Positions 1 through 64,000 of a stretch of 64,000 bases of DNA are shown here, piece after piece. The number at the start of each line of letters is the position of its first letter. The first letter of the stretch is position 1. Origin of the DNA: Myxococcota bacterium (GTDB lineage: Bacteria; Myxococcota; JAJVIH01); the NCBI GenBank assembly GCA_022072125.1, contig JAJVIH010000016.1, positions 105,205 through 169,204 on the forward strand. The letters run 5' to 3'. Below the pieces are notes generated by a model, which saw only the letters and a program-made list of their open reading frames with translations, did not search any database and was not told the origin of the DNA. The position numbers were made by a program, and so were the translations under genes.

Positions 1-2165
1 CCCGTTCGGCCACAGGCGAATCCCATGTGGCCGCAACGTCCCCGCCATCCGCCAAACCCGTGAGCGCCTTCAGCTTCACGGTTCCCGAAGAGGAAAATCC
101 TTCTGGTTCCGCCGAAGAGCCCGGCGAAGTCACGCGCATGTTCGACACCATGCGCAGCAATGAGGATTCCCAGCCGGGGCCTGTTCCGCCGCCGGTGATG
201 GTGACCCGTTCGGCCACGGGCGAGTCCCATGTGGCCGCCTCGGGTTCCACGTCTGGAATATCCGCGGCCCGGCCCCCAGACCCATTGGGATTCAACAATC
301 CGTTTGAGGAAGAGTTCGTCGCCAAACCGCCTGTTCCGCCCGCGGCGTCCCGATCCGCGGACCCGCTGGGCTTTGGGACTCCATTTGTTGAAGAGGATGA
401 ACCTTCCGCGCCCGCAACCCAGGAACCCGGCGAAGTCACGCGCATGTTCGACACCATGCGCGGCAATGATGATTCCCAGCCGGGGCCTGTTCCACCGCCG
501 GTGATGGTGACCCGTTCGGCCACAGGCGAATCCCATGTGGCCGCAACGTCCCCGCCATCCGCCAAACCCGTGAGCGCCTTCAGCTTCACGGTTCCCGAAG
601 AGGAAAATCCTTCTGGTTCCGCCGAAGAGCCCGGCGAGGTCACGCGCATGTTCGACACCATGCGCAGCAATGAAGATTCTCAGCCGGCGCCTGTTCCGCC
701 GCCGGTGATAGTGACCCGTTCGGCCACGGGTGAATCCCATGTGGCCGCAACTTCTCCGCCTGCGTCTCCAGCGGACGCCAGGGCGGCCATGTTCGGCAAT
801 CCCAACGAGTTCGAAAAGGCCGAGCCGACGGTTCAGCTCGATGCGGAGCCTTCCGCTCCCGTGGCGGCGCCCGCGCCCGATCCCACGCTTCACTCCTGGA
901 TGAATGTGGTCGAGGCCAATCCGGCGCTCAGCGAATTGCCTTCCGCGGAAGAAGATCGGGGGGGCAGCCGCACCCTGATCACGGTGTCGCCATTTTACGA
1001 AGGCGGCGATCCAAAAGCCGCCCCGGCGGTTCTGGAGCCGAAACCCGCGCCCAAGGGATTTCAGGGATTGGGCGCTGCTCCGCAACCGGCGGTTGCTGCT
1101 TACCGGGAGACCACATTGCCGCCCCAGGGTCCCGCCCCGGCCCCCGTGGGACCACCCCCCGCGCCCGCTCCGCCCGCGCCCAATGTCACCCTGCCTCCCT
1201 TCGACAGCGAGGAGGTTCCGGAATTTCTGCGCGAGGTCAGTCCGGTCAAGCCCGCCGACACCACGGATGTCATGCGGAATCCGTATTTCGCGCCGGCCGG
1301 GAGCGCCGCCCGTTTGGGCGCCGCGGCGCCGCTCATGGCGGATCGGATTCGCACTGAAACCAGTCAGCCCGCCGTGCAGGTGAACCTGGAGGAAGCGGAA
1401 GAGATCGAAATGGAGCAGGCGGAAAAGACCGTGCAGGTTCGCGCGCCCGCTCCTCCGCCGCTGATGCCCACCGCCACTCCGGGCGCTCTGGTGGACCTGC
1501 CGCCGCCCCGTCCCACGCTGGTTCAGGCGCCTCAGCCGGTCCAGCAGTTCGAGCCGGTTCTGGGCGCCGATGAGCATACCCTCCAGCAGGACGCCGGACC
1601 GGAGTTTGACGAGGTGAAAAGCTCCAACATGCTGTTGGTGGCGGGGTTGATCGCCGGCGCCGCCCTGCTCGGCGGAGCGGCATGGTTTTTCCTGTTTCGT
1701 GAAACGGACAAGCCGGAGCAGACCGTTCCGGCGGAGCCATCCGCGGCCGAATCAGCGCCCGCTCCCACACCCGCGAAACCGGAATCCCCCCCGGAGGCGG
1801 CGCCCACTCCCGCTCTCGCCCCGGAAAAACCCTCCGCGCCCAATATTCCCGGCGGCCCCAGGGAATTGACCCGGGAGCAGATCCGCGACGAACTGTTTGG
1901 CCAGGGCAACCGCCTGTATCACGAAGGTGAATACGAAAAAGCCATCGAAAAATACAAGGAAGTGGTGCAGGTGGACGCCAACTACGCCATTGTGCATCGC
2001 ACCCTGGGATCGTGTTACGCGCTGCTCGACATGCCGGTGGAAGCCTGCGCTTCCTACGCCCGTTATCTGGAACTGGCCCTTGACGCCCCTGATCGAGACA
2101 AGGTCCAGGAAGAAATTGATCGCTGCCGCAAGCCCGTGAAGAAAGGCAAGAAGAAAGGCCGTTGA
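1..2165 (+). CDS. Large repeat-containing single-pass membrane protein with C-terminal TPR domain (5' end outside window)
   Basis: The reading frame is open from base 3, so the true start lies upstream; the GTG at 27 is only an internal valine. The N-terminal two thirds are Pro/Ala/Glu-rich and probably disordered. They carry three copies of a 41-residue unit (117-239, 423-545, 627-749) with the core EPGEVTRMFDTMR. One hydrophobic segment (about 1621-1701, ending in WFFLF then Arg) fits a single membrane helix. It is followed by a Pro/Ala linker and a TPR-like C-terminus (about 1870-2125: GNRLYHEGEYEKAIEKYKEV and a second helix pair), ending in a Lys-rich tail. I recall similar GE(F/V)TRMF motifs in disordered proteins of acidobacteria and related groups, but cannot assign a function. 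A scaffold with a cytoplasmic or periplasmic TPR docking surface is an inference. Confidence 0.85.
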   Translation, partial: RSATGESHVAATSPPSAKPVSAFSFTVPEEENPSGSAEEPGEVTRMFDTMRSNEDSQPGPVPPPVMVTRSATGESHVAASGSTSGISAARPPDPLGFNNPFEEEFVAKPPVPPAASRSADPLGFGTPFVEEDEPSAPATQEPGEVTRMFDTMRGNDDSQPGPVPPPVMVTRSATGESHVAATSPPSAKPVSAFSFTVPEEENPSGSAEEPGEVTRMFDTMRSNEDSQPAPVPPPVIVTRSATGESHVAATSPPASPADARAAMFGNPNEFEKAEPTVQLDAEPSAPVAAPAPDPTLHSWMNVVEANPALSELPSAEEDRGGSRTLITVSPFYEGGDPKAAPAVLEPKPAPKGFQGLGAAPQPAVAAYRETTLPPQGPAPAPVGPPPAPAPPAPNVTLPPFDSEEVPEFLREVSPVKPADTTDVMRNPYFAPAGSAARLGAAAPLMADRIRTETSQPAVQVNLEEAEEIEMEQAEKTVQVRAPAPPPLMPTATPGALVDLPPPRPTLVQAPQPVQQFEPVLGADEHTLQQDAGPEFDEVKSSNMLLVAGLIAGAALLGGAAWFFLFRETDKPEQTVPAEPSAAESAPAPTPAKPESPPEAAPTPALAPEKPSAPNIPGGPRELTREQIRDELFGQGNRLYHEGEYEKAIEKYKEVVQVDANYAIVHRTLGSCYALLDMPVEACASYARYLELALDAPDRDKVQEEIDRCRKPVKKGKKKGR
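117..749 (+). repeat. Three in-frame 123-nt repeats within a 510-nt near-identical duplication
   Basis: Bases 1-225 match bases 511-735 with only a few substitutions (for example gaagtc/gaggtc and ggggc/ggcgc). Inside this, a 41-codon unit appears at 117-239, 423-545 and 627-749. The copies keep the reading frame and differ mostly at single bases, so the duplication is recent or maintained by recombination. Confidence 0.9.
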
Positions 2166-2223
2166 GGCGGGACCTTACTGCTTCCATCCGGCGGAAACTG
2201 CTGGATGATAAAACCGGACCTGA

Positions 2224-2251
2224 TTGCACATCTGTATTCCGGGCTTATATC
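2224..2251 (+). promoter_or_regulatory. Candidate sigma70-type promoter for the peptidase-cyclase pair
   Basis: TTGCAC (2224-2229) and TATATC (2246-2251) are separated by 16 bases. This would place transcription start near 2258, about 30 bases before the start codon at 2290. It suggests the two-gene unit is transcribed independently of the upstream TPR gene. Confidence 0.5.
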
Positions 2252-2289
2252 ATCAGCATAAACAGGGCCTTCGCTCCTGGAGAAACAAG

Positions 2290-2844
2290 ATGAGAAGGTA
2301 TTCCCGGGCACAGATTCGTAACACAGCGAAGGAGTTGATCACCACATACCACTTGCAGGTTCCCATTGATTTGGAATTGCTGGTGAGGGAGTTGGGGGGA
2401 GACATTCGCGATACCAATGGCACTGACGAACCAGAGGGGTATGTCAAGCTCATCAGGGAAGATCCCTCGCGGAAATTTGAAATTGGCATCAATCGCTCGC
2501 TGCCGCCAAAACGGCAAAGGTTCACTCTTGCCCACGAAATCGGTCACTATATTCTCCATTTGAAAGAACCTGATCCGGATTACATCATTGAAGGGGGGGA
2601 GATACGGGAGAAGCCCCTATTTCGCGCAGGCTGGGAGCAAATTGAATTGGAGGCCCACGAATTCGCGGGCGAACTGTTGATGCCCTACGAAGAGTTTAAT
2701 AAACAATTGAAAGAAGATCCTGAAAAGCCAATCGAAGAACGGTTGAAAGTTGTCGCGGAGCGTTTCAATGTTTCCAAACCCGCGGCCCGGGTCAGAGCAC
2801 AATGGCTGGGGTTGTATCCATGGAAAAATGATCTTCTGTCATGA
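2290..2844 (+). CDS. ImmA/IrrE-family zinc metallopeptidase
   Basis: The 184-residue protein has the family signature: HEIGH (residues 82-86, HExxH zinc site) in TLAHEIGHYILHL, then ELEAHEFAGELLMP, which supplies the third ligand (Glu121 likely) and the conserved FAxELLMP helix. I chose ATG 2290 because GGAG sits about 8 bases upstream; a TTG at 2224 would add 22 unlikely residues and overlap the candidate promoter. Family members cleave repressors or antitoxin-like proteins (ImmA on ImmR, IrrE/PprI on DdrO). There is no Xre-type DNA-binding domain here or next door; instead the stop codon overlaps the start of a nucleotidyl cyclase gene by 4 bases. Base composition is clearly more AT-rich than the flanking genes, which suggests acquisition. 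The substrate is unknown; the cyclase or an unlinked repressor are possibilities. Confidence 0.88.
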   Translation: MRRYSRAQIRNTAKELITTYHLQVPIDLELLVRELGGDIRDTNGTDEPEGYVKLIREDPSRKFEIGINRSLPPKRQRFTLAHEIGHYILHLKEPDPDYIIEGGEIREKPLFRAGWEQIELEAHEFAGELLMPYEEFNKQLKEDPEKPIEERLKVVAERFNVSKPAARVRAQWLGLYPWKNDLLS

Positions 2845-3740
2845 ATGGTGGATGGTTTCTCTTCGTATCCTATGATCTGACCAATTCCACCCAACTCAAA
2901 CAGGATAGCCCGGATTGGCCGGAGATTTTTCGCAAGTTTTATTCATTCGTGGAGTCAGACGGATCGCTCCACCTGCGTCCCTGGAAATACAATGGAGACG
3001 AGGTCATTTGCATCGGCGCAATTCCGGAAACCCCGTATATTTTTCCCTTGATTGAGCTTTGTTATTCGGTTTCAAACAAGGTCAATGATGTGCTTGGCGA
3101 ATGGCAAAAGGAGCATTTGCCCAAAAGCCGTTACCAGTTGCAATGTAAGTCCACCGCCTGGATTGGTGAATTCGGAAAAGACGCCAGTAACAAAGTCATC
3201 ACCACTTCCGCTTCCGCGCTTCCCTTCAATCAAGCACAAGCGAAGAAGGAAGACGAGAATGATGAGTTGAAATCAGAACGCGTTCCCCTCCATGACTTCA
3301 TTGGTCCAGACATGGACACCGGCTTCCGGCTGTCCAAGCACGCATTTTCCAGACCGGTCACGATTTCCGTGGATATCGCGTTGATCCTGCTGGATCTGGC
3401 GCACACATTTCAGGAGAATCCCAGATTAAAAGGTATCCCGGATCGGTTGTATCTGAGGGGTTGGGAAAGCCTCAAAGGGGTTTGGGAAAACCGCCCTTAT
3501 CCTGTTGTGTGGTATCTCGAATCCCCCGGGACATTTCTGGAGACAGCGCCTTACGAATACATTCTGCAAGACAAATGGTTCCAGGGCATGGGAACCAAAC
3601 CAGACAGCCTGTTGTTCAAAAACCATAAGGAATTGGTTGAAAAGGCCATCACGGAAACCATGGGGAAAGATTATCTTCCCGCCTTGCTGAAGAAATTCCG
3701 CATTACCGATGAATCCCTGATCAACGAGGAAGATGAATAG
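2841..3740 (+). CDS. Divergent class III nucleotidyl (adenylate/guanylate-type) cyclase
   Basis: At 299 residues, this protein carries the landmarks of the class III cyclase fold in order. They are: first metal aspartate in VSYDLTNST (Asp12); KYNGDEV with the purine-contacting Lys49 and second metal Asp53 (41 residues after Asp12, near the usual spacing); a strand resembling IGIHTGE (STAWIGEF, 104-111); DFIGPDMDTGFRLSKHA with specificity Asp152 and transition-state Arg163; and the terminal LKGV..PYPVVWY strand (211-225). The transition-state Asn, four residues before the Arg, is Asp159 here. A charged insertion (about 113-150) separates the two halves, and about 70 residues follow the domain. 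No sensor, HAMP or membrane segment is present, so it is soluble. It overlaps the peptidase gene by ATGA and must be translationally coupled. The Lys/Asp pair is the ATP-type combination in canonical enzymes, but the product is not predictable with confidence. Confidence 0.78.
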   Translation: MNGGWFLFVSYDLTNSTQLKQDSPDWPEIFRKFYSFVESDGSLHLRPWKYNGDEVICIGAIPETPYIFPLIELCYSVSNKVNDVLGEWQKEHLPKSRYQLQCKSTAWIGEFGKDASNKVITTSASALPFNQAQAKKEDENDELKSERVPLHDFIGPDMDTGFRLSKHAFSRPVTISVDIALILLDLAHTFQENPRLKGIPDRLYLRGWESLKGVWENRPYPVVWYLESPGTFLETAPYEYILQDKWFQGMGTKPDSLLFKNHKELVEKAITETMGKDYLPALLKKFRITDESLINEEDE

Positions 3741-3751
3741 GCGCCACTGTG

Positions 3752-5641
3752 ATGCGGCCGCTGGTCGAACAGAAACTTGAATCGTTGCCCGCCTCTCCGG
3801 GCGTGTACCTGATGAAGGGCGCCCGCGGCGAAATCATCTACATCGGCAAGGCCGCCAGCCTGCGCAACCGCGTACGCAGCTACTTCAACCGCGGCGGCGA
3901 TGATCGCCCTTTCGTCGCCTTGCTCGACGATCTCCTGCACGACATCGAGGTCATTCTCACCAACACGGAAAAAGAGGCCCTCCTGCTGGAGGACAGCCTC
4001 ATCAAGAAGCACCGCCCGCGCTTCAACGTGGACCTGCGGGACAACAAAAGTTTTCTGTGCCTGCGCATGGATGTGAAGCACCGCTGGCCCCGCGTGGAGG
4101 TCACCCGCCGCATCCGCAACGACGGCGCCCGGTACTTCGGCCCCTATGCATCCGCCCAGGCGGTGCGCCATACCCTGAAGCTGCTCAACCGCCATTTCCA
4201 GTTGCGCACCTGTTCCGATGGCGCGCTGACCGCCCGCAAGCGGCCCTGCCTGGAATACCACATCAAGCGTTGTCCGGCGCCCTGCGTGCTGGAGGTGGAT
4301 CACGGCGCCTACATGGAGAATGTCCGCAATGTGCTGATGTTTCTTGAAGGCCGGCACGACGAACTGGCCAACCGGCTGCGCGCGGAAATGGAGACCGCTT
4401 CGGAGGGGCTGGACTTCGAGCGGGCGGCCCGGCTGCGCGATCAGATTCACGACATCATGCGTTCGCTGGAAAAGGCCGCCACCGCGGGCACGGCCCACGC
4501 TTCCCGCGACATCATCGGCTTCGCGCGCGAGGCCGGCCGCGCCGCCATTGTGATCATGGGCGTGCGCAACGGACGCCTGCTGGAAAGCCGCCCCTGGCTG
4601 TTCCGCAACCAGGAATTTCCGGATGAAGACATTCTCTCCGGATTCCTCTGCCGGTATTACGATTCCAGCCCGGATATTCCGGATGAAGTCCTGCTGCCCA
4701 TGCCCATCGAAGACGCGGAAGTCATCGCCTCGTGGATGGGCGACCGGCGCGGCAGGAAGACCGTTATCCTGTTCCCCCAGCGGGGCGACCGCGCGAGCCT
4801 GCTGGAACTGGCCCGGAAGAACGCCCTGCACCAACTGGAGAGCGACGGCGAAAAGGCGGCGGACCGTATCGAAGCCCTGGGGCGGCTGCAGGAAGCGCTG
4901 CGCCTGCCGAAGTTCCCATCCGTTATCGAATGCTACGACATCTCCACCCTGGGTCAGACGCTTTCCGTGGGCAGCCGCGTGGTCATGCGCGACGGCGAAC
5001 CCGACAGCAACAGCTACCGGCGTTACCGCATCAAGCAGACAGACTCGACAGGCGACTTTGCCATGATGTATGAAGTCCTGAAGCGTCGTTTCCAGCGTTC
5101 GCTCGAACATGGCGAAGAGTTGCCCGATCTCGTGGTTGTTGACGGCGGGAAGGGTCAGCTCAACGTTGCTCGTGAGGTATTCCGGGAACTCGGTATCGAG
5201 GGCGTCGGGCTTGCGGGACTCGCCAAGGCGAGGGTGGACGGGCTGGACGGCGATGACGCCCCCACCCACTCTCCGGAGCGGGTATTCATCCCGGGGCGCA
5301 AGGATCCCATTGTGCTGCGGCAGAACTCGGCCGAGCTTCTGCTGTTGGCGCGCTTGCGCGATGAGGCCCATCGTTTCGCGGTCACCTACCAGCGAAAATT
5401 GCGCAAACGGGGCTTGCGCTCCGCGCTGGATGATATTCCGGGCGTCGGACCGCGCCGCAGGGCGATGCTGCTGAAACATTTCGGCAGCGTGCGCGCCCTG
5501 CGCCGGGCGACGCTGGAGGAGTTGCAGGCGGCTCCCGGTTTGCCCGGGGAACTCGCCGCGCGCATTCATGTGTTTCTGAACGCCAGAGAGGATCGTCCCG
5601 ATGAAACTGTACCCCGCCCTGATTCCGAACATCAGCCGTGA
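3752..5641 (+). CDS. uvrC: UvrABC excinuclease subunit C
   Basis: UvrC makes both incisions in nucleotide excision repair. The N-terminus is a GIY-YIG nuclease (GVYLMKGARGEIIYIGKA then RNRVRSYF). A UVR motif for UvrB contact lies near 205-240 (FERAARLRDQIHDI). The C-terminal RNase H-like nuclease has IECYDIST and DLVVVDGGKGQL, and the end is a helix-hairpin-helix pair (DDIPGVGPRRRAML). At 629 residues it is a normal full length. ATG 3752 is taken as the start; GTG 3749 is directly before it and equally possible, and neither has a strong ribosome site. It is strongly GC-rich, unlike the pair upstream. Its 3' end overlaps the DUF507 gene by 41 bases. Confidence 0.96.
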   Translation: MRPLVEQKLESLPASPGVYLMKGARGEIIYIGKAASLRNRVRSYFNRGGDDRPFVALLDDLLHDIEVILTNTEKEALLLEDSLIKKHRPRFNVDLRDNKSFLCLRMDVKHRWPRVEVTRRIRNDGARYFGPYASAQAVRHTLKLLNRHFQLRTCSDGALTARKRPCLEYHIKRCPAPCVLEVDHGAYMENVRNVLMFLEGRHDELANRLRAEMETASEGLDFERAARLRDQIHDIMRSLEKAATAGTAHASRDIIGFAREAGRAAIVIMGVRNGRLLESRPWLFRNQEFPDEDILSGFLCRYYDSSPDIPDEVLLPMPIEDAEVIASWMGDRRGRKTVILFPQRGDRASLLELARKNALHQLESDGEKAADRIEALGRLQEALRLPKFPSVIECYDISTLGQTLSVGSRVVMRDGEPDSNSYRRYRIKQTDSTGDFAMMYEVLKRRFQRSLEHGEELPDLVVVDGGKGQLNVAREVFRELGIEGVGLAGLAKARVDGLDGDDAPTHSPERVFIPGRKDPIVLRQNSAELLLLARLRDEAHRFAVTYQRKLRKRGLRSALDDIPGVGPRRRAMLLKHFGSVRALRRATLEELQAAPGLPGELAARIHVFLNAREDRPDETVPRPDSEHQP

Positions 5642-6149
5642 CGCCATCACCCGCCTGCTCGAAAAGAATCCGGCCAGCGAGGAAGGCCAGACCTACATCA
5701 CCATCGAAGACCAGAACAAAATTCCCGAGGCGGAAAAGGACGTGGGGGCGGTGATCCGCAGCTACCTCGAAGTGGACCGGGAAATTCAGGAAGAAGCCCA
5801 GCGCACCCTGAAAAGCAAGGGGCTTGAATACAAGGAACTGGGCGCCATCAAGCGGGGCGTCGCCCAGCGCCGCAATCATCCCATGGGCGATGACGCCATT
5901 GATTTCCTGGTCAACCAGGTGATTGAAGCCCTCTACGCCTCCAACAATATTGATGAAATCTGGGCTGAAGATCACGAACTGCGCCGTCAGGTGGTGCTGG
6001 TCTTCCGCAATTACCTGACCGTGGATGAAGAAGTGGACAAGGAAGCCCGCCGCCGCATCAAGAACCTGCAGGAAGGCACCCTCGACTGGGAAGTCGCCTA
6101 CGATGAGCAGGTCAGCCGCATCAAGCGCGTCAAGGGTCTGATTAAGTAA
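5601..6149 (+). CDS. DUF507 family protein
   Basis: This 182-residue charged, helical protein starts MKLYPALIPNISRDAI, characteristic of DUF507, a family of unknown function seen in deltaproteobacteria and related lineages. It contains an internal duplication: IRSYLEVDREIQEEAQRTLK in the first half matches FRNYLTVDEEVDKEARRRIK in the second, so it is the two-unit form of the domain. ATG 5601 has GAGAGGA about 8 bases upstream and lies inside the 3' end of uvrC in another frame, so the two are co-transcribed and likely coupled. No signal peptide or membrane segment is present. Function unknown. Confidence 0.85.
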   Translation: MKLYPALIPNISRDAITRLLEKNPASEEGQTYITIEDQNKIPEAEKDVGAVIRSYLEVDREIQEEAQRTLKSKGLEYKELGAIKRGVAQRRNHPMGDDAIDFLVNQVIEALYASNNIDEIWAEDHELRRQVVLVFRNYLTVDEEVDKEARRRIKNLQEGTLDWEVAYDEQVSRIKRVKGLIK

Positions 6150-6161
6150 TCGCCCGCTCTC

Positions 6162-6181
6162 CCGCGCCCGTCCGGGCGCGG
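6162..6181. other. GC-rich hairpin after the DUF507 gene
   Basis: CCGCGCCCG at 6162-6170 and CGGGCGCGG at 6173-6181 are perfectly complementary (effective loop about 6 bases). There is no T run directly after it. It may assist the terminator that follows at 6191-6240. Confidence 0.45.
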
Positions 6182-6190
6182 ATCCTCCAG

Positions 6191-6240
6191 ACACCGCAAG
6201 CCGCTCCCGGGCGCTTCGCGGTGTTTGATTTGGCGTTTTT
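6191..6240 (+). terminator. Rho-independent terminator after uvrC-DUF507
   Basis: The arms ACACCGCAAGC (6191-6201) and GCTTCGCGGTGT (6213-6224) pair with a single bulged base. They are followed by a T-rich stretch ending in TTTTT at 6236-6240. This separates the uvrC unit from the tonB module. Confidence 0.6.
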
Positions 6241-6346
6241 CGCTCTTCATCCGCGGCCCGTGTTTCACAAACGTCACGTGAAGTTGCGGGATTGTTTCCG
6301 GCGGCGAACGTTTCCGCCATGGGAATGATGCAATTGTCCGCGCGTC

Positions 6347-7120
6347 ATGTTCGACGGATTTGACAGCGCGGAAGAGAGAAGCGCGGGTTCCCGGTGGTTG
6401 GTGTCGGGAGGCGCCTCCCTGGTTGTCTATGTGGCGGTGATTGGCGCCTTCTTCTGGCTGGCGGGCGAGGCCAAGGCCAAGCTGGAAGACAAGGAAATCG
6501 AAGTCACCTTCAAAGAAGCGGTAGAAGCGCCGGAACCCGCTTCCCCGCCGCCACCTCCCCCCCCTTCCGTTCCAAAGGACATGACCGTCAAAAAAGTGGC
6601 CGCAGTGCGCGCGCCCACGCCGATGACCGAGCCGCAGGATATCCCCAAGGGCAAACTGGAAGAGGCCGAACCCACCTCCGCTCCGGTGGTGGAAGTGCAG
6701 GAAGCCGCGCCGGGTTCTGATTCCGGCAACGCCGCCGTGATTCCCGCCGCCGCCGCCGCTCCTGAACCGGTCCCGGCCCCCGCCGCTCCCCCCGCTCCAC
6801 CCCCGCCGCCCGTCCCCAAACGCAGCGATCCCATCAATCTGCCGGAGGACGCCGATCCGCCAGAGCCCGACAGCTCCAATGAAATGCCGGCCTACCCGGA
6901 AGAAGCCCGTTCCAGCGGCCTGGAGGACATGGTGATCCTCAAGATCGTGGTTACCGAAAAGGGCGGTGTGGGATCGGTCCAGGTGCTCAAGGGCAAGGAG
7001 CCTTTTGTTGGGGTGGCCGTGGCCGCCGTGAAGAAATGGAAATTCACCCCCGCCATGGTGGATGGGGAGCCCGCCGCGGTGTTCCGCGTCATCAAACTGC
7101 CTTTCCGCCTTCGCAACTGA
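6347..7120 (+). CDS. tonB: TonB energy-transducing protein
   Basis: A 257-residue inner-membrane-anchored protein that couples ExbB-ExbD proton-motive energy to outer-membrane receptors. It has one N-terminal membrane segment (about residues 20-40), a long Pro/Ala/Glu-rich periplasmic spanner (including a run of prolines at about 68-76 and another before VPKRSDPINL), and a typical C-terminal domain. That domain has YPEEARSSGLEDMVILKIVV, VGSVQVLKG and AVAAVKKWKFTPAMVDGEP. It is the first gene of a module followed after a short gap by exbB, two exbD genes and a receptor, so it most likely serves that receptor. Confidence 0.93.
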   Translation: MFDGFDSAEERSAGSRWLVSGGASLVVYVAVIGAFFWLAGEAKAKLEDKEIEVTFKEAVEAPEPASPPPPPPPSVPKDMTVKKVAAVRAPTPMTEPQDIPKGKLEEAEPTSAPVVEVQEAAPGSDSGNAAVIPAAAAAPEPVPAPAAPPAPPPPPVPKRSDPINLPEDADPPEPDSSNEMPAYPEEARSSGLEDMVILKIVVTEKGGVGSVQVLKGKEPFVGVAVAAVKKWKFTPAMVDGEPAAVFRVIKLPFRLRN

Positions 7121-7139
7121 CCATCCTCAGGAGACCCTT

Positions 7140-7857
7140 ATGCATATCGATCTGGTCAAGATTTTTCAGGACATGGACCTCTTCGCCAAGTCCATTGTCT
7201 TTGTGCTGGCGGCCATGGCGCTGGCGTCGCTGACGGTGTGCATCGAGCGGTTGTGGGTGTTCCGCCGCACCCGTTTCCGCGCGCGGGAGTTTGGCGCGGC
7301 CGCATCGCAATTGCTGAAGGGCGGACAATACGGAGAACTGGAAACCAAGGCGAAGGATCAGAAAGACAACCCTCTGGCCGACCTGCTGGGCGCGGGCATC
7401 GGGGTCTATCTGAATGTTCCCCACGCCGAAGCGGACAAGGCCGAGGCGTTGGACCTGGTGGAGCGCGAACTGGCGCGCAAGCGCGAAGCCCAGTCGGCGC
7501 GCCTGCGCAGGGGCCTGGGCGTGCTCGCGTCGGTCGGCTCGGTCGCTCCTTTCGTCGGCCTGCTGGGCACGGTGGTGGGCATCATCGCCTCATTTGAGAG
7601 CATCGCCACGGAAGGCTCCGGGGGTCTGGGCGTGGTTTCCGCGGGCATCGCCGAGGCGCTCGTGGTGACGGCGCTGGGCCTGGTGGTCGCCATCCCCGCC
7701 GTGCTGATTTTCAACGGCCTGACCGCCATGGCGGACTCGATTCTGCTGGCCCTCGACCACGCCGCCGGGGAGTTCGTGGATCACCTCAAGGCCGCGCATG
7801 GCGTCAAACTCGCGCCGGTCTCCCCCATCCGCAAAGAGACCGAGGTCAAGAACAACA

Positions 7858-7868
<11 letters not shown>
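7140..7868 (+). CDS. exbB: ExbB/TolQ-type proton channel subunit
   Basis: A 242-residue MotA/TolQ/ExbB family protein. ATG 7140 has AGGAG 8-9 bases upstream; the longer frame from 7062 would overlap tonB. There is an N-terminal membrane helix (about 15-38) and the conserved pair of helices with GLGVLASVGSVAPFVGLLGTVVGI and EALVVTALGLVVAIPAVLIFN. The GLLGTV and GI(A)EAL signatures are diagnostic. It overlaps the first exbD by 11 bases. Context with tonB and a receptor favours ExbB over TolQ. Confidence 0.93.
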
Positions 7869-8277
<409 letters not shown>

Positions 8278-8283
8278 CGGATC

Positions 8284-8712
8284 ATGGCGTTTGATGTGGG
8301 CGGTTCAAAGGAAGGCGTTCGTCCCTCCATCAATGTCACGCCGCTGGTGGACGTGGTGCTGGTGCTTCTGATCATTTTCATGGTCATCACGCCGCTGCTC
8401 TCCAAGCAGTTCTATCTGCACACCGCCAAAAAAGACGAGAACAAGGATCCCCCCGCCCAAAATGATCCCAAGCCGCCGGTGGTGCTGACCGCCCGCGCCG
8501 GCGGGGCGTACCTGAACGCGGACAAGATTCCCCTGGAAGAACTGGGAGACAAGCTGCGCCGCGTCTTCGCGGCCCGCAACGAATACATGCTTTTTTTCGC
8601 CGCCGAAGATGATGTTCCGTTCGGCGAGGCGATGAAGATCATGGACGCCGCCCGCGGCGGCGGAGCCCTGACCATCGCGGTCGTCACCGATCCCCCGAAG
8701 CCGTCACCGTAA
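8284..8712 (+). CDS. exbD: ExbD/TolR-type subunit, copy 2
   Basis: A 142-residue paralogue of the gene immediately upstream (6 bases apart) with the same INVTPLVDVVLVLLIIFMVI helix and catalytic Asp. Its periplasmic part is different (HTAKKDENKDPPAQND linker, then a short domain with MLFFAAEDDVPFGEAMKIMD). The almost identical membrane helix but divergent periplasmic domain suggests a duplication with specialised partners. It closes the tonB-exbB-exbD-exbD block before the receptor gene. Confidence 0.92.
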   Translation: MAFDVGGSKEGVRPSINVTPLVDVVLVLLIIFMVITPLLSKQFYLHTAKKDENKDPPAQNDPKPPVVLTARAGGAYLNADKIPLEELGDKLRRVFAARNEYMLFFAAEDDVPFGEAMKIMDAARGGGALTIAVVTDPPKPSP

Positions 8713-8794
8713 ATTCACGGCCCCGGCTCAATTCGTCACCTGAACCACACACAAACGGCGCGCCACGTCTGAATAAGGCGGGCGCGATTTGGCC

Positions 8795-11700
8795 ATGCAC
8801 AAGACCGTCCTCACCCGTTGTCTGTCCGCCATTGGCGCCGCCACGCTGATATGCCTCGCCATGGGCGCGAACGCCCAGGACGCCAAGCCAACCGCGCCGC
8901 CGCGGGCGGCGACAACCACGGCCGCCGCCGCTCCTTCTGAAACCGCCCCCGTCCCGCGCGGCGCGGACACGGACTATATCGTGTCGCCCGCGGAACTGGT
9001 GATGCCGCCTTCCATGGTGCGAAGCAGCGCAACCCCCAGCGCATTCGTCATGCCAGGCGAAGGAGCCGGGTCTTCCGCCAGCCCGCCGGGCGGTGTCACG
9101 CCCGTGGCGGCGGACGCCATCCCCTCCAGCATGGCGGCGGAAAGCTCCCCCGCGACCGCGGCGCCCATCGCCGCGCCGAAGGGAAAAACCAAGGGCAAAG
9201 CCTTCACCGGCATTCAGGGGGTGGTGAGCGACGCCAAAACCGGCGAACCGCTGATCGAGGCCACGGTCAAGGTGATCAAGGGAGGCAAAGGCTCCGCCCA
9301 GACCGGCGTGGACGGCAAATACAAGCTCAAACTGCCGCCGGGGGATTACGATCTGCGCGTCTTCTACGAGATGTACAAGGGCCGCCAGATCAAGGGCGTC
9401 AACGTCGGCAAGGGTGCGCCCGTGGTGGTGGATGTCCAACTGGAAGCCGACTCCAGCGCGGTGCAGGAAGTGGTGGTCGAAGCCAAAGCCGACAAACGCA
9501 CCGAGGCGGCCATTTTGCAGGAGCGGCGCAAGGCGCCCGTGGTGGCGGACACCATCAGCGCGCAGGAGATGGCGCGCACTCCCGACAACAGCGCCTCCGA
9601 TGCGGTCAAGCGCGTGGTGTCGGTGACGGTGGTCAATGATCGCTACGTGGTGCTGCGCGGCCTCGGCGGACGTTATTCCCAGACCCTGTTGAACAACGTC
9701 TTCCTGCCCAGCCCGGAGCCGGACGAGCCGCAGACCCCGCTCGATCTGTTCCCCACCAACCTGTTGTCCAACATGCAGGTGGCCAAGACTTACGCCGCCG
9801 ACCTGCCGGGAACCTTCGGCGGCGGCACGCTGTTGATCGAAACCAACACCTATCCCTCCGATTTTGAACTGAAGCTCAAGCTCTCGGTTTCGGGCGACGA
9901 GCAGACGACCTTTCGCGGCGACAAGAAATCCTACGAAGGCGGCAGTCTGGACTGGCTGGGATGGGATGACGGCGGGCGCGGCCTGCCCGATGCGGTCCCT
10001 GGTGATCGCCCGGTGGATAGCGAAAAACTCGACCCCGCCGAACAGGAGAAGATCGGCGAATCCTTCCGGCGGACGTGGAGCGCCCGCGACACCACCGGCA
10101 TGCCCAACCTGAGTTTCAACGCCACCGCGGGCGACACCATTCCGCTGGGCGGCGTGAAGCTGGGGTATATCGGCAGCCTGACCTTCAACCGCCGCGAGGA
10201 AAACCAGCGATCGTATATCGCCATCGCCAAAATTGACGGGGAAGGGGATCAGGCCCAGGTCAAGCTGCGGGAAAGCGCGACCAGCAAGCGCGGAACCGAC
10301 AACACCACGGTCAGCGGCCTCGCCAACGTGGGGCTTCAGTTCAACCAGAACCACGATGTCAACGCGCTCCTGCTATACACCCACAACGGCGAAAACCAGG
10401 CGGAGTTCATCCGCGGCTATAACGAAACCGACTCGCAGGATTTTGAATCCACCCGCCTGCGGTTCATCTCGCGCGAACTGACCTTCAGCCAGCTTGCGGG
10501 CTTCCACCGCTTCACCCCGGCGGGCAGGCTGGAGTTGCGCTGGCAGGCCAACCTCGCGCTGACGGGGCGCGGCGAGCCCGACACCCGCGACATCGCCCAC
10601 AACGTGGTCCCCGATCTGGAGAACAACACCGAGAGCCTGCGTTTCAAGACCGGCCAGGGCAGCGCCGAGCGCTTCTTCTCGCGCTTGCGCGACACCACGG
10701 CGGGCGGCGGTCTGGGCTTCACGCTTCCGGTGGACAAACTGCAAATCAAATGGGGCGGCGCGCTGCAAAATTCCTCGCGCGATTTCGCGGCGCGGCGTTT
10801 TCGCTATGACATCCTCGCGCGCCGGACCGATCCCGCCGTGCTCTTCCTCAAGCCGGAGGAGATGCTTTCCAACGAGAATATCGGCCCCAATTTCGTGCTG
10901 GAAGAGCGCACCCTGCCCGAGGACGCCTACAAGGCCGGCCTGCTGGTGGCGGCGGGCTACGCCGCGGTGGACATCAACTACCTGGACCCGGTGCGGCTGA
11001 TTCCCGGCGTGCGCTATGAATACGCCAACCAGACGCTGAATCCGGGATCGCCCTTCGCCACCTCCGCCACTCCGCCAACAGGCGTGGATCGCACCGATTC
11101 CGACCTGCTGCCGGCCATGAACGCGGTCTGGGCCATCCGCGACGACCTGAACCTGCGCGCGGCCTACAGCTACACGCTGGTTCGTCCGCAGTTCCGCGAA
11201 CTGGCGCCCTTCCTGTATTTCGACTTCACCCGCCGCCGCCAGACCAGCGGCAACCCCAACCTGGACCGCTCGCGCATCCACAACGGCGATCTGCGTCTGG
11301 AGTGGTTCCCCAGCGGCAAGGAAGTGCTGGCCGCCAGCGGATTCATCAAGCGCTTTGAAAAACCCATCGAGCGTACGGTGGTGGGCGCCAACGGCGATGT
11401 CAGCTTCGCCAACGCCGAGGGCGCGCTCGCCGGAGGAGGAGAAATCGAGGGCCGTCTCTCGCTCTCGCGCATCACTCCGGCGCTGGAAGGCCTGCGCCTG
11501 GGCGCGAACGTCGCCTGGATCCATTCCAGCGTGGATTTGACCCGGCAGCAGGCCGCCATCTCGACCAGCCGGGAGCGTCCGCTCCAGGGACAATCACCCT
11601 ACGTCATCAATGGCGGGCTGACTTACGATCTGGAAAGCATCGGGCTCTCCACCGCGCTGCTCTACAACGTCTCCGGCGCGCGCATCGCCGACGTTGGTTT

Positions 11701-11911
11701 CGACAAACTGCCGGACATTTACGAACAGCCGATCCACCGGCTCGACGCCACGGTGTCCAAGACCTTGCCCGCGGGGTTCCGCGTCAAATTTGCGGCCGCC
11801 AATATCCTCAACGAGGACTTCGTCCTCACGCAGGGAGACCTGGTGGTGCAGCAATACCTCCCCGGCGTCAATCTTTCGTTGTCGCTGGAATGGAGTCCTC
11901 AACAACCATAA
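8795..11911 (+). CDS. TonB-dependent outer-membrane receptor with carboxypeptidase-regulatory-like domain
   Basis: At 1038 residues, it has a signal peptide (MHKTVLTRCLSAIGAATLIC..GANA). ATG 8795 is preferred over the TTG two codons earlier. Next come an Ala/Pro-rich low-complexity stretch, a CarboxypepD_reg-like beta domain (GIQGVVSDAKTGEPLIEATV..TGVDGKYKLKLPPGDYDL), a plug (VVADTISAQEMARTPDNSASDAVKRV..VLRGLGGRYSQTLLNNV) and a long barrel. The C-terminus (LSLSLEWSPQQP) does not end in the usual aromatic residue. The plug lacks an obvious substrate signature. Its location after tonB/exb genes and before a surface-type lipoprotein gene suggests a dedicated uptake system; I saw no convincing Fur box upstream, so the substrate is open. 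Confidence 0.92.
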   Translation: MHKTVLTRCLSAIGAATLICLAMGANAQDAKPTAPPRAATTTAAAAPSETAPVPRGADTDYIVSPAELVMPPSMVRSSATPSAFVMPGEGAGSSASPPGGVTPVAADAIPSSMAAESSPATAAPIAAPKGKTKGKAFTGIQGVVSDAKTGEPLIEATVKVIKGGKGSAQTGVDGKYKLKLPPGDYDLRVFYEMYKGRQIKGVNVGKGAPVVVDVQLEADSSAVQEVVVEAKADKRTEAAILQERRKAPVVADTISAQEMARTPDNSASDAVKRVVSVTVVNDRYVVLRGLGGRYSQTLLNNVFLPSPEPDEPQTPLDLFPTNLLSNMQVAKTYAADLPGTFGGGTLLIETNTYPSDFELKLKLSVSGDEQTTFRGDKKSYEGGSLDWLGWDDGGRGLPDAVPGDRPVDSEKLDPAEQEKIGESFRRTWSARDTTGMPNLSFNATAGDTIPLGGVKLGYIGSLTFNRREENQRSYIAIAKIDGEGDQAQVKLRESATSKRGTDNTTVSGLANVGLQFNQNHDVNALLLYTHNGENQAEFIRGYNETDSQDFESTRLRFISRELTFSQLAGFHRFTPAGRLELRWQANLALTGRGEPDTRDIAHNVVPDLENNTESLRFKTGQGSAERFFSRLRDTTAGGGLGFTLPVDKLQIKWGGALQNSSRDFAARRFRYDILARRTDPAVLFLKPEEMLSNENIGPNFVLEERTLPEDAYKAGLLVAAGYAAVDINYLDPVRLIPGVRYEYANQTLNPGSPFATSATPPTGVDRTDSDLLPAMNAVWAIRDDLNLRAAYSYTLVRPQFRELAPFLYFDFTRRRQTSGNPNLDRSRIHNGDLRLEWFPSGKEVLAASGFIKRFEKPIERTVVGANGDVSFANAEGALAGGGEIEGRLSLSRITPALEGLRLGANVAWIHSSVDLTRQQAAISTSRERPLQGQSPYVINGGLTYDLESIGLSTALLYNVSGARIADVGFDKLPDIYEQPIHRLDATVSKTLPAGFRVKFAAANILNEDFVLTQGDLVVQQYLPGVNLSLSLEWSPQQP

Positions 11912-11920
11912 GGAGAGACC

Positions 11921-13441
11921 ATGAAGCGTGCGAATTTCCTGATCACGATGCTGGCGCTCGCGGCCCTGTCGCTGATCGCCTGCAGCAGTGATGACAAGCT
12001 CGGCGGCAGCTCCGATGCTTCGGGCGTTGACGCCGCCGCCGGCGCGGGCAAGCCGGATACCGGAACCACCACCCCGGATACCGGCCCCGTCACGCCAGAC
12101 ACTGGAACCACTGACACCGGAACAACGGATACGGGAACCGCCGATACCGGAACGGCGGACACCGGAGAAACGGACACGGGTCCCACGGATACCGGCGCTC
12201 CAGACACCGGTCCTCCTCCCGCGGAAAAGATTGATGTCAGCGCCGATATCACCGGCGACACCACCTGGAAGGGCCAGAATACCTACACCCTGAAGAAGCA
12301 TATCTTCGTCAAGGGCGGCGCGCTGACCATCGAAGCGGGCGCCGTCATTCTGGGAGACAAGGGTTCGTCGCTGGTGGTGACCCAGAACGGACGCATCAAC
12401 GCCCAGGGAACCAAGGACAAGCCCATCGTGTTCACGAGTTCGCAGCCCGCGGGCAAGCGCGCCCCCGGCGACTGGGGCGGAGTCGTGTTGCTGGGCAAGG
12501 CGCCCATTAACATCACCGGCGGCTCGAACAAGGTGGAAGGCTTCCCCGTGACGGAAAACGAGACCGTCTATGGCGGAACCGACGCCGCCCACGACTGCGG
12601 AACCATCCAATACGCCCGCATCGAATTCGCCGGCTTCGAATTGGCCAAGGACAACGAACTGAACGGCCTGACCGCCGCCGGCTGCGGATCGAAGACCAAT
12701 ATTGACTACGTGCAGGTCCACCTGGGCCAGGATGACGGCGTGGAGATGTTCGGCGGAACCGCCAACCTCAAGCATATCGTCATCACCCAGCCCGACGATG
12801 ATGGCCTGGACTGGGACTTCGGCTGGACCGGCAAGGTGCAGTTCCTGGTCATCCAGCAGAACAAGCTGGTGGGGAATTACGGCTTCGAGTCGGACAACAA
12901 CGCCCAGAACAACGACGCGGCTCCGCGCTCGATGCCCGTCATCTGGAACGCCACCCTGGTGGGCTCGGACGCCGAGCCGGGCAAGGCCGGCAAGGAGCAG
13001 GGCGGCATGCTGCTGCGGCGCGGCACGGCGGGCAGGTTCGAGAACTTCATCATCACCCACTTCGCCGACTTCCCCATCAACATCGCGGATGAGTCCACCA
13101 CCAAACAGTGCGATGGAACCAACCTGGTGTTGAAGAACAGCATCCTGAATGACAACGGCAACACCAACAACTGGCCTGCCGACAAGAAGGATGACGACAA
13201 GGGCTTCGACGAAGGCGCTTACTTCAAAAAGGCCGAGTTCAAGAACCGTTTTGAAGATCCCATGCTGACGGACGCCAAGAATCTGACCGCTCCGGACTTC
13301 ACCCCGAAGGCGGGCGGCCCGGCGTTCACCGGCGGCGGGACGCCTCCGGCGGATGGCTTCTTCGATGACAAGGCCACCTTCGTGGGCGCCATGGGCGCCG
13401 ATGACTGGACCAAGGGCTGGACCGCCTATCCGGAAAACTGA
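11921..13441 (+). CDS. Lipoprotein with PDTG-repeat linker and probable right-handed beta-helix domain
   Basis: A 506-residue lipoprotein: signal peptide with lipobox LIAC (Cys21), then about 70 residues of Asp-Thr-Gly-Pro repeats ([14 protein letters not shown] type). The following domain has repeated short strands ([54 protein letters not shown]). These read like the parallel beta-helix proteins found beside TonB receptors. The start has GGAGAGA 4-5 bases upstream, 9 bases after the receptor stop, so the two are surely one operon. A role as surface-exposed partner of the receptor is inference. The gene ends before a strong terminator. Confidence 0.85.
12055..12220 (+). repeat. Asp-Thr-Gly-Pro coding microrepeats
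   Basis: An imperfect nucleotide repeat of about 15 bases (gata/cacc/tggaac units) encodes the DTGTTDTG linker of the lipoprotein. This is low-complexity coding sequence, likely variable between strains. Confidence 0.75.
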
Positions 13442-13475
13442 TTCCGGAAGTCCAGCGCTGAAGCAGCGTCAAAGC

Positions 13476-13512
13476 AAAACCGCCCGGCCTCTGACGAGAC
13501 CGGGCGGTTTTT
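13476..13512. terminator. Strong, probably bidirectional terminator
   Basis: AAAACCGCCCGG (13476-13487) pairs perfectly with CCGGGCGGTTTT (13500-13511) around a 12-base loop. There are T residues on the plus-strand side and A residues (T on the minus strand) on the other. It lies between two convergent genes and can end both transcripts. Confidence 0.85.
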
Positions 13513-13622
13513 GCGTGCGCCCATGCCGGGCGCGACCCGGCGGAGTGCAAGTCCTTGCAGGAGCAATCCCCCCGCCCGGCGGCCCCTATGCTGATCGGCC
13601 GCGGGAGCAGGCAAATTCCCGT

Positions 13623-15776
13623 TCACAGCGGATCGCAGGGGCCGTCGCAGGCGGCGGCGATCTCGCCGGTGGTCAGGAAGCGGATGATCTGCTTCTTCGA
13701 CGTGGCGGTTTCCCGCACGTTTCCATGCACCTTGTTGTCCGTGGAGGATGCGATGTTGGTCTCCGGCGGCGAATCCACCCTGAAATTAAAGTCCACGATT
13801 CCGTTGCGCACCGGGCCCGCCGCGGTTTGCAGGCCGAAAATATCGCCATTGTTCGGCGTGAGCTGGGTCAGGTTGGCGGCGCGGGCGAACTGGTGGGTCA
13901 CCAGATTGGTCACCTGGACATCCCCCAACCCATATTGCACCAGCACCTGCTTGACGGGCGTATCCGGGGTGATGGGGTCTCCGGTGATGTGGGCGTCATA
14001 GCCCGCGGATTCCGCCCGCGACCACAGCATTTGAAAGATCGCGATCAGAAGCTGGTGATCCACCGCGTCCTGGTAGCGCAATTTCATGATGTCGAAGAAT
14101 GGCTTGAAGTTGGTGCTGCGCGTCAGCATCCACGAGAAGCCGCTGCCGCCCACCCCCAGCACCGCCCGCCGGATGTCCTTCGACATGGCCACATAGGCCC
14201 CGCCCACGATGCTGCCCTGGCTGTTGCCGTAGAAGTGGGTATTCGCCGGATCAATCTGGATCTTGCCGTCCAGCGTCACCTCGCGATCGGCTCCCAGCTT
14301 GCCGTGCAACGCCTTGATCAGCAGCGCGCTGTTCAGAACACCCTGATGCAGGCGATCGGGGATGATCGAGAATCCCGCTGAATCAAACAGCGCATTACCG
14401 ACGATGGCGTCGTAGTCCTCGCGCGACATGCCTTTCCAGTCGGTGGCGGCGACGATCATCCCGGTTTCATTGGCGATCTCTTGCAGGTAATTGCCCTTCT
14501 TGTCGCCCAATTCCGCGCGTCCGTCGCCCAGAAGCCCATGGCCGTACTGCAAGACGCCCGCTTTTCCGCCGGTTTCGGCCAGCTTGCGCGGAATCATCAG
14601 GTAAAATGGCGCGGTCATGGTCCCCTTGGCCTGGGGATTGCCCTGGGCGTCCAGCATGCCGGCGAAGGTCGCTCCCGCCTTGCCGGAGTTGACGTACAGC
14701 GGAACCGTGTACGCGCCGCGGATGAACACGCTGATCTGGGGGGAGTAATCCTTTTCGACCGAGGCGATTTCGTACTGGGGACCATCAGCGGTTCCCTTCG
14801 CCAGCGCATCGTCGCGGATGAAGGCCATGCGGCTGGTGGCGTTGCGCTTGCTCTGGGTGGTGAAATCCCACGCCAGTTGCAGGTCCTTGCGGGGGATGCC
14901 GGCCTTTTCCAGCTCCACGAACATCAGTTCGTAGCGGGGCCGCCGCTCCTCCACCCCAAAGCGCGCGGTGGGGGCGTTGTCCCGGAAGATGCGGAACAGA
15001 TCGTATGGGCTCGCCGGCGATCCATCGGCCTTTTTCATGCCGCGGACCGCCACGATATAGCGGGCGGCGTTCTTCAGCCGCGCCGCCGGACGAATGAAAA
15101 TGATCCGGCGTTTGTCCTCCGTCACCACGCGATCCATCTCCACCCAGTGCGGTACGCGCGCGCCTGTCGAGGGATCGAACAGCACCGTGGGGTGATCCTT
15201 CTCCAGGGATTTTTCGATGTTGTTTTGCCCCGCCACTCCGGTCAGCGTGGCCTGACCGAGATGGAACATGATGGGCGTGGCGTGGGAGAAGCCATCGAGC
15301 GACGCCAGGTCGGGCGGCAGCGCGGGGGCGTTGTCCACATTCCACGGCGCGGCGTCCTTGGGAATATCCACGCGCAGGCCGGTTTCCGTGGACTTGTCGG
15401 TCTTCGTCCAGTGGTTGGATGGGAAGGGCAGCAGGCATTTCAGTTCCACCGTGTCATCGCAGCGGGAAATGTCGCGGATGGGCGGGCTGGTATCTCCCGG
15501 CTGGGCGTCGGTGGGGCCGCTATCGGCGGATCCGGCGTCCGCGGGTCCGCCGCCATCGTCCGGGGTTGCGTCCGCGGCATTGGCGTCCGCCGGAGCAGTA
15601 TCGGCGGGCCCGGCGTCCGGCGGGGCCGAATCCCCGGCGGAAGAATCTCCCTGGGCCGTATCGCCCGCGCCGCTGTCCGTGGCGGAGTCCGCGCCGTTAT
15701 CGCTGGAGCAGCCGTGCAGGGCCGCGCCAAACGCCAGTATCCACAGGGAGAAGAAGGAAAGCCTGAAATGCCGCAT
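13623..15776 (-). CDS. Secreted lipoprotein with alpha/beta-hydrolase-like domain
   Basis: ATG 15776 has GGAGGA 4-5 bases upstream, giving 717 residues. It has a signal peptide with lipobox LHGC, followed by an Asp/Ala/Gly/Pro-rich linker of about 75 residues. The mature domain starts CDDTVELKCLLPFPSNHW. A nucleophile-elbow motif G-N-S-Q-G-S centres on Ser519 and is preceded by a GHG motif (LQYGHGLLGDG), as in alpha/beta hydrolases. Two Cys near the C-terminus (AACDGPCDPL) may form a disulphide. I believe related proteins occur in myxobacteria; the substrate is unknown. It stands alone, convergent with the receptor operon. Confidence 0.8.
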   Translation of the reverse strand: MRHFRLSFFSLWILAFGAALHGCSSDNGADSATDSGAGDTAQGDSSAGDSAPPDAGPADTAPADANAADATPDDGGGPADAGSADSGPTDAQPGDTSPPIRDISRCDDTVELKCLLPFPSNHWTKTDKSTETGLRVDIPKDAAPWNVDNAPALPPDLASLDGFSHATPIMFHLGQATLTGVAGQNNIEKSLEKDHPTVLFDPSTGARVPHWVEMDRVVTEDKRRIIFIRPAARLKNAARYIVAVRGMKKADGSPASPYDLFRIFRDNAPTARFGVEERRPRYELMFVELEKAGIPRKDLQLAWDFTTQSKRNATSRMAFIRDDALAKGTADGPQYEIASVEKDYSPQISVFIRGAYTVPLYVNSGKAGATFAGMLDAQGNPQAKGTMTAPFYLMIPRKLAETGGKAGVLQYGHGLLGDGRAELGDKKGNYLQEIANETGMIVAATDWKGMSREDYDAIVGNALFDSAGFSIIPDRLHQGVLNSALLIKALHGKLGADREVTLDGKIQIDPANTHFYGNSQGSIVGGAYVAMSKDIRRAVLGVGGSGFSWMLTRSTNFKPFFDIMKLRYQDAVDHQLLIAIFQMLWSRAESAGYDAHITGDPITPDTPVKQVLVQYGLGDVQVTNLVTHQFARAANLTQLTPNNGDIFGLQTAAGPVRNGIVDFNFRVDSPPETNIASSTDNKVHGNVRETATSKKQIIRFLTTGEIAAACDGPCDPL

Positions 15777-15924
15777 GGGGTCCTCCGAAAGTTCCGTCAT
15801 CGTCCCGTAACGCAATCCGGACCGCGCTGTAAAGGCTGAAGGTCTCGGACCTCATTGATGAAGGTGTTTGGCGGAAGGGCGCCGGCGTGGCCGGATATGT
15901 GCGTCAGGGAGATATGAAGTTGAT

Positions 15925-15943
15925 CCCGCCGCCCGGCGGCGGG
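15925..15943 (-). terminator. GC-rich hairpin downstream of the DUF1826 gene
   Basis: CCCGCCG (15925-15931) and CGGCGGG (15937-15943) pair perfectly around a 5-base loop, 15 bases beyond the stop codon of the minus-strand gene. There is no T tract, so termination by this element is only plausible. Confidence 0.35.
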
Positions 15944-15957
15944 AAATCCGGATCAAT

Positions 15958-16725
15958 TCATTGGCGCGGAAAAAACCCGCCCGGATAGAGGGCATCCAGC
16001 TTGAGAATCAGGCGTGGACCAGCCGCCGGATCATGGGGCGGGGAACGGTGAACCAGCCCGTTTCCCTCATTGCCGGGCCAGGCTTCGCCTTTCATCCAGG
16101 CCACCCAACCGCGGGACAATTGCCGGACCTTCGCGCCGGGTTTCATCACCGCCGCGTTGGCTTCCTCAAAACTTCCATGCCCCGGGCAACCCAGTTCGCC
16201 GCGGATCACATCGTGGTTGTCAAGCCACAGGGTTCCCGCTCCATGGTATGAGCACAGCGCGCGGACAGGAACATGGTCGGAGTGAAATTTGCGGCACATG
16301 TCCGAACTGACGCTGACCAGCGTCACCCGGATGATCTCCGGCCGCAGCGTCCTCGCGATCAGCCGCGCCAGCAGATTCACATCGGCCTCCATGGCGCACC
16401 GGTTTTCCTGGCTGGCCTGGCGGGGCAACCTTTTCAGATCGGGAAAACGCCATGCCTCATGTGTTCCATCGCGGACGGCCAGTCCAGTGGAAAATTCCAG
16501 ATCCCCGCAACGCGCCAGGGCGGCGAGAAATCCAGGATCCAGCGCCGGCGTGGGACGCATCCACACAAAAAGGTTGATCCCGGAATGGACGATTCCAGCC
16601 AGGCCATCCGGTTGTCCGGAATACCGATGTGCTTCCATGAGATGAAAGAAAGAAGGACCAGCGGCGCCGTGGGATGATTGCGAGAAGGAGAGGAATGCCG
16701 CCGGTCCTTCATGGCGAAATGCCAC
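15958..16725 (-). CDS. DUF1826 family protein
   Basis: A 255-residue protein (226 if started at the internal ATG 16638) with the DUF1826 core: SSDMCRKFHSDHVPVRALCSYHGAGTLWL and a C-terminal RSPP....RLILKLD. Neither the GTG at 16725 nor ATG 16638 has a good ribosome site, so the start is uncertain. In proteobacteria DUF1826 genes are often linked to COG0523 GTPases and zinc-responsive regulation. No such GTPase is adjacent here, but an AT-rich 23-bp palindrome lies 28 bases upstream of the GTG. The conserved Cys/His residues fit metal binding, which is inference. Confidence 0.75.
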   Translation of the reverse strand: MAFRHEGPAAFLSFSQSSHGAAGPSFFHLMEAHRYSGQPDGLAGIVHSGINLFVWMRPTPALDPGFLAALARCGDLEFSTGLAVRDGTHEAWRFPDLKRLPRQASQENRCAMEADVNLLARLIARTLRPEIIRVTLVSVSSDMCRKFHSDHVPVRALCSYHGAGTLWLDNHDVIRGELGCPGHGSFEEANAAVMKPGAKVRQLSRGWVAWMKGEAWPGNEGNGLVHRSPPHDPAAGPRLILKLDALYPGGFFPRQ

Positions 16726-16752
16726 GATTGAATTTCTATAGCATTCAGTAAT

Positions 16753-16775
16753 TTATTGCAATTTAATTGTGATAA
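16753..16775 (-). promoter_or_regulatory. 23-bp imperfect palindrome upstream of the DUF1826 gene (metalloregulator-type operator candidate)
   Basis: The core CAATT-T-AATTG is perfect, flanked by TTAT and ATAA; 18 of 23 positions are symmetric. It sits in a markedly AT-rich stretch (16735-16810) that also looks promoter-like. Length and symmetry resemble Fur/Zur-family sites, and DUF1826 genes are often zinc-regulated, but the sequence is not a textbook Zur box. Confidence 0.45.
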
Positions 16776-16954
16776 TGTAAAGAAAAAATTTCATAACCAT
16801 TTGAAATAGCTGGTCTATTCGTCATCGAGTTTTGTATATCCAGGCGGCGCCCGGGCAAAATCCAGAGTTCTGAATGGGGGCGCATGGCTTTTGATCCAGC
16901 GAACCGGAGAGTACGGCGGCCCGGGGGAACGATTCCCCGCCGCGAACAGGACAA

Positions 16955-19225
16955 CTATTTTTCCGGCTTGCCTTTTTTGGGGGCGGCGCCCTTGCCGCGT
17001 GCGCAACGGAAGCCAATCAGCGGGCTCTTTTCCAGCGGGGAATGGAGATTGTGCGCCTTCGCCTCCAGTTGCACGGGAGACAGATCGCCCCACGAGCCGC
17101 CGCGCACCACCGCTTTTTCCCGGACCATGTCGGCGGTCCATTCCGCCACGTTGCCCGCCATGTCGCAGAGGCCGCTGAAACTGGCGCCTTCCGGCTTGGA
17201 GCATACCGGCCAGGTGGCGTCGCGGCGGCAGCCATAATGCTGGGCGTCTTCGCCGAAGATCGCGCGGTTGCAGTTGGGTGGTTCATTGCCCCAGGGAAAC
17301 CTGCGTCCGTTGCCCAGCGACGCCTCGGTATACCATTCGTTGTCGGTGGGCAGACGTCCGCCGACAAATTCGCAGAACGCCTGCGCCTGGTTCCAGTCCA
17401 CGCAGTTGATGGGATGGTTGGCTTTCCACTCCACGTCCCAGTTGCAGTTGCCGCTGTTGCCGGCGGGGGTGCAGCGTCCCACGTCCACGCAGGCGCGGTA
17501 CTGGATGACCGTCACTTCCGAACGGTTGAGGTGTACGCCGCCCCACGCCTTGACCCATTCAAATTTGGATTCACGCAGGATGGCGTCCGTGCGGGCGAGG
17601 GCGGCGTTCTGTTCCTCGACCTCGGCCTCCTTCATCCGCCGTTCGTATTCCTCGATTTCCGCCATCATTTCCTTGAGGCCGGGGAGGTCTTTTTTGAGAT
17701 TCAGCGCGCCCTCCGCCTTCACCCGGGCGGTCGGAATGTCATTCCGTCCAATCGCCAGGCGGGCTTCGTTCATCAATTCGGCGGCCAGCATGGCGTCGGC
17801 CTGATCATCCTGCAATCTGGCTTTGGCTGGATCATTCTGGTTCTGCGCCGCGCCATCGCCGGAGATGGCCGATCCGGCGATGGACTGCCAGTTGAGCGCC
17901 ACGAACACCCCCGCTCCGCCCAGGACCAGCAGGCCAAGCACCGCCGCGATGGCGCTGTTCGGGGAGCCTTGCCTTGCCGCGGGCCTGCGAGCGGACGGCG
18001 GGCTGAAGACCGCGCCTCCCGGCAGGCTGGGGCGGGAGGAGGCGATGGTGGATGGCGGTGCGGAATCTTCCTCGAAATCGCTGGAATCCAGGGCGGGGAG
18101 GGGCGCGCCACGGGCGGCGAAACTCACCCGGCTGGGCAAAGGGGCCGCGGGCGCCTGCGGAGGAGCGCCTTTGAGTTCGAGCGCTGGCGCGACCTGAAAA
18201 ACCGGCGCCGCGTCGGCCAGCATCTTGAGAAACGCCATGGGAGACGGGAACCGTTCACTGGGCAGCGTGGAAGTGGCCTTGTCGTAGGCGTACTGCAACG
18301 CCTCGGGAAATCCCGGCCGCAAGGTGTGAATCGGCCAGTCGGCGCCCCTTCCCGGCGGCACGCCCACGCATAACTCATAGAGGATGCTGCCCAGCCCATA
18401 TACGTCGGACTGCGGGCGCGGGCGTTCTCCGGCGGCGATTTCCGGGGCCAGGCTGATCTTGTGCGAGGAAGCCCACTCCGCGATGGAAATCCCGCCTGCC
18501 TGCTGAATCATCACCGGCAGTCCGGGGTGGCGGATCTGCACGCCGCGCGCGCCCCCGTGGCCTCCGCCGTCATACAGCATGTCCAGATACAGGGCGCCGC
18601 AGATCAACCGGTTGTTTTGCAGATATTCCAGGCCTTCGGCCACATTCTTCATGATATGGCCGATATCGCGCGGTTCCAGTCCCTTCTGGCCAGCCGCGCG
18701 GGCGGCGTCCAGCAAGGTCCGGAGGGAAGCGCCCTCGGGCTTCTGCGAGACCACGTACACATATTCCTGACCCTGCCAGACAATGATCCCCGCGTCGGTG
18801 ATTTGGGAAATATTCGGATGGGCGGGAATCCGCATCGGCTCCTGCAGCAACGCCGCCAGACGCTTGCGTGATTCCGCGGCGGGCAGGTTTTCGTTCGCCA
18901 CCAGCAGGACCATGCACTCCCGGTTGAATTGCAGGTCCGCCGCCGGAAATTCCAGACCCAATTCGCGGTGGGCGCCCGCCCCATGCAACTGGTAACGGTC
19001 GGCCAGCACTTCGCCGGGTTGCGACTGCGCGGCCAGCGGCTCCATTTCAATGGGCGGCGGCGCCCTGGACGCGGGCGCCTGCGTCAGCGGAACCTCTCCC
19101 AGCACGGCGCCCCATGGATTGGCGGGAGGGGCTGGCCTGGCCTGGGCCAGCGGCGTGGCGCACTGCCCGCAGAACCGGGCGATGTCCGGATTGGAGAATC
19201 CGCATTTGGGGCATTCAATGGCCAA
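16955..19225 (-). CDS. Zinc-ribbon pseudokinase fused to a SUMF1/FGE-like domain
   Basis: At 756 residues, the order is: N-terminal zinc ribbon (Cys5, Cys8, Cys19, Cys22); a Ser/Thr-kinase-like domain; a Pro-rich linker; a membrane helix (AIAAVLGLLVLGGAGVFVAL); a coiled-coil-like helical stretch; and a C-terminal formylglycine-generating-enzyme-like domain. That last domain has NWDVEWKANHPINCVDWNQAQAF, RLPTDNEW, MAGNVAEW and IGFRCA. The kinase part keeps the SDVYGLGSILYEL region but has no HRD or DFG motif and no clear nucleotide-binding Lys, so it is a pseudokinase. The C-terminal domain lacks the paired Cys of catalytic FGE, so it is probably a binding or structural module. It overlaps the FadR-type regulator gene by 11 bases. 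Confidence 0.85.
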   Translation of the reverse strand: MAIECPKCGFSNPDIARFCGQCATPLAQARPAPPANPWGAVLGEVPLTQAPASRAPPPIEMEPLAAQSQPGEVLADRYQLHGAGAHRELGLEFPAADLQFNRECMVLLVANENLPAAESRKRLAALLQEPMRIPAHPNISQITDAGIIVWQGQEYVYVVSQKPEGASLRTLLDAARAAGQKGLEPRDIGHIMKNVAEGLEYLQNNRLICGALYLDMLYDGGGHGGARGVQIRHPGLPVMIQQAGGISIAEWASSHKISLAPEIAAGERPRPQSDVYGLGSILYELCVGVPPGRGADWPIHTLRPGFPEALQYAYDKATSTLPSERFPSPMAFLKMLADAAPVFQVAPALELKGAPPQAPAAPLPSRVSFAARGAPLPALDSSDFEEDSAPPSTIASSRPSLPGGAVFSPPSARRPAARQGSPNSAIAAVLGLLVLGGAGVFVALNWQSIAGSAISGDGAAQNQNDPAKARLQDDQADAMLAAELMNEARLAIGRNDIPTARVKAEGALNLKKDLPGLKEMMAEIEEYERRMKEAEVEEQNAALARTDAILRESKFEWVKAWGGVHLNRSEVTVIQYRACVDVGRCTPAGNSGNCNWDVEWKANHPINCVDWNQAQAFCEFVGGRLPTDNEWYTEASLGNGRRFPWGNEPPNCNRAIFGEDAQHYGCRRDATWPVCSKPEGASFSGLCDMAGNVAEWTADMVREKAVVRGGSWGDLSPVQLEAKAHNLHSPLEKSPLIGFRCARGKGAAPKKGKPEK

Positions 19226-20078
19226 AACCGTTTCCCCTGATGGCCGGTTCGTCGCCGGTATCGCCGAAGAGGTTGCGCAACAACCTCTGGTCTACACGGT
19301 CCGTATATTCCGTCAAATACCGGAAGGCCGCCTCGCCATCGCGTTGTTCCAGGGCCTCGAAAACACGCATATAGGCCGTGCGGTATTCATCGGTCACCAT
19401 CACCACGGGGGCGACCATCCCCAGCACTTCCGCGTAAACATGCGCCACCTGGTTGTACATCCACACCACCGGCAGCACGCCGCTGGCGAGGGTGAGCCGG
19501 TGGAAAATTTCCAGGTCCTTGAGGACGTATTCGGTCGAATCGTTGCGGCGGGCCCAGGCTTCCTCGAAGGCCTGTCTGGCGCCAGACAGCGCGCCGGGCG
19601 GCGAATATTGGGCGGCGATGCGCAATATCTCCCGCATCAGGGTGCGCCGGGTGCGGATCATCTCCTCGACCAGCACGCGCATGTCGGCGCCCGGGGCTCC
19701 CGCCCGGAGAAAATAGGGCAGGATGTCCATGTTGGCTTCCGACCGGTAATCGCGCACGGTGATGCCGCTGCCCCGGCGCGCTTCGATCACCCGCAGGGCT
19801 TCCAGTTTGCGCAGGGCTTCCCGCAGGGTGCCGCGGTTGGTGTTGAGCTGCTCCGCCAACTCCCGTTCGGGGGGCAGATGCTCGCCAGCCTTCCATTGAT
19901 CCCGAAGGATTCCGGTCAGAATGTGTTCAAAGACCGTCTGGCTTTGCGGTGTGATATGGGCGTCGCGTTTGCGGTAGACCACGGCAGCATAAAAACGGTT
20001 GAAAAGATCCGTGTTGGTCACTGGAATAGACCACCCCCCGCCCGCCGGAGCAAGTCCGGAAAAACAGAAGGCATCCAT
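19215..20078 (-). CDS. FadR-type GntR family transcriptional regulator
   Basis: The N-terminal winged helix is ITPQSQTVFEHILTGILRDQWKAGEHLPPERELAEQLNTNRGTLREALRKLEALRVIEARRGSGITV, a classical GntR domain. It is followed by an all-helical FCD-like effector domain (residues about 115-275) with the EEMIRTRR and FHRLTLASG segments. Length is 287 residues from ATG 20078, or 268 from GTG 20021, which has a purine-rich GGGGGGTGG stretch upstream and is a good alternative. Its downstream neighbour, the pseudokinase-SUMF1 gene, overlaps it and is presumably co-expressed. The ligand is unknown (FadR-type members bind acyl-CoA or organic acids). Confidence 0.88.
   Translation of the reverse strand: MDAFCFSGLAPAGGGWSIPVTNTDLFNRFYAAVVYRKRDAHITPQSQTVFEHILTGILRDQWKAGEHLPPERELAEQLNTNRGTLREALRKLEALRVIEARRGSGITVRDYRSEANMDILPYFLRAGAPGADMRVLVEEMIRTRRTLMREILRIAAQYSPPGALSGARQAFEEAWARRNDSTEYVLKDLEIFHRLTLASGVLPVVWMYNQVAHVYAEVLGMVAPVVMVTDEYRTAYMRVFEALEQRDGEAAFRYLTEYTDRVDQRLLRNLFGDTGDEPAIRGNGFGH
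20015..20033 (-). promoter_or_regulatory. TGGTC-N9-GACCA inverted repeat at the start of the FadR-type gene
   Basis: Perfect 5-base arms TGGTC (20015-20019) and GACCA (20029-20033) overlap the alternative GTG start. FadR-family operators contain TGGTN(x)ACCA half sites, though usually with shorter spacing, so autoregulation is possible rather than shown. Confidence 0.3.
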
Positions 20079-20180
20079 ATCCGGTTCAGGATCGTTCCAG
20101 CAGGGCTCTCTCGCGGGCAGGTTGAATCAGCCGGGGATTTCACCGGCTCCCCGGACAGGCCCGCGGAAATACAGACCGCT

Positions 20181-20909
20181 TTAGATTTTCCGGCCAAGGA
20201 AAATCAGCCGCGGCGTTCTCTCTTCCAGGGTGCGTTCCTCCACTGTTTCCACGGAGAAACCGGTCTGCTCCAGCAGACGGACCCATGTCTCCCGGGGAAA
20301 CAACCCAAATGGATGGGATTCATGGAGAAAGCGGGTGGAGCCGTCCGCCTCGCGCACCAGGAAACAATAATGGGTCACGCCCGCCGTTTCGCCCGGATCA
20401 GGCGCCATGGTCCATTCGAGGCAACGCAGCGCGCGCCGGCCTTCGCCATCGGTTCCGCCGCAACTGGTCTCCGGGGAGTAGCGTTCCTTCACATGATCGG
20501 GGACGAACATCGCAAGGCCGCCGGGCTCCAGGTGGCGGCGGGCGGCGGCCATCACCGCCCGCAGGTCCGTTTCCGTGGTCATGTAGTCAATGGCGTCGTG
20601 GGCGAATACCACATCAAATGTTCCACCCAGGTCCAGCGTGCGCATGTCGCCTTCCATATGCCTGCATTCCGGATTGATCCGTCCGGAAACCCGCAGCATT
20701 TCCTTGCTCAAATCCGTCAGGGTCATCGCGAACCGGCGCTTGAGATAAAAGGCGTTGTGCCCGCCGCCGCTTCCCAGTTCGAGCATGGTGCGCGCCGCCG
20801 GGAACTTCTCTTCAATGATGCGGATGAACTCCGCCGCCTCGGCTGCGTAGTCTTCCACCGGGGACAGGAGCGGCCACCAGGGGGCCAGTTCTTCGTAAAA
20901 GATCTTCAT
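20181..20909 (-). CDS. Class I SAM-dependent methyltransferase
   Basis: A 242-residue protein from ATG 20909, which has GAGG about 8 bases upstream (the longer frame to 21026 has no such support). Motif I is TMLELGSGGGHNAFYL, followed by TLTDLSKEML, MEGDMRTLDLGGTFDVVFAHDAIDYM and LEPGGLAMFVPD, the normal Rossmann-fold methyltransferase series. A lid-like region with a GGTDGEGRRAL insert follows. It probably methylates a small molecule, but no substrate signature is visible. It stands 103 bases upstream of the FadR-type gene in the same direction and could be part of that unit. Confidence 0.85.
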   Translation of the reverse strand: MKIFYEELAPWWPLLSPVEDYAAEAAEFIRIIEEKFPAARTMLELGSGGGHNAFYLKRRFAMTLTDLSKEMLRVSGRINPECRHMEGDMRTLDLGGTFDVVFAHDAIDYMTTETDLRAVMAAARRHLEPGGLAMFVPDHVKERYSPETSCGGTDGEGRRALRCLEWTMAPDPGETAGVTHYCFLVREADGSTRFLHESHPFGLFPRETWVRLLEQTGFSVETVEERTLEERTPRLIFLGRKI

Positions 20910-20976
20910 ATCGAATCCTCGCGGGTATACGCCGGAAGTTTCCATGGGGTTACATGGATGCGCCCTATCGCGCGGC

Positions 20977-20985
20977 GGGGGGGGG
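20977..20985 (+). repeat. G9 homopolymer tract
   Basis: Nine consecutive G between the methyltransferase and the VIT-vWA gene. Similar tracts occur at 45973-45981 (G9) and 60524-60534 (C11), all outside genes. Confidence 0.8.
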
Positions 20986-21187
20986 AGCCGCCGGCGTGGC
21001 GCATGGGCGGGATTGTGACGGCGCATTCAGGCCGCTTGCCGGCATGATGGCGCCCCGGTGAAGAACTTTTTTCAGGCCGGGGCGTCTGAACGGACAAACG
21101 GAAGGCGCGCCCCGTTCGACAAACCACGCTCCGCGTGCGTTCATTCATTCACCACGGATCATCGCGATCCAACCGGAGGGAAACCTC

Positions 21188-23707
21188 ATGATCAGCTCCA
21201 TTCGCCAACGCTTGCAGCACCTCCCCATGGCCTTGCTGGCCCTGCTCATTCCATCGGCGGCCTTCGCCCAGCTTCAACTGGCCTCCAGCCAGGACAAAAC
21301 CCTGTCGCCCTATTTTGTCGTCATCTCCAAGGACGGCGCGACGGACGCCCTGCCGCTCAAGGACACCCGGGCGGAGGTGAATATCGCCGGTGTCATCGCC
21401 CATGTCCGGGTCACCCAGACCTACAAAAACGAAGGGAAAAACCCGCTCGAAGCCATTTATATATTCCCCGGTTCGACCCGTTCCGCCGTCTTCGGCATGA
21501 AAATGACCATCGGCGATCGCATCATCATCGCCCAGATCCAGAAGAAGGAAGACGCCCGGGCCATGTACGAAAAGGCGAAGCAGGAAGGCAAAAGCGCCAG
21601 CCTGCTGGAGCAGAACCGGCCCAACGTCTTCCAGATGAACGTGGCCAACATCATGCCTGGCGACACCATTCAGGTGGCGCTCGACTACACCGAACTGCTG
21701 GTTCCGGACGAGGGCGTATACGAATTTGTCTATCCCACCGTGGTGGGGCCGCGCTATTCCAACCTGACGGAATCCACGGCGGGACCAACCGATTCCCACG
21801 CCTCCGCGGGTTATACCCGCGAAGGGCAAAAACCCCTTTATTCCTGGGGTCTCAAGGCGCGCATCGCCGCGGGCGTGCCGGTGCATGAGGTGACGAGCCC
21901 CACGCACAAGCTGTCAACCACCTTCCAGAATGTGTCCACGGTGGATATCGCCACCGAACGCGAGGAGCAGGGCGGCAACCGCGATTTCATCCTGCGTTAC
22001 CGGCTGACCGGGGACCAGATTCAAACCGGCCTGCTGCTTTACCCCGGTGAAAAGGAGAATTTCTTCCTGGCGATGATGCAGCCGCCGCGCCGCGCCAGCG
22101 CCGCCGTCCGGCCCGCCCGCGAATATGTCTTCATCGTGGACGTGTCCGGCTCCATGCACGGCTTCCCGCTCAACACCGCCAAACAGGTGATGCGCGAACT
22201 GCTGGGCAATCTGCGCGCGGACGACACCTTCAACGTCATGCTGTTTTCCGGCGGCAACACCATGCTCTTCGAGCGCAGCATGGCGGCTGACAAATCCAAT
22301 ATCGAACAGGCCATGACCATCATTGATCGCCAGCACGGCGGCGGCTCGACGGAGATTGTCCCCGCGCTGCGCCGCGCCCTGGCCCTGCCGCACGACGACC
22401 GGGCTTCGCGCATCTTCGTGGCGGTGACCGACGGCTATGTCATGGTCGAGCGCGAATGTTTCACCCTCATCCGCGAGAATCTGGGCAACGCCAATTTCTT
22501 CGCCTTCGGAATCGGATCGTCGGTGAACCGCCACCTGATCGAGGGCATGTCGCGCGCCGGCATGGGCGAGGCCTTCATCATCACGGACCCGAAGGAAGCG
22601 CCCGCTCAGGCCAGGAAATTCCGCGAATACGTCGAGTCGCCGGTGCTCGCCAATATCAACCTGAAATTTGAAGGCTTCGATGCTTACGATCTGGAGCCCG
22701 CCAGCACGCCCGATTTGTTCGCCCAGCGGCCGGTCATTGTCTTCGGCAAGTACCGTGGCGAGGCGAAGGGCCGTATCGTGCTCACCGGCGTCAACGCCGC
22801 CGGTCCGGTGCGCCAGGAACTGGACGTTTCCTCCGCGCGGCCCGATCCCGCCAATACGGCGTTGCGCTACCTGTGGGCGCGCCACCGCATCACCGGGATG
22901 AACGATCACGCCGTTCTGGGCGACGCCCTCCGTTTCAAGGACGAGGTGACCCGCCTGGGCCTCGAATACAGCCTGATGACCGAGTACACCAGCTTCATCG
23001 CGGTGGACTCCGTGGTGCGCAACAAGGATGGCAGGCAGGAGACCGTCAAGCAGCCCCTGCCCCTGCCGGAAGGAGTTTCGGACCGCGCCGTGGAAGGCGG
23101 GACGAGAGGAAAGAATATCCACGCCATGCCCATGTCCCCGCCTCCCGCCAGTTCCGGCGTGATGGGCTTTGGCGGAATGGGCATTGGCGGCGGCGGAGTG
23201 GGATACGGCCGTGCAATGGCCAGGCCCGCCACCAGGGAACTCAAGGCCTCCCCTTCCGCCTCCCCCAAACCGGCCGATGCGCGGGAGACCGGAGCCGCCC
23301 TGCAGGAAGCTCTTCCCAGCCGGGATGAAGCTGACAGGAAGGACAAGGACGCAGGCGGCAAGGAAGAATCCAGGCCCGCCCCCGCGAAGAAAGCCGATGT
23401 CATGACCATCGTCAGCGCGGGCTCGCTGGATCGCGCGGCGGCGGAGCGCATTGCGCGGCAGGTTTTCGCCCGGCTGCGCCACTGCATGGAGGCCGCGCGC
23501 GGGAACAATCCCGCGCTGACGGCGGGCCAGTGGACAGCAATGCTGAAAATCAACGCGGATGGAAGCGTGGCGGAAGTCACACTGGAGGGACCGCACGCGG
23601 GCGACGCCGCGCTGACCGGATGCATGAAAGGCCATCTGTCGCGGATGAAATTCCCCGCGCCCGCCAATGGCCAGCCCACGGAAGCAAAGCTCGGTTTCCG
23701 CCTGTAA
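21188..23707 (+). CDS. Secreted VIT-vWA domain protein with AgmX/PglI-like C-terminal domain
   Basis: An 839-residue protein with a signal peptide (LLALLIPSAAFA). The VIT domain follows (about 40-170: TQTYKNEGKNPLEAIYIFPGSTRSAVFGMKM and KQEGKSASLLEQNRPNVFQM). The von Willebrand A domain has an intact MIDAS motif DVSGSMHG and the usual SGGNT and VTDG elements. A Gly/Pro-rich linker leads to a C-terminal domain (ARQVFARLRHCME...TGCMKGHLSRMKFPAP) resembling the AgmX/PglI C-terminal family of myxobacteria. It resembles inter-alpha-trypsin-inhibitor-type proteins; a role in adhesion or envelope assembly is inferred. It is monocistronic, with a GGAGGG ribosome site. Confidence 0.87.
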   Translation: MISSIRQRLQHLPMALLALLIPSAAFAQLQLASSQDKTLSPYFVVISKDGATDALPLKDTRAEVNIAGVIAHVRVTQTYKNEGKNPLEAIYIFPGSTRSAVFGMKMTIGDRIIIAQIQKKEDARAMYEKAKQEGKSASLLEQNRPNVFQMNVANIMPGDTIQVALDYTELLVPDEGVYEFVYPTVVGPRYSNLTESTAGPTDSHASAGYTREGQKPLYSWGLKARIAAGVPVHEVTSPTHKLSTTFQNVSTVDIATEREEQGGNRDFILRYRLTGDQIQTGLLLYPGEKENFFLAMMQPPRRASAAVRPAREYVFIVDVSGSMHGFPLNTAKQVMRELLGNLRADDTFNVMLFSGGNTMLFERSMAADKSNIEQAMTIIDRQHGGGSTEIVPALRRALALPHDDRASRIFVAVTDGYVMVERECFTLIRENLGNANFFAFGIGSSVNRHLIEGMSRAGMGEAFIITDPKEAPAQARKFREYVESPVLANINLKFEGFDAYDLEPASTPDLFAQRPVIVFGKYRGEAKGRIVLTGVNAAGPVRQELDVSSARPDPANTALRYLWARHRITGMNDHAVLGDALRFKDEVTRLGLEYSLMTEYTSFIAVDSVVRNKDGRQETVKQPLPLPEGVSDRAVEGGTRGKNIHAMPMSPPPASSGVMGFGGMGIGGGGVGYGRAMARPATRELKASPSASPKPADARETGAALQEALPSRDEADRKDKDAGGKEESRPAPAKKADVMTIVSAGSLDRAAAERIARQVFARLRHCMEAARGNNPALTAGQWTAMLKINADGSVAEVTLEGPHAGDAALTGCMKGHLSRMKFPAPANGQPTEAKLGFRL

Positions 23708-23863
23708 TCATCCTGATGGGCGCTTCGCGCGCCCCGCCCCCCGGTTCCGGCGCTCCGTCCGGACCGGGGGGCGTTGTTTTTGGGGGGAAATACGGCGCGG
23801 TGGGCCATGCGTTCGCCGCGTTTTTCCCCGGAACGCGGCCGTGAGAAACCTCACGTACAGGGT

Positions 23864-23877
23864 TTGATCCAGATCAC
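23864..23877 (+). promoter_or_regulatory. FNR/ANR-type box upstream of the cbb3 operon
   Basis: TTGATCCAGATCAC matches the FNR consensus TTGAT-N4-ATCAA at 9 of 10 conserved positions. It lies 92 bases upstream of the ccoNO start. A TTTATC element at 23920-23925 would put the box near -61 relative to transcription start, an allowed class I position. An FNR-like regulator is encoded at the far end of the same cluster (32230-32967). Confidence 0.75.
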
Positions 23878-23968
23878 CCCGCCGGCTGATCTGTTTCAGG
23901 GTGGCGAGTCACGGACAAGTTTATCCTGTTTGTGGAGACCCGGAACTGTCTCCAAAGAGAGGGTATTC

Positions 23969-26221
23969 ATGTCAGCGAGCGCCAATACCGGACGGATGGA
24001 GCAATTCACCTACGATGACGCCATCGTCCGCAAGTTCGCCTGGGCGACCGTCATTTGGGGAATCGTGGGCATGCTGGTGGGGGTGATACTCGCCCTGCAG
24101 TTGCCGAAACCAGAAGCCAACCTGGGGTTGCCGTACACCACGTTTGGCAGGCTTCGCCCCCTTCATACCAACGCGGTCATCTTCGCCTTCGCGGGGAACG
24201 CCATCTTCACCGGCGTTTATTACTCCCTGCAGCGGCTGCTCAAGGCGCGCATGTTCAGCGATTTATTGAGCAAGCTGCATTTTTGGGGCTGGCAGTTCAT
24301 CATTGTCGCCGCGGCCATCACCCTGCCGCTGGGTTATTCCCAGGGCAAGGAATACGCCGAGCTGGAGTGGCCCATTGATATTTCCATCGCCCTGGTGTGG
24401 GTGATCTTCGGCGTGAATTTTTTCGGAACCGTGGCGAAGCGCAGGGAGCGCCACCTCTTCGTCGCCATCTGGTTCTACATCGCCAGCATCATCACCGTCG
24501 CCATCCTGCACATCTTCAACAGCATGGCGATTCCGGTGGAATTTCTGAAAAGCTATTCGGTATACGCGGGCGTGCAGGACGCCTTCATGCAGTGGTGGTA
24601 CGGACACAACGCCGTCGCCTTTTTCCTGACCACGCCGTTTCTCGGGATGATGTACTACTTCATGCCCAAGGCGGCCGACCGGCCGGTTTTCTCCTACCGG
24701 CTCTCCATCCTGCATTTCTGGACCCTGGTGTTCATGTACATCTGGGCGGGCCCGCACCACCTGCACTACACCGCGCTGCCCGAGTGGGCCTCGACCCTCG
24801 GCATGCTGTTTTCCGTGATGCTGTGGATGCCCTCCTGGGGCGGCATGGTCAACGGCCTGCTGACGCTGCGCGGCGCCTGGCACAAGGTCGCCGACGACGT
24901 GGTGCTCAAGTTTTTCGTGGCCGCGGTCACCTTCTACGGCATGTCCACCTTTGAAGGACCGATGATGTCCATCAAGAGCGTCAACTCGCTCTCCCATTAC
25001 ACGGACTGGACCATCGCCCACGTACATGGCGGCGCGCTGGGATGGAACGGACTGCTGACCGCGGGCATGCTGTACTGGCTGGCTCCGCGCCTGTTCCAGA
25101 CGCGGCTTTACAGCAAGAAGCTGGCCGAACTGCATTTCTGGGGCGGCACCGTCGGCATCCTGCTGTACATGGTGGCGATGTACGTCAGCGGCGTCACCCA
25201 GGGCCTGATGTGGCGGGCTTTCGATGAAACCGGACGCCTGACCCATCCGGATTTCGTCGAGACCGTGCTCAGGCTCGTGCCTTTCTACTGGGTGCGGCTG
25301 GTTGGCGGCCTGATGTACTTCGGCGGCATGTGCCTGATGGCGTACAACCTGGCCATGACTTGGCGCGCCCGCCCGGCGAAATACGAAGAACCGGTATACG
25401 AGGCGCCCGCGCTGTCCTCGCAGCCGGTTCCCGCCGAAAAAATCGTCTCGCCGATGGAAGAAGAGAAGGCGCCGGTCGCGGGCGTCGCCTACAGCCTGGA
25501 GAAATTCCTGCTGGCCGCCTGGCATCGCCGCTGGGAGCGTCTGCCGGTGGTCTTTTCCGTGTGGGTGGCGGTGGCGGTGATCGTGGCCTCGCTCTTCGAG
25601 ATCATCCCCACCTTCCTGATCCGGTCCAATGTTCCGACCATCTCCTCGGTGACGCCGTATTCGCCGCTGGAGTTGCTGGGGCGCGATATCTACATCCGCG
25701 AAGGCTGCTACAACTGTCATTCGCAGATGGTGCGGCCCATGCGCGCGGAGACCGAGCGCTACGGCGAGTACAGCAAGCCCGGCGAATTTGTATACGACCA
25801 CCCCTTCCAGTGGGGATCGCGCCGCATCGGACCCGACCTGCACCGCGTGGGCGGGAAGTATCCGCACCTCTGGCATGTGCGGCATATGGAGAATCCGCGT
25901 TCGACCACGCCGCAGTCCATCATGCCGCCCTACCCGTGGCTGCTGACGGATGACACCGGTTACTCCAAGGTCCAGGGCCGCGTGAACGCCATGGCGATGC
26001 TGGGCGTGCCCTATGGCGAGTCCATCAACCGCGCCGGGGAATTCGCCCGCCAGCAGGCGCGGCAGATCGGCTCGGAGATCGCGGCGCAGGGAGGCCCCGG
26101 CGGCCTCGCAGATAAGGAGATCGTGGCGCTGATCGCCTACATGCAGCGCCTGGGAACCGATATCAAAAAGGCGCCGGCGGAGCCGCCCGGCCAGCCGGTC
26201 AAAACCGCGGAGGCGCGCTGA
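23969..26221 (+). CDS. ccoN: cbb3-type cytochrome c oxidase subunits I and II fused (CcoN-CcoO)
   Basis: A 750-residue fusion. Residues about 1-480 are CcoN: twelve-helix haem-copper oxidase with [34 protein letters not shown] and [19 protein letters not shown]. After an acidic/Pro linker comes CcoO: a membrane helix ([21 protein letters not shown]) and a monohaem cytochrome c domain with Cys580-Tyr-Asn-Cys583-His584 and the MVRPMR motif. It couples cytochrome c oxidation to O2 reduction and proton pumping at low oxygen. ATG 23969 was chosen (AGAGAGGG upstream). Fused ccoNO is known in some phyla but is not the usual proteobacterial arrangement. Confidence 0.95.
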
Positions 26222-26421
26222 TGAAACTCACCGATGTCATGTCCGGGGCTGGACTGGCCATTTACGCCGAGATCGCCCTGATCATTTTCCTCGTGGTCTT
26301 TCTGCTGATTGCGCTGCGCACCTGGTGGCCCACCCGCCGCAAGGAACTGGAAGATCATGGCGGCATGCCGCTCGACGACGGACGCCAGGCCGGCGCCGCC
26401 CATGGCAGGAGAACACCATGA
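26221..26421 (+). CDS. ccoQ: CcoQ-like small cbb3 oxidase subunit
   Basis: A 66-residue protein with one hydrophobic helix (IYAEIALIIFLVVFLLIALRTWW) and a charged tail (RRKELEDHGGMPLDD), typical of CcoQ/FixQ, which stabilises the oxidase. Its ATG overlaps the ccoNO stop by one base and its stop overlaps ccoP by four. Confidence 0.85.
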   Translation: MKLTDVMSGAGLAIYAEIALIIFLVVFLLIALRTWWPTRRKELEDHGGMPLDDGRQAGAAHGRRTP

Positions 26422-27008
26422 AGAAGTTTGAACGCGAGGATCACCTGCTTGAACATTCCTACGACGAGATTCAGGAGTACGACAATCCGCTGCCCCGGTG
26501 GTGGGTCTATATCTTCTGGGCGACCATCGTTTTCTCGGTTTTCTACTGGATCCACTACCACATGACCGGTCAGGGCGCGCCGGTGGCGCAGTCCTATGAC
26601 GAGGAAATGGCGGAGTTGAACAAGCTCAAGGCGGAAATCGCGGCGAAGGAATTCAAGCCGGAAGAAGCCAACCTGGCGGCCATGCTGGCCAACCCCGCCA
26701 GCATCGAGGAAGGCAAGGCGCTCTACCCCAGCCGTTGCATGCCCTGCCATGGCGCCAGCGGCGAGGGGCTGGTCGGGCCCAACCTGACCGATGACCACTG
26801 GATTCACACCAAGGGCACGCTGGCCGGAATCTACAATGTGATTGACAAGGGCGTGCCCGCCAAGGGCATGATCCCGTGGGGAACCCAGCTCAAGCCCGCG
26901 CAGATTGGGGCGCTCACCGCCTACGTGGCCTCCCTGCGCGGAACCAGTCCCGCCAACGCCAAGGCGCCCGAGGGCGAGCAGATCGCGCCCTCATGGTTGA
27001 AAAAATGA
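26418..27008 (+). CDS. ccoP: CcoP cytochrome c subunit, single-haem form
   Basis: A 196-residue protein from ATG 26418 (CAGGAG upstream). It has an N-terminal domain with YDNPLPRWWVYIFWATIVFSVFYW (the CcoP signature and membrane helix, about 24-46), then a cytochrome c domain with one haem motif, Cys107-Met-Pro-Cys110-His111, and a distal Met in KGMIPWGTQL. Classical CcoP proteins (about 300 residues) carry two CxxCH; this one has lost or never had the second. It passes electrons from soluble cytochrome c to CcoO. Coupled by 4-base overlaps on both sides. Confidence 0.93.
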   Translation: MKKFEREDHLLEHSYDEIQEYDNPLPRWWVYIFWATIVFSVFYWIHYHMTGQGAPVAQSYDEEMAELNKLKAEIAAKEFKPEEANLAAMLANPASIEEGKALYPSRCMPCHGASGEGLVGPNLTDDHWIHTKGTLAGIYNVIDKGVPAKGMIPWGTQLKPAQIGALTAYVASLRGTSPANAKAPEGEQIAPSWLKK

Positions 27009-28426
27009 GTTCCGCCGCGCCCACCCTGCAACAACGCCCGATCCGCGCCGGTTCGCCGCCGGCCGCAAGGGAGCGCGTGTTGCCCACCCTGAACGAGGAT
27101 GGCTCCCGCCGCTGGCTGGATCCCAAACCAAGCAAGGGAAAATTCTGGAAGCGGCGGGTGGCGGCGGCGTGGATTCTGATCGGCGTGTTCACCCTGCTGC
27201 CATGGATCAATATCCACGGCAAGCCGGCGGTGTTGCTGGATATCGCGGGCAGGCATTTCACCCTGTTCGGCATGACCTTTCTGCCGACGGACACCGTGTT
27301 GCTGATGCTGCTCATGGTCAGCATCCTGCTGTCCGTCGTGCTGGCGACCGCGCTGGCGGGCCGGGTGTGGTGCGGATGGGCCTGCCCGCAGACGGTGTAC
27401 ATGGAGTTCCTCTACCGGCCCATCGAGCGGCTGATCGAAGGACGGGACTACGGGAAAAAAACCGTCCCGGGGTGGAAAAAAGTCCTCAAGGCCGGGGTTT
27501 TCCTGGTGTTCAGCGCGCACCTGGCCAACACCTTCCTGTCCTACTTCGTGGGCGTGGAGGCGATGAAGCAATGGACCATGCAGCCGCCGCTGGAGCATCC
27601 CACCCCCTTCCTGGTGTTCTCGGCGGTGACCGGTCTGATGATGCTGGACTTCGGCTATTTCCGCGAGCAGGTCTGCATGGTCGCCTGTCCCTATGGCCGG
27701 TTCCAGAGCGTGCTGCTGGATCGCAAGTCGCTGATCGTGGGTTACGATTACCGGCGCGGCGAGCCCCGCGGCAAACCGGCGAAGCCTGGCGAGCCGCCGC
27801 GCGGCGACTGCATTGACTGCGGGGCCTGCGTGCGCACCTGCCCCACCGGCATTGATATCCGCGACGGGTTGCAGATGGAGTGCATCCACTGCACGCAGTG
27901 CATGGACGCCTGCGACGAGATCATGGACAACACCGGCAAGCCGCGCGGGCTCATCCGTTACTCGTCGCAGGATGAACTGGCGGGGCGGCCGCGCAAATTC
28001 CTGCGCTGGCGCGTGGTGTTTTATCCCGCAATCCTGATCGCGGCGCTGGGCGCGCTTCTCTATAACCTCTCGCTCTCCCGCGACGCCGATGTCACGGTGC
28101 TGCGCGGCATCAATATCCCGTTCACCATCAACCAGAATGGCGAGGTGATGAACCATGTCCGCGTCAGGATTCACAACCGCACGGATCAGCGGGCCAGCTA
28201 CGCCATCGAACTGGCGGATTTCCCTGAAGGCAGGCTGGTGATTCCGGTGAATCCGCTGCCAGTGGACGCGGACAAAATCGTGGAAAGCCCGGTATTCGTG
28301 CTGGCGCCGAAGGCGGCCATCCCCGGCGGCGAAAGGCAGGTCCAGGTGCGCGTCAGCGACGGGAAGTTTGAAAAGATCATTCCCTACAAACTGCTGGGTC
28401 CCACCGGCGAGGGAGGGAAGCCATGA
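27005..28426 (+). CDS. ccoG: CcoG/FixG/RdxA membrane ferredoxin-like protein
   Basis: A 473-residue protein starting in a 4-base overlap with ccoP. It has several membrane helices, the VWCGWACPQTVYMEFLYRPIE signature, REQVCMVACPYGRFQ, and two 4Fe-4S clusters: CIDCGACVRTCPTG and CIHCTQCMDACDE. The C-terminus is a periplasmic Ig-like domain. CcoG is thought to reduce Cu(II) to Cu(I) for assembly of the CuB centre of cbb3 oxidase. The position within the cco operon is canonical. Confidence 0.95.
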   Translation: MSSAAPTLQQRPIRAGSPPAARERVLPTLNEDGSRRWLDPKPSKGKFWKRRVAAAWILIGVFTLLPWINIHGKPAVLLDIAGRHFTLFGMTFLPTDTVLLMLLMVSILLSVVLATALAGRVWCGWACPQTVYMEFLYRPIERLIEGRDYGKKTVPGWKKVLKAGVFLVFSAHLANTFLSYFVGVEAMKQWTMQPPLEHPTPFLVFSAVTGLMMLDFGYFREQVCMVACPYGRFQSVLLDRKSLIVGYDYRRGEPRGKPAKPGEPPRGDCIDCGACVRTCPTGIDIRDGLQMECIHCTQCMDACDEIMDNTGKPRGLIRYSSQDELAGRPRKFLRWRVVFYPAILIAALGALLYNLSLSRDADVTVLRGINIPFTINQNGEVMNHVRVRIHNRTDQRASYAIELADFPEGRLVIPVNPLPVDADKIVESPVFVLAPKAAIPGGERQVQVRVSDGKFEKIIPYKLLGPTGEGGKP

Positions 28427-28902
28427 AACGGGGAGGATACTGGCCCTGGTTGTTGGGAGGCGCGCTGGCGCTGCATAGCGGCGGCATGATTGCGATGGCC
28501 GTCACCGCGAACCGCGACCCATCGGTCGCCTATGAGGAGGATTACTACCGGAAGGCCCTCAACTGGGATCAGCACATGGCGCAGGAGGTCCGCAACCGCG
28601 AGTTGGGCTGGACGCTTTCGCTGGAAAACCCGGGCAGGGCTTCCATGAAAGAGAATGAATTGCGGGTGCGTCTGCTGGATGGCGCGGGGTTGCCGCTCCA
28701 TGGGGCCCAGATAACGCTGGAGGCCTTCCCGGTGGCGCGGTCCGGCCAGAAAATCGCGGTGACATTCCGGGAATCACCGCGGGGCGATTACCTCGCCAGC
28801 GCGCGTCTGAGCCGCCCCGGTTTGTGGGAATACCGTTTCACGGTCCGGCGCGGCGAGGACATATTCACCTCGGTCCAGCGTCCTGGGCTGGGGGCGGAGT
28901 AA
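28423..28902 (+). CDS. ccoH: CcoH/FixH oxidase assembly protein
   Basis: A 159-residue membrane-anchored protein: one N-terminal helix (WPWLLGGALALHSGGMIAMAV), then PSVAYEEDYYRKALNWDQHMAQ, the characteristic FixH motif, and a beta-rich periplasmic domain. It helps assemble the cbb3 complex. It overlaps ccoG by 4 bases. Confidence 0.88.
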   Translation: MKRGGYWPWLLGGALALHSGGMIAMAVTANRDPSVAYEEDYYRKALNWDQHMAQEVRNRELGWTLSLENPGRASMKENELRVRLLDGAGLPLHGAQITLEAFPVARSGQKIAVTFRESPRGDYLASARLSRPGLWEYRFTVRRGEDIFTSVQRPGLGAE

Positions 28903-28905
28903 GCC

Positions 28906-29637
28906 ATGTGGGTTCTGCTCGGCGCGGTTTTGGTGTCAAGCCTGGTGGGGAGCCTGCATTGCGCGGGCATGTGCGGGGGATTCAGCGCGCTGGGAGCGGC
29001 CCACGACGGTGTTCGCGGTCCGCTGATTCCATCGGCGGCCTATCATGCCGGGCGTCTTGTCACCTATCTGCTGCTCGGCGGGCTGGCGGGCGCGCTGGGG
29101 TCCGCGATTGATCTGACGGGCCGGCTGGCGGGCATGACCCATATGGCGGCCATGTTGTCCGGGGTGATGGTGATTGCGTTGGGGACCAAGGGCCTGTTGA
29201 GCGCCGCCGGCCTGAGAACCACGGAATGGACGCCGCGCTGGAAACGCATGGGGGTTTGGCTGTTCCGCCTGCACCGTTCCTTCGCGGGAAAACCAGCGGT
29301 CGTGCGGTCGCTGATGCTGGGGCTGAGTTCGACCCTGCTGCCCTGCGGATGGCTTTACGCCTACGCGGCGGCGGCGGCGGGGACCTCCGATCCGCTGATG
29401 GGCGTGGCGGTGATGGGCGTTTTCTGGGTGGGCACCGTGCCGGCGCTGGCGGGCATGGGGCTGCTCGCGGCCATCGCCAGCAGCCGTTTCCGCCGGCGCC
29501 TGCCCGTGCTGATGCCCCTCTTGTTGATCACGGCGGGGCTCGTCACGATTTTCTGGCGGGCGCCGCTTTCCGGAACTCCCGCCGCAAACGCTGGTCCGGC
29601 GGCGGCCAGCCAACAGGTGGTGTGTCATGGCGAGTAG
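28906..29637 (+). CDS. TauE/SafE (UreH-like) membrane protein of the cbb3 cluster
   Basis: A 243-residue protein with six predicted membrane helices and the motif GSLHCAGMCGGF near the N-terminus, plus SSTLLPCGWLYAY in the second half. These motifs are shared with the DsbD/CcdA-like UreH family commonly found between ccoH and ccoI. The paired Cys (CAGMC) and the context suggest copper handling for oxidase assembly. It starts 3 bases after ccoH and overlaps ccoI by 11. Confidence 0.87.
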   Translation: MWVLLGAVLVSSLVGSLHCAGMCGGFSALGAAHDGVRGPLIPSAAYHAGRLVTYLLLGGLAGALGSAIDLTGRLAGMTHMAAMLSGVMVIALGTKGLLSAAGLRTTEWTPRWKRMGVWLFRLHRSFAGKPAVVRSLMLGLSSTLLPCGWLYAYAAAAAGTSDPLMGVAVMGVFWVGTVPALAGMGLLAAIASSRFRRRLPVLMPLLLITAGLVTIFWRAPLSGTPAANAGPAAASQQVVCHGE

Positions 29638-32080
29638 CGTGTTTCCCTATCAACCCGTGGCGCGCAGGCAGGCGGAAGAACAGGCGGAGACCCTGTGCCT
29701 GCATTGTGGAACGCCGGTTCCGCGCGGTCTCGTCAACAACGGCGCGCCGGCCAGGTTCTGCTGTTCCGCCTGCGAAACCGTGTATGGCATCCTGCGCGAG
29801 GGCGGACTGGAGCGTTATTACGATCTGGTGCGCGAAAGCGGCGGCGCCTGCCCGGTCAGCCCGCGTTCGCAGGGCCGCGGCTACGAGGATTTTGACGATC
29901 CGGGCTTCATCGAGCGTTATGTGCGGGCCAGCAAGACCGGCGCGCCGCAGGTGCGGCTCTATCTGGAAAACATCCATTGCGCCGCGTGTCTGTGGCTGCT
30001 GGAGCGCATCCGCCGGGTCGAGCCGGGAATTTTGTCCATCCGCGTGGATTTGCCGCGTTCCATGGCCGAGGTGACGTGGGACGATCGGCGGGTCACACTC
30101 TCCGCCATCGCCCGGCTGCTGGACAAGATCGGCTACGCGCCCCATCCGTGGCGGGGTGAAAACGCCCAGGAACTGCGCCGCCAGGAAGACCGCGCGATCC
30201 TCGTCCGCATGGGCGTGTCGGGCGCCATCGCGGCCAATGTCATGCTCACCTCCATCGCGCTGTACAGCGGACTGTTCGGGGCCATGGACGCGGAAATGGA
30301 GAGCTTTTTCCGCTGGACTTCGCTGGGGTTGATCATTCCGGCCATGATTTGGGGCGGGGATGTTTTCTTCAAAAGCGCGTGGCGGTCCATTGTCCATCGC
30401 GCGCCCAACCTGGATGTCCCGATTGTGCTGGGGATCGCCGCCGGGATGATCGGGGGGACCGTGAACGTGGTTCGCGGCGCGGGAGAAATCTATTTCGATT
30501 CGCTGGCGATGCTGATCTTCCTGCTGTTGGGCGGGCGCTGGCTGCAGCGGCGCGGCATGCACCGGGCGGCGGACGCGGCGGAACTGGTGATGGCGCTGAC
30601 CCCCTCGCGCGCGCGGCTGGTCGAGGGCGAGGGCGTGCGCGATGTTCCGGTGGAAACGCTGAAGGTCTCGGATCTCATCGAGGTGCGCGCGGGCGAGACC
30701 ATTCCCGCCGACGGACTGGTGACGCGCGGTGAATCGGATATCAACCTGGCCTGGCTGACCGGCGAGTCCAGACCTTCGCCCGTTACGGCGGGGACGGCTG
30801 TTCACGCGGGCGCCGTCAACCTGACCGCGCCGATCCGCGTCCGCGTCAGCGCCACGGGCGAACAGACGCGCATCGGCCGGCTGATGGATCTGATGCGCGC
30901 GGCCGCGGAAAACCGCGCGCCCATCGTGCGGCTGGCGGACCGCTTCACCGCCCATTTTCTCGCCGGCGTGACCGGGTTGGCGGCGCTGACCCTGGCGATC
31001 TGGTGGGGCGGCGGGCCGGAGCAGGCGATTGAACACGCAGTGGCGCTGTTGATCGTGGGATGTCCCTGCGTGCTGGGGCTGGCCACGCCGCTGGCTTTCG
31101 CGGCCGCCATCGGCTGCGCCGCCCGCAAGGGCGTTCTGATCAAGGGCGGAGACGCCATCGAACGCCTGGCGGGGGCGCGCCACCTGTGGCTCGACAAAAC
31201 CGGCACCCTGACCGAAGGCCGCATGCGGCTGGTCTCCTGGACCGGAGATGAAGCGCTCAAGCCGCTGTTCGGATCGCTGGAGCGCCATTCCAGCCATCCC
31301 ATCGCGGACGCGGCGGCGGAGTTGCCCGGCGGAGCGGCGGTGGAGTCGTTTTCCTGCACGGTGGGCGGCGGCGTCTCCGGGGTGGTCAACGGCGTCCGGA
31401 TTGACGCCGGATCGCTGAAGTGGGTGCTGGAACGGGCGGCGCTCGATGGCGATGATCTGATCGCCCGTGCGCGGGAGCGTCAGGCCAATGGTGAAACCGT
31501 GGTGGCGATCGCCGCCGGCGGCCGCTTGGCGGCGCTGGCCGGTTTCCGCGATCCCATTCGTGCGGATGCGAAGGAAACCGTGGATGGCCTGCGCCGGATG
31601 GGCTTCACGGTGGGTATCCTGTCGGGCGATGATCCGTTGACGGTCCGCGCCGCCGCCCGCGAACTGGGCGTTCCCGGTGAATTGGCGCGAGGCGGCGTCA
31701 CCCCGGAAGGCAAACTGGAGTTGATCCGGAACGAAATGAAGGAACATCCGGTGGTGATGGTGGGCGACGGGGTGAATGACGCCGCCGCGCTTTCCGCCGC
31801 GAGCGCCGGCGTGGCCGTGCATGGCGGCGCCGAGGCTGGTCTCGCCGCGGCGAATATCTATCTGAACCGTCCGGGCGTGGCGCCCGTGCTGGAACTGGCC
31901 CGGGGCGCCCGCCGGACCATGCGGGTGGTGCGTTCCAGTCTGTTGTTCGCGTTGTTCTACAACCTGTTTTCCATTTCGCTGGCGGTGGCGGGTCTGGTGC
32001 ATCCGCTGACCGCGGCCATCATCATGCCGCTGAGTTCGCTGACCGTGGTGGTCAACTCCACCCGCGCGCGGTCATTCTGA
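29627..32080 (+). CDS. ccoI: CcoI/FixI copper-translocating P-type ATPase
   Basis: An 817-residue P1B-type ATPase. It has an N-terminal Cys-rich metal-binding region (LCLHCGTPVPRG and FCCSACETVYGIL), an HMA-like domain with IHCAACLWLLE, the transmembrane ion motif GCPCVLGLATPL, phosphorylation site DKTGTLTEG, HSSHPIADAA (HP motif) and GDGVNDAAAL. It exports Cu(I) for insertion into the oxidase. It overlaps the preceding gene and is followed after 10 bases by ccoS. Confidence 0.95.
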   Translation: MASSVFPYQPVARRQAEEQAETLCLHCGTPVPRGLVNNGAPARFCCSACETVYGILREGGLERYYDLVRESGGACPVSPRSQGRGYEDFDDPGFIERYVRASKTGAPQVRLYLENIHCAACLWLLERIRRVEPGILSIRVDLPRSMAEVTWDDRRVTLSAIARLLDKIGYAPHPWRGENAQELRRQEDRAILVRMGVSGAIAANVMLTSIALYSGLFGAMDAEMESFFRWTSLGLIIPAMIWGGDVFFKSAWRSIVHRAPNLDVPIVLGIAAGMIGGTVNVVRGAGEIYFDSLAMLIFLLLGGRWLQRRGMHRAADAAELVMALTPSRARLVEGEGVRDVPVETLKVSDLIEVRAGETIPADGLVTRGESDINLAWLTGESRPSPVTAGTAVHAGAVNLTAPIRVRVSATGEQTRIGRLMDLMRAAAENRAPIVRLADRFTAHFLAGVTGLAALTLAIWWGGGPEQAIEHAVALLIVGCPCVLGLATPLAFAAAIGCAARKGVLIKGGDAIERLAGARHLWLDKTGTLTEGRMRLVSWTGDEALKPLFGSLERHSSHPIADAAAELPGGAAVESFSCTVGGGVSGVVNGVRIDAGSLKWVLERAALDGDDLIARARERQANGETVVAIAAGGRLAALAGFRDPIRADAKETVDGLRRMGFTVGILSGDDPLTVRAAARELGVPGELARGGVTPEGKLELIRNEMKEHPVVMVGDGVNDAAALSAASAGVAVHGGAEAGLAAANIYLNRPGVAPVLELARGARRTMRVVRSSLLFALFYNLFSISLAVAGLVHPLTAAIIMPLSSLTVVVNSTRARSF

Positions 32081-32090
32081 GGAGGACGCC

Positions 32091-32276
32091 ATGGAAGTGA
32101 TATACATCGTGCTGCCGCTGGCGCTGATCATTGTGGGGGCGGCGGTGGCCGCGTATGTCTGGTCGGTGCGCGACGGACAACTGGATGATCTGGAATCCCC
32201 GCCGGTGCGCATGCTGTTCGACGACGAGGTCAGTCGCAGAACTCCACGCAGTCCATCAGTAAATCCAGATCGCTGA
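32091..32276 (+). CDS. ccoS: CcoS cbb3 oxidase maturation protein
   Basis: A 61-residue protein with a single helix (IYIVLPLALIIVGAAVAAYVW), then SVRDGQLDDLESPPVRMLFDDE, the diagnostic CcoS signature. It has a strong GAGGAGG ribosome site. Its 3' end overlaps, tail to tail, the last 47 bases of the FNR-like gene on the other strand. CcoS is needed for cofactor insertion into cbb3 oxidase. Confidence 0.93.
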   Translation: MEVIYIVLPLALIIVGAAVAAYVWSVRDGQLDDLESPPVRMLFDDEVSRRTPRSPSVNPDR

Positions 32277-32967
32277 CCAGCACCGTTCTTCCATTGAAAC
32301 GCGCCACACCCTCTTCTTCCAGCATGCGCATGGCGCGGGTGACGGTTTCGGGCCGCGATCCCAGCATGGAGGCGATGTCCTGCCGGGACAAAGGCAGATC
32401 AATGGTGAGGTTGCCCTCGGCGTCGGTGTCTCCAAAGCGATCCTTGAGCGTCAGCAGCAGATGGGCCAAACGGCTTTTCACCGGCATGACCACCGATTGC
32501 AGGAAGGACTCCTCCGATTGCCGCAGGTCCTCCGCCATGCGTTTGAGGAATTGCAATCCCAGGGCGGGGTTGTGGTCGAGCAGGCGGTTGACGACATCCC
32601 GGGGGACAAAGCAGATGCGCGACTCCGCAAGCGCCTCCGCGGTGGCGCTATAGGGCCCGCCGGAGAAAAAGGCGCGGTAACCCAGGGTCTGGCCTTCCTG
32701 GATCAGGCGCGGCGACACGCCGTTGCCCTCGGGGTCGGATTTGCGCAGCAGCACCGTTCCGGACTCCACGCAGTAGACGCCGTCGCAGGGGTGGCCCTGG
32801 TGGAAAATGATCTGGCCCGGGCGGTAGGTGTGGCAGACCTTGCCTTCATTGAGGGTGGCGATGTCATCATCCCGGATGGCGCACCATTCGCTGCGGTTCC
32901 GGGACTGGCAGGTGAAACAGGCGGCGGATTTGAGCCGGGCTTTATCCCGCTGACGAGGCGCGTTCAT
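32230..32967 (-). CDS. fnr: FNR-type oxygen-sensing transcriptional regulator
   Basis: A 245-residue CRP/FNR family protein. N-terminal cysteines Cys17, Cys20 and Cys29 and a central Cys119 (SRICFVP, at the place of E. coli FNR Cys122) fit a 4Fe-4S cluster. The cNMP-like beta roll is RPGQIIFHQGHPCDGVYCVESGTVLL. The HTH is LPLSRQDIASMLGSRPETVTRAMRMLEEEG, with Glu and Arg placed as in FNR recognition helices. It likely activates the cco operon under low oxygen through the box at 23864-23877. It is convergent with ccoS. Confidence 0.9.
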   Translation of the reverse strand: MNAPRQRDKARLKSAACFTCQSRNRSEWCAIRDDDIATLNEGKVCHTYRPGQIIFHQGHPCDGVYCVESGTVLLRKSDPEGNGVSPRLIQEGQTLGYRAFFSGGPYSATAEALAESRICFVPRDVVNRLLDHNPALGLQFLKRMAEDLRQSEESFLQSVVMPVKSRLAHLLLTLKDRFGDTDAEGNLTIDLPLSRQDIASMLGSRPETVTRAMRMLEEEGVARFNGRTVLVSDLDLLMDCVEFCD

Positions 32968-33164
32968 TCTCCAGGTTCCTCGGATGGAGCAATATATTCA
33001 TCGCAGGTCCGCATGACGCTGTCCAAACTCAATCCTGCAATAATCCGTGCAAGCCCGTAAGTGGAATGTATCCATAACTCCCGCTCCGTCTCTTGTCACG
33101 CCGGTCCGTGATGGACCCAGTCTCATTTTGACCAAACCCGGCGGCGCACATCACCGGGGCTGAT

Positions 33165-33914
33165 TCACCCCCGCAGCTTGTCCTTCATCGCCGACCAGAA
33201 AGCGATGGCGTACTCCACCCCGGTGTAGAGCGTGAAGGCCGCCGTGATGCTCATGATGGTGTTGGACCAGAAGACCCAGTCCAGTTGCGGGATGCGGACA
33301 AATCCCATCAGCACCAGGGGTCCCGCCAGCACCGGCACCAGGATCAAAATGGCGGTGCGGACCACCCCGCCCAGCCGGAAAATGAAGATGCTGGCCAGGG
33401 GCCCCAGTCCCCCGGCGACGCCCATGACGGTGATCAGCGCCCTGCCGTTGTCCATGGCGAGGATTTCATCCTGGTGGCGGAAGACGACGAACATGCCGAT
33501 CAGCATGGTGGCGGCCGCCTGGAACATGGCCTTGATTTTTCCGGATTGCCGGGCGCCCATGACCACCCCTTCGGCGGCGGAAAACGAGCGCATGTAGGAG
33601 ACGACCATGTCGCGGATGAAGAACGCGAAAATGGTCCACAGGGGGGCCAGACCGACCGCGTAATAGGTCAGGAAAAAGCAGAAGCGCGACAGGGTGTCGG
33701 CGAGCGGATCCAGCAGCGCCCCGATTTTGCTGCTCTCGTTGCGGGCGCGGGCGACGTATCCGTCAATGATATCGGAGGTCTCGCCCCAGCACAGGATCAG
33801 GTAGGCGATGGTGACCTCGATCGCGCGGCCCGTCAGGAACAGGGCCACGAAAACCGGGATGACCGCGATGCGAAACAGGGTGAGCTGGTTCGCGGTGGTG
33901 AACAGCCGGGACAT
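33165..33914 (-). CDS. CDP-alcohol phosphatidyltransferase
   Basis: A 249-residue integral membrane enzyme with the family signature DGYVARARNESSKIGALLDPLAD (DGxxAR...G...D...D) and an N-terminal TTANQLTLFRIAVIPVF. It transfers a phosphatidyl group from CDP-diacylglycerol to an alcohol such as glycerol-3-phosphate or inositol. Length and layout resemble PgsA but the acceptor cannot be fixed from sequence. ATG 33914 is preferred to the frame opening at 33953. It lies 68 bases downstream of the HEAT-repeat gene on the same strand. Confidence 0.87.
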   Translation of the reverse strand: MSRLFTTANQLTLFRIAVIPVFVALFLTGRAIEVTIAYLILCWGETSDIIDGYVARARNESSKIGALLDPLADTLSRFCFFLTYYAVGLAPLWTIFAFFIRDMVVSYMRSFSAAEGVVMGARQSGKIKAMFQAAATMLIGMFVVFRHQDEILAMDNGRALITVMGVAGGLGPLASIFIFRLGGVVRTAILILVPVLAGPLVLMGFVRIPQLDWVFWSNTIMSITAAFTLYTGVEYAIAFWSAMKDKLRG

Positions 33915-33982
33915 GGGTGAGTCAGGTATCCCCGAAACCCGGCTCCGGTTCAAGCGCCCGCCGGTTCAGGAAGGGGCGTGGT

Positions 33983-35638
33983 TCAGCGCAGGCGGCTGTT
34001 CCGGATGTAAAAATCGGCAAGTTTCCGCAGGTCCGGGTCTTCTTCCTCGTTGCCGGAAATGGTCTGGAGCGGTTCAATCGCCTGACGGACGCCGATCTCG
34101 CCCAGCGCCTGCACGACGGCCTTGCGCTCGAAACCGGTGACATCCTGCAGCATCCGCTTGAGCGGAACCACCGCCCCGGTGGCGCGCAATTCGCCCAGGT
34201 AGCGCATGCACTTGGTGCGCAGTTCGATGCGCGGGTCCTTCAATCCGCGGATGATCAGCTTGACCGCCCACGGGCCGCCGTCGGCGCGGGCGTTGTCGTA
34301 GAGTTTCTCGCGCACCCCCTGGTCGCCTTCATCCACCAGGAACTCCAGGTGTTTGAACACATCGCCGCTCTTGTAGCGCGCCAGCGCCTGCATGGCGTGC
34401 GCGCGGATGTCCCGGTTCTCGTGGCGCAGCAGCGGCGCCAGCCGGTCCACCGATTCCGGAGCGCCAATCTGGCCCAGGATGTCAATCGCCAGCAGCCGGG
34501 TGTTGAGGTTGCTCGATCCCAGGGATTCATGCAGGCGGGGCAGCAGGCGATCCCCGGCGCGGGTGAACAGCACCGTCAGGTTCTTGCGCTGCGCCGGGTT
34601 GGGATCGGCCATCATCTCGAACAGCAGGTCTTCGCCCGTGGAACCCTGCGCGAGCAGGACATTGCCCGCGGCGACCGCGCGGTAGATGTTCTCGTCGGTC
34701 ACCACCAGCGCCAGTTTGGACAGGCGGTCGCGCGATCCGTCGCCGATCAGGGCCCGGTTGATGCGTCCGCGGATGGCCGGCGGGGTGCGGGGCAGGATAT
34801 CCACCAGCGCGCCAAAGCCCGCGGCGCCGTGATCAGTCAGTTTTTCCACCGCCAACTCCTGCCCCTTCAGGCTGGAACAGGCCATGGTCAGCCGGGTCAG
34901 GCCATCCACCGCCTGGACGGCGGGATATCCGCTGATTTGACGGACCATTTCGACCGCCAGGGAATCATCGGCGGTGCGCGCGATATCCATCAATGCTTCA
35001 AACGCCGCCGGGCTTTTCAGGCCGGCGATGCCGAACGCCGCCGCGCGGGCGACCAGCGGGTCCTTGGATTTTGATTCCCGGATGAGCAGCGGCAGGCTGT
35101 CTTCCGCCCCCAGCATGCCCAGCGCGGTCAGGGCGGTGGCGCGGACCCTGGGGTCGGCGGACTCCGCGCGTTCGCTGACCTTGTCTTTCATCTCCGGACC
35201 AAACGAGGCGATGGCCCGCGCCGCCTCCAGCCGCACATTTTCGTCGGAACTGCCGAAGCGGTTGAGAATATTGCCGGCAAGGGCCCTGGCCTTCATTCGC
35301 GCCACGCCGCGGATCACCCCCACCAGCGCGCCGGGGTGCTCTTCCTTGAAACCGAGCGTGAGGGCGTATTGGGCGCCCTCATTGCCCTGGAATCCGCCCA
35401 CCCCTTCGTAGAGCCGTCCGCGCACTTCCGGCTGGCTCTCCTTCTTGATCATGTCGGTGAGCATCCACAGGCCGGGATTGCCTTTCGCCGCCAGTTCGCG
35501 GATGGCCTCCTCCTTCCGGGACTCATCGCCGGAAGCAAGCAGTTTCGCCGCTTCCACGGGGGTTAACGCCAGTGCGGGGATGCTCCAACCTGACACAAGC
35601 ATGGCGCAGAAAAGTCCGGCGGGGATCAGGTGACGCAT
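33983..35638 (-). CDS. Exported HEAT-repeat protein
   Basis: At 551 residues from ATG 35638 it begins with a signal peptide (IPAGLFCAMLVSGWSIPALA). The rest is a run of about 30-residue helical repeats, for example SDENVRLEAARAIASFGPEM, ADPRVRATALTALGMLGAED, SNLNTRLLAIDILGQIGAPE and ENRDIRAHAMQALARYKSGD. HEAT solenoids are protein-binding scaffolds; the partner is unknown. The upstream 60 codons of the open frame lack a ribosome site and signal-like features and are left out. Confidence 0.85.
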   Translation of the reverse strand: MRHLIPAGLFCAMLVSGWSIPALALTPVEAAKLLASGDESRKEEAIRELAAKGNPGLWMLTDMIKKESQPEVRGRLYEGVGGFQGNEGAQYALTLGFKEEHPGALVGVIRGVARMKARALAGNILNRFGSSDENVRLEAARAIASFGPEMKDKVSERAESADPRVRATALTALGMLGAEDSLPLLIRESKSKDPLVARAAAFGIAGLKSPAAFEALMDIARTADDSLAVEMVRQISGYPAVQAVDGLTRLTMACSSLKGQELAVEKLTDHGAAGFGALVDILPRTPPAIRGRINRALIGDGSRDRLSKLALVVTDENIYRAVAAGNVLLAQGSTGEDLLFEMMADPNPAQRKNLTVLFTRAGDRLLPRLHESLGSSNLNTRLLAIDILGQIGAPESVDRLAPLLRHENRDIRAHAMQALARYKSGDVFKHLEFLVDEGDQGVREKLYDNARADGGPWAVKLIIRGLKDPRIELRTKCMRYLGELRATGAVVPLKRMLQDVTGFERKAVVQALGEIGVRQAIEPLQTISGNEEEDPDLRKLADFYIRNSRLR

Positions 35639-35770
35639 GGGCGGTGAATCCTTGGTTTCGGGAAGCAGGCGGCGCCCGGCCCCCCGGAAAGAAAAATCAG
35701 CGGCGGCATCGGTCAAATAACCGATTCTGATACTAGAAGGTTGGACCCATGCTTTCAAGCCACAATTGCA

Positions 35771-35806
35771 GAGAGGATGCAACCGATTTCCGGTGTGAAC
35801 CCCCCC
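35771..35806 (+). repeat. 36-bp direct repeat, copy 1
   Basis: Starts GAGAGGATGCAACCGATTTC and ends in C6; identical to 38507-38542 over 36 bases. The flanks differ immediately outside. It contains a small ACCG...CGGT hairpin. The copy lies about 133 bases upstream of the HEAT-repeat gene. Confidence 0.9.
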
Positions 35807-35993
35807 TTCCGCTCTCAACAACGGGCGTTTTTCCCCCGCCCGCTTTCGCTTGCTATTTGGTTGTCAAAGATCTTCCGCGGGATCGCCCGGGATTTTTTCG
35901 CCCGCACCGGGTTCGCACGCGCTCGCTCATCCACGCGCGCGCTTCATTCCAGCCGCCGCGTGCGCCATCCTTTCAAGCGCGCTTCGGCCTCAT

Positions 35994-36115
35994 CATCGCG
36001 TTTCTCTTCACGATCACGGTTGCTTCTCTGCATCGCGCTTCATCCACCGTCGTGGTTGATTCCCTCCATCGCGCTTCAGCCTCTCGATCACACTTCCGCC
36101 TCTCGATCGCGCATC
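35994..36115 (+). repeat. Degenerate repeats with about 36-base period
   Basis: CATCGCGCTTCA occurs exactly at 36031-36042 and 36067-36078. Weaker versions (CATCGCGTTTCT at 35994, GATCGCGCATCTT near 36105) keep a spacing of 36-38 bases. The units are too diverged for a CRISPR array. Confidence 0.5.
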
Positions 36116-36265
36116 TTCCCGCCATTGCATATCGCAATGTTCATTCCGTGGACCGCGATCATTTTTTCCTCCATAAAATATCGCGAAGCACGTCCCGGTG
36201 CGTGAGAAAGCGGTGTGGATAAAAATCCTTGGGCGATCCTTGCACGCGCCGCGCGGATGCGGCGC

Positions 36266-37405
36266 TCAGGCCATCGCCGGCGTGTACCCGGCGCGCGGCC
36301 CGATCATGAACTCCAGCGCGCGCAACTGCGGGCCCAGCCCGATCTCCTCCGCGATGCTCCGCCACGGAATCGCCGGGCGCGTCTCCCGCGATTTGCGCGC
36401 CTTCGCTTTTCGCATATCCGCCGTCCACGCCGCGCGCCGCGTCACGAATTCCGGAAACACCGCCGCGAGTGGAATCTTTTTCTGGCGCGCGTGCGCGATG
36501 GCGTCCGTCATCATCTTGACCTCGCGCGTGGTGAGTTTCTTTTCGGCCGCGTAGCAGACCATTTTCACGCGGTCGTTGTGGCGCTCCATCCGCGAAATAT
36601 AGAGGTGTTGCAGCAGCCCGAGTTGCTCGCGCGGACCCTCCGGCATCTCGCGGAAATGCTTGTAAATGGCCACCGCGCGGCGGATCAACCCCCAGCGCAT
36701 GCCGAGAATGGGATGCTCCACGAAGGCGTCGCGACCGAAGAGCGAGGCGCGCGTGTCGTCGCGCTCGTACGAGTCATCGTTGGCGAGAAACAGATCGGAC
36801 CACGCACATTTGCCGACCGCGAGCGCGCGATAGAGCGGCTTGCGGAAATGCGAGAACACGCGCTCATCCTCGCTGAGCAACTCCTGATAGGGATCGTGCT
36901 CGACCAGCCATTCCGGCAGCAACGGCCACTCACGGATGACGCGCATCGGCAGAATATCCTCGCCCGGCAGCGGCGACGGTGGACGCAGCGCGTGCGTATG
37001 CGGATGGCCATCCTCCCATACCGTCACCAGATCGCGGCGCTCGTAACCGCAGAACCGATCAATTTTTTTACCTCGTGGATTTTCCGCATCGCCGTGAACG
37101 CCAGTCTCCGCGCGGATTCGCGTGTCATCCCCGCCGCCGGCGCCGCGCTGCGCCGCAATCATTTTGTGATCGAAATGCGTTTCGCGGATCGCCGCCGGAA
37201 GAACGTGGTGGGAAGTCGCGGACCGTGGATCGCGAAGGTCCGGATTGATCGTTGACAAAACGTCATCATGACGTTTCGTCAACAGGATGGCGGAGAAAAC
37301 TCCCGCGCGCAGCCAGGCGTTGAATCGTCCGCCCGCCGCCGCGAGCGCCGCCGCGAAAGCGGCGAGCAACGCGCCCGGGACGGATATCGTGAATTTGTCA
37401 ATCAT
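36266..37405 (-). CDS. Unrecognised 379-residue protein in a repeat-bounded patch
   Basis: ATG 37405 has an excellent ribosome site (AAAGGAG, 6-7 bases upstream). Residues 10-42 form a hydrophobic, Ala-rich segment that could be a membrane anchor. Residues about 50-115 are polar and poor in recognisable structure. From about 113 onward it looks like a genuine soluble domain rich in Trp, Arg, Glu and Lys: RVIREWPLLPEWLVEHDPYQ, FGRDAFVEHPILGMRWGLIR, YISRMERHNDRVKMVCYAAE. I do not recognise the family. An inner start at ATG 36946 would give just the conserved-looking part. A 33-bp palindrome lies at codons 41-52. No neighbour suggests a function; it sits alone between two copies of a 36-bp direct repeat. 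Confidence 0.6.
   Translation of the reverse strand: MIDKFTISVPGALLAAFAAALAAAGGRFNAWLRAGVFSAILLTKRHDDVLSTINPDLRDPRSATSHHVLPAAIRETHFDHKMIAAQRGAGGGDDTRIRAETGVHGDAENPRGKKIDRFCGYERRDLVTVWEDGHPHTHALRPPSPLPGEDILPMRVIREWPLLPEWLVEHDPYQELLSEDERVFSHFRKPLYRALAVGKCAWSDLFLANDDSYERDDTRASLFGRDAFVEHPILGMRWGLIRRAVAIYKHFREMPEGPREQLGLLQHLYISRMERHNDRVKMVCYAAEKKLTTREVKMMTDAIAHARQKKIPLAAVFPEFVTRRAAWTADMRKAKARKSRETRPAIPWRSIAEEIGLGPQLRALEFMIGPRAGYTPAMA
37251..37283. promoter_or_regulatory. 33-bp near-perfect palindrome inside the unrecognised gene
   Basis: GTTGACAAAACGTCAT (37251-37266), a single C, then ATGACGTTTCGTCAAC (37268-37283): 15 of 16 arm positions are complementary. It has no T tract, so it is not a terminator; it resembles a dimeric-repressor operator or a recombination site. 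Its position within the coding sequence (codons 41-52) is odd. Confidence 0.6.
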
Positions 37406-37625
37406 GCGTTTCTCCTTTCAAAGGGCTCCTTTCGTGGGGCGGGATCACGATGTTTCCCGTTGACCCCCGCTCATTTTTGAACGATGGAGCGAGACCGTGA
37501 TGGCGCTCGTCTACCCATGCTCATCCCTGATTATGGTGATTTTCATGGGCATCCGGAGAAAAATCGGCTTTCCGCTGATTTTCCGCGGACCTGCACGCGA
37601 CCAAAACCAGCGCCCTGTCGCCTTT

Positions 37626-37645
37626 TGTCACCATTCAAGGTGACA
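37626..37645. promoter_or_regulatory. Inverted repeat TGTCACC-N6-GGTGACA
   Basis: Perfect 7-base arms and a 6-base spacer, 221 bases upstream of the unrecognised gene (start 37405). No T tract. It could be a regulator site; there is no other support. Confidence 0.3.
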
Positions 37646-37793
37646 CGCTCCAGCCGCGAAAACCGTTCGTGTGTGGGGAAGGCGCGGGATGAATCGCCCC
37701 TTCACGGGGATGCTTCGCCAGCACGGCCGCTGGAAGCAGCGGAATTGGGGTTTTCAGGGAGCCGCGCCGGAAGCGCGCGGAAGCGGTTCGCGG

Positions 37794-37829
37794 AAAAACA
37801 AAAATCCCCACGTGGAATCACGCGGGGAT
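37794..37829 (-). terminator. Rho-independent terminator after the kelch lipoprotein relic
   Basis: On the minus strand ATCCCCGCGTG and CACGTGGGGAT pair over 11 positions (one G-T) around an ATTC loop and run into TTTTTGTTTTT. This is one of the best terminators in the window. Confidence 0.85.
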
Positions 37830-37915
37830 GAAGCGGAGTTGGCGCGCAGGCCGGAGTCGCGCGCCGCCACCGCCCGGTTCGAGGACGCTGCTCTCCCTCC
37901 TCGCCCTGGCTCCGT

Positions 37916-38220
37916 TCACGGGCCACCGTATTCCCAGGTGTCGCCGAGGGTGCTGCTGCCGTCGCCAGTCCCTCCGAACAGCACCATGCGCTGGCGCTGG
38001 GAATCGTACGCCATCGCGTGACTAACACGCCTGGATGGGGAGGTTAACGGGGTGCGCTGGGTCCAGTCGCCGGTTTTCCACCTGTATCCGTGGCTCCACC
38101 GCCGGCATCGGGAGTGGTGGTTGCAGAGTCAGGTTTGGTTCCGCTGTCGCCACAGGCGGTCATCATCGCCACGGCGGCCAGCGCCGGGATCAACGAGAGC
38201 AAATGGAGGGAATTAAACAT
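37916..38220 (-). pseudogene. Frameshifted kelch-type lipoprotein relic
   Basis: ATG 38220 (AAAGG upstream) opens a lipoprotein signal peptide with lipobox MTAC and a PDAGGGATDTGG linker, but the frame stops at 38044 after 58 codons. In another frame the sequence directly continues as GDWTQRTP, then SHAMAYDSQRQRMVLFGG and GDTWEYGGP, stopping at 37916. That second part is a textbook single kelch/galactose-oxidase-like repeat (W.Q......R..HAM.YDS.R.R.VLFGG...LGDTWE). A frameshift near 38050-38090 therefore breaks the gene. Known relatives have several kelch repeats, so it is also truncated. It is followed by a good terminator, implying it was once a functional gene. Confidence 0.75.
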
Positions 38221-38506
38221 GGCTTTGCCTTTCAAAGGCGGCGGGCTCCAGACCAACCGGTTAAAAATTCATACCGCAATTCACACAGGGCGGCAAACAC
38301 CGCGCATCATGCCAGGTCAACCATCCAGACCAGACGGGCGCGGGGAAAGATTTTTTCACCTGCCGATGGTTGACATGCGGGGAAGTCGCATCCCGCCGGG
38401 AAAAATGGCGCGGGCCGGCCGCTTCGGGGACTTCCGGAAGCGCCGATCAAGCAGCGGCCAGGGGCGCCGCGTGAGGTCATCTCACAAATTTGTCGTGCGC
38501 CCTTAC

Positions 38507-38542
38507 GAGAGGATGCAACCGATTTCCGGTGTGAACCCCCCC
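38507..38542 (+). repeat. 36-bp direct repeat, copy 2
   Basis: Identical to 35771-35806. It lies about 290 bases upstream of the kelch relic and 121 bases from the yraN stop codon. Confidence 0.9.
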
Positions 38543-38662
38543 GATTCCTGGATAGGGATCCGACGGGATGCATTCATTTTTCTTGTTTGGCGCGTTTCAC
38601 ACTCCAACTGTCCGGGCATTCCAGGTGATGGATGGTTCACTCTCTCCACGTTCGCATGAACC

Positions 38663-39148
38663 TCACCATCCGTCGAAGCGATAGGCGGCGGGAAAAAATT
38701 CCAGTCCGGGTTGGCCGCGGCGCCAGGTCACCGTGATCACGTCAAAGCGCGGCTGCAGTTCCGGCGTGGACAATCCGGGGCTTGCCGCCGCGGCGGCGCC
38801 CGGGCGGGTGAGCTTCGCCATGGCCTCCGCCCGCGCCCGCGCGGTCACCGCCGCGGGCGGCGCGGCGGTTTCCGGAACGCCAGAACGGCTGGCCAGGTAT
38901 TGCATGGCCGCCTTGAGCACCTGCTGCTGCTTGTGCGCGCCGATGCTGTGAGCGGGATTCTCCAGACGCGGACCGCCCCGGCTGCGCACCTCGATGAAGC
39001 ACAGAAAGCCCTCTGACTCGGCGATGATGTCCACCTCGCCAAACCGGGTGCGGTAGTTGCGTTCGAGTATCCGGAATCCCCGATCCGCCAGCCAGCGGCA
39101 GGCCGCATCCTCGCTCCGGCGTCCCAGTTCCTGGCGGGGATCAACCAT
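38663..39148 (-). CDS. yraN: YraN/UPF0102 family nuclease-like protein
   Basis: A 161-residue protein with the conserved start LGRRSEDAACRWLADRGFRILERNYRTRFGEVDIIAE and FLCFIEVRSRG, the PD-(D/E)xK-like core of UPF0102. An Ala/Pro-rich insert (about 93-122) makes it longer than the usual 120 residues. It overlaps rnhB by 8 bases, a common genomic neighbourhood after rplS. The function is uncertain; resolvase-like endonuclease activity has been proposed for the family. Confidence 0.9.
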   Translation of the reverse strand: MVDPRQELGRRSEDAACRWLADRGFRILERNYRTRFGEVDIIAESEGFLCFIEVRSRGGPRLENPAHSIGAHKQQQVLKAAMQYLASRSGVPETAAPPAAVTARARAEAMAKLTRPGAAAAASPGLSTPELQPRFDVITVTWRRGQPGLEFFPAAYRFDGW

Positions 39149-39836
39149 GGCCGCTGGTCTCCTCGCGCCGCACCCCGCGGTAGGTCATGCGGTGGTGCGG
39201 GCAGGGGCCGTGAACGCGCAACGCCTCCAGGTGGGCGGGCGCGGGATAGCCCTTGTGCGAGCGGAAACCATACTGCGGATATTCGCCGTGCAGTTCGTCC
39301 ATCAGCCGGTCGCGGGTCACCTTGGCCAGCACGGAGGCGCCGGCGATGGCGAAGGAGCGCTGGTCCCCCTTGACGATGGGCCACTGGGGAACCGGCCATT
39401 CGCCGGGAATGCGATCCCGTCCGTCAATATAAATGGCTTGCGCGGCGAGACCTTGCCGGCCGAGTTGATCCATCACCCGCCGCACCGCCTCGGCCATGCC
39501 ATCGAGCGTGGCGCGCAGGATATTCATGCGATCAATTTCGGCGGGCGACCGCCCGGCGATGGCGAAGGCGCGGCAGCGCGCCCGCACCAGGGGAAACAGT
39601 TCCTCGCGCCGGGATTCGCTGAGCAGCTTGGAGTCGGTGAGCCCTTCCAGACGGTCCTCCACGGCCCAGGCCACCGCGGCGATGGTGACGGGTCCGGCGA
39701 GCGGACCGCGTCCGGCTTCGTCCACGCCGATGATCATGCGAAAGCCCCGGCTTTTGGCCAGGGCTTCCACTTCGCCGGGGGGGTATTTCCGCGCGGCGGG
39801 TTCCAGCAGCCGGGTCTGAACAGGCCGCCGGGGCAT
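39141..39836 (-). CDS. rnhB: Ribonuclease HII
   Basis: A 231-residue protein from ATG 39836, just after the rplS stop. The catalytic signature is IIGVDEAGRGPLAGPVT with the DEAGRG motif, then LTDSKLLSE, YIDGRD, VKGDQRSFAIAGASVLAKVTRDRLM and YGFRSHKGY. It removes ribonucleotides from DNA and RNA primers. About 33 extra residues precede the core; ATG 39737 is an alternative start. Confidence 0.94.
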   Translation of the reverse strand: MPRRPVQTRLLEPAARKYPPGEVEALAKSRGFRMIIGVDEAGRGPLAGPVTIAAVAWAVEDRLEGLTDSKLLSESRREELFPLVRARCRAFAIAGRSPAEIDRMNILRATLDGMAEAVRRVMDQLGRQGLAAQAIYIDGRDRIPGEWPVPQWPIVKGDQRSFAIAGASVLAKVTRDRLMDELHGEYPQYGFRSHKGYPAPAHLEALRVHGPCPHHRMTYRGVRREETSGHG

Positions 39837-39840
39837 GGGC

Positions 39841-40224
39841 TCAGGCCGCCGGGGCCTCGCCGGAATCGGAAGCGCCGCCGCTGGTGACACGGGCGCGGAT
39901 GCGCGCGGCTTTTCCTTCCAGGTCGCGCAGGTAATACAGCTTGGCCCGGCGCACCTCGCCGCGGGAGTGAACCTCGACCTTGGCCACGCGCGGCGAATGG
40001 AGCTGGAACACGCGCTCCACCCCGACGCCATAGGACACCTTGCGCACGGTCACGGCTTCGCGCGCGCCGCCGCCCTTGCGGGCGATACACACGCCCTGGA
40101 ACACCTGCACGCGCTCCTTGGAGCCTTCAATGATGCGGAAATGGACCTTGAGGGTGTCGCCCACGCGGAATTCCGGCGTTTCGCGGAGGGTTTGGGCTTC
40201 CAGGGCGGCGATAATCGGGTTCAT
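39841..40224 (-). CDS. rplS: 50S ribosomal protein L19
   Basis: A 127-residue protein with the L19 signature [33 protein letters not shown] and [20 protein letters not shown]. The C-terminus carries a short Ser/Gly/Ala tail beyond the usual end. It overlaps trmD by 4 bases, as in the standard rpsP-rimM-trmD-rplS operon. Confidence 0.97.
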
Positions 40225-40949
40225 GGCTCGTTCTCCAGTTCCTTCAATAATTCCTTGTCCAGCCGGGTGAGCTGAACCTGCTCCAGCAGCGCGGGCCGGT
40301 CGCGCCGGGTGCGGCGAAGCGCTTCCTTGCGCCGCCAGCGCTGAATGGCCCCGTGGTCTCCGGAACGCAGGACCTCCGGAACCTCCATGCCCCGGAAGCC
40401 GGCGGGCCGCGTGTACTGGGGATATTCCAGCAGGCCCGTGCTGAACGACTCGTCGCCCGCGGACGACGCATTGCCCAGCGTTCCCGGCAGCAACCGCGCG
40501 ATGCTGTCAATCATGGCCAGCGCCGCCAGTTCGCCGCCCGAAAGGACAAAGTCGCCCAAGCTCAACCGTTCGTCCACGAACGCTTCCACCCGGGCGTCCA
40601 CCCCTTCGTACCGTCCGCACAGGAACGCCACATGCGGACGTTCCGCCAGACTGCGGGAGACGGGCTGTGTAAACGGTTTCCCCGAGGGTGTCAACAAAAT
40701 TCGGAAGACCCCCGGGTCCCGGGCCGTCAGGTCCTCCAGCGCCCGCACCAGCACCGGCGCGGTCATGATCATTCCCGCCCCGCCGCCGAAGGGATGGTCA
40801 TCCACCTGGCGGTGGCGTCCGGTTCCATAGTCGCGCAAGGCGATGGTCTCGACCGTGAACACGCCCTGCTCCGACGCCCGGCCCACCACGCCGTGGGACA
40901 GGCAGGTCTGGATCAACTCCGGAAACAGGGTGAGGACGGTGAATTTCAC
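40221..40949 (-). CDS. trmD: tRNA (guanine-N1)-methyltransferase TrmD
   Basis: A 242-residue SPOUT enzyme that methylates G37 of tRNA. Motifs: [40 protein letters not shown] (knot) and [27 protein letters not shown]. Coupled by 4-base overlaps with rimM upstream and rplS downstream. Confidence 0.97.
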
Positions 40950-41461
40950 AGCGGGTGGGGCAACAGCCCTTCAATGGGGCGGATGACCACGCGCCGCTCT
41001 TTCACGTCAAAGCAGGGAACCAGTTCATCCACCAGGGGGACTTCATACCGGACGCCGCCCGGCGAGCGGATGACCAGCACATCCTGGGCGCCGTTGTCAT
41101 AGAGCATTTCGATGACGCCGGCGGCGGTTCCGTCTTCGAGTTGAACAGGCAGTCCTTCGGCCTCGTGGTAATAAAATTCATCCCCGGCGGGTTCGGGCAG
41201 ATATTCCGTGTCCGCCTCCACCCGCCAGCCGCGGAATCCCTCCGCGGCGTTGCGATCGGGAATGCCCTTCAGGGTCGCCTTGGCGCCGCCATCGGGGAGG
41301 GGGTTGATCTCCAGCACCTCGAAATCGCGGGATTCCACGGGACCGCGCAAGGTCAGGACGGGAGCGGATCGCAGGCCGTCGAGCGCGCCGGAGAAAGTGC
41401 GGATCAGCAATGCGCCGCGCACGCCGTGAGGCCGCGCCACGATGCCAACCGGCAGTTTCAT
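40946..41461 (-). CDS. rimM: 16S rRNA processing protein RimM
   Basis: A 171-residue protein with an N-terminal beta barrel (MKLPVGIVARPHGVRGALLIRTF) and a C-terminal PRC barrel (DEFYYHEAEGLPVQLEDGTAAGVIEMLYDNGAQDVLVI, then VPLVDELVPCFDVKERRVVI). It assists 30S maturation at S19. 4-base overlaps on both sides. Confidence 0.95.
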   Translation of the reverse strand: MKLPVGIVARPHGVRGALLIRTFSGALDGLRSAPVLTLRGPVESRDFEVLEINPLPDGGAKATLKGIPDRNAAEGFRGWRVEADTEYLPEPAGDEFYYHEAEGLPVQLEDGTAAGVIEMLYDNGAQDVLVIRSPGGVRYEVPLVDELVPCFDVKERRVVIRPIEGLLPHPL

Positions 41462-41688
41462 TCCACCAGTTCGAAACCGGCGCGGATATTGGCCTTGCGG
41501 GCGGCGGCGGTGATGATGGTGCGGATGGCGCGGGCGGTGCGTCCCTGCTTGCCGATGATCTTGCCGCGGTCTTCCGGAGCGACGCGGATGCGCAAATGCA
41601 GGTTGTTGGGATCGCCTGCCTCTTCGATGGACACCTCTTCCGGGTTGTCCACCAGCGCGCGGGAAATATAGTCGAGCAGTTCTTTCAT
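41458..41688 (-). CDS. khpA: KH-domain RNA-binding protein KhpA
   Basis: A 76-residue protein from ATG 41688: LLDYISRALVDNPEEV, then the KH core VAPEDRGKIIGKQGRTARAIRTII with the GKxG loop (GKQG). It is the usual small KH protein between rpsP and rimM. The longer open frame reaching 42216 is not coding, since it crosses rpsP. Confidence 0.94.
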   Translation of the reverse strand: MKELLDYISRALVDNPEEVSIEEAGDPNNLHLRIRVAPEDRGKIIGKQGRTARAIRTIITAAARKANIRAGFELVE

Positions 41689-41711
41689 CCGGCCGGGAAT
41701 CAATCTGAAGG

Positions 41712-41960
41712 TCAACCGGCCTTGGGCAGGCTGGTCTTGATCAGCTTCGCCACGGTGTCGCTGGGCCTGGCGCCCTGGGCCAGCCAGTACCGGACACGTT
41801 CGATATCCAGGGTGGCCTTGTTTTCGGGCGAGCGCGGATCGTAATGACCCACCTGTTCGATGAAGCGTCCGTCGCGGGCGGACCGGCTGTTGGTCGCGAC
41901 CACGCGGAAATACGGGTTGGCCTTGGAGCCATAACGGGCGAGACGGAGCACGGTGGCCAT
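41712..41960 (-). CDS. rpsP: 30S ribosomal protein S16
   Basis: An 82-residue protein, MATVLRLARYGSKANPYFRVV, with GRFIEQVGHYDPRSPENKATLD and VRYWLAQGARPSDTV. Start ATG 41960 with AGAGGA 5-6 bases upstream. First gene of the translation operon. Confidence 0.96.
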   Translation of the reverse strand: MATVLRLARYGSKANPYFRVVATNSRSARDGRFIEQVGHYDPRSPENKATLDIERVRYWLAQGARPSDTVAKLIKTSLPKAG

Positions 41961-42027
41961 GGTTTCCTCTGCGGTTTCTCGGTAGTCCCGGCGGCGGCGC
42001 GGCGGTTCGCGGCGCTGGGGGAGCGGC

Positions 42028-42056
42028 ACCATAGTGGGGTTGACCGCCGCAGTCAA
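42028..42056 (-). promoter_or_regulatory. Sigma70-type promoter of the rpsP operon
   Basis: On the minus strand TTGACT (42056-42051) and TATGGT (42033-42028) are separated by 17 bases. The transcript would begin about 60 bases before the rpsP start codon. Confidence 0.7.
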
Positions 42057-42134
42057 GAGAAGATGACACGCCGCGGCGCGGCGGGGTTGGGGTTCGCGGA
42101 GCCCGTTTTCTTCGCCCGGCTTCGATCCTGGGGT

Positions 42135-42158
42135 CCGCCGCTGCAAAATAAGCGGCGG
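42135..42158. other. Hairpin in the rpsP-trxA divergent region
   Basis: CCGCCGCT (42135-42142) and AGCGGCGG (42151-42158) pair perfectly around an A-rich 8-base loop (GCAAAATA). It lies upstream of both promoters, so it is not in either predicted transcript leader. Function unknown. The rest of 41961-42311 holds only the two promoters. Confidence 0.4.
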
Positions 42159-42251
42159 CGGGTCGCCATGGGGGTCCGGAACATCTGATACACGCCGCCG
42201 GTCTCTCATGCGCCACGCAAACCGGAAACGGCGTGACGCGGCGTCCGCCAC

Positions 42252-42279
42252 TTGACCGCCGCCGGATGTTGGATAGATT
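42252..42279 (+). promoter_or_regulatory. Sigma70-type promoter of trxA
   Basis: TTGACC (42252-42257) and TAGATT (42274-42279) with a 16-base spacer, 33 bases before the trxA start codon. Confidence 0.55.
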
Positions 42280-42311
42280 GCCAGGGACAACTCTTTCCTG
42301 GAGTACACCTG

Positions 42312-42644
42312 ATGGCCAGCAAAAATATCGTCACCGTGACCGATGGCGCCTTCGAGTCGGAGGTGAGCAAATCCAGCGTGCCCGTATTGCTCGACTTCTG
42401 GGCGGAGTGGTGCGGGCCCTGCCGGGCCATCGCTCCCTACCTGGATGAACTCGCCGATCAGTACGCGGGCCAGGTCAAAATCTGCAAGCTGAATGTGGAT
42501 GACAACCAGGTCACCCCGTCCAAATTCGGCGTGCGCGGCATTCCAACCCTGGTGATGTTCAAGAACGGCCAGGTGGTGGATCAGATTGTCGGCGCGGCGC
42601 CCAAGCAGAAACTGGAGACGATGATCAAAAACGCCATCGCCTGA
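42312..42644 (+). CDS. trxA: Thioredoxin
   Basis: A 110-residue protein with the redox motif [19 protein letters not shown] and the cis-Pro loop [20 protein letters not shown] 42312 (GGAG upstream) is chosen rather than the longer frame, which would cover the promoter. It is a cytoplasmic disulphide reductase, transcribed alone and convergent with cvpA. Confidence 0.96.
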
Positions 42645-42652
42645 TCCGCAGG

Positions 42653-43555
42653 TTACGGGTTTCCGGCAGACGGGCCCCTGCCGCCGGCGGGGGCCTCTCT
42701 GTTTCCGGGCGCGGCGGCCGCTGGAGCGGAAGCGCTCTCCGGCGTCTCTTCTCCCGTGACCTCGGTCATCATGCCGGCGATCGCCCCCTTCTTGGCCGCC
42801 GCGGATGGGTTGCGCAGCTTCTCCACCACTTCGCTCAGGCGCGCGGCCGCGTACGGGTCGGTCAGCACATTGTGAAATTCCCGGCTCTGCAGCAGGTTGA
42901 ACAGGCCGCCCACGCGCAGTTCGTTGATCAGCTCCCGGTTGGACAGCAGGCTGTCCAGGCTGCTGTTGCCGGTCTGCGGACCCTTGGCCTGGGAGCCCAG
43001 CGCCTCGTTGACGCGGGACACCGGTTCGCGCGCGACGAAACGGACGTCATCGAGAATCCGGCCCAGCGAAGGCATGAGGTATGCGGTGATCGGATTGAAG
43101 GTGCGAACCTGCTCGACCAGCAGGCTGTCGTGGGTGTCAATCCACAGATTGCTGTGGCCATCGGCGCTGCGCGGCTCCACCAGGGCGATGACGCAGGTGA
43201 CCACCCAGGCCAGAAACGCCGCCTTGGCGAACGCCGCGACGACGCCCAGCACGCGATCCGCCAGCCCCACCAGGGGAATCCTCCGCAGGATGGGCTGCAC
43301 CACCCGCGCCAGCACGAATGAGATTCCCAGATACCAGATCAGCCAGGACGCCGCGGCGGAGATCATCATGCACAGCGCGTGCGGAATATCGAGGAGAGAG
43401 GCGATGACGGGCGTCAGCCAGGGGATCAGAATCCGCGCCAGCAGGCTGGCCGCCACGAAGGCGATGAGCGGAATGATCTGTTTGAAAAAGCCCGACCAGT
43501 ATCCCCAGATCGCCAGGAGCAACACCACATTGATGACGATCAGGTCGTAGACCAA
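42653..43555 (-). CDS. cvpA: CvpA family membrane protein
   Basis: A 300-residue protein. The first 165 residues hold four hydrophobic helices with the family pattern YDLIVINVVLLLAIWGYWSGFFKQIIPLIAFV and RRIPLVGLADRVLGVVAAFAKAAF. The C-terminal half is polar and ends in an Ala/Pro/Gly-rich tail (ASAPAAAAPGNREAPAGG), longer than E. coli CvpA. The CvpA family is linked to colicin V production and envelope stress; its role here is unknown. It is last in a minus-strand group with the J-domain and DnaK-like genes. Confidence 0.85.
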   Translation of the reverse strand: MVYDLIVINVVLLLAIWGYWSGFFKQIIPLIAFVAASLLARILIPWLTPVIASLLDIPHALCMMISAAASWLIWYLGISFVLARVVQPILRRIPLVGLADRVLGVVAAFAKAAFLAWVVTCVIALVEPRSADGHSNLWIDTHDSLLVEQVRTFNPITAYLMPSLGRILDDVRFVAREPVSRVNEALGSQAKGPQTGNSSLDSLLSNRELINELRVGGLFNLLQSREFHNVLTDPYAAARLSEVVEKLRNPSAAAKKGAIAGMMTEVTGEETPESASAPAAAAPGNREAPAGGRGPSAGNP

Positions 43556-43567
43556 TGGTCTGCCCTC

Positions 43568-44134
43568 TCATCCGCCGGCGGGTTTGGGAGCGTCGCCAGG
43601 GTTGGTCGCTGGCCGCAGGGACGCCTTCAGTTCGTTCACCTTTTCCTTGAGCGCGGCGTTGGAGGGGTCAAACATCATGGCCGACTGCATATGCCTCAGG
43701 GCGGCTTCCGGATTGCTCTTGCCCAGTTCGACCATGGCCATCTCCCAGAATTTTTTCGCCTGGGGGTTTTTGGTCACCGGCTCTTCCAGCGCGCGCTTGC
43801 GCTCTTCCTCGTGTTGTTCGGTGTACCGGATGCCCATGGCGCGATCAGCGGCCAGGTTGCGATCATACCACGCCCGTTTTTCCGGAATGCGCAGCACCAT
43901 GTACGCCTCGGTGATGCGCTTGGCGACGCGGTTGATCTGGTCTTTCAACTCCGCGTCGCTCAGCCGGTAAAAGCGGTCGGGATGGAACCGCCGCGACTCG
44001 CGGATATATCCCTGCTGAATCTGATCCTGGGTGCAGGAAGGCTCCACCCGCAGGAGCTGGTAATAATCCAGATCGCCGATGATTCCGGCGACCATCTGGA
44101 TTTCAATCATTTCTTCTGGAGTCAAATCCGGCAC
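43568..44134 (-). CDS. J-domain protein
   Basis: A 188-residue protein with a J-domain (about 22-92): DYYQLLRVEPSCTQDQIQQGYIRESRRFHPDRFYRL, containing the HPD motif that stimulates DnaK ATPase. A TPR-like helical C-terminus (KKFWEMAMVELGKSNPEAALRHMQSAMMFDPSNAALK) follows. There is no zinc-finger domain, so it is not DnaJ itself. It sits 21 bases downstream of a DnaK-like gene, its likely partner. Confidence 0.88.
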   Translation of the reverse strand: MPDLTPEEMIEIQMVAGIIGDLDYYQLLRVEPSCTQDQIQQGYIRESRRFHPDRFYRLSDAELKDQINRVAKRITEAYMVLRIPEKRAWYDRNLAADRAMGIRYTEQHEEERKRALEEPVTKNPQAKKFWEMAMVELGKSNPEAALRHMQSAMMFDPSNAALKEKVNELKASLRPATNPGDAPKPAGG

Positions 44135-44155
44135 GGTGGCTTCCTGGCGCGTTCA

Positions 44156-45769
44156 TCAGGTGGCCGCGGGCAGATCGCGATCCCCGCCGCGCCCCCGTTC
44201 CATTTGAACACCCTTCGCCCGTTCGACCGACGAGGCCAGTTCTTCCTTGCTCAGACCGCTCGACAAGCTAATGGTGGTGGACTGGCGCTGCCCGGTCTCC
44301 ACGTCATGGGCCGATACATTCACGATGCCGTCGGTATCAATTTCAAAGACAACCTCGATGGTCACCTCGCCGCGCGGGGCGATGCGGAATCCGGAAAACT
44401 CGAACTCGCCAAGCAGTTCGTTTTCATCGGACCGCCGGGATTCTCCCTGGTGGACACGGATGCGCACCTTGTCCTGGAAGTCGCGCGAGGTGGTGAAGGT
44501 GCGGGTTTTCTCCACCGGCAGCGGGGTGTTCTTGGGGATGATCGGTTCGCAGTAACCGCCGACGGTGGCGATCTGCAGCGTGAGCGGGGTCACGTCCAGC
44601 AGCACCGCCGCCCGGGTGGTTTCCACCAGCGCGCCGCCCTGGATGGCGGCCCCCATGGAGACCACGAGGTCCGGGTCCACATTGGTGAGCGGCGCCTTGC
44701 CGAAATAATGCTCGACCGAATTGCGGACCAGCGGAAGGCGGGTCGGACCGCCCACCATGATGATATCGTCCACCCCGCGCACATTGACGCCCGCGGCGCG
44801 CACCGCCTCGTCCACCACGCGGAAGGTCTTCTGGATCAACTCGAAGGTCAGCTCCGTGAATTTCTGCGAGGTCATGCGCTCGGCCAGGTCGTATTCCCGG
44901 CCGTCCGGGCCGCGGCAAACCTTGGGAATGACAATATCCGTCGCGTCCTTGGAGGACATGGCGATCTTGGCGCGCTCGGCGGCGTCCTTGAGCTTCTGCA
45001 ACGTGATCTTGTCCTGCCGCAAGTCAATGCCCGTCTTCGCCAGGAACTGCTCCGCCAGCCAGCCCATGACGCGAAGGTCAAAGTCGTCGCCGCCCAGGTA
45101 GGTGTCGCCCGCCGTGCCCAGCACCTGAAAGACATCGCCGGAAATATCCAGCACGGAGACGTCAAAGGTGCCGCCGCCCAGGTCGTAGATCACCACTTTC
45201 TTGGACGCGCCTTCCTGAGCGCCGAAGCCGTACGCCAGCGCCGCGGAAGTGGGCTCGTTGATGATCCGCAGGACATCCAGCCCGGCGATTTTGCCGGCGT
45301 CCTTGGTGGCCTGGCGCTGGTTGTCGTTGAAATAGGCGGGGACGGTGACAACCGCCTTGTTGGCCGGATAGCCCAGGTAGTTTTCCGCGATGGATTTCAG
45401 CTCCTTGAGAATCATCGCGCTGATCTCGGGAAGGCTGTAGGTATTGTTGTACACCCGGATGCGGACAGAGGAGTTGGGGCCTTCGACAATTTCGTACGGG
45501 CAAAAACTCTGGGCTTTTTTGACTTCCTCGGAGAAGAAGAAACGTCCTATCAAACGCTTGGCGGAAAAAACCGTGTGTTCCGGATCCAGCAGAATGCGGC
45601 GCTTGGCTTCATTGCCGACAATGACCCGTCCGTCTTCCATGAAACTGACCACGGAGGCATGGGTGGCTTCGCCCCATTCATTGGGAATGACTTTGGGCTG
45701 GCCATTTTCGATGATGGACACACAGGAATAAGAAGTGCCCAGGTCAATCCCGAGTACAACGTCGCTCAT
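44156..45769 (-). CDS. DnaK/Hsp70 paralogue without the C-terminal lid
   Basis: A 537-residue protein with a full nucleotide-binding domain ([74 protein letters not shown]) and a beta-sandwich substrate domain ([40 protein letters not shown]). It ends about 30 residues later ([20 protein letters not shown]), so the alpha-helical lid of canonical DnaK (about 640 residues) is absent. With the adjacent J-domain protein it forms a specialised chaperone pair rather than the housekeeping one. Start ATG 45769 is favoured over the longer frame. Confidence 0.9.
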
Positions 45770-46164
45770 AGGGGTCCCCGACCGCCAAAACAGAACACGG
45801 TCCAAACCACAAGTGGTTGGAACTGTTCAACAATTTGTGCTGACAAAACGCCAGCATGACATCCTAGAGAACGGCTGGTGGAAAGTCAAAAGACCATGAC
45901 CGCTCACCGGAGGCTGTTCCCCGGCTTCCTGACGGCTATTTTTATCCCAGTGTTTGGCAACCTGCAAATGCAGGGGGGGGGCTCCCCTCAATGCCGCCGG
46001 TGGTTGTGGTTCCGCCTGCGGTTCCGGTTATCCGGCCGCTTCCGCGCCATCGCCCGATACCCCACGGCCCGGTGTTTCAACAGGGGGCGCTCTCCACTTC
46101 ATCGCCATGCGTTCCGGACACCCCCGGCGTGAGGTATTCACCGGACAAACCACCCTTGGGTATT
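45770..46164. other. 395-base gene-free region
   Basis: It contains an AACCAC-AA-GTGGTT inverted repeat (45805-45818) just upstream of the DnaK-like gene, a G9 tract (45973-45981) and no supportable gene. No CIRCE element was seen. Confidence 0.5.
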
Positions 46165-46566
46165 TCATGGTTGCCGGGTTCGCCGGGATTTGCGGGTGCT
46201 GGAGAGCTTGGGTGATTTGACGGCGGTGGTGATGGAGGGCGTCCAGCCAAAGCGGATCAAATCCACCCGCCCGGAATCGTCGAATTCCACGCCTTCGGCC
46301 TCCAGCAGCGCCCGCTGCAATTCGGGCCGGTGGATATCTCCGCCCGGGGACACGCGGCCCTGGCTGTTGATCACGCGCTGCCATGGCGCGCGGCGGCGCC
46401 GGGCGTCCGGCGATTCGCCCAGCGCGCGCAGGGCCTGCCCCGCCTGGCGGGCCCAGCGGGGACTGCCCGCATAAGTGGCCGCCTGGCGATAGGTGATCAC
46501 CCGCCCCTTCGGAACCTGCAGGACAATGGCGTACACGCGGTCGGCGAAATCCGGCGGCAGGGACAT
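46165..46566 (-). CDS. Alkyltransferase-like (ATL) DNA repair protein
   Basis: A 133-residue protein from ATG 46566: FADRVYAIVLQVPKGRVITYRQAATYAG, then RRRAPWQRVINSQGRVSPGG. This is the DNA-binding domain of O6-alkylguanine transferases, but the catalytic PCHR is PWQR, so the acceptor Cys is Trp. This is the hallmark of ATL proteins, which bind O6-alkylguanine and recruit nucleotide excision repair. It has a polar Lys/Arg-rich tail and starts two bases after the preceding outer-membrane-type gene. Confidence 0.92.
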   Translation of the reverse strand: MSLPPDFADRVYAIVLQVPKGRVITYRQAATYAGSPRWARQAGQALRALGESPDARRRRAPWQRVINSQGRVSPGGDIHRPELQRALLEAEGVEFDDSGRVDLIRFGWTPSITTAVKSPKLSSTRKSRRTRQP

Positions 46567-46567
46567 G

Positions 46568-47103
46568 TCATTGCTCTGGCGGCTCCAGTTCCTGCCACAG
46601 CGGCAGGCTGACGCCAGCGGTGATGAGGGTGACCACCCCGGCTTTGGAGTCCGGCGTGAAGGGCAGTTGCACCTCCGCCTGCAGGCGCGCGACGCTGAGG
46701 AAATGTAGTCCGGCGGCCAGCCGGATGGCGCCGTCGGCGCCCGGCTCCCGGAACCACGCCCGCGCGCCCACGCCCGCTTCAAAAGCCGGTCCGAAATAAT
46801 TCAGCGATCGCGGCATCAGCGACATGCGGACCGAAGGCATGAAGGTCAGATGCAGGCGATCATGGGTCTGCATGGTCAACGGAAACAGCACTCCCCAGTT
46901 GACCAGCGACAGCGGCAGGAACTGCAGTTCATATTCCGCCCCGGCGATGGCGCCGCAGCAGGTGGGCGTGAAGGTTCCGCCGGCCTTGACGCCAAAGGCG
47001 TGGGACATCACCGTCCCGCTGCCGGTGCGCACGGTGTCGGCGCGGGCCGGACCGGACCCGCCCAGCAGGAAGAGGAGGCAGGCCCCCAATGCCGCCATCC
47101 GGA

Positions 47104-47107
<4 letters not shown>
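46568..47107 (-). CDS. Predicted outer-membrane beta-barrel-like protein
   Basis: A 179-residue protein with a signal peptide ([23 protein letters not shown]) and alternating strands with Gly/aromatic turns ([63 protein letters not shown]). This is compatible with a small beta barrel. No family is recognised. It overlaps ruvB by 4 bases and precedes the ATL gene by one base, so all three are co-transcribed. Confidence 0.7.
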
Positions 47108-48138
<1,031 letters not shown>

Positions 48139-48195
48139 CGCGGCAGTTATCGCAGATGCTGAACATCCGGGCAAGAGTGCGTCAGGCGGGCGGAT

Positions 48196-49326
48196 TTACT
48201 GCGTCCTGACGTTGAAGCATCCGTACTGGTGCCCGGAGAAAATCTTGACTCCGCCATTGGTCTTGTACCGGTCCAGGTAAAAGATCAGGTTGACCTCGTT
48301 GACGCGCGTGGCAAGGCCGTCGCCCGACAGACCCAACACGTCCACATAGGCCCAGCCTTCCCAGATGTCGCCGGCGAAGCGATCATTGAATCCATTCAGG
48401 AAGATCACGGGTTCCGCCGCCCCGGTTTCATTCACGGTGATGGGCAACGGCTGGTTGCGCAAGGGGGCGCTGGTCTGGATTTTGATGCTGACATCCCGCG
48501 AGCCGTCGCCGCTCCATCCATCCAGGTAAGCGGTGAAGCCGGTGGGGGTGGCGTCCAGATTGGGCCGGATTTCCGGCAGAATGCGTCCGCCGCCCTTGCC
48601 CGCGGCGATTGCGGGACCCGATCCGGACCCCGCCTGAAGAATGATCGCGGAATTGGCCTCGCACTTCACGTTGGGGCGGGAGCCGGGAGTAAATGCCTGG
48701 GATTTGCCCAGCACGGTTTGACCGGGTTCCACGCCCGGACCCGTGGTTCCCGCATCGGAGGGCGCGCCGCCGGCCGTTCCGGTTCCGCCGCCGCCGGTGA
48801 CAGGGCCTCCCCCGGCGCCCGCGCCGCCGCCCGCATCCGGGGTGGGGCGTCCATCGCTGCGCACCATTTCAATTTTCGCCCGGGCGCTGGACCACATGGT
48901 GGCGCAATCCACATACACCGTTTCCCTGCTGGTGGTCGCCAACAATTCCACCGACCCGCCATTCTCGGCGTTCATGACCACTTCCACGCTGAACGGCTTG
49001 TCTCCTCCCGCCAGGACTTTGATGTCTCCGCTTCCGGGGATGAAATGGGAGCGGGTGGTGGAACAGGTCACGGTGTCCTGGCTGGGATCGCTCCCCAGCG
49101 GCAGGCCGCTGAAGTTTTTCCCCAGCACCCGGATGCGCGTGCGGGACTGTCCGTCGGCCGGCATTTGCGGCGGATTGGCGACCAGCCGGAGATCGGCCTG
49201 ACTCTTCGCGCCGGCGTCCGGGGCGCCGGCCGTGGCGCCGGTGGTGGTTTCGTTGCACGCCGCCAAGACGGCCATCCCCGCCAGGAAGGCGAACCCAGAA
49301 GCAAATCGCATGGTGATCCTCTTCAT
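48196..49326 (-). CDS. Lipoprotein, tandem paralogue A
   Basis: A 376-residue protein from ATG 49326: signal peptide with lipobox LAAC, then TTTGATAGAPDAGAKSQADL linker. The N-terminal domain has LVANPPQMPADGQSRTRIRVLGKNF and DTVTCSTTRSHFIPGSGD, an invasin/Ig-like pattern. A Gly-rich linker follows, then a C-terminal beta-rich domain ending GVKIFSGHQYGCFNV. The N-terminal domain is clearly homologous to the gene upstream (49527-50633), a local duplication. It is probably periplasmic or surface-exposed; function unknown. Confidence 0.8.
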   Translation of the reverse strand: MKRITMRFASGFAFLAGMAVLAACNETTTGATAGAPDAGAKSQADLRLVANPPQMPADGQSRTRIRVLGKNFSGLPLGSDPSQDTVTCSTTRSHFIPGSGDIKVLAGGDKPFSVEVVMNAENGGSVELLATTSRETVYVDCATMWSSARAKIEMVRSDGRPTPDAGGGAGAGGGPVTGGGGTGTAGGAPSDAGTTGPGVEPGQTVLGKSQAFTPGSRPNVKCEANSAIILQAGSGSGPAIAAGKGGGRILPEIRPNLDATPTGFTAYLDGWSGDGSRDVSIKIQTSAPLRNQPLPITVNETGAAEPVIFLNGFNDRFAGDIWEGWAYVDVLGLSGDGLATRVNEVNLIFYLDRYKTNGGVKIFSGHQYGCFNVRTQ

Positions 49327-49473
49327 GAAGATGGTTCCCGCTTCGCGCCTTGCAAAGTATCGGTCCAGGAATCTCTTCCGGTCAATAAATGAATGGAACG
49401 CCTGACATGGTTGTGGCTTCCGGCGGCGGGGAAAACCCCATCCCGGAAGGACGCGGCGGGAAAAACGCGGATG

Positions 49474-49503
49474 AAAAAAACCGGCGGCCATAGGCCGCCG
49501 GTT
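49474..49503 (-). terminator. Rho-independent terminator between the two paralogous lipoprotein genes
   Basis: CCGGCGGCC (49481-49489), ATA loop, GGCCGCCGG (49493-49501), extended by two A-T pairs and followed on the minus strand by seven T. It ends the transcript of the 49527-50633 gene, so the two paralogues are transcribed separately. Confidence 0.85.
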
Positions 49504-49526
49504 GCAGGAGGACCGATCTTGCCGGA

Positions 49527-50633
49527 TCAGCCGCCGTCTCCCGGATCGGGCGGGGCGGGATCGTTATAATTGAAGCAACCGGCGTAGGTTGCCACGTAGT
49601 TGTCTTTACCACCCGTGGTGCTCAACTCATAGGCGTCATACACCCACGTGGCGAGGAATGATTCGGGTATGATCTGAGGCCCTGTCCGTCTGCCGCTGGG
49701 GCGCACCTTGAACCGGTTAAAAGTCACGCTTCCGCGGACCTTGCCATGGTTGTAGTTGGCGGAAATTTTCATTCCGCTATTGATATCCCCTGACACGTCA
49801 ATGGATTCGTTTTCCTGGTACTGATCAATCGGCTTTTCCGACTTCACCGCCAGAATGAACAAATTGCCATTGCCGGACTGAATTCCCACCGCCATCGTGG
49901 GGCCATTGACCTGACCGCTATCCACCGGCTGAATAAGAGGACCACCCGTCCATTCCGCCTTGGTGACATTGCCGTTGGCGGGAATCTGATAGACCAACGC
50001 TGAATTGGGGTTATTGCACTGGATTCCCGACTGGGAGAAGTTCAGGTTGAGAAGAGCCCCTTCTTTTCCCTGATCCTTTTTGCTGGGGTCAAATGTCCCC
50101 GTTCCACCGCCCCCGCCTCCAGCGGGAGGGGCTTTGGTGGGATCGGGAAGAATCTTCACCTTGGCGACCGCGGTGATGTTGTAGTTGGAGTGGCATTCGA
50201 TATCAATGTCCAGCGACTTGGCGTTTGCCGGCAAGTCAGCAAGGGTCACCAGTTCCACCGAGCGATCCTTGGTGCCGGTGGCCGTGGAGTTGTACTTGAT
50301 CCGGACGTAGTACGGCTTGCCTTCCTCGCCCGCTCCGGCTTCCACGTCCGGGTTGCCCTCGATGATGAAATGCGACCGGTCCGTATAACAGGACACGATG
50401 TCATTGATGTCCGTGCCCAGCGTGGCGCCGCTGGCGTCTTCCCCCAGGATGCGGATGCGGGTGCGTGACTTGCCGTCCGCAATCATTTGCGGCGGGTTGG
50501 GGACAATGCGCAAGGTGGCCTTGCTTTTCGCCACTCCGGCGTCGGGCGTGGTTGGAGTCACACTATCGCTGCCACACGCCGCCACGATGGCCACGATGGC
50601 TCCCGCTGTTGCTGCCTGCTTGAACAGATTCAT
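49527..50633 (-). CDS. Lipoprotein, tandem paralogue B
   Basis: A 368-residue protein from ATG 50633 (GAGAGG 7 bases upstream). Lipobox VAAC, short PTTPDAGVAKSKATL linker, then LRIVPNPPQMIADGKSRTRIRILGE and DIVSCYTDRSHFIIEGNPDV, matching paralogue A almost position by position. A Gly-rich hinge precedes a C-terminal domain with VTFNRFKVRPSGRR and ending AGCFNYNDPAPPDPGDGG. GC content is somewhat lower than its neighbours. No recognised function. Confidence 0.8.
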   Translation of the reverse strand: MNLFKQAATAGAIVAIVAACGSDSVTPTTPDAGVAKSKATLRIVPNPPQMIADGKSRTRIRILGEDASGATLGTDINDIVSCYTDRSHFIIEGNPDVEAGAGEEGKPYYVRIKYNSTATGTKDRSVELVTLADLPANAKSLDIDIECHSNYNITAVAKVKILPDPTKAPPAGGGGGGTGTFDPSKKDQGKEGALLNLNFSQSGIQCNNPNSALVYQIPANGNVTKAEWTGGPLIQPVDSGQVNGPTMAVGIQSGNGNLFILAVKSEKPIDQYQENESIDVSGDINSGMKISANYNHGKVRGSVTFNRFKVRPSGRRTGPQIIPESFLATWVYDAYELSTTGGKDNYVATYAGCFNYNDPAPPDPGDGG

Positions 50634-51101
50634 CGGATCACCTCTCGCGGGCGGATCTCCCCACCCGTTGTATGTGTCAGGTTAGCAAACTCCAGGCTCA
50701 AGTCCAGAAAATCAACCTGTTCGATCCCTTTCAATCTCCGGTTTCGGCCTGAAGGAACGGCAAATAGCCGCGAAGCCGGCATCCCCTCGCAACCCGCGAA
50801 TCCCTCCCCATTGCTTGCACAATCGCGCGCCCCCTGGGCTCTCCAGGCGGCTTCCCCCAACTCGCGGTTCCCGTTCCCAGTTCGATCTCCGGTGTCCGCC
50901 TCCGCTGCCGTGAGGCAGCGGAGGCGGACCTCCATGCGAGCATGGGCGCATCACCCGGACGAATCCGGGCGCCCAACCGCGGGGCGTCGTGTCCCCTGCC
51001 GCTCCGCAAGAATGGGAGAGGGATGCCGTCCGCGGGCGTTCGCCTTCCGGAAGAAGGCCCGGGATTGTCGAATCCCGCCCGCCTTTGGCAATCTGTGTCC
51101 G
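50634..51101. other. 468-base gene-free divergent region with a large hairpin
   Basis: No supportable gene. The long plus-strand frame running into the kinase gene is low-quality and lacks a ribosome site. The only structure is the hairpin at 50894-50929. Promoters for both divergent genes are expected here but none is clear. Confidence 0.6.
50894..50929. other. Perfect 16-bp stem hairpin with GTGA loop
   Basis: GTCCGCCTCCGCTGCC (50894-50909), loop GTGA (50910-50913), GGCAGCGGAGGCGGAC (50914-50929), with no mismatch. As plus-strand RNA the loop is a GNRA tetraloop (GUGA). No T run on either side and flanking genes diverge, so it is not an ordinary terminator. Confidence 0.85.
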
Positions 51102-52148
51102 ATGGCCAATCTCTTTCAGCACCAGGAGCCGCCGGGCGCCGGTACGCCGCCGCTTCCGCGCTTCGCCGGATTCGAGTTGTTGGGACCGGCGTGTTACGGC
51201 GGCATGGGCGAAGTATTGCTGGCGAGGAGGATCGGGGAAAACACCCTGCTGGCGTTGAAGCGCCTCTCTCCGGAACTGGCCGGAACCCCGGAACAGCGGA
51301 GGTTGTTCATCCAGGAAATGGCCATCGCCAACCGGCTGAAGCATCCGCATGTTGTTCCGGTGCTGGAAGCCGGTTTTTCGGACGAGCAGCTCTGGTTGAG
51401 CATGCCGTGGATCGGCGGAGGCGACCTGCGCGCCCTGCGAATCGCCTGCGGCCCTGCTCCCTTGCCGGCCGTGCTCCATGTCCTGCGGGCGGTGGCCCAG
51501 GCATTGGATTACCTGCACCAACTGGAGCCGCCGCTGATCCATGCCGACATCTCCCCCGGCAATATCCTGGCGGATCGGGACGGGCATATCTGGCTGGCGG
51601 ATTTCGGCGTGGCCCGCGCGCTGGGCGCCGCTGGAAAAATCCGGGGGAAGGCCGGTTATCTGGCGCCCGAACTGTCCAGCGGGGGGCGGCCCACGCCCGG
51701 AATGGATATCTACGCCCTGGGCGCGGTGGCCGTGGAGTTGATCGCGCCAGATTCCTCGCCGGGGGAAGGAAGCGCCGGCCAGCGCCTGGAGGTCATCCGG
51801 GACCGGTTTCCCGGAATCTGCGCCCTGCTGGAGAAAATGCTCGACGCCGATCCTGCGCGGCGTCTGCCAGATGGGGCGGCGGTGCTCCGGGAACTGGACC
51901 TGTCGCCGCGGGCCAGTTCCGGCTTGTTCGAGGCGGGCCGGCAGGAATTTCTGGAGTGGTCGGCGCCGTGGCGGGCCAGGCATCCGGCGCCCGCGCCGCC
52001 TCCGGAGCAGGCGGAATCCGCCGCCGGGAGAAAGATGGAGTCCGCATCAAACACCGGCGCATGGACATGGGGCTGGATCGCCGCGGCGGCGCTGGCGACA
52101 GGCGTCCTCTGGCTGGAATTGTGGTTGAACCCTTTTCCGCCGCCGTAG
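51102..52148 (+). CDS. Eukaryotic-type Ser/Thr protein kinase with C-terminal membrane anchor
   Basis: A 348-residue protein from ATG 51102. Gly-rich loop CYGGMGEVLLARR, ATP-binding Lys53 (LLALKRL), catalytic loop HADISPGNIL (Asp149, Asn154), DFG at 167-169 and APE-like APELSSGG. All catalytic residues are present though HRD is HAD, so it is probably active. The C-terminal helix (GWIAAAALATGVLWLELWL) anchors it to the membrane with the kinase in the cytoplasm and almost nothing outside, so it has no extracellular sensor. Substrate unknown. Confidence 0.9.
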   Translation: MANLFQHQEPPGAGTPPLPRFAGFELLGPACYGGMGEVLLARRIGENTLLALKRLSPELAGTPEQRRLFIQEMAIANRLKHPHVVPVLEAGFSDEQLWLSMPWIGGGDLRALRIACGPAPLPAVLHVLRAVAQALDYLHQLEPPLIHADISPGNILADRDGHIWLADFGVARALGAAGKIRGKAGYLAPELSSGGRPTPGMDIYALGAVAVELIAPDSSPGEGSAGQRLEVIRDRFPGICALLEKMLDADPARRLPDGAAVLRELDLSPRASSGLFEAGRQEFLEWSAPWRARHPAPAPPPEQAESAAGRKMESASNTGAWTWGWIAAAALATGVLWLELWLNPFPPP

Positions 52149-52182
52149 CGCCGCCTCCTTGCGTGGCGGCCTGTGGCCGCGG

Positions 52183-52740
52183 CTACCGTGGAAGGGGGCC
52201 GGGTTCGCGCTTGTGGAGTTCGCGGAGGATCTGTCCCAGGCGGACCGCGATGATATCTTCCACCGCCAGCCGCACCGCGTTCGGAGAGCCGGGAATCACG
52301 AACACCGGTTTGCGTCCGGCGACTCCGGCGGTGGCCATGCTCATCAGCGTCACCGTGCCAATTTCCTGGAAACTCAGCCAGCGGAACACCTCGCCAAAGC
52401 CGGGCAGTTCCAGATCGAACATCTCCCGCATGGTGCGGACGGTGCAGTCGCGCGGGGAAATCCCCGTGCCGCCGGTGCTGACGACCGCCTCGACCCCGGG
52501 ATCGGACAAGAGGCGTTTCATCAGTCCCCGGATTTCGTCCGCGTCGTCATGCACCAGGCTGCGGCCCTGGATGACATGACCAGCGGCTTCCAGCAGTTCC
52601 GCGGCCCTCGCGCCGGAGATATCGGTGGATGTGGTGCGCGAGTCCGACACCGTGATGACATGAACCCGCGCCGATTCATACGGGCGGCTGCGGTCGCGGT
52701 TGGTCTTTTCCTTCGCCAGGATGTCCTTCCAGTCGCTCAT
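52183..52740 (-). CDS. moaB: MoaB/MogA-type molybdenum cofactor biosynthesis protein
   Basis: A 185-residue protein from ATG 52740: VHVITVSDSRTTSTDISGARAAELLEAAGH, VVSTGGTGISPRDCTV and FVIPGSPNAVRLAV, the MoCF-binding fold that adenylates molybdopterin. An N-terminal extension of about 25 charged residues precedes the domain. It overlaps the upstream glycosyltransferase gene by 4 bases. No other moa/moe genes are in the window. Confidence 0.93.
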   Translation of the reverse strand: MSDWKDILAKEKTNRDRSRPYESARVHVITVSDSRTTSTDISGARAAELLEAAGHVIQGRSLVHDDADEIRGLMKRLLSDPGVEAVVSTGGTGISPRDCTVRTMREMFDLELPGFGEVFRWLSFQEIGTVTLMSMATAGVAGRKPVFVIPGSPNAVRLAVEDIIAVRLGQILRELHKREPGPLPR

Positions 52741-53948
52741 GGCGCTTCCTCCACGCGGCGGGCGGGCTTCCACATGCGCGCTTTCGCCTCGCCGGTGATC
52801 CAGCGCGCCAGTTCCGCCCGGATGGTGTTGGGCAGATAGTTCCGCGCGGTTTCCGCCGCGCCCCGGCTGGCGTCACGCCAGCGTTCCCCGTCTTTCAGCA
52901 GGGCGATACACGCCTGTGCGAACTCGCCGGCGCCGCTGGCGCCGGAGCATCCGGGCGCGCGGGCGGGAAGTCCGGCCAGCCCCGCCGGAGTCGAGACCAC
53001 GGGCGTTCCGCGGCCCAGCGATTCAATGACCTTGCTGCGCATGCCCGCGCCCAGCCGCGCCGGCGCGATGCTGATCCGGCCTGAACGGAGAATGGCGTCC
53101 GTATCCGGCTCGTTGATCCGCCAGCGGATGGCGGGGTGATCGGGAAGCAGCTTCTTCCAGTTTTCCGTCAGGACCGGACAGAAGGCTTCCAGCACGGCTT
53201 CTGGCGCTTCCGCCTGGATGATCGGCCAGACGGCTTCCCCGAACCATGTCAGCCCCTCGCGGTTTGGCTCGTGATCCAGGTTGCCGATCCAGATGATGGA
53301 TGGCGGGGGAATCTCCTCCCGCGGCCGCGGATCGTCCACGCCGCAATCCAGCGGCGCCACGGGCGTTCGCCGCGTGCGAAGGAACGGCGTCAACGACTGG
53401 CGATCCTCCCGGGTCAGGCAGATGGCGCCGGACAGCCCCGCCGTCCGCTCGAATAGAAACGCGCCATGGCGCAGCGCCTCGGCCCGGTGATGCCACTTCC
53501 GGCCGGAGTCCAGTTTCGCGGCGCGCCAGCGGGCCAATACATTGCTTTCATGAACATGAAGCCACTGCACGGGGGCCTGTGCGGCCGCGCGGTGCAGCAG
53601 CATGGACTCGTGATCAAACACCGCCACATCGGCGCGGGCGTTTTTGCTCCACGCCTCCAGCGCGCGCGTGAACGCCGGGGAGGGAAAAGGCTGGTGGATT
53701 TCCGGCAAGCCGGGCTCGCGCGCGCCGGAGGCGGGCAGGGGAATCGCAATCACGCCCACCCCCGTCCTCTCCAGCGCGGCGATGGCCCCGGCGGCGGCGC
53801 GTTCTTGCCACCCGTGGACAAAACATGCCACATCCACCCGGGCGCCCTGCTCCAGCAGCGCTTGGAGAAGCGCCAGGGTGCGGCGCGCGCCGCCGCTGAC
53901 CCCAGGCTGGGGCAGGGCGGGCGTGAGAAGAAGGACGTGCGGAAACAT
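52737..53948 (-). CDS. Glycosyltransferase, GT4-like
   Basis: A 403-residue protein with a GT-B layout: N-terminal VLLLTPALPQPGVSGGARRTLALLQALLEQGARVDVACF, linker, and C-terminal SIIWIGNLDHEPNREGLTWFGEAVWP, then RISIAPARLGAGMRSKVIESLGRGTPVVSTPAGLAGL, the GT4-type donor-binding region. It probably adds a sugar to a lipid- or envelope-linked acceptor. It is divergent from a second, similar glycosyltransferase 39 bases away; both show the same D(Y/H)xPN(R)xG region, so they may act on one glycan. Confidence 0.88.
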   Translation of the reverse strand: MFPHVLLLTPALPQPGVSGGARRTLALLQALLEQGARVDVACFVHGWQERAAAGAIAALERTGVGVIAIPLPASGAREPGLPEIHQPFPSPAFTRALEAWSKNARADVAVFDHESMLLHRAAAQAPVQWLHVHESNVLARWRAAKLDSGRKWHHRAEALRHGAFLFERTAGLSGAICLTREDRQSLTPFLRTRRTPVAPLDCGVDDPRPREEIPPPSIIWIGNLDHEPNREGLTWFGEAVWPIIQAEAPEAVLEAFCPVLTENWKKLLPDHPAIRWRINEPDTDAILRSGRISIAPARLGAGMRSKVIESLGRGTPVVSTPAGLAGLPARAPGCSGASGAGEFAQACIALLKDGERWRDASRGAAETARNYLPNTIRAELARWITGEAKARMWKPARRVEEAP

Positions 53949-53987
53949 GGCTGGCCGGATTCAAGAGTTGCGGCAGAGGTGTAATCC

Positions 53988-55199
53988 ATGAGCGCGGGCG
54001 GCGGCAATGCTCCGTTGCATATCGGGTTGTGTTGCCGGGCGGATCTGTTTCCGCCGGTACACGGCGCCGCGGCGAAAATCGCCATGGTGGCGCGGCATCT
54101 GTCGCTATTGGGGCACGAGGTCAGCCTGATCACCAACCGCCGCGACGTGTGGTTCCGCTATGATCACGGCGAGTTGCGGGAATACGCCTGGCCCCGCATG
54201 TTGCGGCGCCTTCCCGGTCCGGACCTGCTGGCGCGCCCGCTCATGCGCGCCCTGGAGGTGCCCGCCGTGGACAATTTTCTCTACAGCCCGCTGGCCGATC
54301 CGGATTATTGGGCGCGCGCGGCGTGGGCGGCGGCGCATTTCCGCTTTGATGTATTTCAGGCCGAATTTCCCGGCTACATGGGACCGGTCGCGGCGGCGCG
54401 GCGCGTCCGCAAATGCCTGACCGTGCTGGCCGAACACAACATCGAATTCCAGCGCATTCCCCAGTCCTCGCGGGTCGGCGAAAGGGCCGTCCGCCACTTG
54501 CGCCTGATGGAAATGGCCGCCCTGCGCGCCGCGGACCTGGTGATCTGCTGTTCCGCCGTTGACCGGCAAAGCCTGGCCGATCTTGGCGTGCGGCATGTGG
54601 AGGTGATTCCCCACGGCGTGGAGATCGCCGCGTACCACCACCGGGATCGCGCCAGGGTGCGCGCCCGTTACGGCTTGCGCGATGAAGACCTGGTGCTGGT
54701 TTTTCATGGCGTGCTGGACTACGGGCCCAACCGCGACGCCGTGATGGAGATTGATCGGGAAATCATGCCGCGCCTGCGCCAGCGCGGCCTCCGGGTGCGC
54801 GTGATCATCGCCGGCAAGGATCCGCCGCCGGCCGTTTCGCCAGAGTTGGTTTGCACCGGCGTGGTCATGGATTTGCCCGCGGTCATCGGCTGCGCCGACA
54901 TCGCCGTCGTTCCATTGCGCGGCGGCGGCGGAACCCGCCTCAAGATTCTGGAGTATTTTGCGTCGGGACTGCCGGTGATCAGCACCGCCAAGGGCGCCGA
55001 GGGCATTCCCGCGCCTCCGGGCGAGGGCTGGCTGGCGGCGGAAACCCCGGATGAATTCGCCGCGGCGGTCGAAGATCTGATTCAGCATCCCATGCGCCGG
55101 GCGGAAGTGGGTGAAGCCGGCGCGCGTTTCGCCGCCCGTTACGACTGGCTGGAAATCGCCCGCCGGCACGAAGCCGTTTACCGCGCGCGCCTGAGGTGA
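53988..55199 (+). CDS. Glycosyltransferase, GT4 family
   Basis: A 403-residue protein: GLCCRADLFPPVHGAAAKIAMVARHLSLLGHEVSLIT (acceptor-side nucleotide fold), LAEHNIEFQRIPQSS, VEVIPHGVEIAAYHHRDRARVRARYG, LVFHGVLDYGPNRDAVMEIDREI, and VVPLRGGGGTRLKILEYFASGLPVISTAKGAEGI, the classic GT4 donor site. No signal or membrane segment. It shares a 39-base divergent region with the minus-strand glycosyltransferase. Confidence 0.9.
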   Translation: MSAGGGNAPLHIGLCCRADLFPPVHGAAAKIAMVARHLSLLGHEVSLITNRRDVWFRYDHGELREYAWPRMLRRLPGPDLLARPLMRALEVPAVDNFLYSPLADPDYWARAAWAAAHFRFDVFQAEFPGYMGPVAAARRVRKCLTVLAEHNIEFQRIPQSSRVGERAVRHLRLMEMAALRAADLVICCSAVDRQSLADLGVRHVEVIPHGVEIAAYHHRDRARVRARYGLRDEDLVLVFHGVLDYGPNRDAVMEIDREIMPRLRQRGLRVRVIIAGKDPPPAVSPELVCTGVVMDLPAVIGCADIAVVPLRGGGGTRLKILEYFASGLPVISTAKGAEGIPAPPGEGWLAAETPDEFAAAVEDLIQHPMRRAEVGEAGARFAARYDWLEIARRHEAVYRARLR

Positions 55200-55268
55200 T
55201 CGCGCGGACCCGGTTCAGTCCGGCGGTGCGATCGCGCAAGGTGCAAAACTTCACAGTTTGGCGGGGAG

Positions 55269-55292
55269 GGCCGTTCCAGACAAGGAACGGCC
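55269..55292 (+). terminator. Hairpin downstream of the plus-strand glycosyltransferase
   Basis: GGCCGTTCC (55269-55277), six-base loop, GGAACGGCC (55284-55292), perfect 9-bp stem about 70 bases after the stop. Followed only by CGTTT, so weak as a terminator. The rest of 55200-55429 holds nothing recognisable. Confidence 0.5.
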
Positions 55293-55429
55293 GCTCGTTT
55301 GGCGCGCGACGGTTGCGTCTTCCATGCCGGCGGCCCGGGTTTTCGCCGGAAACCCGGGGGAGGCGCCCGGGAGCGGAGGAGATATGGATCCGCGATGCGC
55401 CGGAGGATGGGGGAACCGCTCCGCGCGAA

Positions 55430-58594
<3,165 letters not shown>

Positions 58595-58683
58595 GGAGAC
58601 TCCCGGTGGTTGAGGACAGGCCCGAAGAAGCGGGGCCGGCGGAGCATCTCCATGGATGAGGATCCGCCAATCGCCGCGCAAGC

Positions 58684-58698
58684 CAAGTATAGCACTTG
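58684..58698 (-). promoter_or_regulatory. CAAGT-N5-ACTTG inverted repeat overlapping a TATACT element upstream of prkA
   Basis: On the minus strand CAAGTGCTATACTTG contains the -10-like TATACT inside a perfect 5-base inverted repeat, about 90 bases before the prkA start. No correctly spaced -35 was found. A site where a regulator would occlude the promoter is plausible. Confidence 0.35.
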
Positions 58699-58852
58699 AG
58701 GCAGGAAGAAAATGCAAGTGCGGCGCGGCGGAATGGCGCTTCGTACCGGCGCGGCGGGGAAAGGCAGGCTTGCCACGGACAAGGGCTGCTGTTACTTTTT
58801 CAGCCAGAGATTGGGGAGAGCAGGCATCGCCACCGGATTGAACAACGCATCC

Positions 58853-60097
58853 ATGAAGCAGACGGCCGCCGCCGCGCGGCGGGCCGCCGCGATCATCGCC
58901 GGCGCGGATTCCTCCCGGAAAAACGCCGTGCTGCATCATATGCGCGGCCTGCTCGCCGGAAGCCTCGACCAGTTGCTGGAAGCCAACGCCCGGGACATGC
59001 AGGCCGGCGAGGCGCGCGGGCTCTCCGCCGCCATGCTGGATCGCCTCAGGCTGACCCCGGCGCGTGTCGAATCCATCGCCAGGGGCCTGCATACGGTGGA
59101 AAACCTGCCCGATCCCGTTGGGCGAATCGAGGGCATGGAACGCCGCCCCAACGGCCTGCTGGTGGGGCGCATGCGCATTCCCCTGGGCGTCATCGGCATG
59201 ATCTTCGAGGCGCGGCCGAACGTGGCCGTGGACGCCGCGGCGCTGTGTCTCAAGGCGGGCAACGCCGTCATCCTGCGCGGCGGCAGCGAAGCGGAGAACA
59301 GCAACCGTTTTCTGGTGGATTCGTGGCGGCGATCCCTGCGCGCCCATGGGCTGCCGGAAGACGCGGTGAGCGCGCCGCCATCCGCCGATCGGGAGCATGT
59401 CGGCGAGATGCTGCGCTGCGAGGGCGAGATTGACCTGATCATTCCACGCGGCGGCGAGGAGCTGATCCGCTTCGTCACCCGCAATTCGCTGATTCCCGTC
59501 ATCCAGCACTACAAGGGCGTCTGCCATGTCTACGTGGATGAAGGCGCCAGCGTCGCGGCGGCGGCCGCCATCGCGGTCAACGCCAAGGTCCAGCGGCCGG
59601 GCGTATGCAACGCCATGGAGACCCTGCTGGTTCACGCCGCCATCGCCCCGGAATTTTTGCCCGCGGCGGCGAAGGATTTGATCGCCGCCGGCGTGGAGTT
59701 GCGTTGCGACGAGGCCGCGCGCGGCCTCTTGCCGGGCGTTCCGGTCAAGTCCGCCACGGAGGAAGACTGGTCCGCCGAATACCTGGACCTGATTCTGGCG
59801 GTTCGCGTGGTTCCCTCGCTGGAGGAAGCGATGGAGCATATCCGCCGGTACGGTTCCGGACACACGGAATCCATCGTCACCCGCGATCATGGGCGCGCCA
59901 TGCGCTTCATCCGCGAGGTGCAGTCCTCGTGCGTGCTGGTCAACGCCTCCACCCGGTTCAATGACGGATTTGAACTGGGGCTGGGCGCGGAGATCGGCAT
60001 CAGCACCAGCAAGCTCCACGCCTATGGCCCCATGGGCCTGGAGGAACTGACCACCCGCAAGTTCATTGTCTTTGGAGAAGGACAGATCCGCGCATGA
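58853..60097 (+). CDS. proA: Gamma-glutamyl phosphate reductase
   Basis: A 414-residue protein from ATG 58853. Conserved segments: [74 protein letters not shown] (catalytic Cys) and [35 protein letters not shown]. It makes glutamate semialdehyde in proline synthesis. The start has a weak ribosome site. It overlaps rsfS by 4 bases. Confidence 0.96.
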
Positions 60098-60519
60098 TTC
60101 ACACCGCCGCAGCCCCCGCCCGTTCCCACCGCCAGCCGCTGGAATCCGAAGCCCTGCTCAAACAGGTTGTGCGCGCCGCCGACGCCATGAAGGCGGAGGA
60201 CATCGCCATCCGCGATGTGCGCGGCCTGGCCAGCTACGCGGACTTTCTGGTGTTTGTATCCGGAACCAGCGATCGCCATGTTTCCTCCATCGCGGAAAAG
60301 GTCATGGAAACGCTGAAAGCCGCGGGTGAAATTCCCGTGTCCGTGGAAGGGCTGGAGTCCGCGCAGTGGGTGCTGCTGGACTACGGCGACGTGATTCTGC
60401 ATGTCTTCCAGCCGCCGGTGCGCGACTACTACGATCTGGAATCCATGTGGACGGACGCGAAAAAAATCCCCGCCGCCAGCCTGCTGGATTCTCCATCCCC
60501 CGCCCACGACGTGAATTGA
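60094..60519 (+). CDS. rsfS: Ribosome silencing factor RsfS
   Basis: A 141-residue protein; domain core [38 protein letters not shown], then [34 protein letters not shown], typical of RsfS, which binds L14 and prevents subunit joining in starvation. It overlaps proA by ATGA, a common arrangement. Confidence 0.96.
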
Positions 60520-60523
60520 GCCG

Positions 60524-60534
60524 CCCCCCCCCCC
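60524..60534 (+). repeat. C11 homopolymer tract
   Basis: Eleven consecutive C just after the rsfS stop codon. Intergenic; a likely slippage site but not in a coding frame. Confidence 0.8.
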
Positions 60535-60577
60535 GCACGGGAAAAGGCGGGCGCGGCGATTCGACAGGGCGGGCGGT

Positions 60578-60886
60578 TCAGGCGTTGACGGGGATCTGGC
60601 GCCAGCCATCCGGGGCGCCATTCTCCGAACAGAGCAACGACCAATGCTCGCCGCTCCAGCAATACGCCGCGCAGAAAGCCGCCTGCCCTGGCTCGCCCGC
60701 ATGCAGGACAAACAGGAATTTGGGATAGCCCACGGTGGCTGGAATGGCTTCGGCTTCCACCAAGCTGAAGACGCCGTGATGCAGCATGGCGTTGACCTTC
60801 CAGGCGACCGCATCTTCCGGAAACACATCCTCGCCAATAGCCTGAATCCGCGAACGGATCAGATTTTCCCTCGACAAATCTTCCAT
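60578..60886 (-). CDS. Small uncharacterised cytoplasmic protein
   Basis: 102 residues from ATG 60886, with GAGGAG about 10 bases upstream. Sequence features: EDLSRENLIRSRIQAIGEDVFPEDA, then KFLFVLHAGEPGQAAFCAAYCWSGEHWSLLCSE and a C-terminal GWRQIPVNA. No signal peptide, no family recognised. It stands alone between rsfS (plus strand) and the GYF-like gene. The good ribosome site and balanced composition support it being real. Confidence 0.6.
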   Translation of the reverse strand: MEDLSRENLIRSRIQAIGEDVFPEDAVAWKVNAMLHHGVFSLVEAEAIPATVGYPKFLFVLHAGEPGQAAFCAAYCWSGEHWSLLCSENGAPDGWRQIPVNA

Positions 60887-61073
60887 CCCGCTGACTCCTC
60901 TCCAATTCCGCGCCGTCAGTGATTGAGGCAGTTTACCCGGGAACCGGGATGGGCGCCAGGCCGCCGGATTTTCTTTCTCCCAGGAAGCCGCCGGAGCAGG
61001 CGGCGCAACCGGCGATTGACCGCGGCGCGCCAGGCGTTTAGCTTTCTTTCATGATCAATCAGTGGAGCGGCGG

Positions 61074-61961
61074 ATGAAGTCAGGGCGCGAACCGCGGTGG
61101 TATGTGCTGGAGGATGACGCCGCCAGCGGTCCATTTGATCCGCCCGCCCTGGCCGCGCTCATCCACCGCAACTCCCTGGTCTGGCGCGACGGCATGGCGG
61201 ACTGGGAACGGGCCGGCCGTGTTCCCGATCTGTCGGAAATCCTTGCGGCGAAACGCCGCGCGGTCCCGGCGGACGAAACCTCCCCCGGCGGGCGGATGGA
61301 ACCCTCCGCTCCCGCGGGGGCCCCGGCGGCGCAACCGCTGTCCATGGATGGGCCGCCATCCGCGGAGCCTGTTCCGCCCACACCCGCCGGACCGCCGCAA
61401 CCCTCCCGCGCGTCTGGAGCGCCCGCGTCCGCCGTCCCGGAAGCGGCGTATCCCGCCTGGCTGAAGGCCGTTCCGGCGCTGATGGGGTTCTTTCTGGGCT
61501 CCTGCCTGCTCGGCCTGGCCTGGCTGGGCGCCGGTCTGTTCCTGGGATTGTCCATGGAGCCCGGCGCCGTGATGACGGCGGTGGGCGCCATTGGCGGAGC
61601 CGCTTGCGCGCTGGCGGTGATACACGCCGGATGGTCGTGCGTCCGCGGCCGGCCGGGCGCCCGCAATCCGTGGGCGGCGGCGGGGCTGCTGCTGGTTCCG
61701 GTCTTCAACCTGTACTGGCAGTTCAAGGCGATTCCCGGGCTGATGGCCGTGATGAACGCGGCGGCGCGCGAGCGCGGCGCCGTGCTGCCGTGGACCGCGG
61801 ACAGCGCCGCGCGGATTTTTTGCTGGCTTTCCGTCCTGTTGCTGCTGCCGCTGCTGAACGGCTTGATCCTGTTGTTCTGGCTGGTCATGCTGTTCGTGGC
61901 CGTGCGGCAGATCGCGGAGAACACCCTGGCGCTGGCGTCCCCGGGCGTGCGAACGCCGTGA
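61074..61961 (+). CDS. GYF_2 (DUF4339)-like domain plus multi-pass membrane protein
   Basis: A 295-residue protein from ATG 61074 (GGAG upstream). The N-terminus [44 protein letters not shown] matches the GYF_2 pattern (WYV...GPF....L......LVW..GM..W). A Pro/Ala-rich linker follows, and then four hydrophobic segments (for example [24 protein letters not shown] and [29 protein letters not shown]). Function unknown; GYF_2 domains often bind partners at the membrane. Confidence 0.8.
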
Positions 61962-62052
61962 ATCTCCTTCCATCAATTCCATCAGGCGGCCTATACAGCG
62001 CCGTTTTTCCGGCTATGATGCCCCCGAAACCCCTGACCCCGGAGATTTCCCG

Positions 62053-62661
62053 ATGGGCTATATTCCGTTTGTCATCGAGCAGACTCACCGCGGCGAGCGC
62101 TCCTACGACATCTATTCGCGGCTGCTGAAGGATCGCATCATTTTCATCGGCACGCCGATTGACGATCATGTCGCCAACCTGGTCATCGCCCAGTTGCTGT
62201 TCTTGCAGAGCGAAGACCCCGAGAAGGACATCAACATCTACATCAATTCGCCGGGCGGCGTGGTCACCGCGGGGCTGGCCATCTACGACACCATGCAGTT
62301 CGTCAGCAACGATGTCTCCACCATCTGCATCGGGCAGGCCGCCAGCATGGGCGCGGTATTGCTGGCCGCTGGCGCCAGGGGCAAACGCTACGCCCTGCCC
62401 AACAGCCGCATCATGATTCACCAGCCGCTGGGCGGCTTCTCCGGGCAGGCCACCGACATTGAAATCCACGCCCAGGAGATCCTGAAAATCCGCAAGCGCC
62501 TGGAGGAAATCCTGGCCCACCACACCGGCAAGGACTACGAAACCATCCACAAGGACACCGAACGGGATTATTTCCTCGGCTCGGATGAGGCCAAGAAATA
62601 CGGACTGATTGACGACGTGGTGGTCTCCACCAAGGATCGCGTCAAGAAGGAAGAGAAATAA
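62053..62661 (+). CDS. clpP: ATP-dependent Clp protease proteolytic subunit
   Basis: A 202-residue protein, [33 protein letters not shown]. Catalytic Ser in [16 protein letters not shown] and His in [19 protein letters not shown]. No long propeptide. No clpX or tig is adjacent, which is unusual for a housekeeping clpP and suggests either a moved copy or a second paralogue. Confidence 0.96.
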
Positions 62662-62747
62662 CCCCGGATCGTCCGGCGGATGGGGCTTTTGACGTTGCTG
62701 CGGGGCCGTGTTCATCGCGTCTGGCGGAGTGAAGGAAGGAACCCGGG

Positions 62748-62861
62748 ATGGCGCCGGTTTGTCATGCGGCGTTCGCCGCCCTGGCGATGGATTCCCCGCC
62801 CTGGATGAACAGGATATCCCGCGTGGCCGTGGAAATTGAGAACATGCGGGCCGGACGCTGA
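62748..62861 (+). CDS. Possible 37-residue small protein or leader ORF before rsmE
   Basis: ATG 62748 has a strong AAGGAAGG about 8 bases upstream. The frame stops at 62861, two bases before the rsmE ATG. The peptide is MAPVCHAAFAALAMDSPPWM followed by a charged end. The tight spacing suggests translational coupling to rsmE, whose own ribosome site is poor (it would lie within this ORF). It may equally be chance. Confidence 0.35.
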   Translation: MAPVCHAAFAALAMDSPPWMNRISRVAVEIENMRAGR

Positions 62862-62863
62862 CC

Positions 62864-63628
62864 ATGGCGCGCTGGAGCCAGCAGGAACTGCGCGTCCATG
62901 TTCCGCCGGCGGAACTGGACAGCGATGCGCCCCGGGTGGAGGCGGAAGAAGCCCGCCGCCTGATCTCGGTGTTGCGCATCGAAGGGGGAGAGCGCGTCCA
63001 CCTGTTCGATGGAACGGGACGCAGCCGCAAGGCGGTGCTGCGGCGCGGCGGCAGGCATTTGTTCTGCGAACCCGCGGGTCCGGTCATGACGGCGCCCGCG
63101 CCGCGCGCCGTGATCACCCTGGCGTTTGGTCAAGTGAAAAAGCCCGCGCTGGAATTTATCCTCCAGAAGGGGACCGAACTCGGCGTTCACCGCTTCCAGC
63201 CCATTGAATGCGCGCGTTCCGTCGCCGCGTGGGAGGAGGATCGCGCGGGCCGCAAACGCGAACGCTGGCAGGAGCTATGCCTGCACGCGGCCCGCCAGTG
63301 CGAACGGGACGACACCCCGGAATTGCGGGCGCCTGTCCCCCTCGCCGGCTGGCTGGATACCCCCCGCGCCGCGTGCTTCGCCGCCATCGAGCGCAGCCAG
63401 GCGCCCCGGCTGGACATGGACGCCTTGCCGTCTCTTGCCGGCGAAGTGGGGTTGCTGACCGGTCCGGAAGGCGGTTTCGAGCCAGCGGAGATGGAACGCA
63501 TCCTCGCCGCGGGCTGCGCGCCGGTGTCGCTGGGCTCGCGCATCCTGAGGGCGGAAACGGCGGCGGTTGTTCTGGCCGCGCTGGTTCTGTATGGTTTGCA
63601 GGCTTTCAGCCCGGAGAAGAATCCATGA
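62864..63628 (+). CDS. rsmE: 16S rRNA (uracil-1498-N3)-methyltransferase RsmE
   Basis: A 254-residue SPOUT methyltransferase. N-terminal PUA-like part HLFDGTGRSRKAVL; knot region ITLAFGQVKKPALEFILQKGTELGV, ECARSVAAWEEDRAGRKRERWQELCLHAARQCERDDTPEL, GLLTGPEGGFEPAEME and VSLGSRILRAETAAVVLAALV. It overlaps the next gene by 4 bases. Confidence 0.95.
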   Translation: MARWSQQELRVHVPPAELDSDAPRVEAEEARRLISVLRIEGGERVHLFDGTGRSRKAVLRRGGRHLFCEPAGPVMTAPAPRAVITLAFGQVKKPALEFILQKGTELGVHRFQPIECARSVAAWEEDRAGRKRERWQELCLHAARQCERDDTPELRAPVPLAGWLDTPRAACFAAIERSQAPRLDMDALPSLAGEVGLLTGPEGGFEPAEMERILAAGCAPVSLGSRILRAETAAVVLAALVLYGLQAFSPEKNP

Positions 63629-64000
63629 TGATGTTTCCCCAGCCCGCTGAATCCCCGGAACACGAACGGCTGCTGCGCAAGCAGAAACTGGCCGCCGCTT
63701 TCCGCCTGTTCGCCAAACTGGGTTTTGACGAGGGGGTCGCTGGGCATATCACCGCGCGCGATCCCATCCGGCCCGATCATTTCTGGGTCAATCCGTTCGG
63801 CGTTCATTTCGGCGATATCCGGGTCGCCGATCTGGTGCTGGTCAACCACGACGGCGACGTGGTGGAAGGCTCGCGCGCCATCAACGTGGCGGCGTTCGCC
63901 ATCCACTCGCAGGTCCACAAGGCCCGTCCGGATGTCATCGCGGCGGCGCACGCCCACTCGATATTTGGACGCACCTGGTCGGCGCTGGGCCGGCATCTCG
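63625..64000 (+). CDS. Class II aldolase/adducin family protein (3' end outside window)
   Basis: It begins with three consecutive ATG codons (63625, 63628, 63631), the first overlapping the rsmE stop; at least 125 codons are present. The sequence LAAAFRLFAKLGFDEGVAGHITARDP, FWVNPFGVHFGDIRVADLVLVNHDGDVVEG and HKARPDVIAAAHAHSIFGR is the adducin/aldolase II fold. The HAHS pair provides zinc ligands and a Glu is expected further on. Homologues are sugar-phosphate aldolases or epimerases and many uncharacterised enzymes; substrate not predictable. Confidence 0.88.
   Translation, partial: MMMFPQPAESPEHERLLRKQKLAAAFRLFAKLGFDEGVAGHITARDPIRPDHFWVNPFGVHFGDIRVADLVLVNHDGDVVEGSRAINVAAFAIHSQVHKARPDVIAAAHAHSIFGRTWSALGRHL

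Follow-up and report, generated by a model that had tools for sequence, protein, structure and literature searches.

The gene pair analysed here, a metallopeptidase gene followed directly by a cyclase gene, shares parts with several described systems. Pycsar, which comprises PycC and PycTM or PycTIR, has the same class III cyclase fold and metal-binding Asp pair, and a PycTM effector directly adjoins many relatives of our pair. However, the pair adds an M78 peptidase, many relatives add a fused degenerate Nudix domain, and the copy in the window (the whole 64-kb stretch of DNA that was analysed) has an Asp at the transition-state Asn position of its cyclase and lacks an effector. The Pycsar cyclase models of PADLOC matched neither the window cyclase nor any of 66 relatives; other PADLOC models matched cyclases only here and there. 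As no PycTM or PycTIR gene adjoins the window copy, we do not file it as Pycsar.

On the peptidase side, CapP of the CapH/CapP system is the nearest solved structure, and IrrE/DdrO and ImmA/ImmR likewise contain an M78 metallopeptidase with an HExxH motif. The window pair nevertheless falls outside CapH/CapP: it has neither an adjoining HTH repressor gene of the CapH kind nor the C-terminal sensor region, and its type of peptidase is fixed to one cyclase family. Compared with IrrE and ImmA, the window peptidase is shorter and is partnered by a cyclase instead of an HTH repressor. The cyclases CyaC, CyaB and Rv1900c share with the window protein the fold, the metal Asp pair, the Lys/Asp base-recognition pair, Arg163 and the LKG hairpin. 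Identity is nevertheless only ∼12%, Asn is replaced by Asp159, the window protein has a long disordered loop, and Pfam is blind to it.

ORF1/ORF2 of phage LE1 and p41/p42 of the Clostridioides difficile phage phiC2 are members of the same peptidase-cyclase family, and the phiC2 record already describes its pair as similar to LE1 ORF 1/2. In these records the cyclase is a hypothetical protein and the peptidase a regulator or metallo-protease; neither the identity of the cyclase nor the PycTM link is mentioned. The earlier note knew of no characterised system of this form. In agreement with this, none is annotated in PADLOC, and in the open-access literature searched we came across no description of the pair.

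Organisation of the locus

The pair lies on the plus strand between a TPR-type gene and uvrC:

27-2165: TPR-type gene, 5' neighbour of the low-G+C island
2166-3740, no strand: low-G+C island, probably acquired (G+C 0.49 against 0.637 ± 0.030; family not found in the other 194 genomes of the phylum sample)
2290-2844, plus strand: M78 (ImmA/IrrE-type) metallopeptidase gene, 184 aa (Pfam PF06114, PADLOC capP, conserved residues)
2841-2844, plus strand: ATGA shared by the peptidase stop and the cyclase start (seen in the sequence; most paired relatives have short overlaps or gaps)
2841-3740, plus strand: divergent class III nucleotidyl cyclase gene, 299 aa (AF2 model, Foldseek, residue conservation)
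3749-5641: uvrC, 3' neighbour of the cyclase gene

The peptidase stop codon (2842-2844) overlaps the cyclase ATG (2841) in the ATGA that had been pointed out before, and the two genes are likely translationally coupled through it. The peptidase had been read from a TTG at 2224. Its likely start is instead the ATG at 2290, which is preceded by GGAGAA, a ribosome-binding-like sequence. The TTGCAC-N16-TATATC site, put forward as the pair's own promoter-like site, is present at 2224, but we rejected it as promoter evidence because such sites occur in the region at chance frequency (2 found against 1.5 ± 1.2 expected).

The low G+C content, previously noted from single lines of sequence, holds for the pair as a whole. 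At 49.0%, it is the minimum among 1451-nt windows of the 64-kb sequence (mean 63.7%, s.d. 3.0), and the island at 2166-3740 was probably acquired.

The gene at 27-2165 is large and Pro/Ala-rich. It contains a block that is repeated ('...PGEVTRMFDTMR...PPPVMVTRSATGESHVAA'), a single membrane segment and, at the C-terminus, a TPR-like part. Shortly 3' of uvrC, positions 6347-11911 hold a single run of TonB-, ExbB- and two ExbD-like genes and one TonB-dependent receptor-like gene, whose identities were judged from translations alone.

The peptidase and the cyclase

The peptidase matches Pfam PF06114 (M78) at 6.2e-20, above the curated cut-off, and the PADLOC capP model at 1.7e-29 over profile positions 3-154 of 242. 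The HEIGH motif recognised in the earlier note provides His82, Glu83 and His86 of the zinc site, and Glu119 follows in the next helix; these four residues are kept in 52-53 of 53 relatives. With the PF06114 match, the HExxH motif and the downstream Glu ligand all present, the gene at 2290-2844 is, by sequence, an intact M78/ImmA-IrrE peptidase. Among the paired loci, L066:7339-7938 is the sole peptidase with a degraded zinc motif (QMLGH for HELGH).

The nearest solved structures are CapP (7t5t, 1e-16) and IrrE (3dte). Both matches stop at residue ∼177-179 of ∼291-301 (177 of 291 for 7t5t), and the 184-aa protein ends directly behind the peptidase domain, so that the C-terminal region found in IrrE and CapP is missing. 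The window peptidase is therefore a bare peptidase domain.

The cyclase protein has no significant sequence match in Pfam, NCBIfam, PADLOC or the PDB, the last searched with both the single sequence and a profile. An AF2 model built from an alignment of 66 sequences (pLDDT 85, pTM 0.85) did recover the cyclase fold. Its best Foldseek matches are all class III cyclases (E ∼1e-8, target TM mostly 0.6-0.8), among them CyaC, CyaB and mammalian and mycobacterial enzymes. It is by this predicted structure only that the earlier identification as a cyclase stands. On the model, the protein at 2841-3740 belongs to the class III nucleotidyl cyclase fold, with putative catalysis.

Asp12, Lys49, Asp53, Asp152 and Arg163 are all at the positions given before. 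The metal-binding Asp12 and Asp53 as well as Arg163 are invariant across 96 aligned relatives, and the LKG hairpin (211-213) is nearly so; a disordered loop spans ∼125-146. Asp159, which had been missed, stands at the transition-state Asn position. Class III enzymes normally have Asn there. Nearly every member with a readable motif has the Asp, as do the HMM-sampled genomes (see below) wherever the motif is readable, conservation around residues 152-161 being inflated in the genome-contig set, which was picked by a motif pattern in that stretch. Since Arg163 is present but the Asn of the transition-state pair is replaced, we file the cyclase under the fold superfamily only and treat its activity as putative. 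Lys49 and Asp152 look adenylyl-like and move jointly to Arg/Glu in some Clostridia, though base choice is not safely readable from such residues.

Distribution and pairing

With tblastn, we recovered relatives from Leptospira plasmids, phage LE1, the C. difficile phages phiC2 and phiCD27, and Tistrella pTM3; every copy inspected has an M78 gene immediately upstream. A cyclase copy on a Sphingomonas plasmid has no M78 gene upstream. Pattern-plus-tblastn scans yielded 80 loci from genome contigs and 53 from viral contigs (IMG/VR). The former come from Spirochaetota, Bacillota, Pseudomonadota, deltaproteobacterial lineages, Verrucomicrobiota, Planctomycetota, Actinomycetota, Aminicenantes and Mycoplasmataceae. 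Scanning the viral contigs with a single sequence returned no relatives; these were found with an alignment query.

The earlier note had proposed that conserved adjacency be checked across genomes. Among 99 loci that are non-redundant at 85%, 75 have the peptidase gene immediately 5' of the cyclase gene and on the same strand; at most paired loci, the two genes overlap slightly or are separated by a few bases. Since a motif had been used to choose the genome contigs, we repeated the search over sampled genomes with an HMM, which was itself built from the motif-chosen set. Strong matches (E < 1e-10) were obtained in 4 of 295 genomes of Lachnospirales, 12 of 393 of Spirochaetota, 22 of 399 of Pseudomonadota and 1 of 399 of the phylum of the Bacillus locus L016, these counts including the genome on which each sample was centred. 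In the window's own phylum the count is 1 of 195, namely the window's genome, and the family was not found in the other 194. With 26 of 34 strong loci in the sampled genomes paired as well, homologues are usually adjacent.

The window's 4-Mb genome contains only two M78 genes in total, so chance adjacency is negligible. The second one (L199, G000:C1:16012-16317) does not adjoin a cyclase of the same family. Peptidase and cyclase trees mirror each other (mirror-tree r = 0.87; none of 1000 permutations reached this value, the permuted maximum being 0.09), and the two genes have therefore been inherited as a unit. These observations support the pair as a genuine conserved two-gene unit that is horizontally mobile.

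PycTM and Nudix domains in relatives

A PycTM-like gene adjoins the unit at 22 of the 99 loci, all of them paired. It lies downstream in Clostridia, upstream in Bacilli and convergent in phiC2, and encodes ∼150-190 aa with mostly two or three predicted membrane segments. Pfam PycTM matches phiC2 p40 at 3e-12 and the protein at locus L130 at 1e-9, and all ten PycTM-like proteins tested match PADLOC PycTM or CBASS 2TM-effector models. The cyclase tree divides into two main clades. Every Nudix fusion and 21 of the 22 PycTM loci fall in one of these (support 0.99, 40 members), whose deepest branch is the window copy. As L130 falls in the other main clade, the PycTM link appears at least twice. No PycTM gene adjoins the window pair or occurs anywhere in its genome (96% complete). 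The link to Pycsar-type signalling, as suggested in the earlier note, thus holds through the neighbours of 22 relatives, whereas the nucleotide-activated effector is missing at the window copy.

In ∼29 cyclases of the window copy's clade, a degenerate Nudix domain is fused to the C-terminus. It reaches Pfam NUDIX at 3e-6, and its Nudix box lacks most of the catalytic REUxEE pattern, which suggests a domain that binds rather than hydrolyses. At L049:8748-9275, a Nudix-like domain without a Pfam match is apparently a separate gene behind a short cyclase.

Neighbouring genes and peptidase-free copies

Around paired loci, we recorded genes for type I restriction specificity subunits, BREX-type ATPases, integrases, resolvases and phage repressors (as occurrences only). 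Two families of unknown function, phrog_5982 and phrog_20458, recur 6-7 times among these neighbours. A second ImmA-like peptidase gene lies downstream of the unit at L018:2583-3101 (Halobacillus) and L095:9433-9915 (a viral contig).

About a quarter of the cyclase relatives are solo, mainly in one derived alphaproteobacterial chromosomal clade. Their conserved neighbours encode a SpoIIE phosphatase, an MFS-HEAT protein and a HAMP protein, with a Crp-type gene at the Sphingomonas locus, and this clade possibly represents an ordinary cyclic-nucleotide pathway. The family is thus usable without the peptidase. We rejected the reading of the Sphingomonas and Phenylobacterium copies as broken pairs because they form a coherent derived clade. 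The peptidase-free Sphingomonadales/Caulobacterales clade includes L003, L020, L027, L033 and L040. Three Mycoplasmataceae cyclases (L032, L046, L083) are also without a peptidase, and are intact only with TGA read as Trp.

Possible modes of action

The pair may be a horizontally transmitted, Pycsar-like second-messenger module whose peptidase most likely sets the activity of the cyclase, a reading to which we give an even chance. It builds on the domain identities, the predicted cyclase fold, pairing and gene order, co-inheritance, mobility and the PycTM/Nudix linkage in relatives. From these we infer catalytic activity, the identity of the messenger, the trigger, the direction of control and a role in defence. 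The trigger would probably be infection, prophage induction or a stress of a related kind, upon which the cyclase would convert a nucleoside triphosphate into a cyclic nucleotide. The co-translated M78 peptidase, lacking the sensor region of IrrE and CapP, would work with the cyclase and most likely set its activity through cleavage of the cyclase itself, of an inhibitor or of some other protein of the cell. The messenger would then, in many Bacillota versions, open the adjoining PycTM membrane effector. Where the unit consists of the two genes only, as in the window, the output would be the peptidase itself or an unlinked receptor.

The earlier note had allowed for control in either direction, with a nucleotide signal acting on the protease or the peptidase releasing a cyclase or repressor. 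The two-gene unit is real, and the PycTM loci, which keep the peptidase despite having an effector, favour the peptidase as controller and not as sole output. A sensorless peptidase found at PycTM and bare loci alike, directly 5' of the cyclase, is most economically explained as a cyclase-controlling partner. Against the Pycsar-like module count the absence of PycTM from the window's genome, the failure of Pycsar models to recognise the cyclases and the solo quarter of relatives.

A physical arrangement of the two proteins was modelled with the pair of locus L128 as an in-frame read-through. Here, the single stop codon was translated as Gln for the sake of modelling only, and no read-through is claimed. 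The model (pLDDT 90, pTM 0.76; the short linker forces proximity, and there is no control or PAE) hints at a defined peptidase-cyclase arrangement. In Foldseek, the best matches of the read-through pair were only cyclases, with no joint match. A further, tentative reading, which we regard as improbable, joins the parts more closely. Protease and class III-like cyclase would form one physical switch and a new class of bacterial and phage immunity. The cyclic nucleotide, possibly made with the unusual active-site Asp, would gate proteolysis or be gated by it, and would be read by the catalytically dead Nudix domain or the PycTM pore, while the bare two-gene form would act through the protease alone.

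Possible but doubtful is a messenger-gated protease effector, in which sensing falls to the cyclase, and the peptidase is activated by the cyclase product or by the cyclase protein. The active peptidase would kill or arrest the cell or cleave a regulator, with PycTM, where it occurs, as an added second effector. This fits the bare loci better than a peptidase acting as controller. The window, Leptospira and most proteobacterial units hold just two genes, and since the window's genome lacks PycTM, no linked output other than the peptidase is left there; the catalytic residues of the peptidase are kept in 52 of 53 relatives. However, a peptidase of 184 aa has no extra ligand-binding domain, its substrate is only putative, and loci already equipped with PycTM still keep it.

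It is unlikely, in our view, that the pair is a lysogeny regulator that tunes induction or superinfection immunity of mobile elements, with the chromosomal copy as a remnant. ImmA-type peptidases are known to derepress mobile elements. The pair sits in the annotated immunity region of LE1, near regulators in phiC2, on Leptospira plasmids and on the 53 IMG/VR contigs. Yet many copies are chromosomal, no phage or integrase gene adjoins the window pair, and the PycTM and restriction genes that accompany relatives speak for killing or defence.

Less likely again is a CapP-like control, in which the peptidase responds to DNA damage or infection by cleaving a DNA-binding repressor, thereby switching on the cyclase operon, and the adjacency is regulatory only. 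The closeness to CapP 7t5t and the PADLOC capP match speak for this, but CapP's C-terminal region is absent from the window peptidase. In addition, the window has no CapH-like HTH gene, and HTH matches occur in only ∼3 of 100 small upstream ORFs of relatives. Unlike CapHP, which serves many kinds of operon, the peptidase hardly varies in its order and overlap with the cyclase. Finally, a non-functional acquired remnant or mere chance neighbours, as the single copy in the phylum sample and the missing linked effector might suggest, are highly improbable given that both frames are open, all invariant residues are intact and adjacency is conserved across phyla.

Taken together, the window pair in all likelihood works like a Pycsar-type signalling module with an added peptidase, and probably forms an uncharacterised Pycsar-like bacterial alarm system. 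Its cyclase defines a family that goes unrecognised by Pfam, NCBIfam and PADLOC. If the proposal is true, second-messenger synthesis and regulated proteolysis, so far separate themes in the immunity of bacteria, would be joined in one mobile unit, which offers a testable function for hypothetical genes of the temperate phages LE1, phiC2 and phiCD27 and of Leptospira plasmids.
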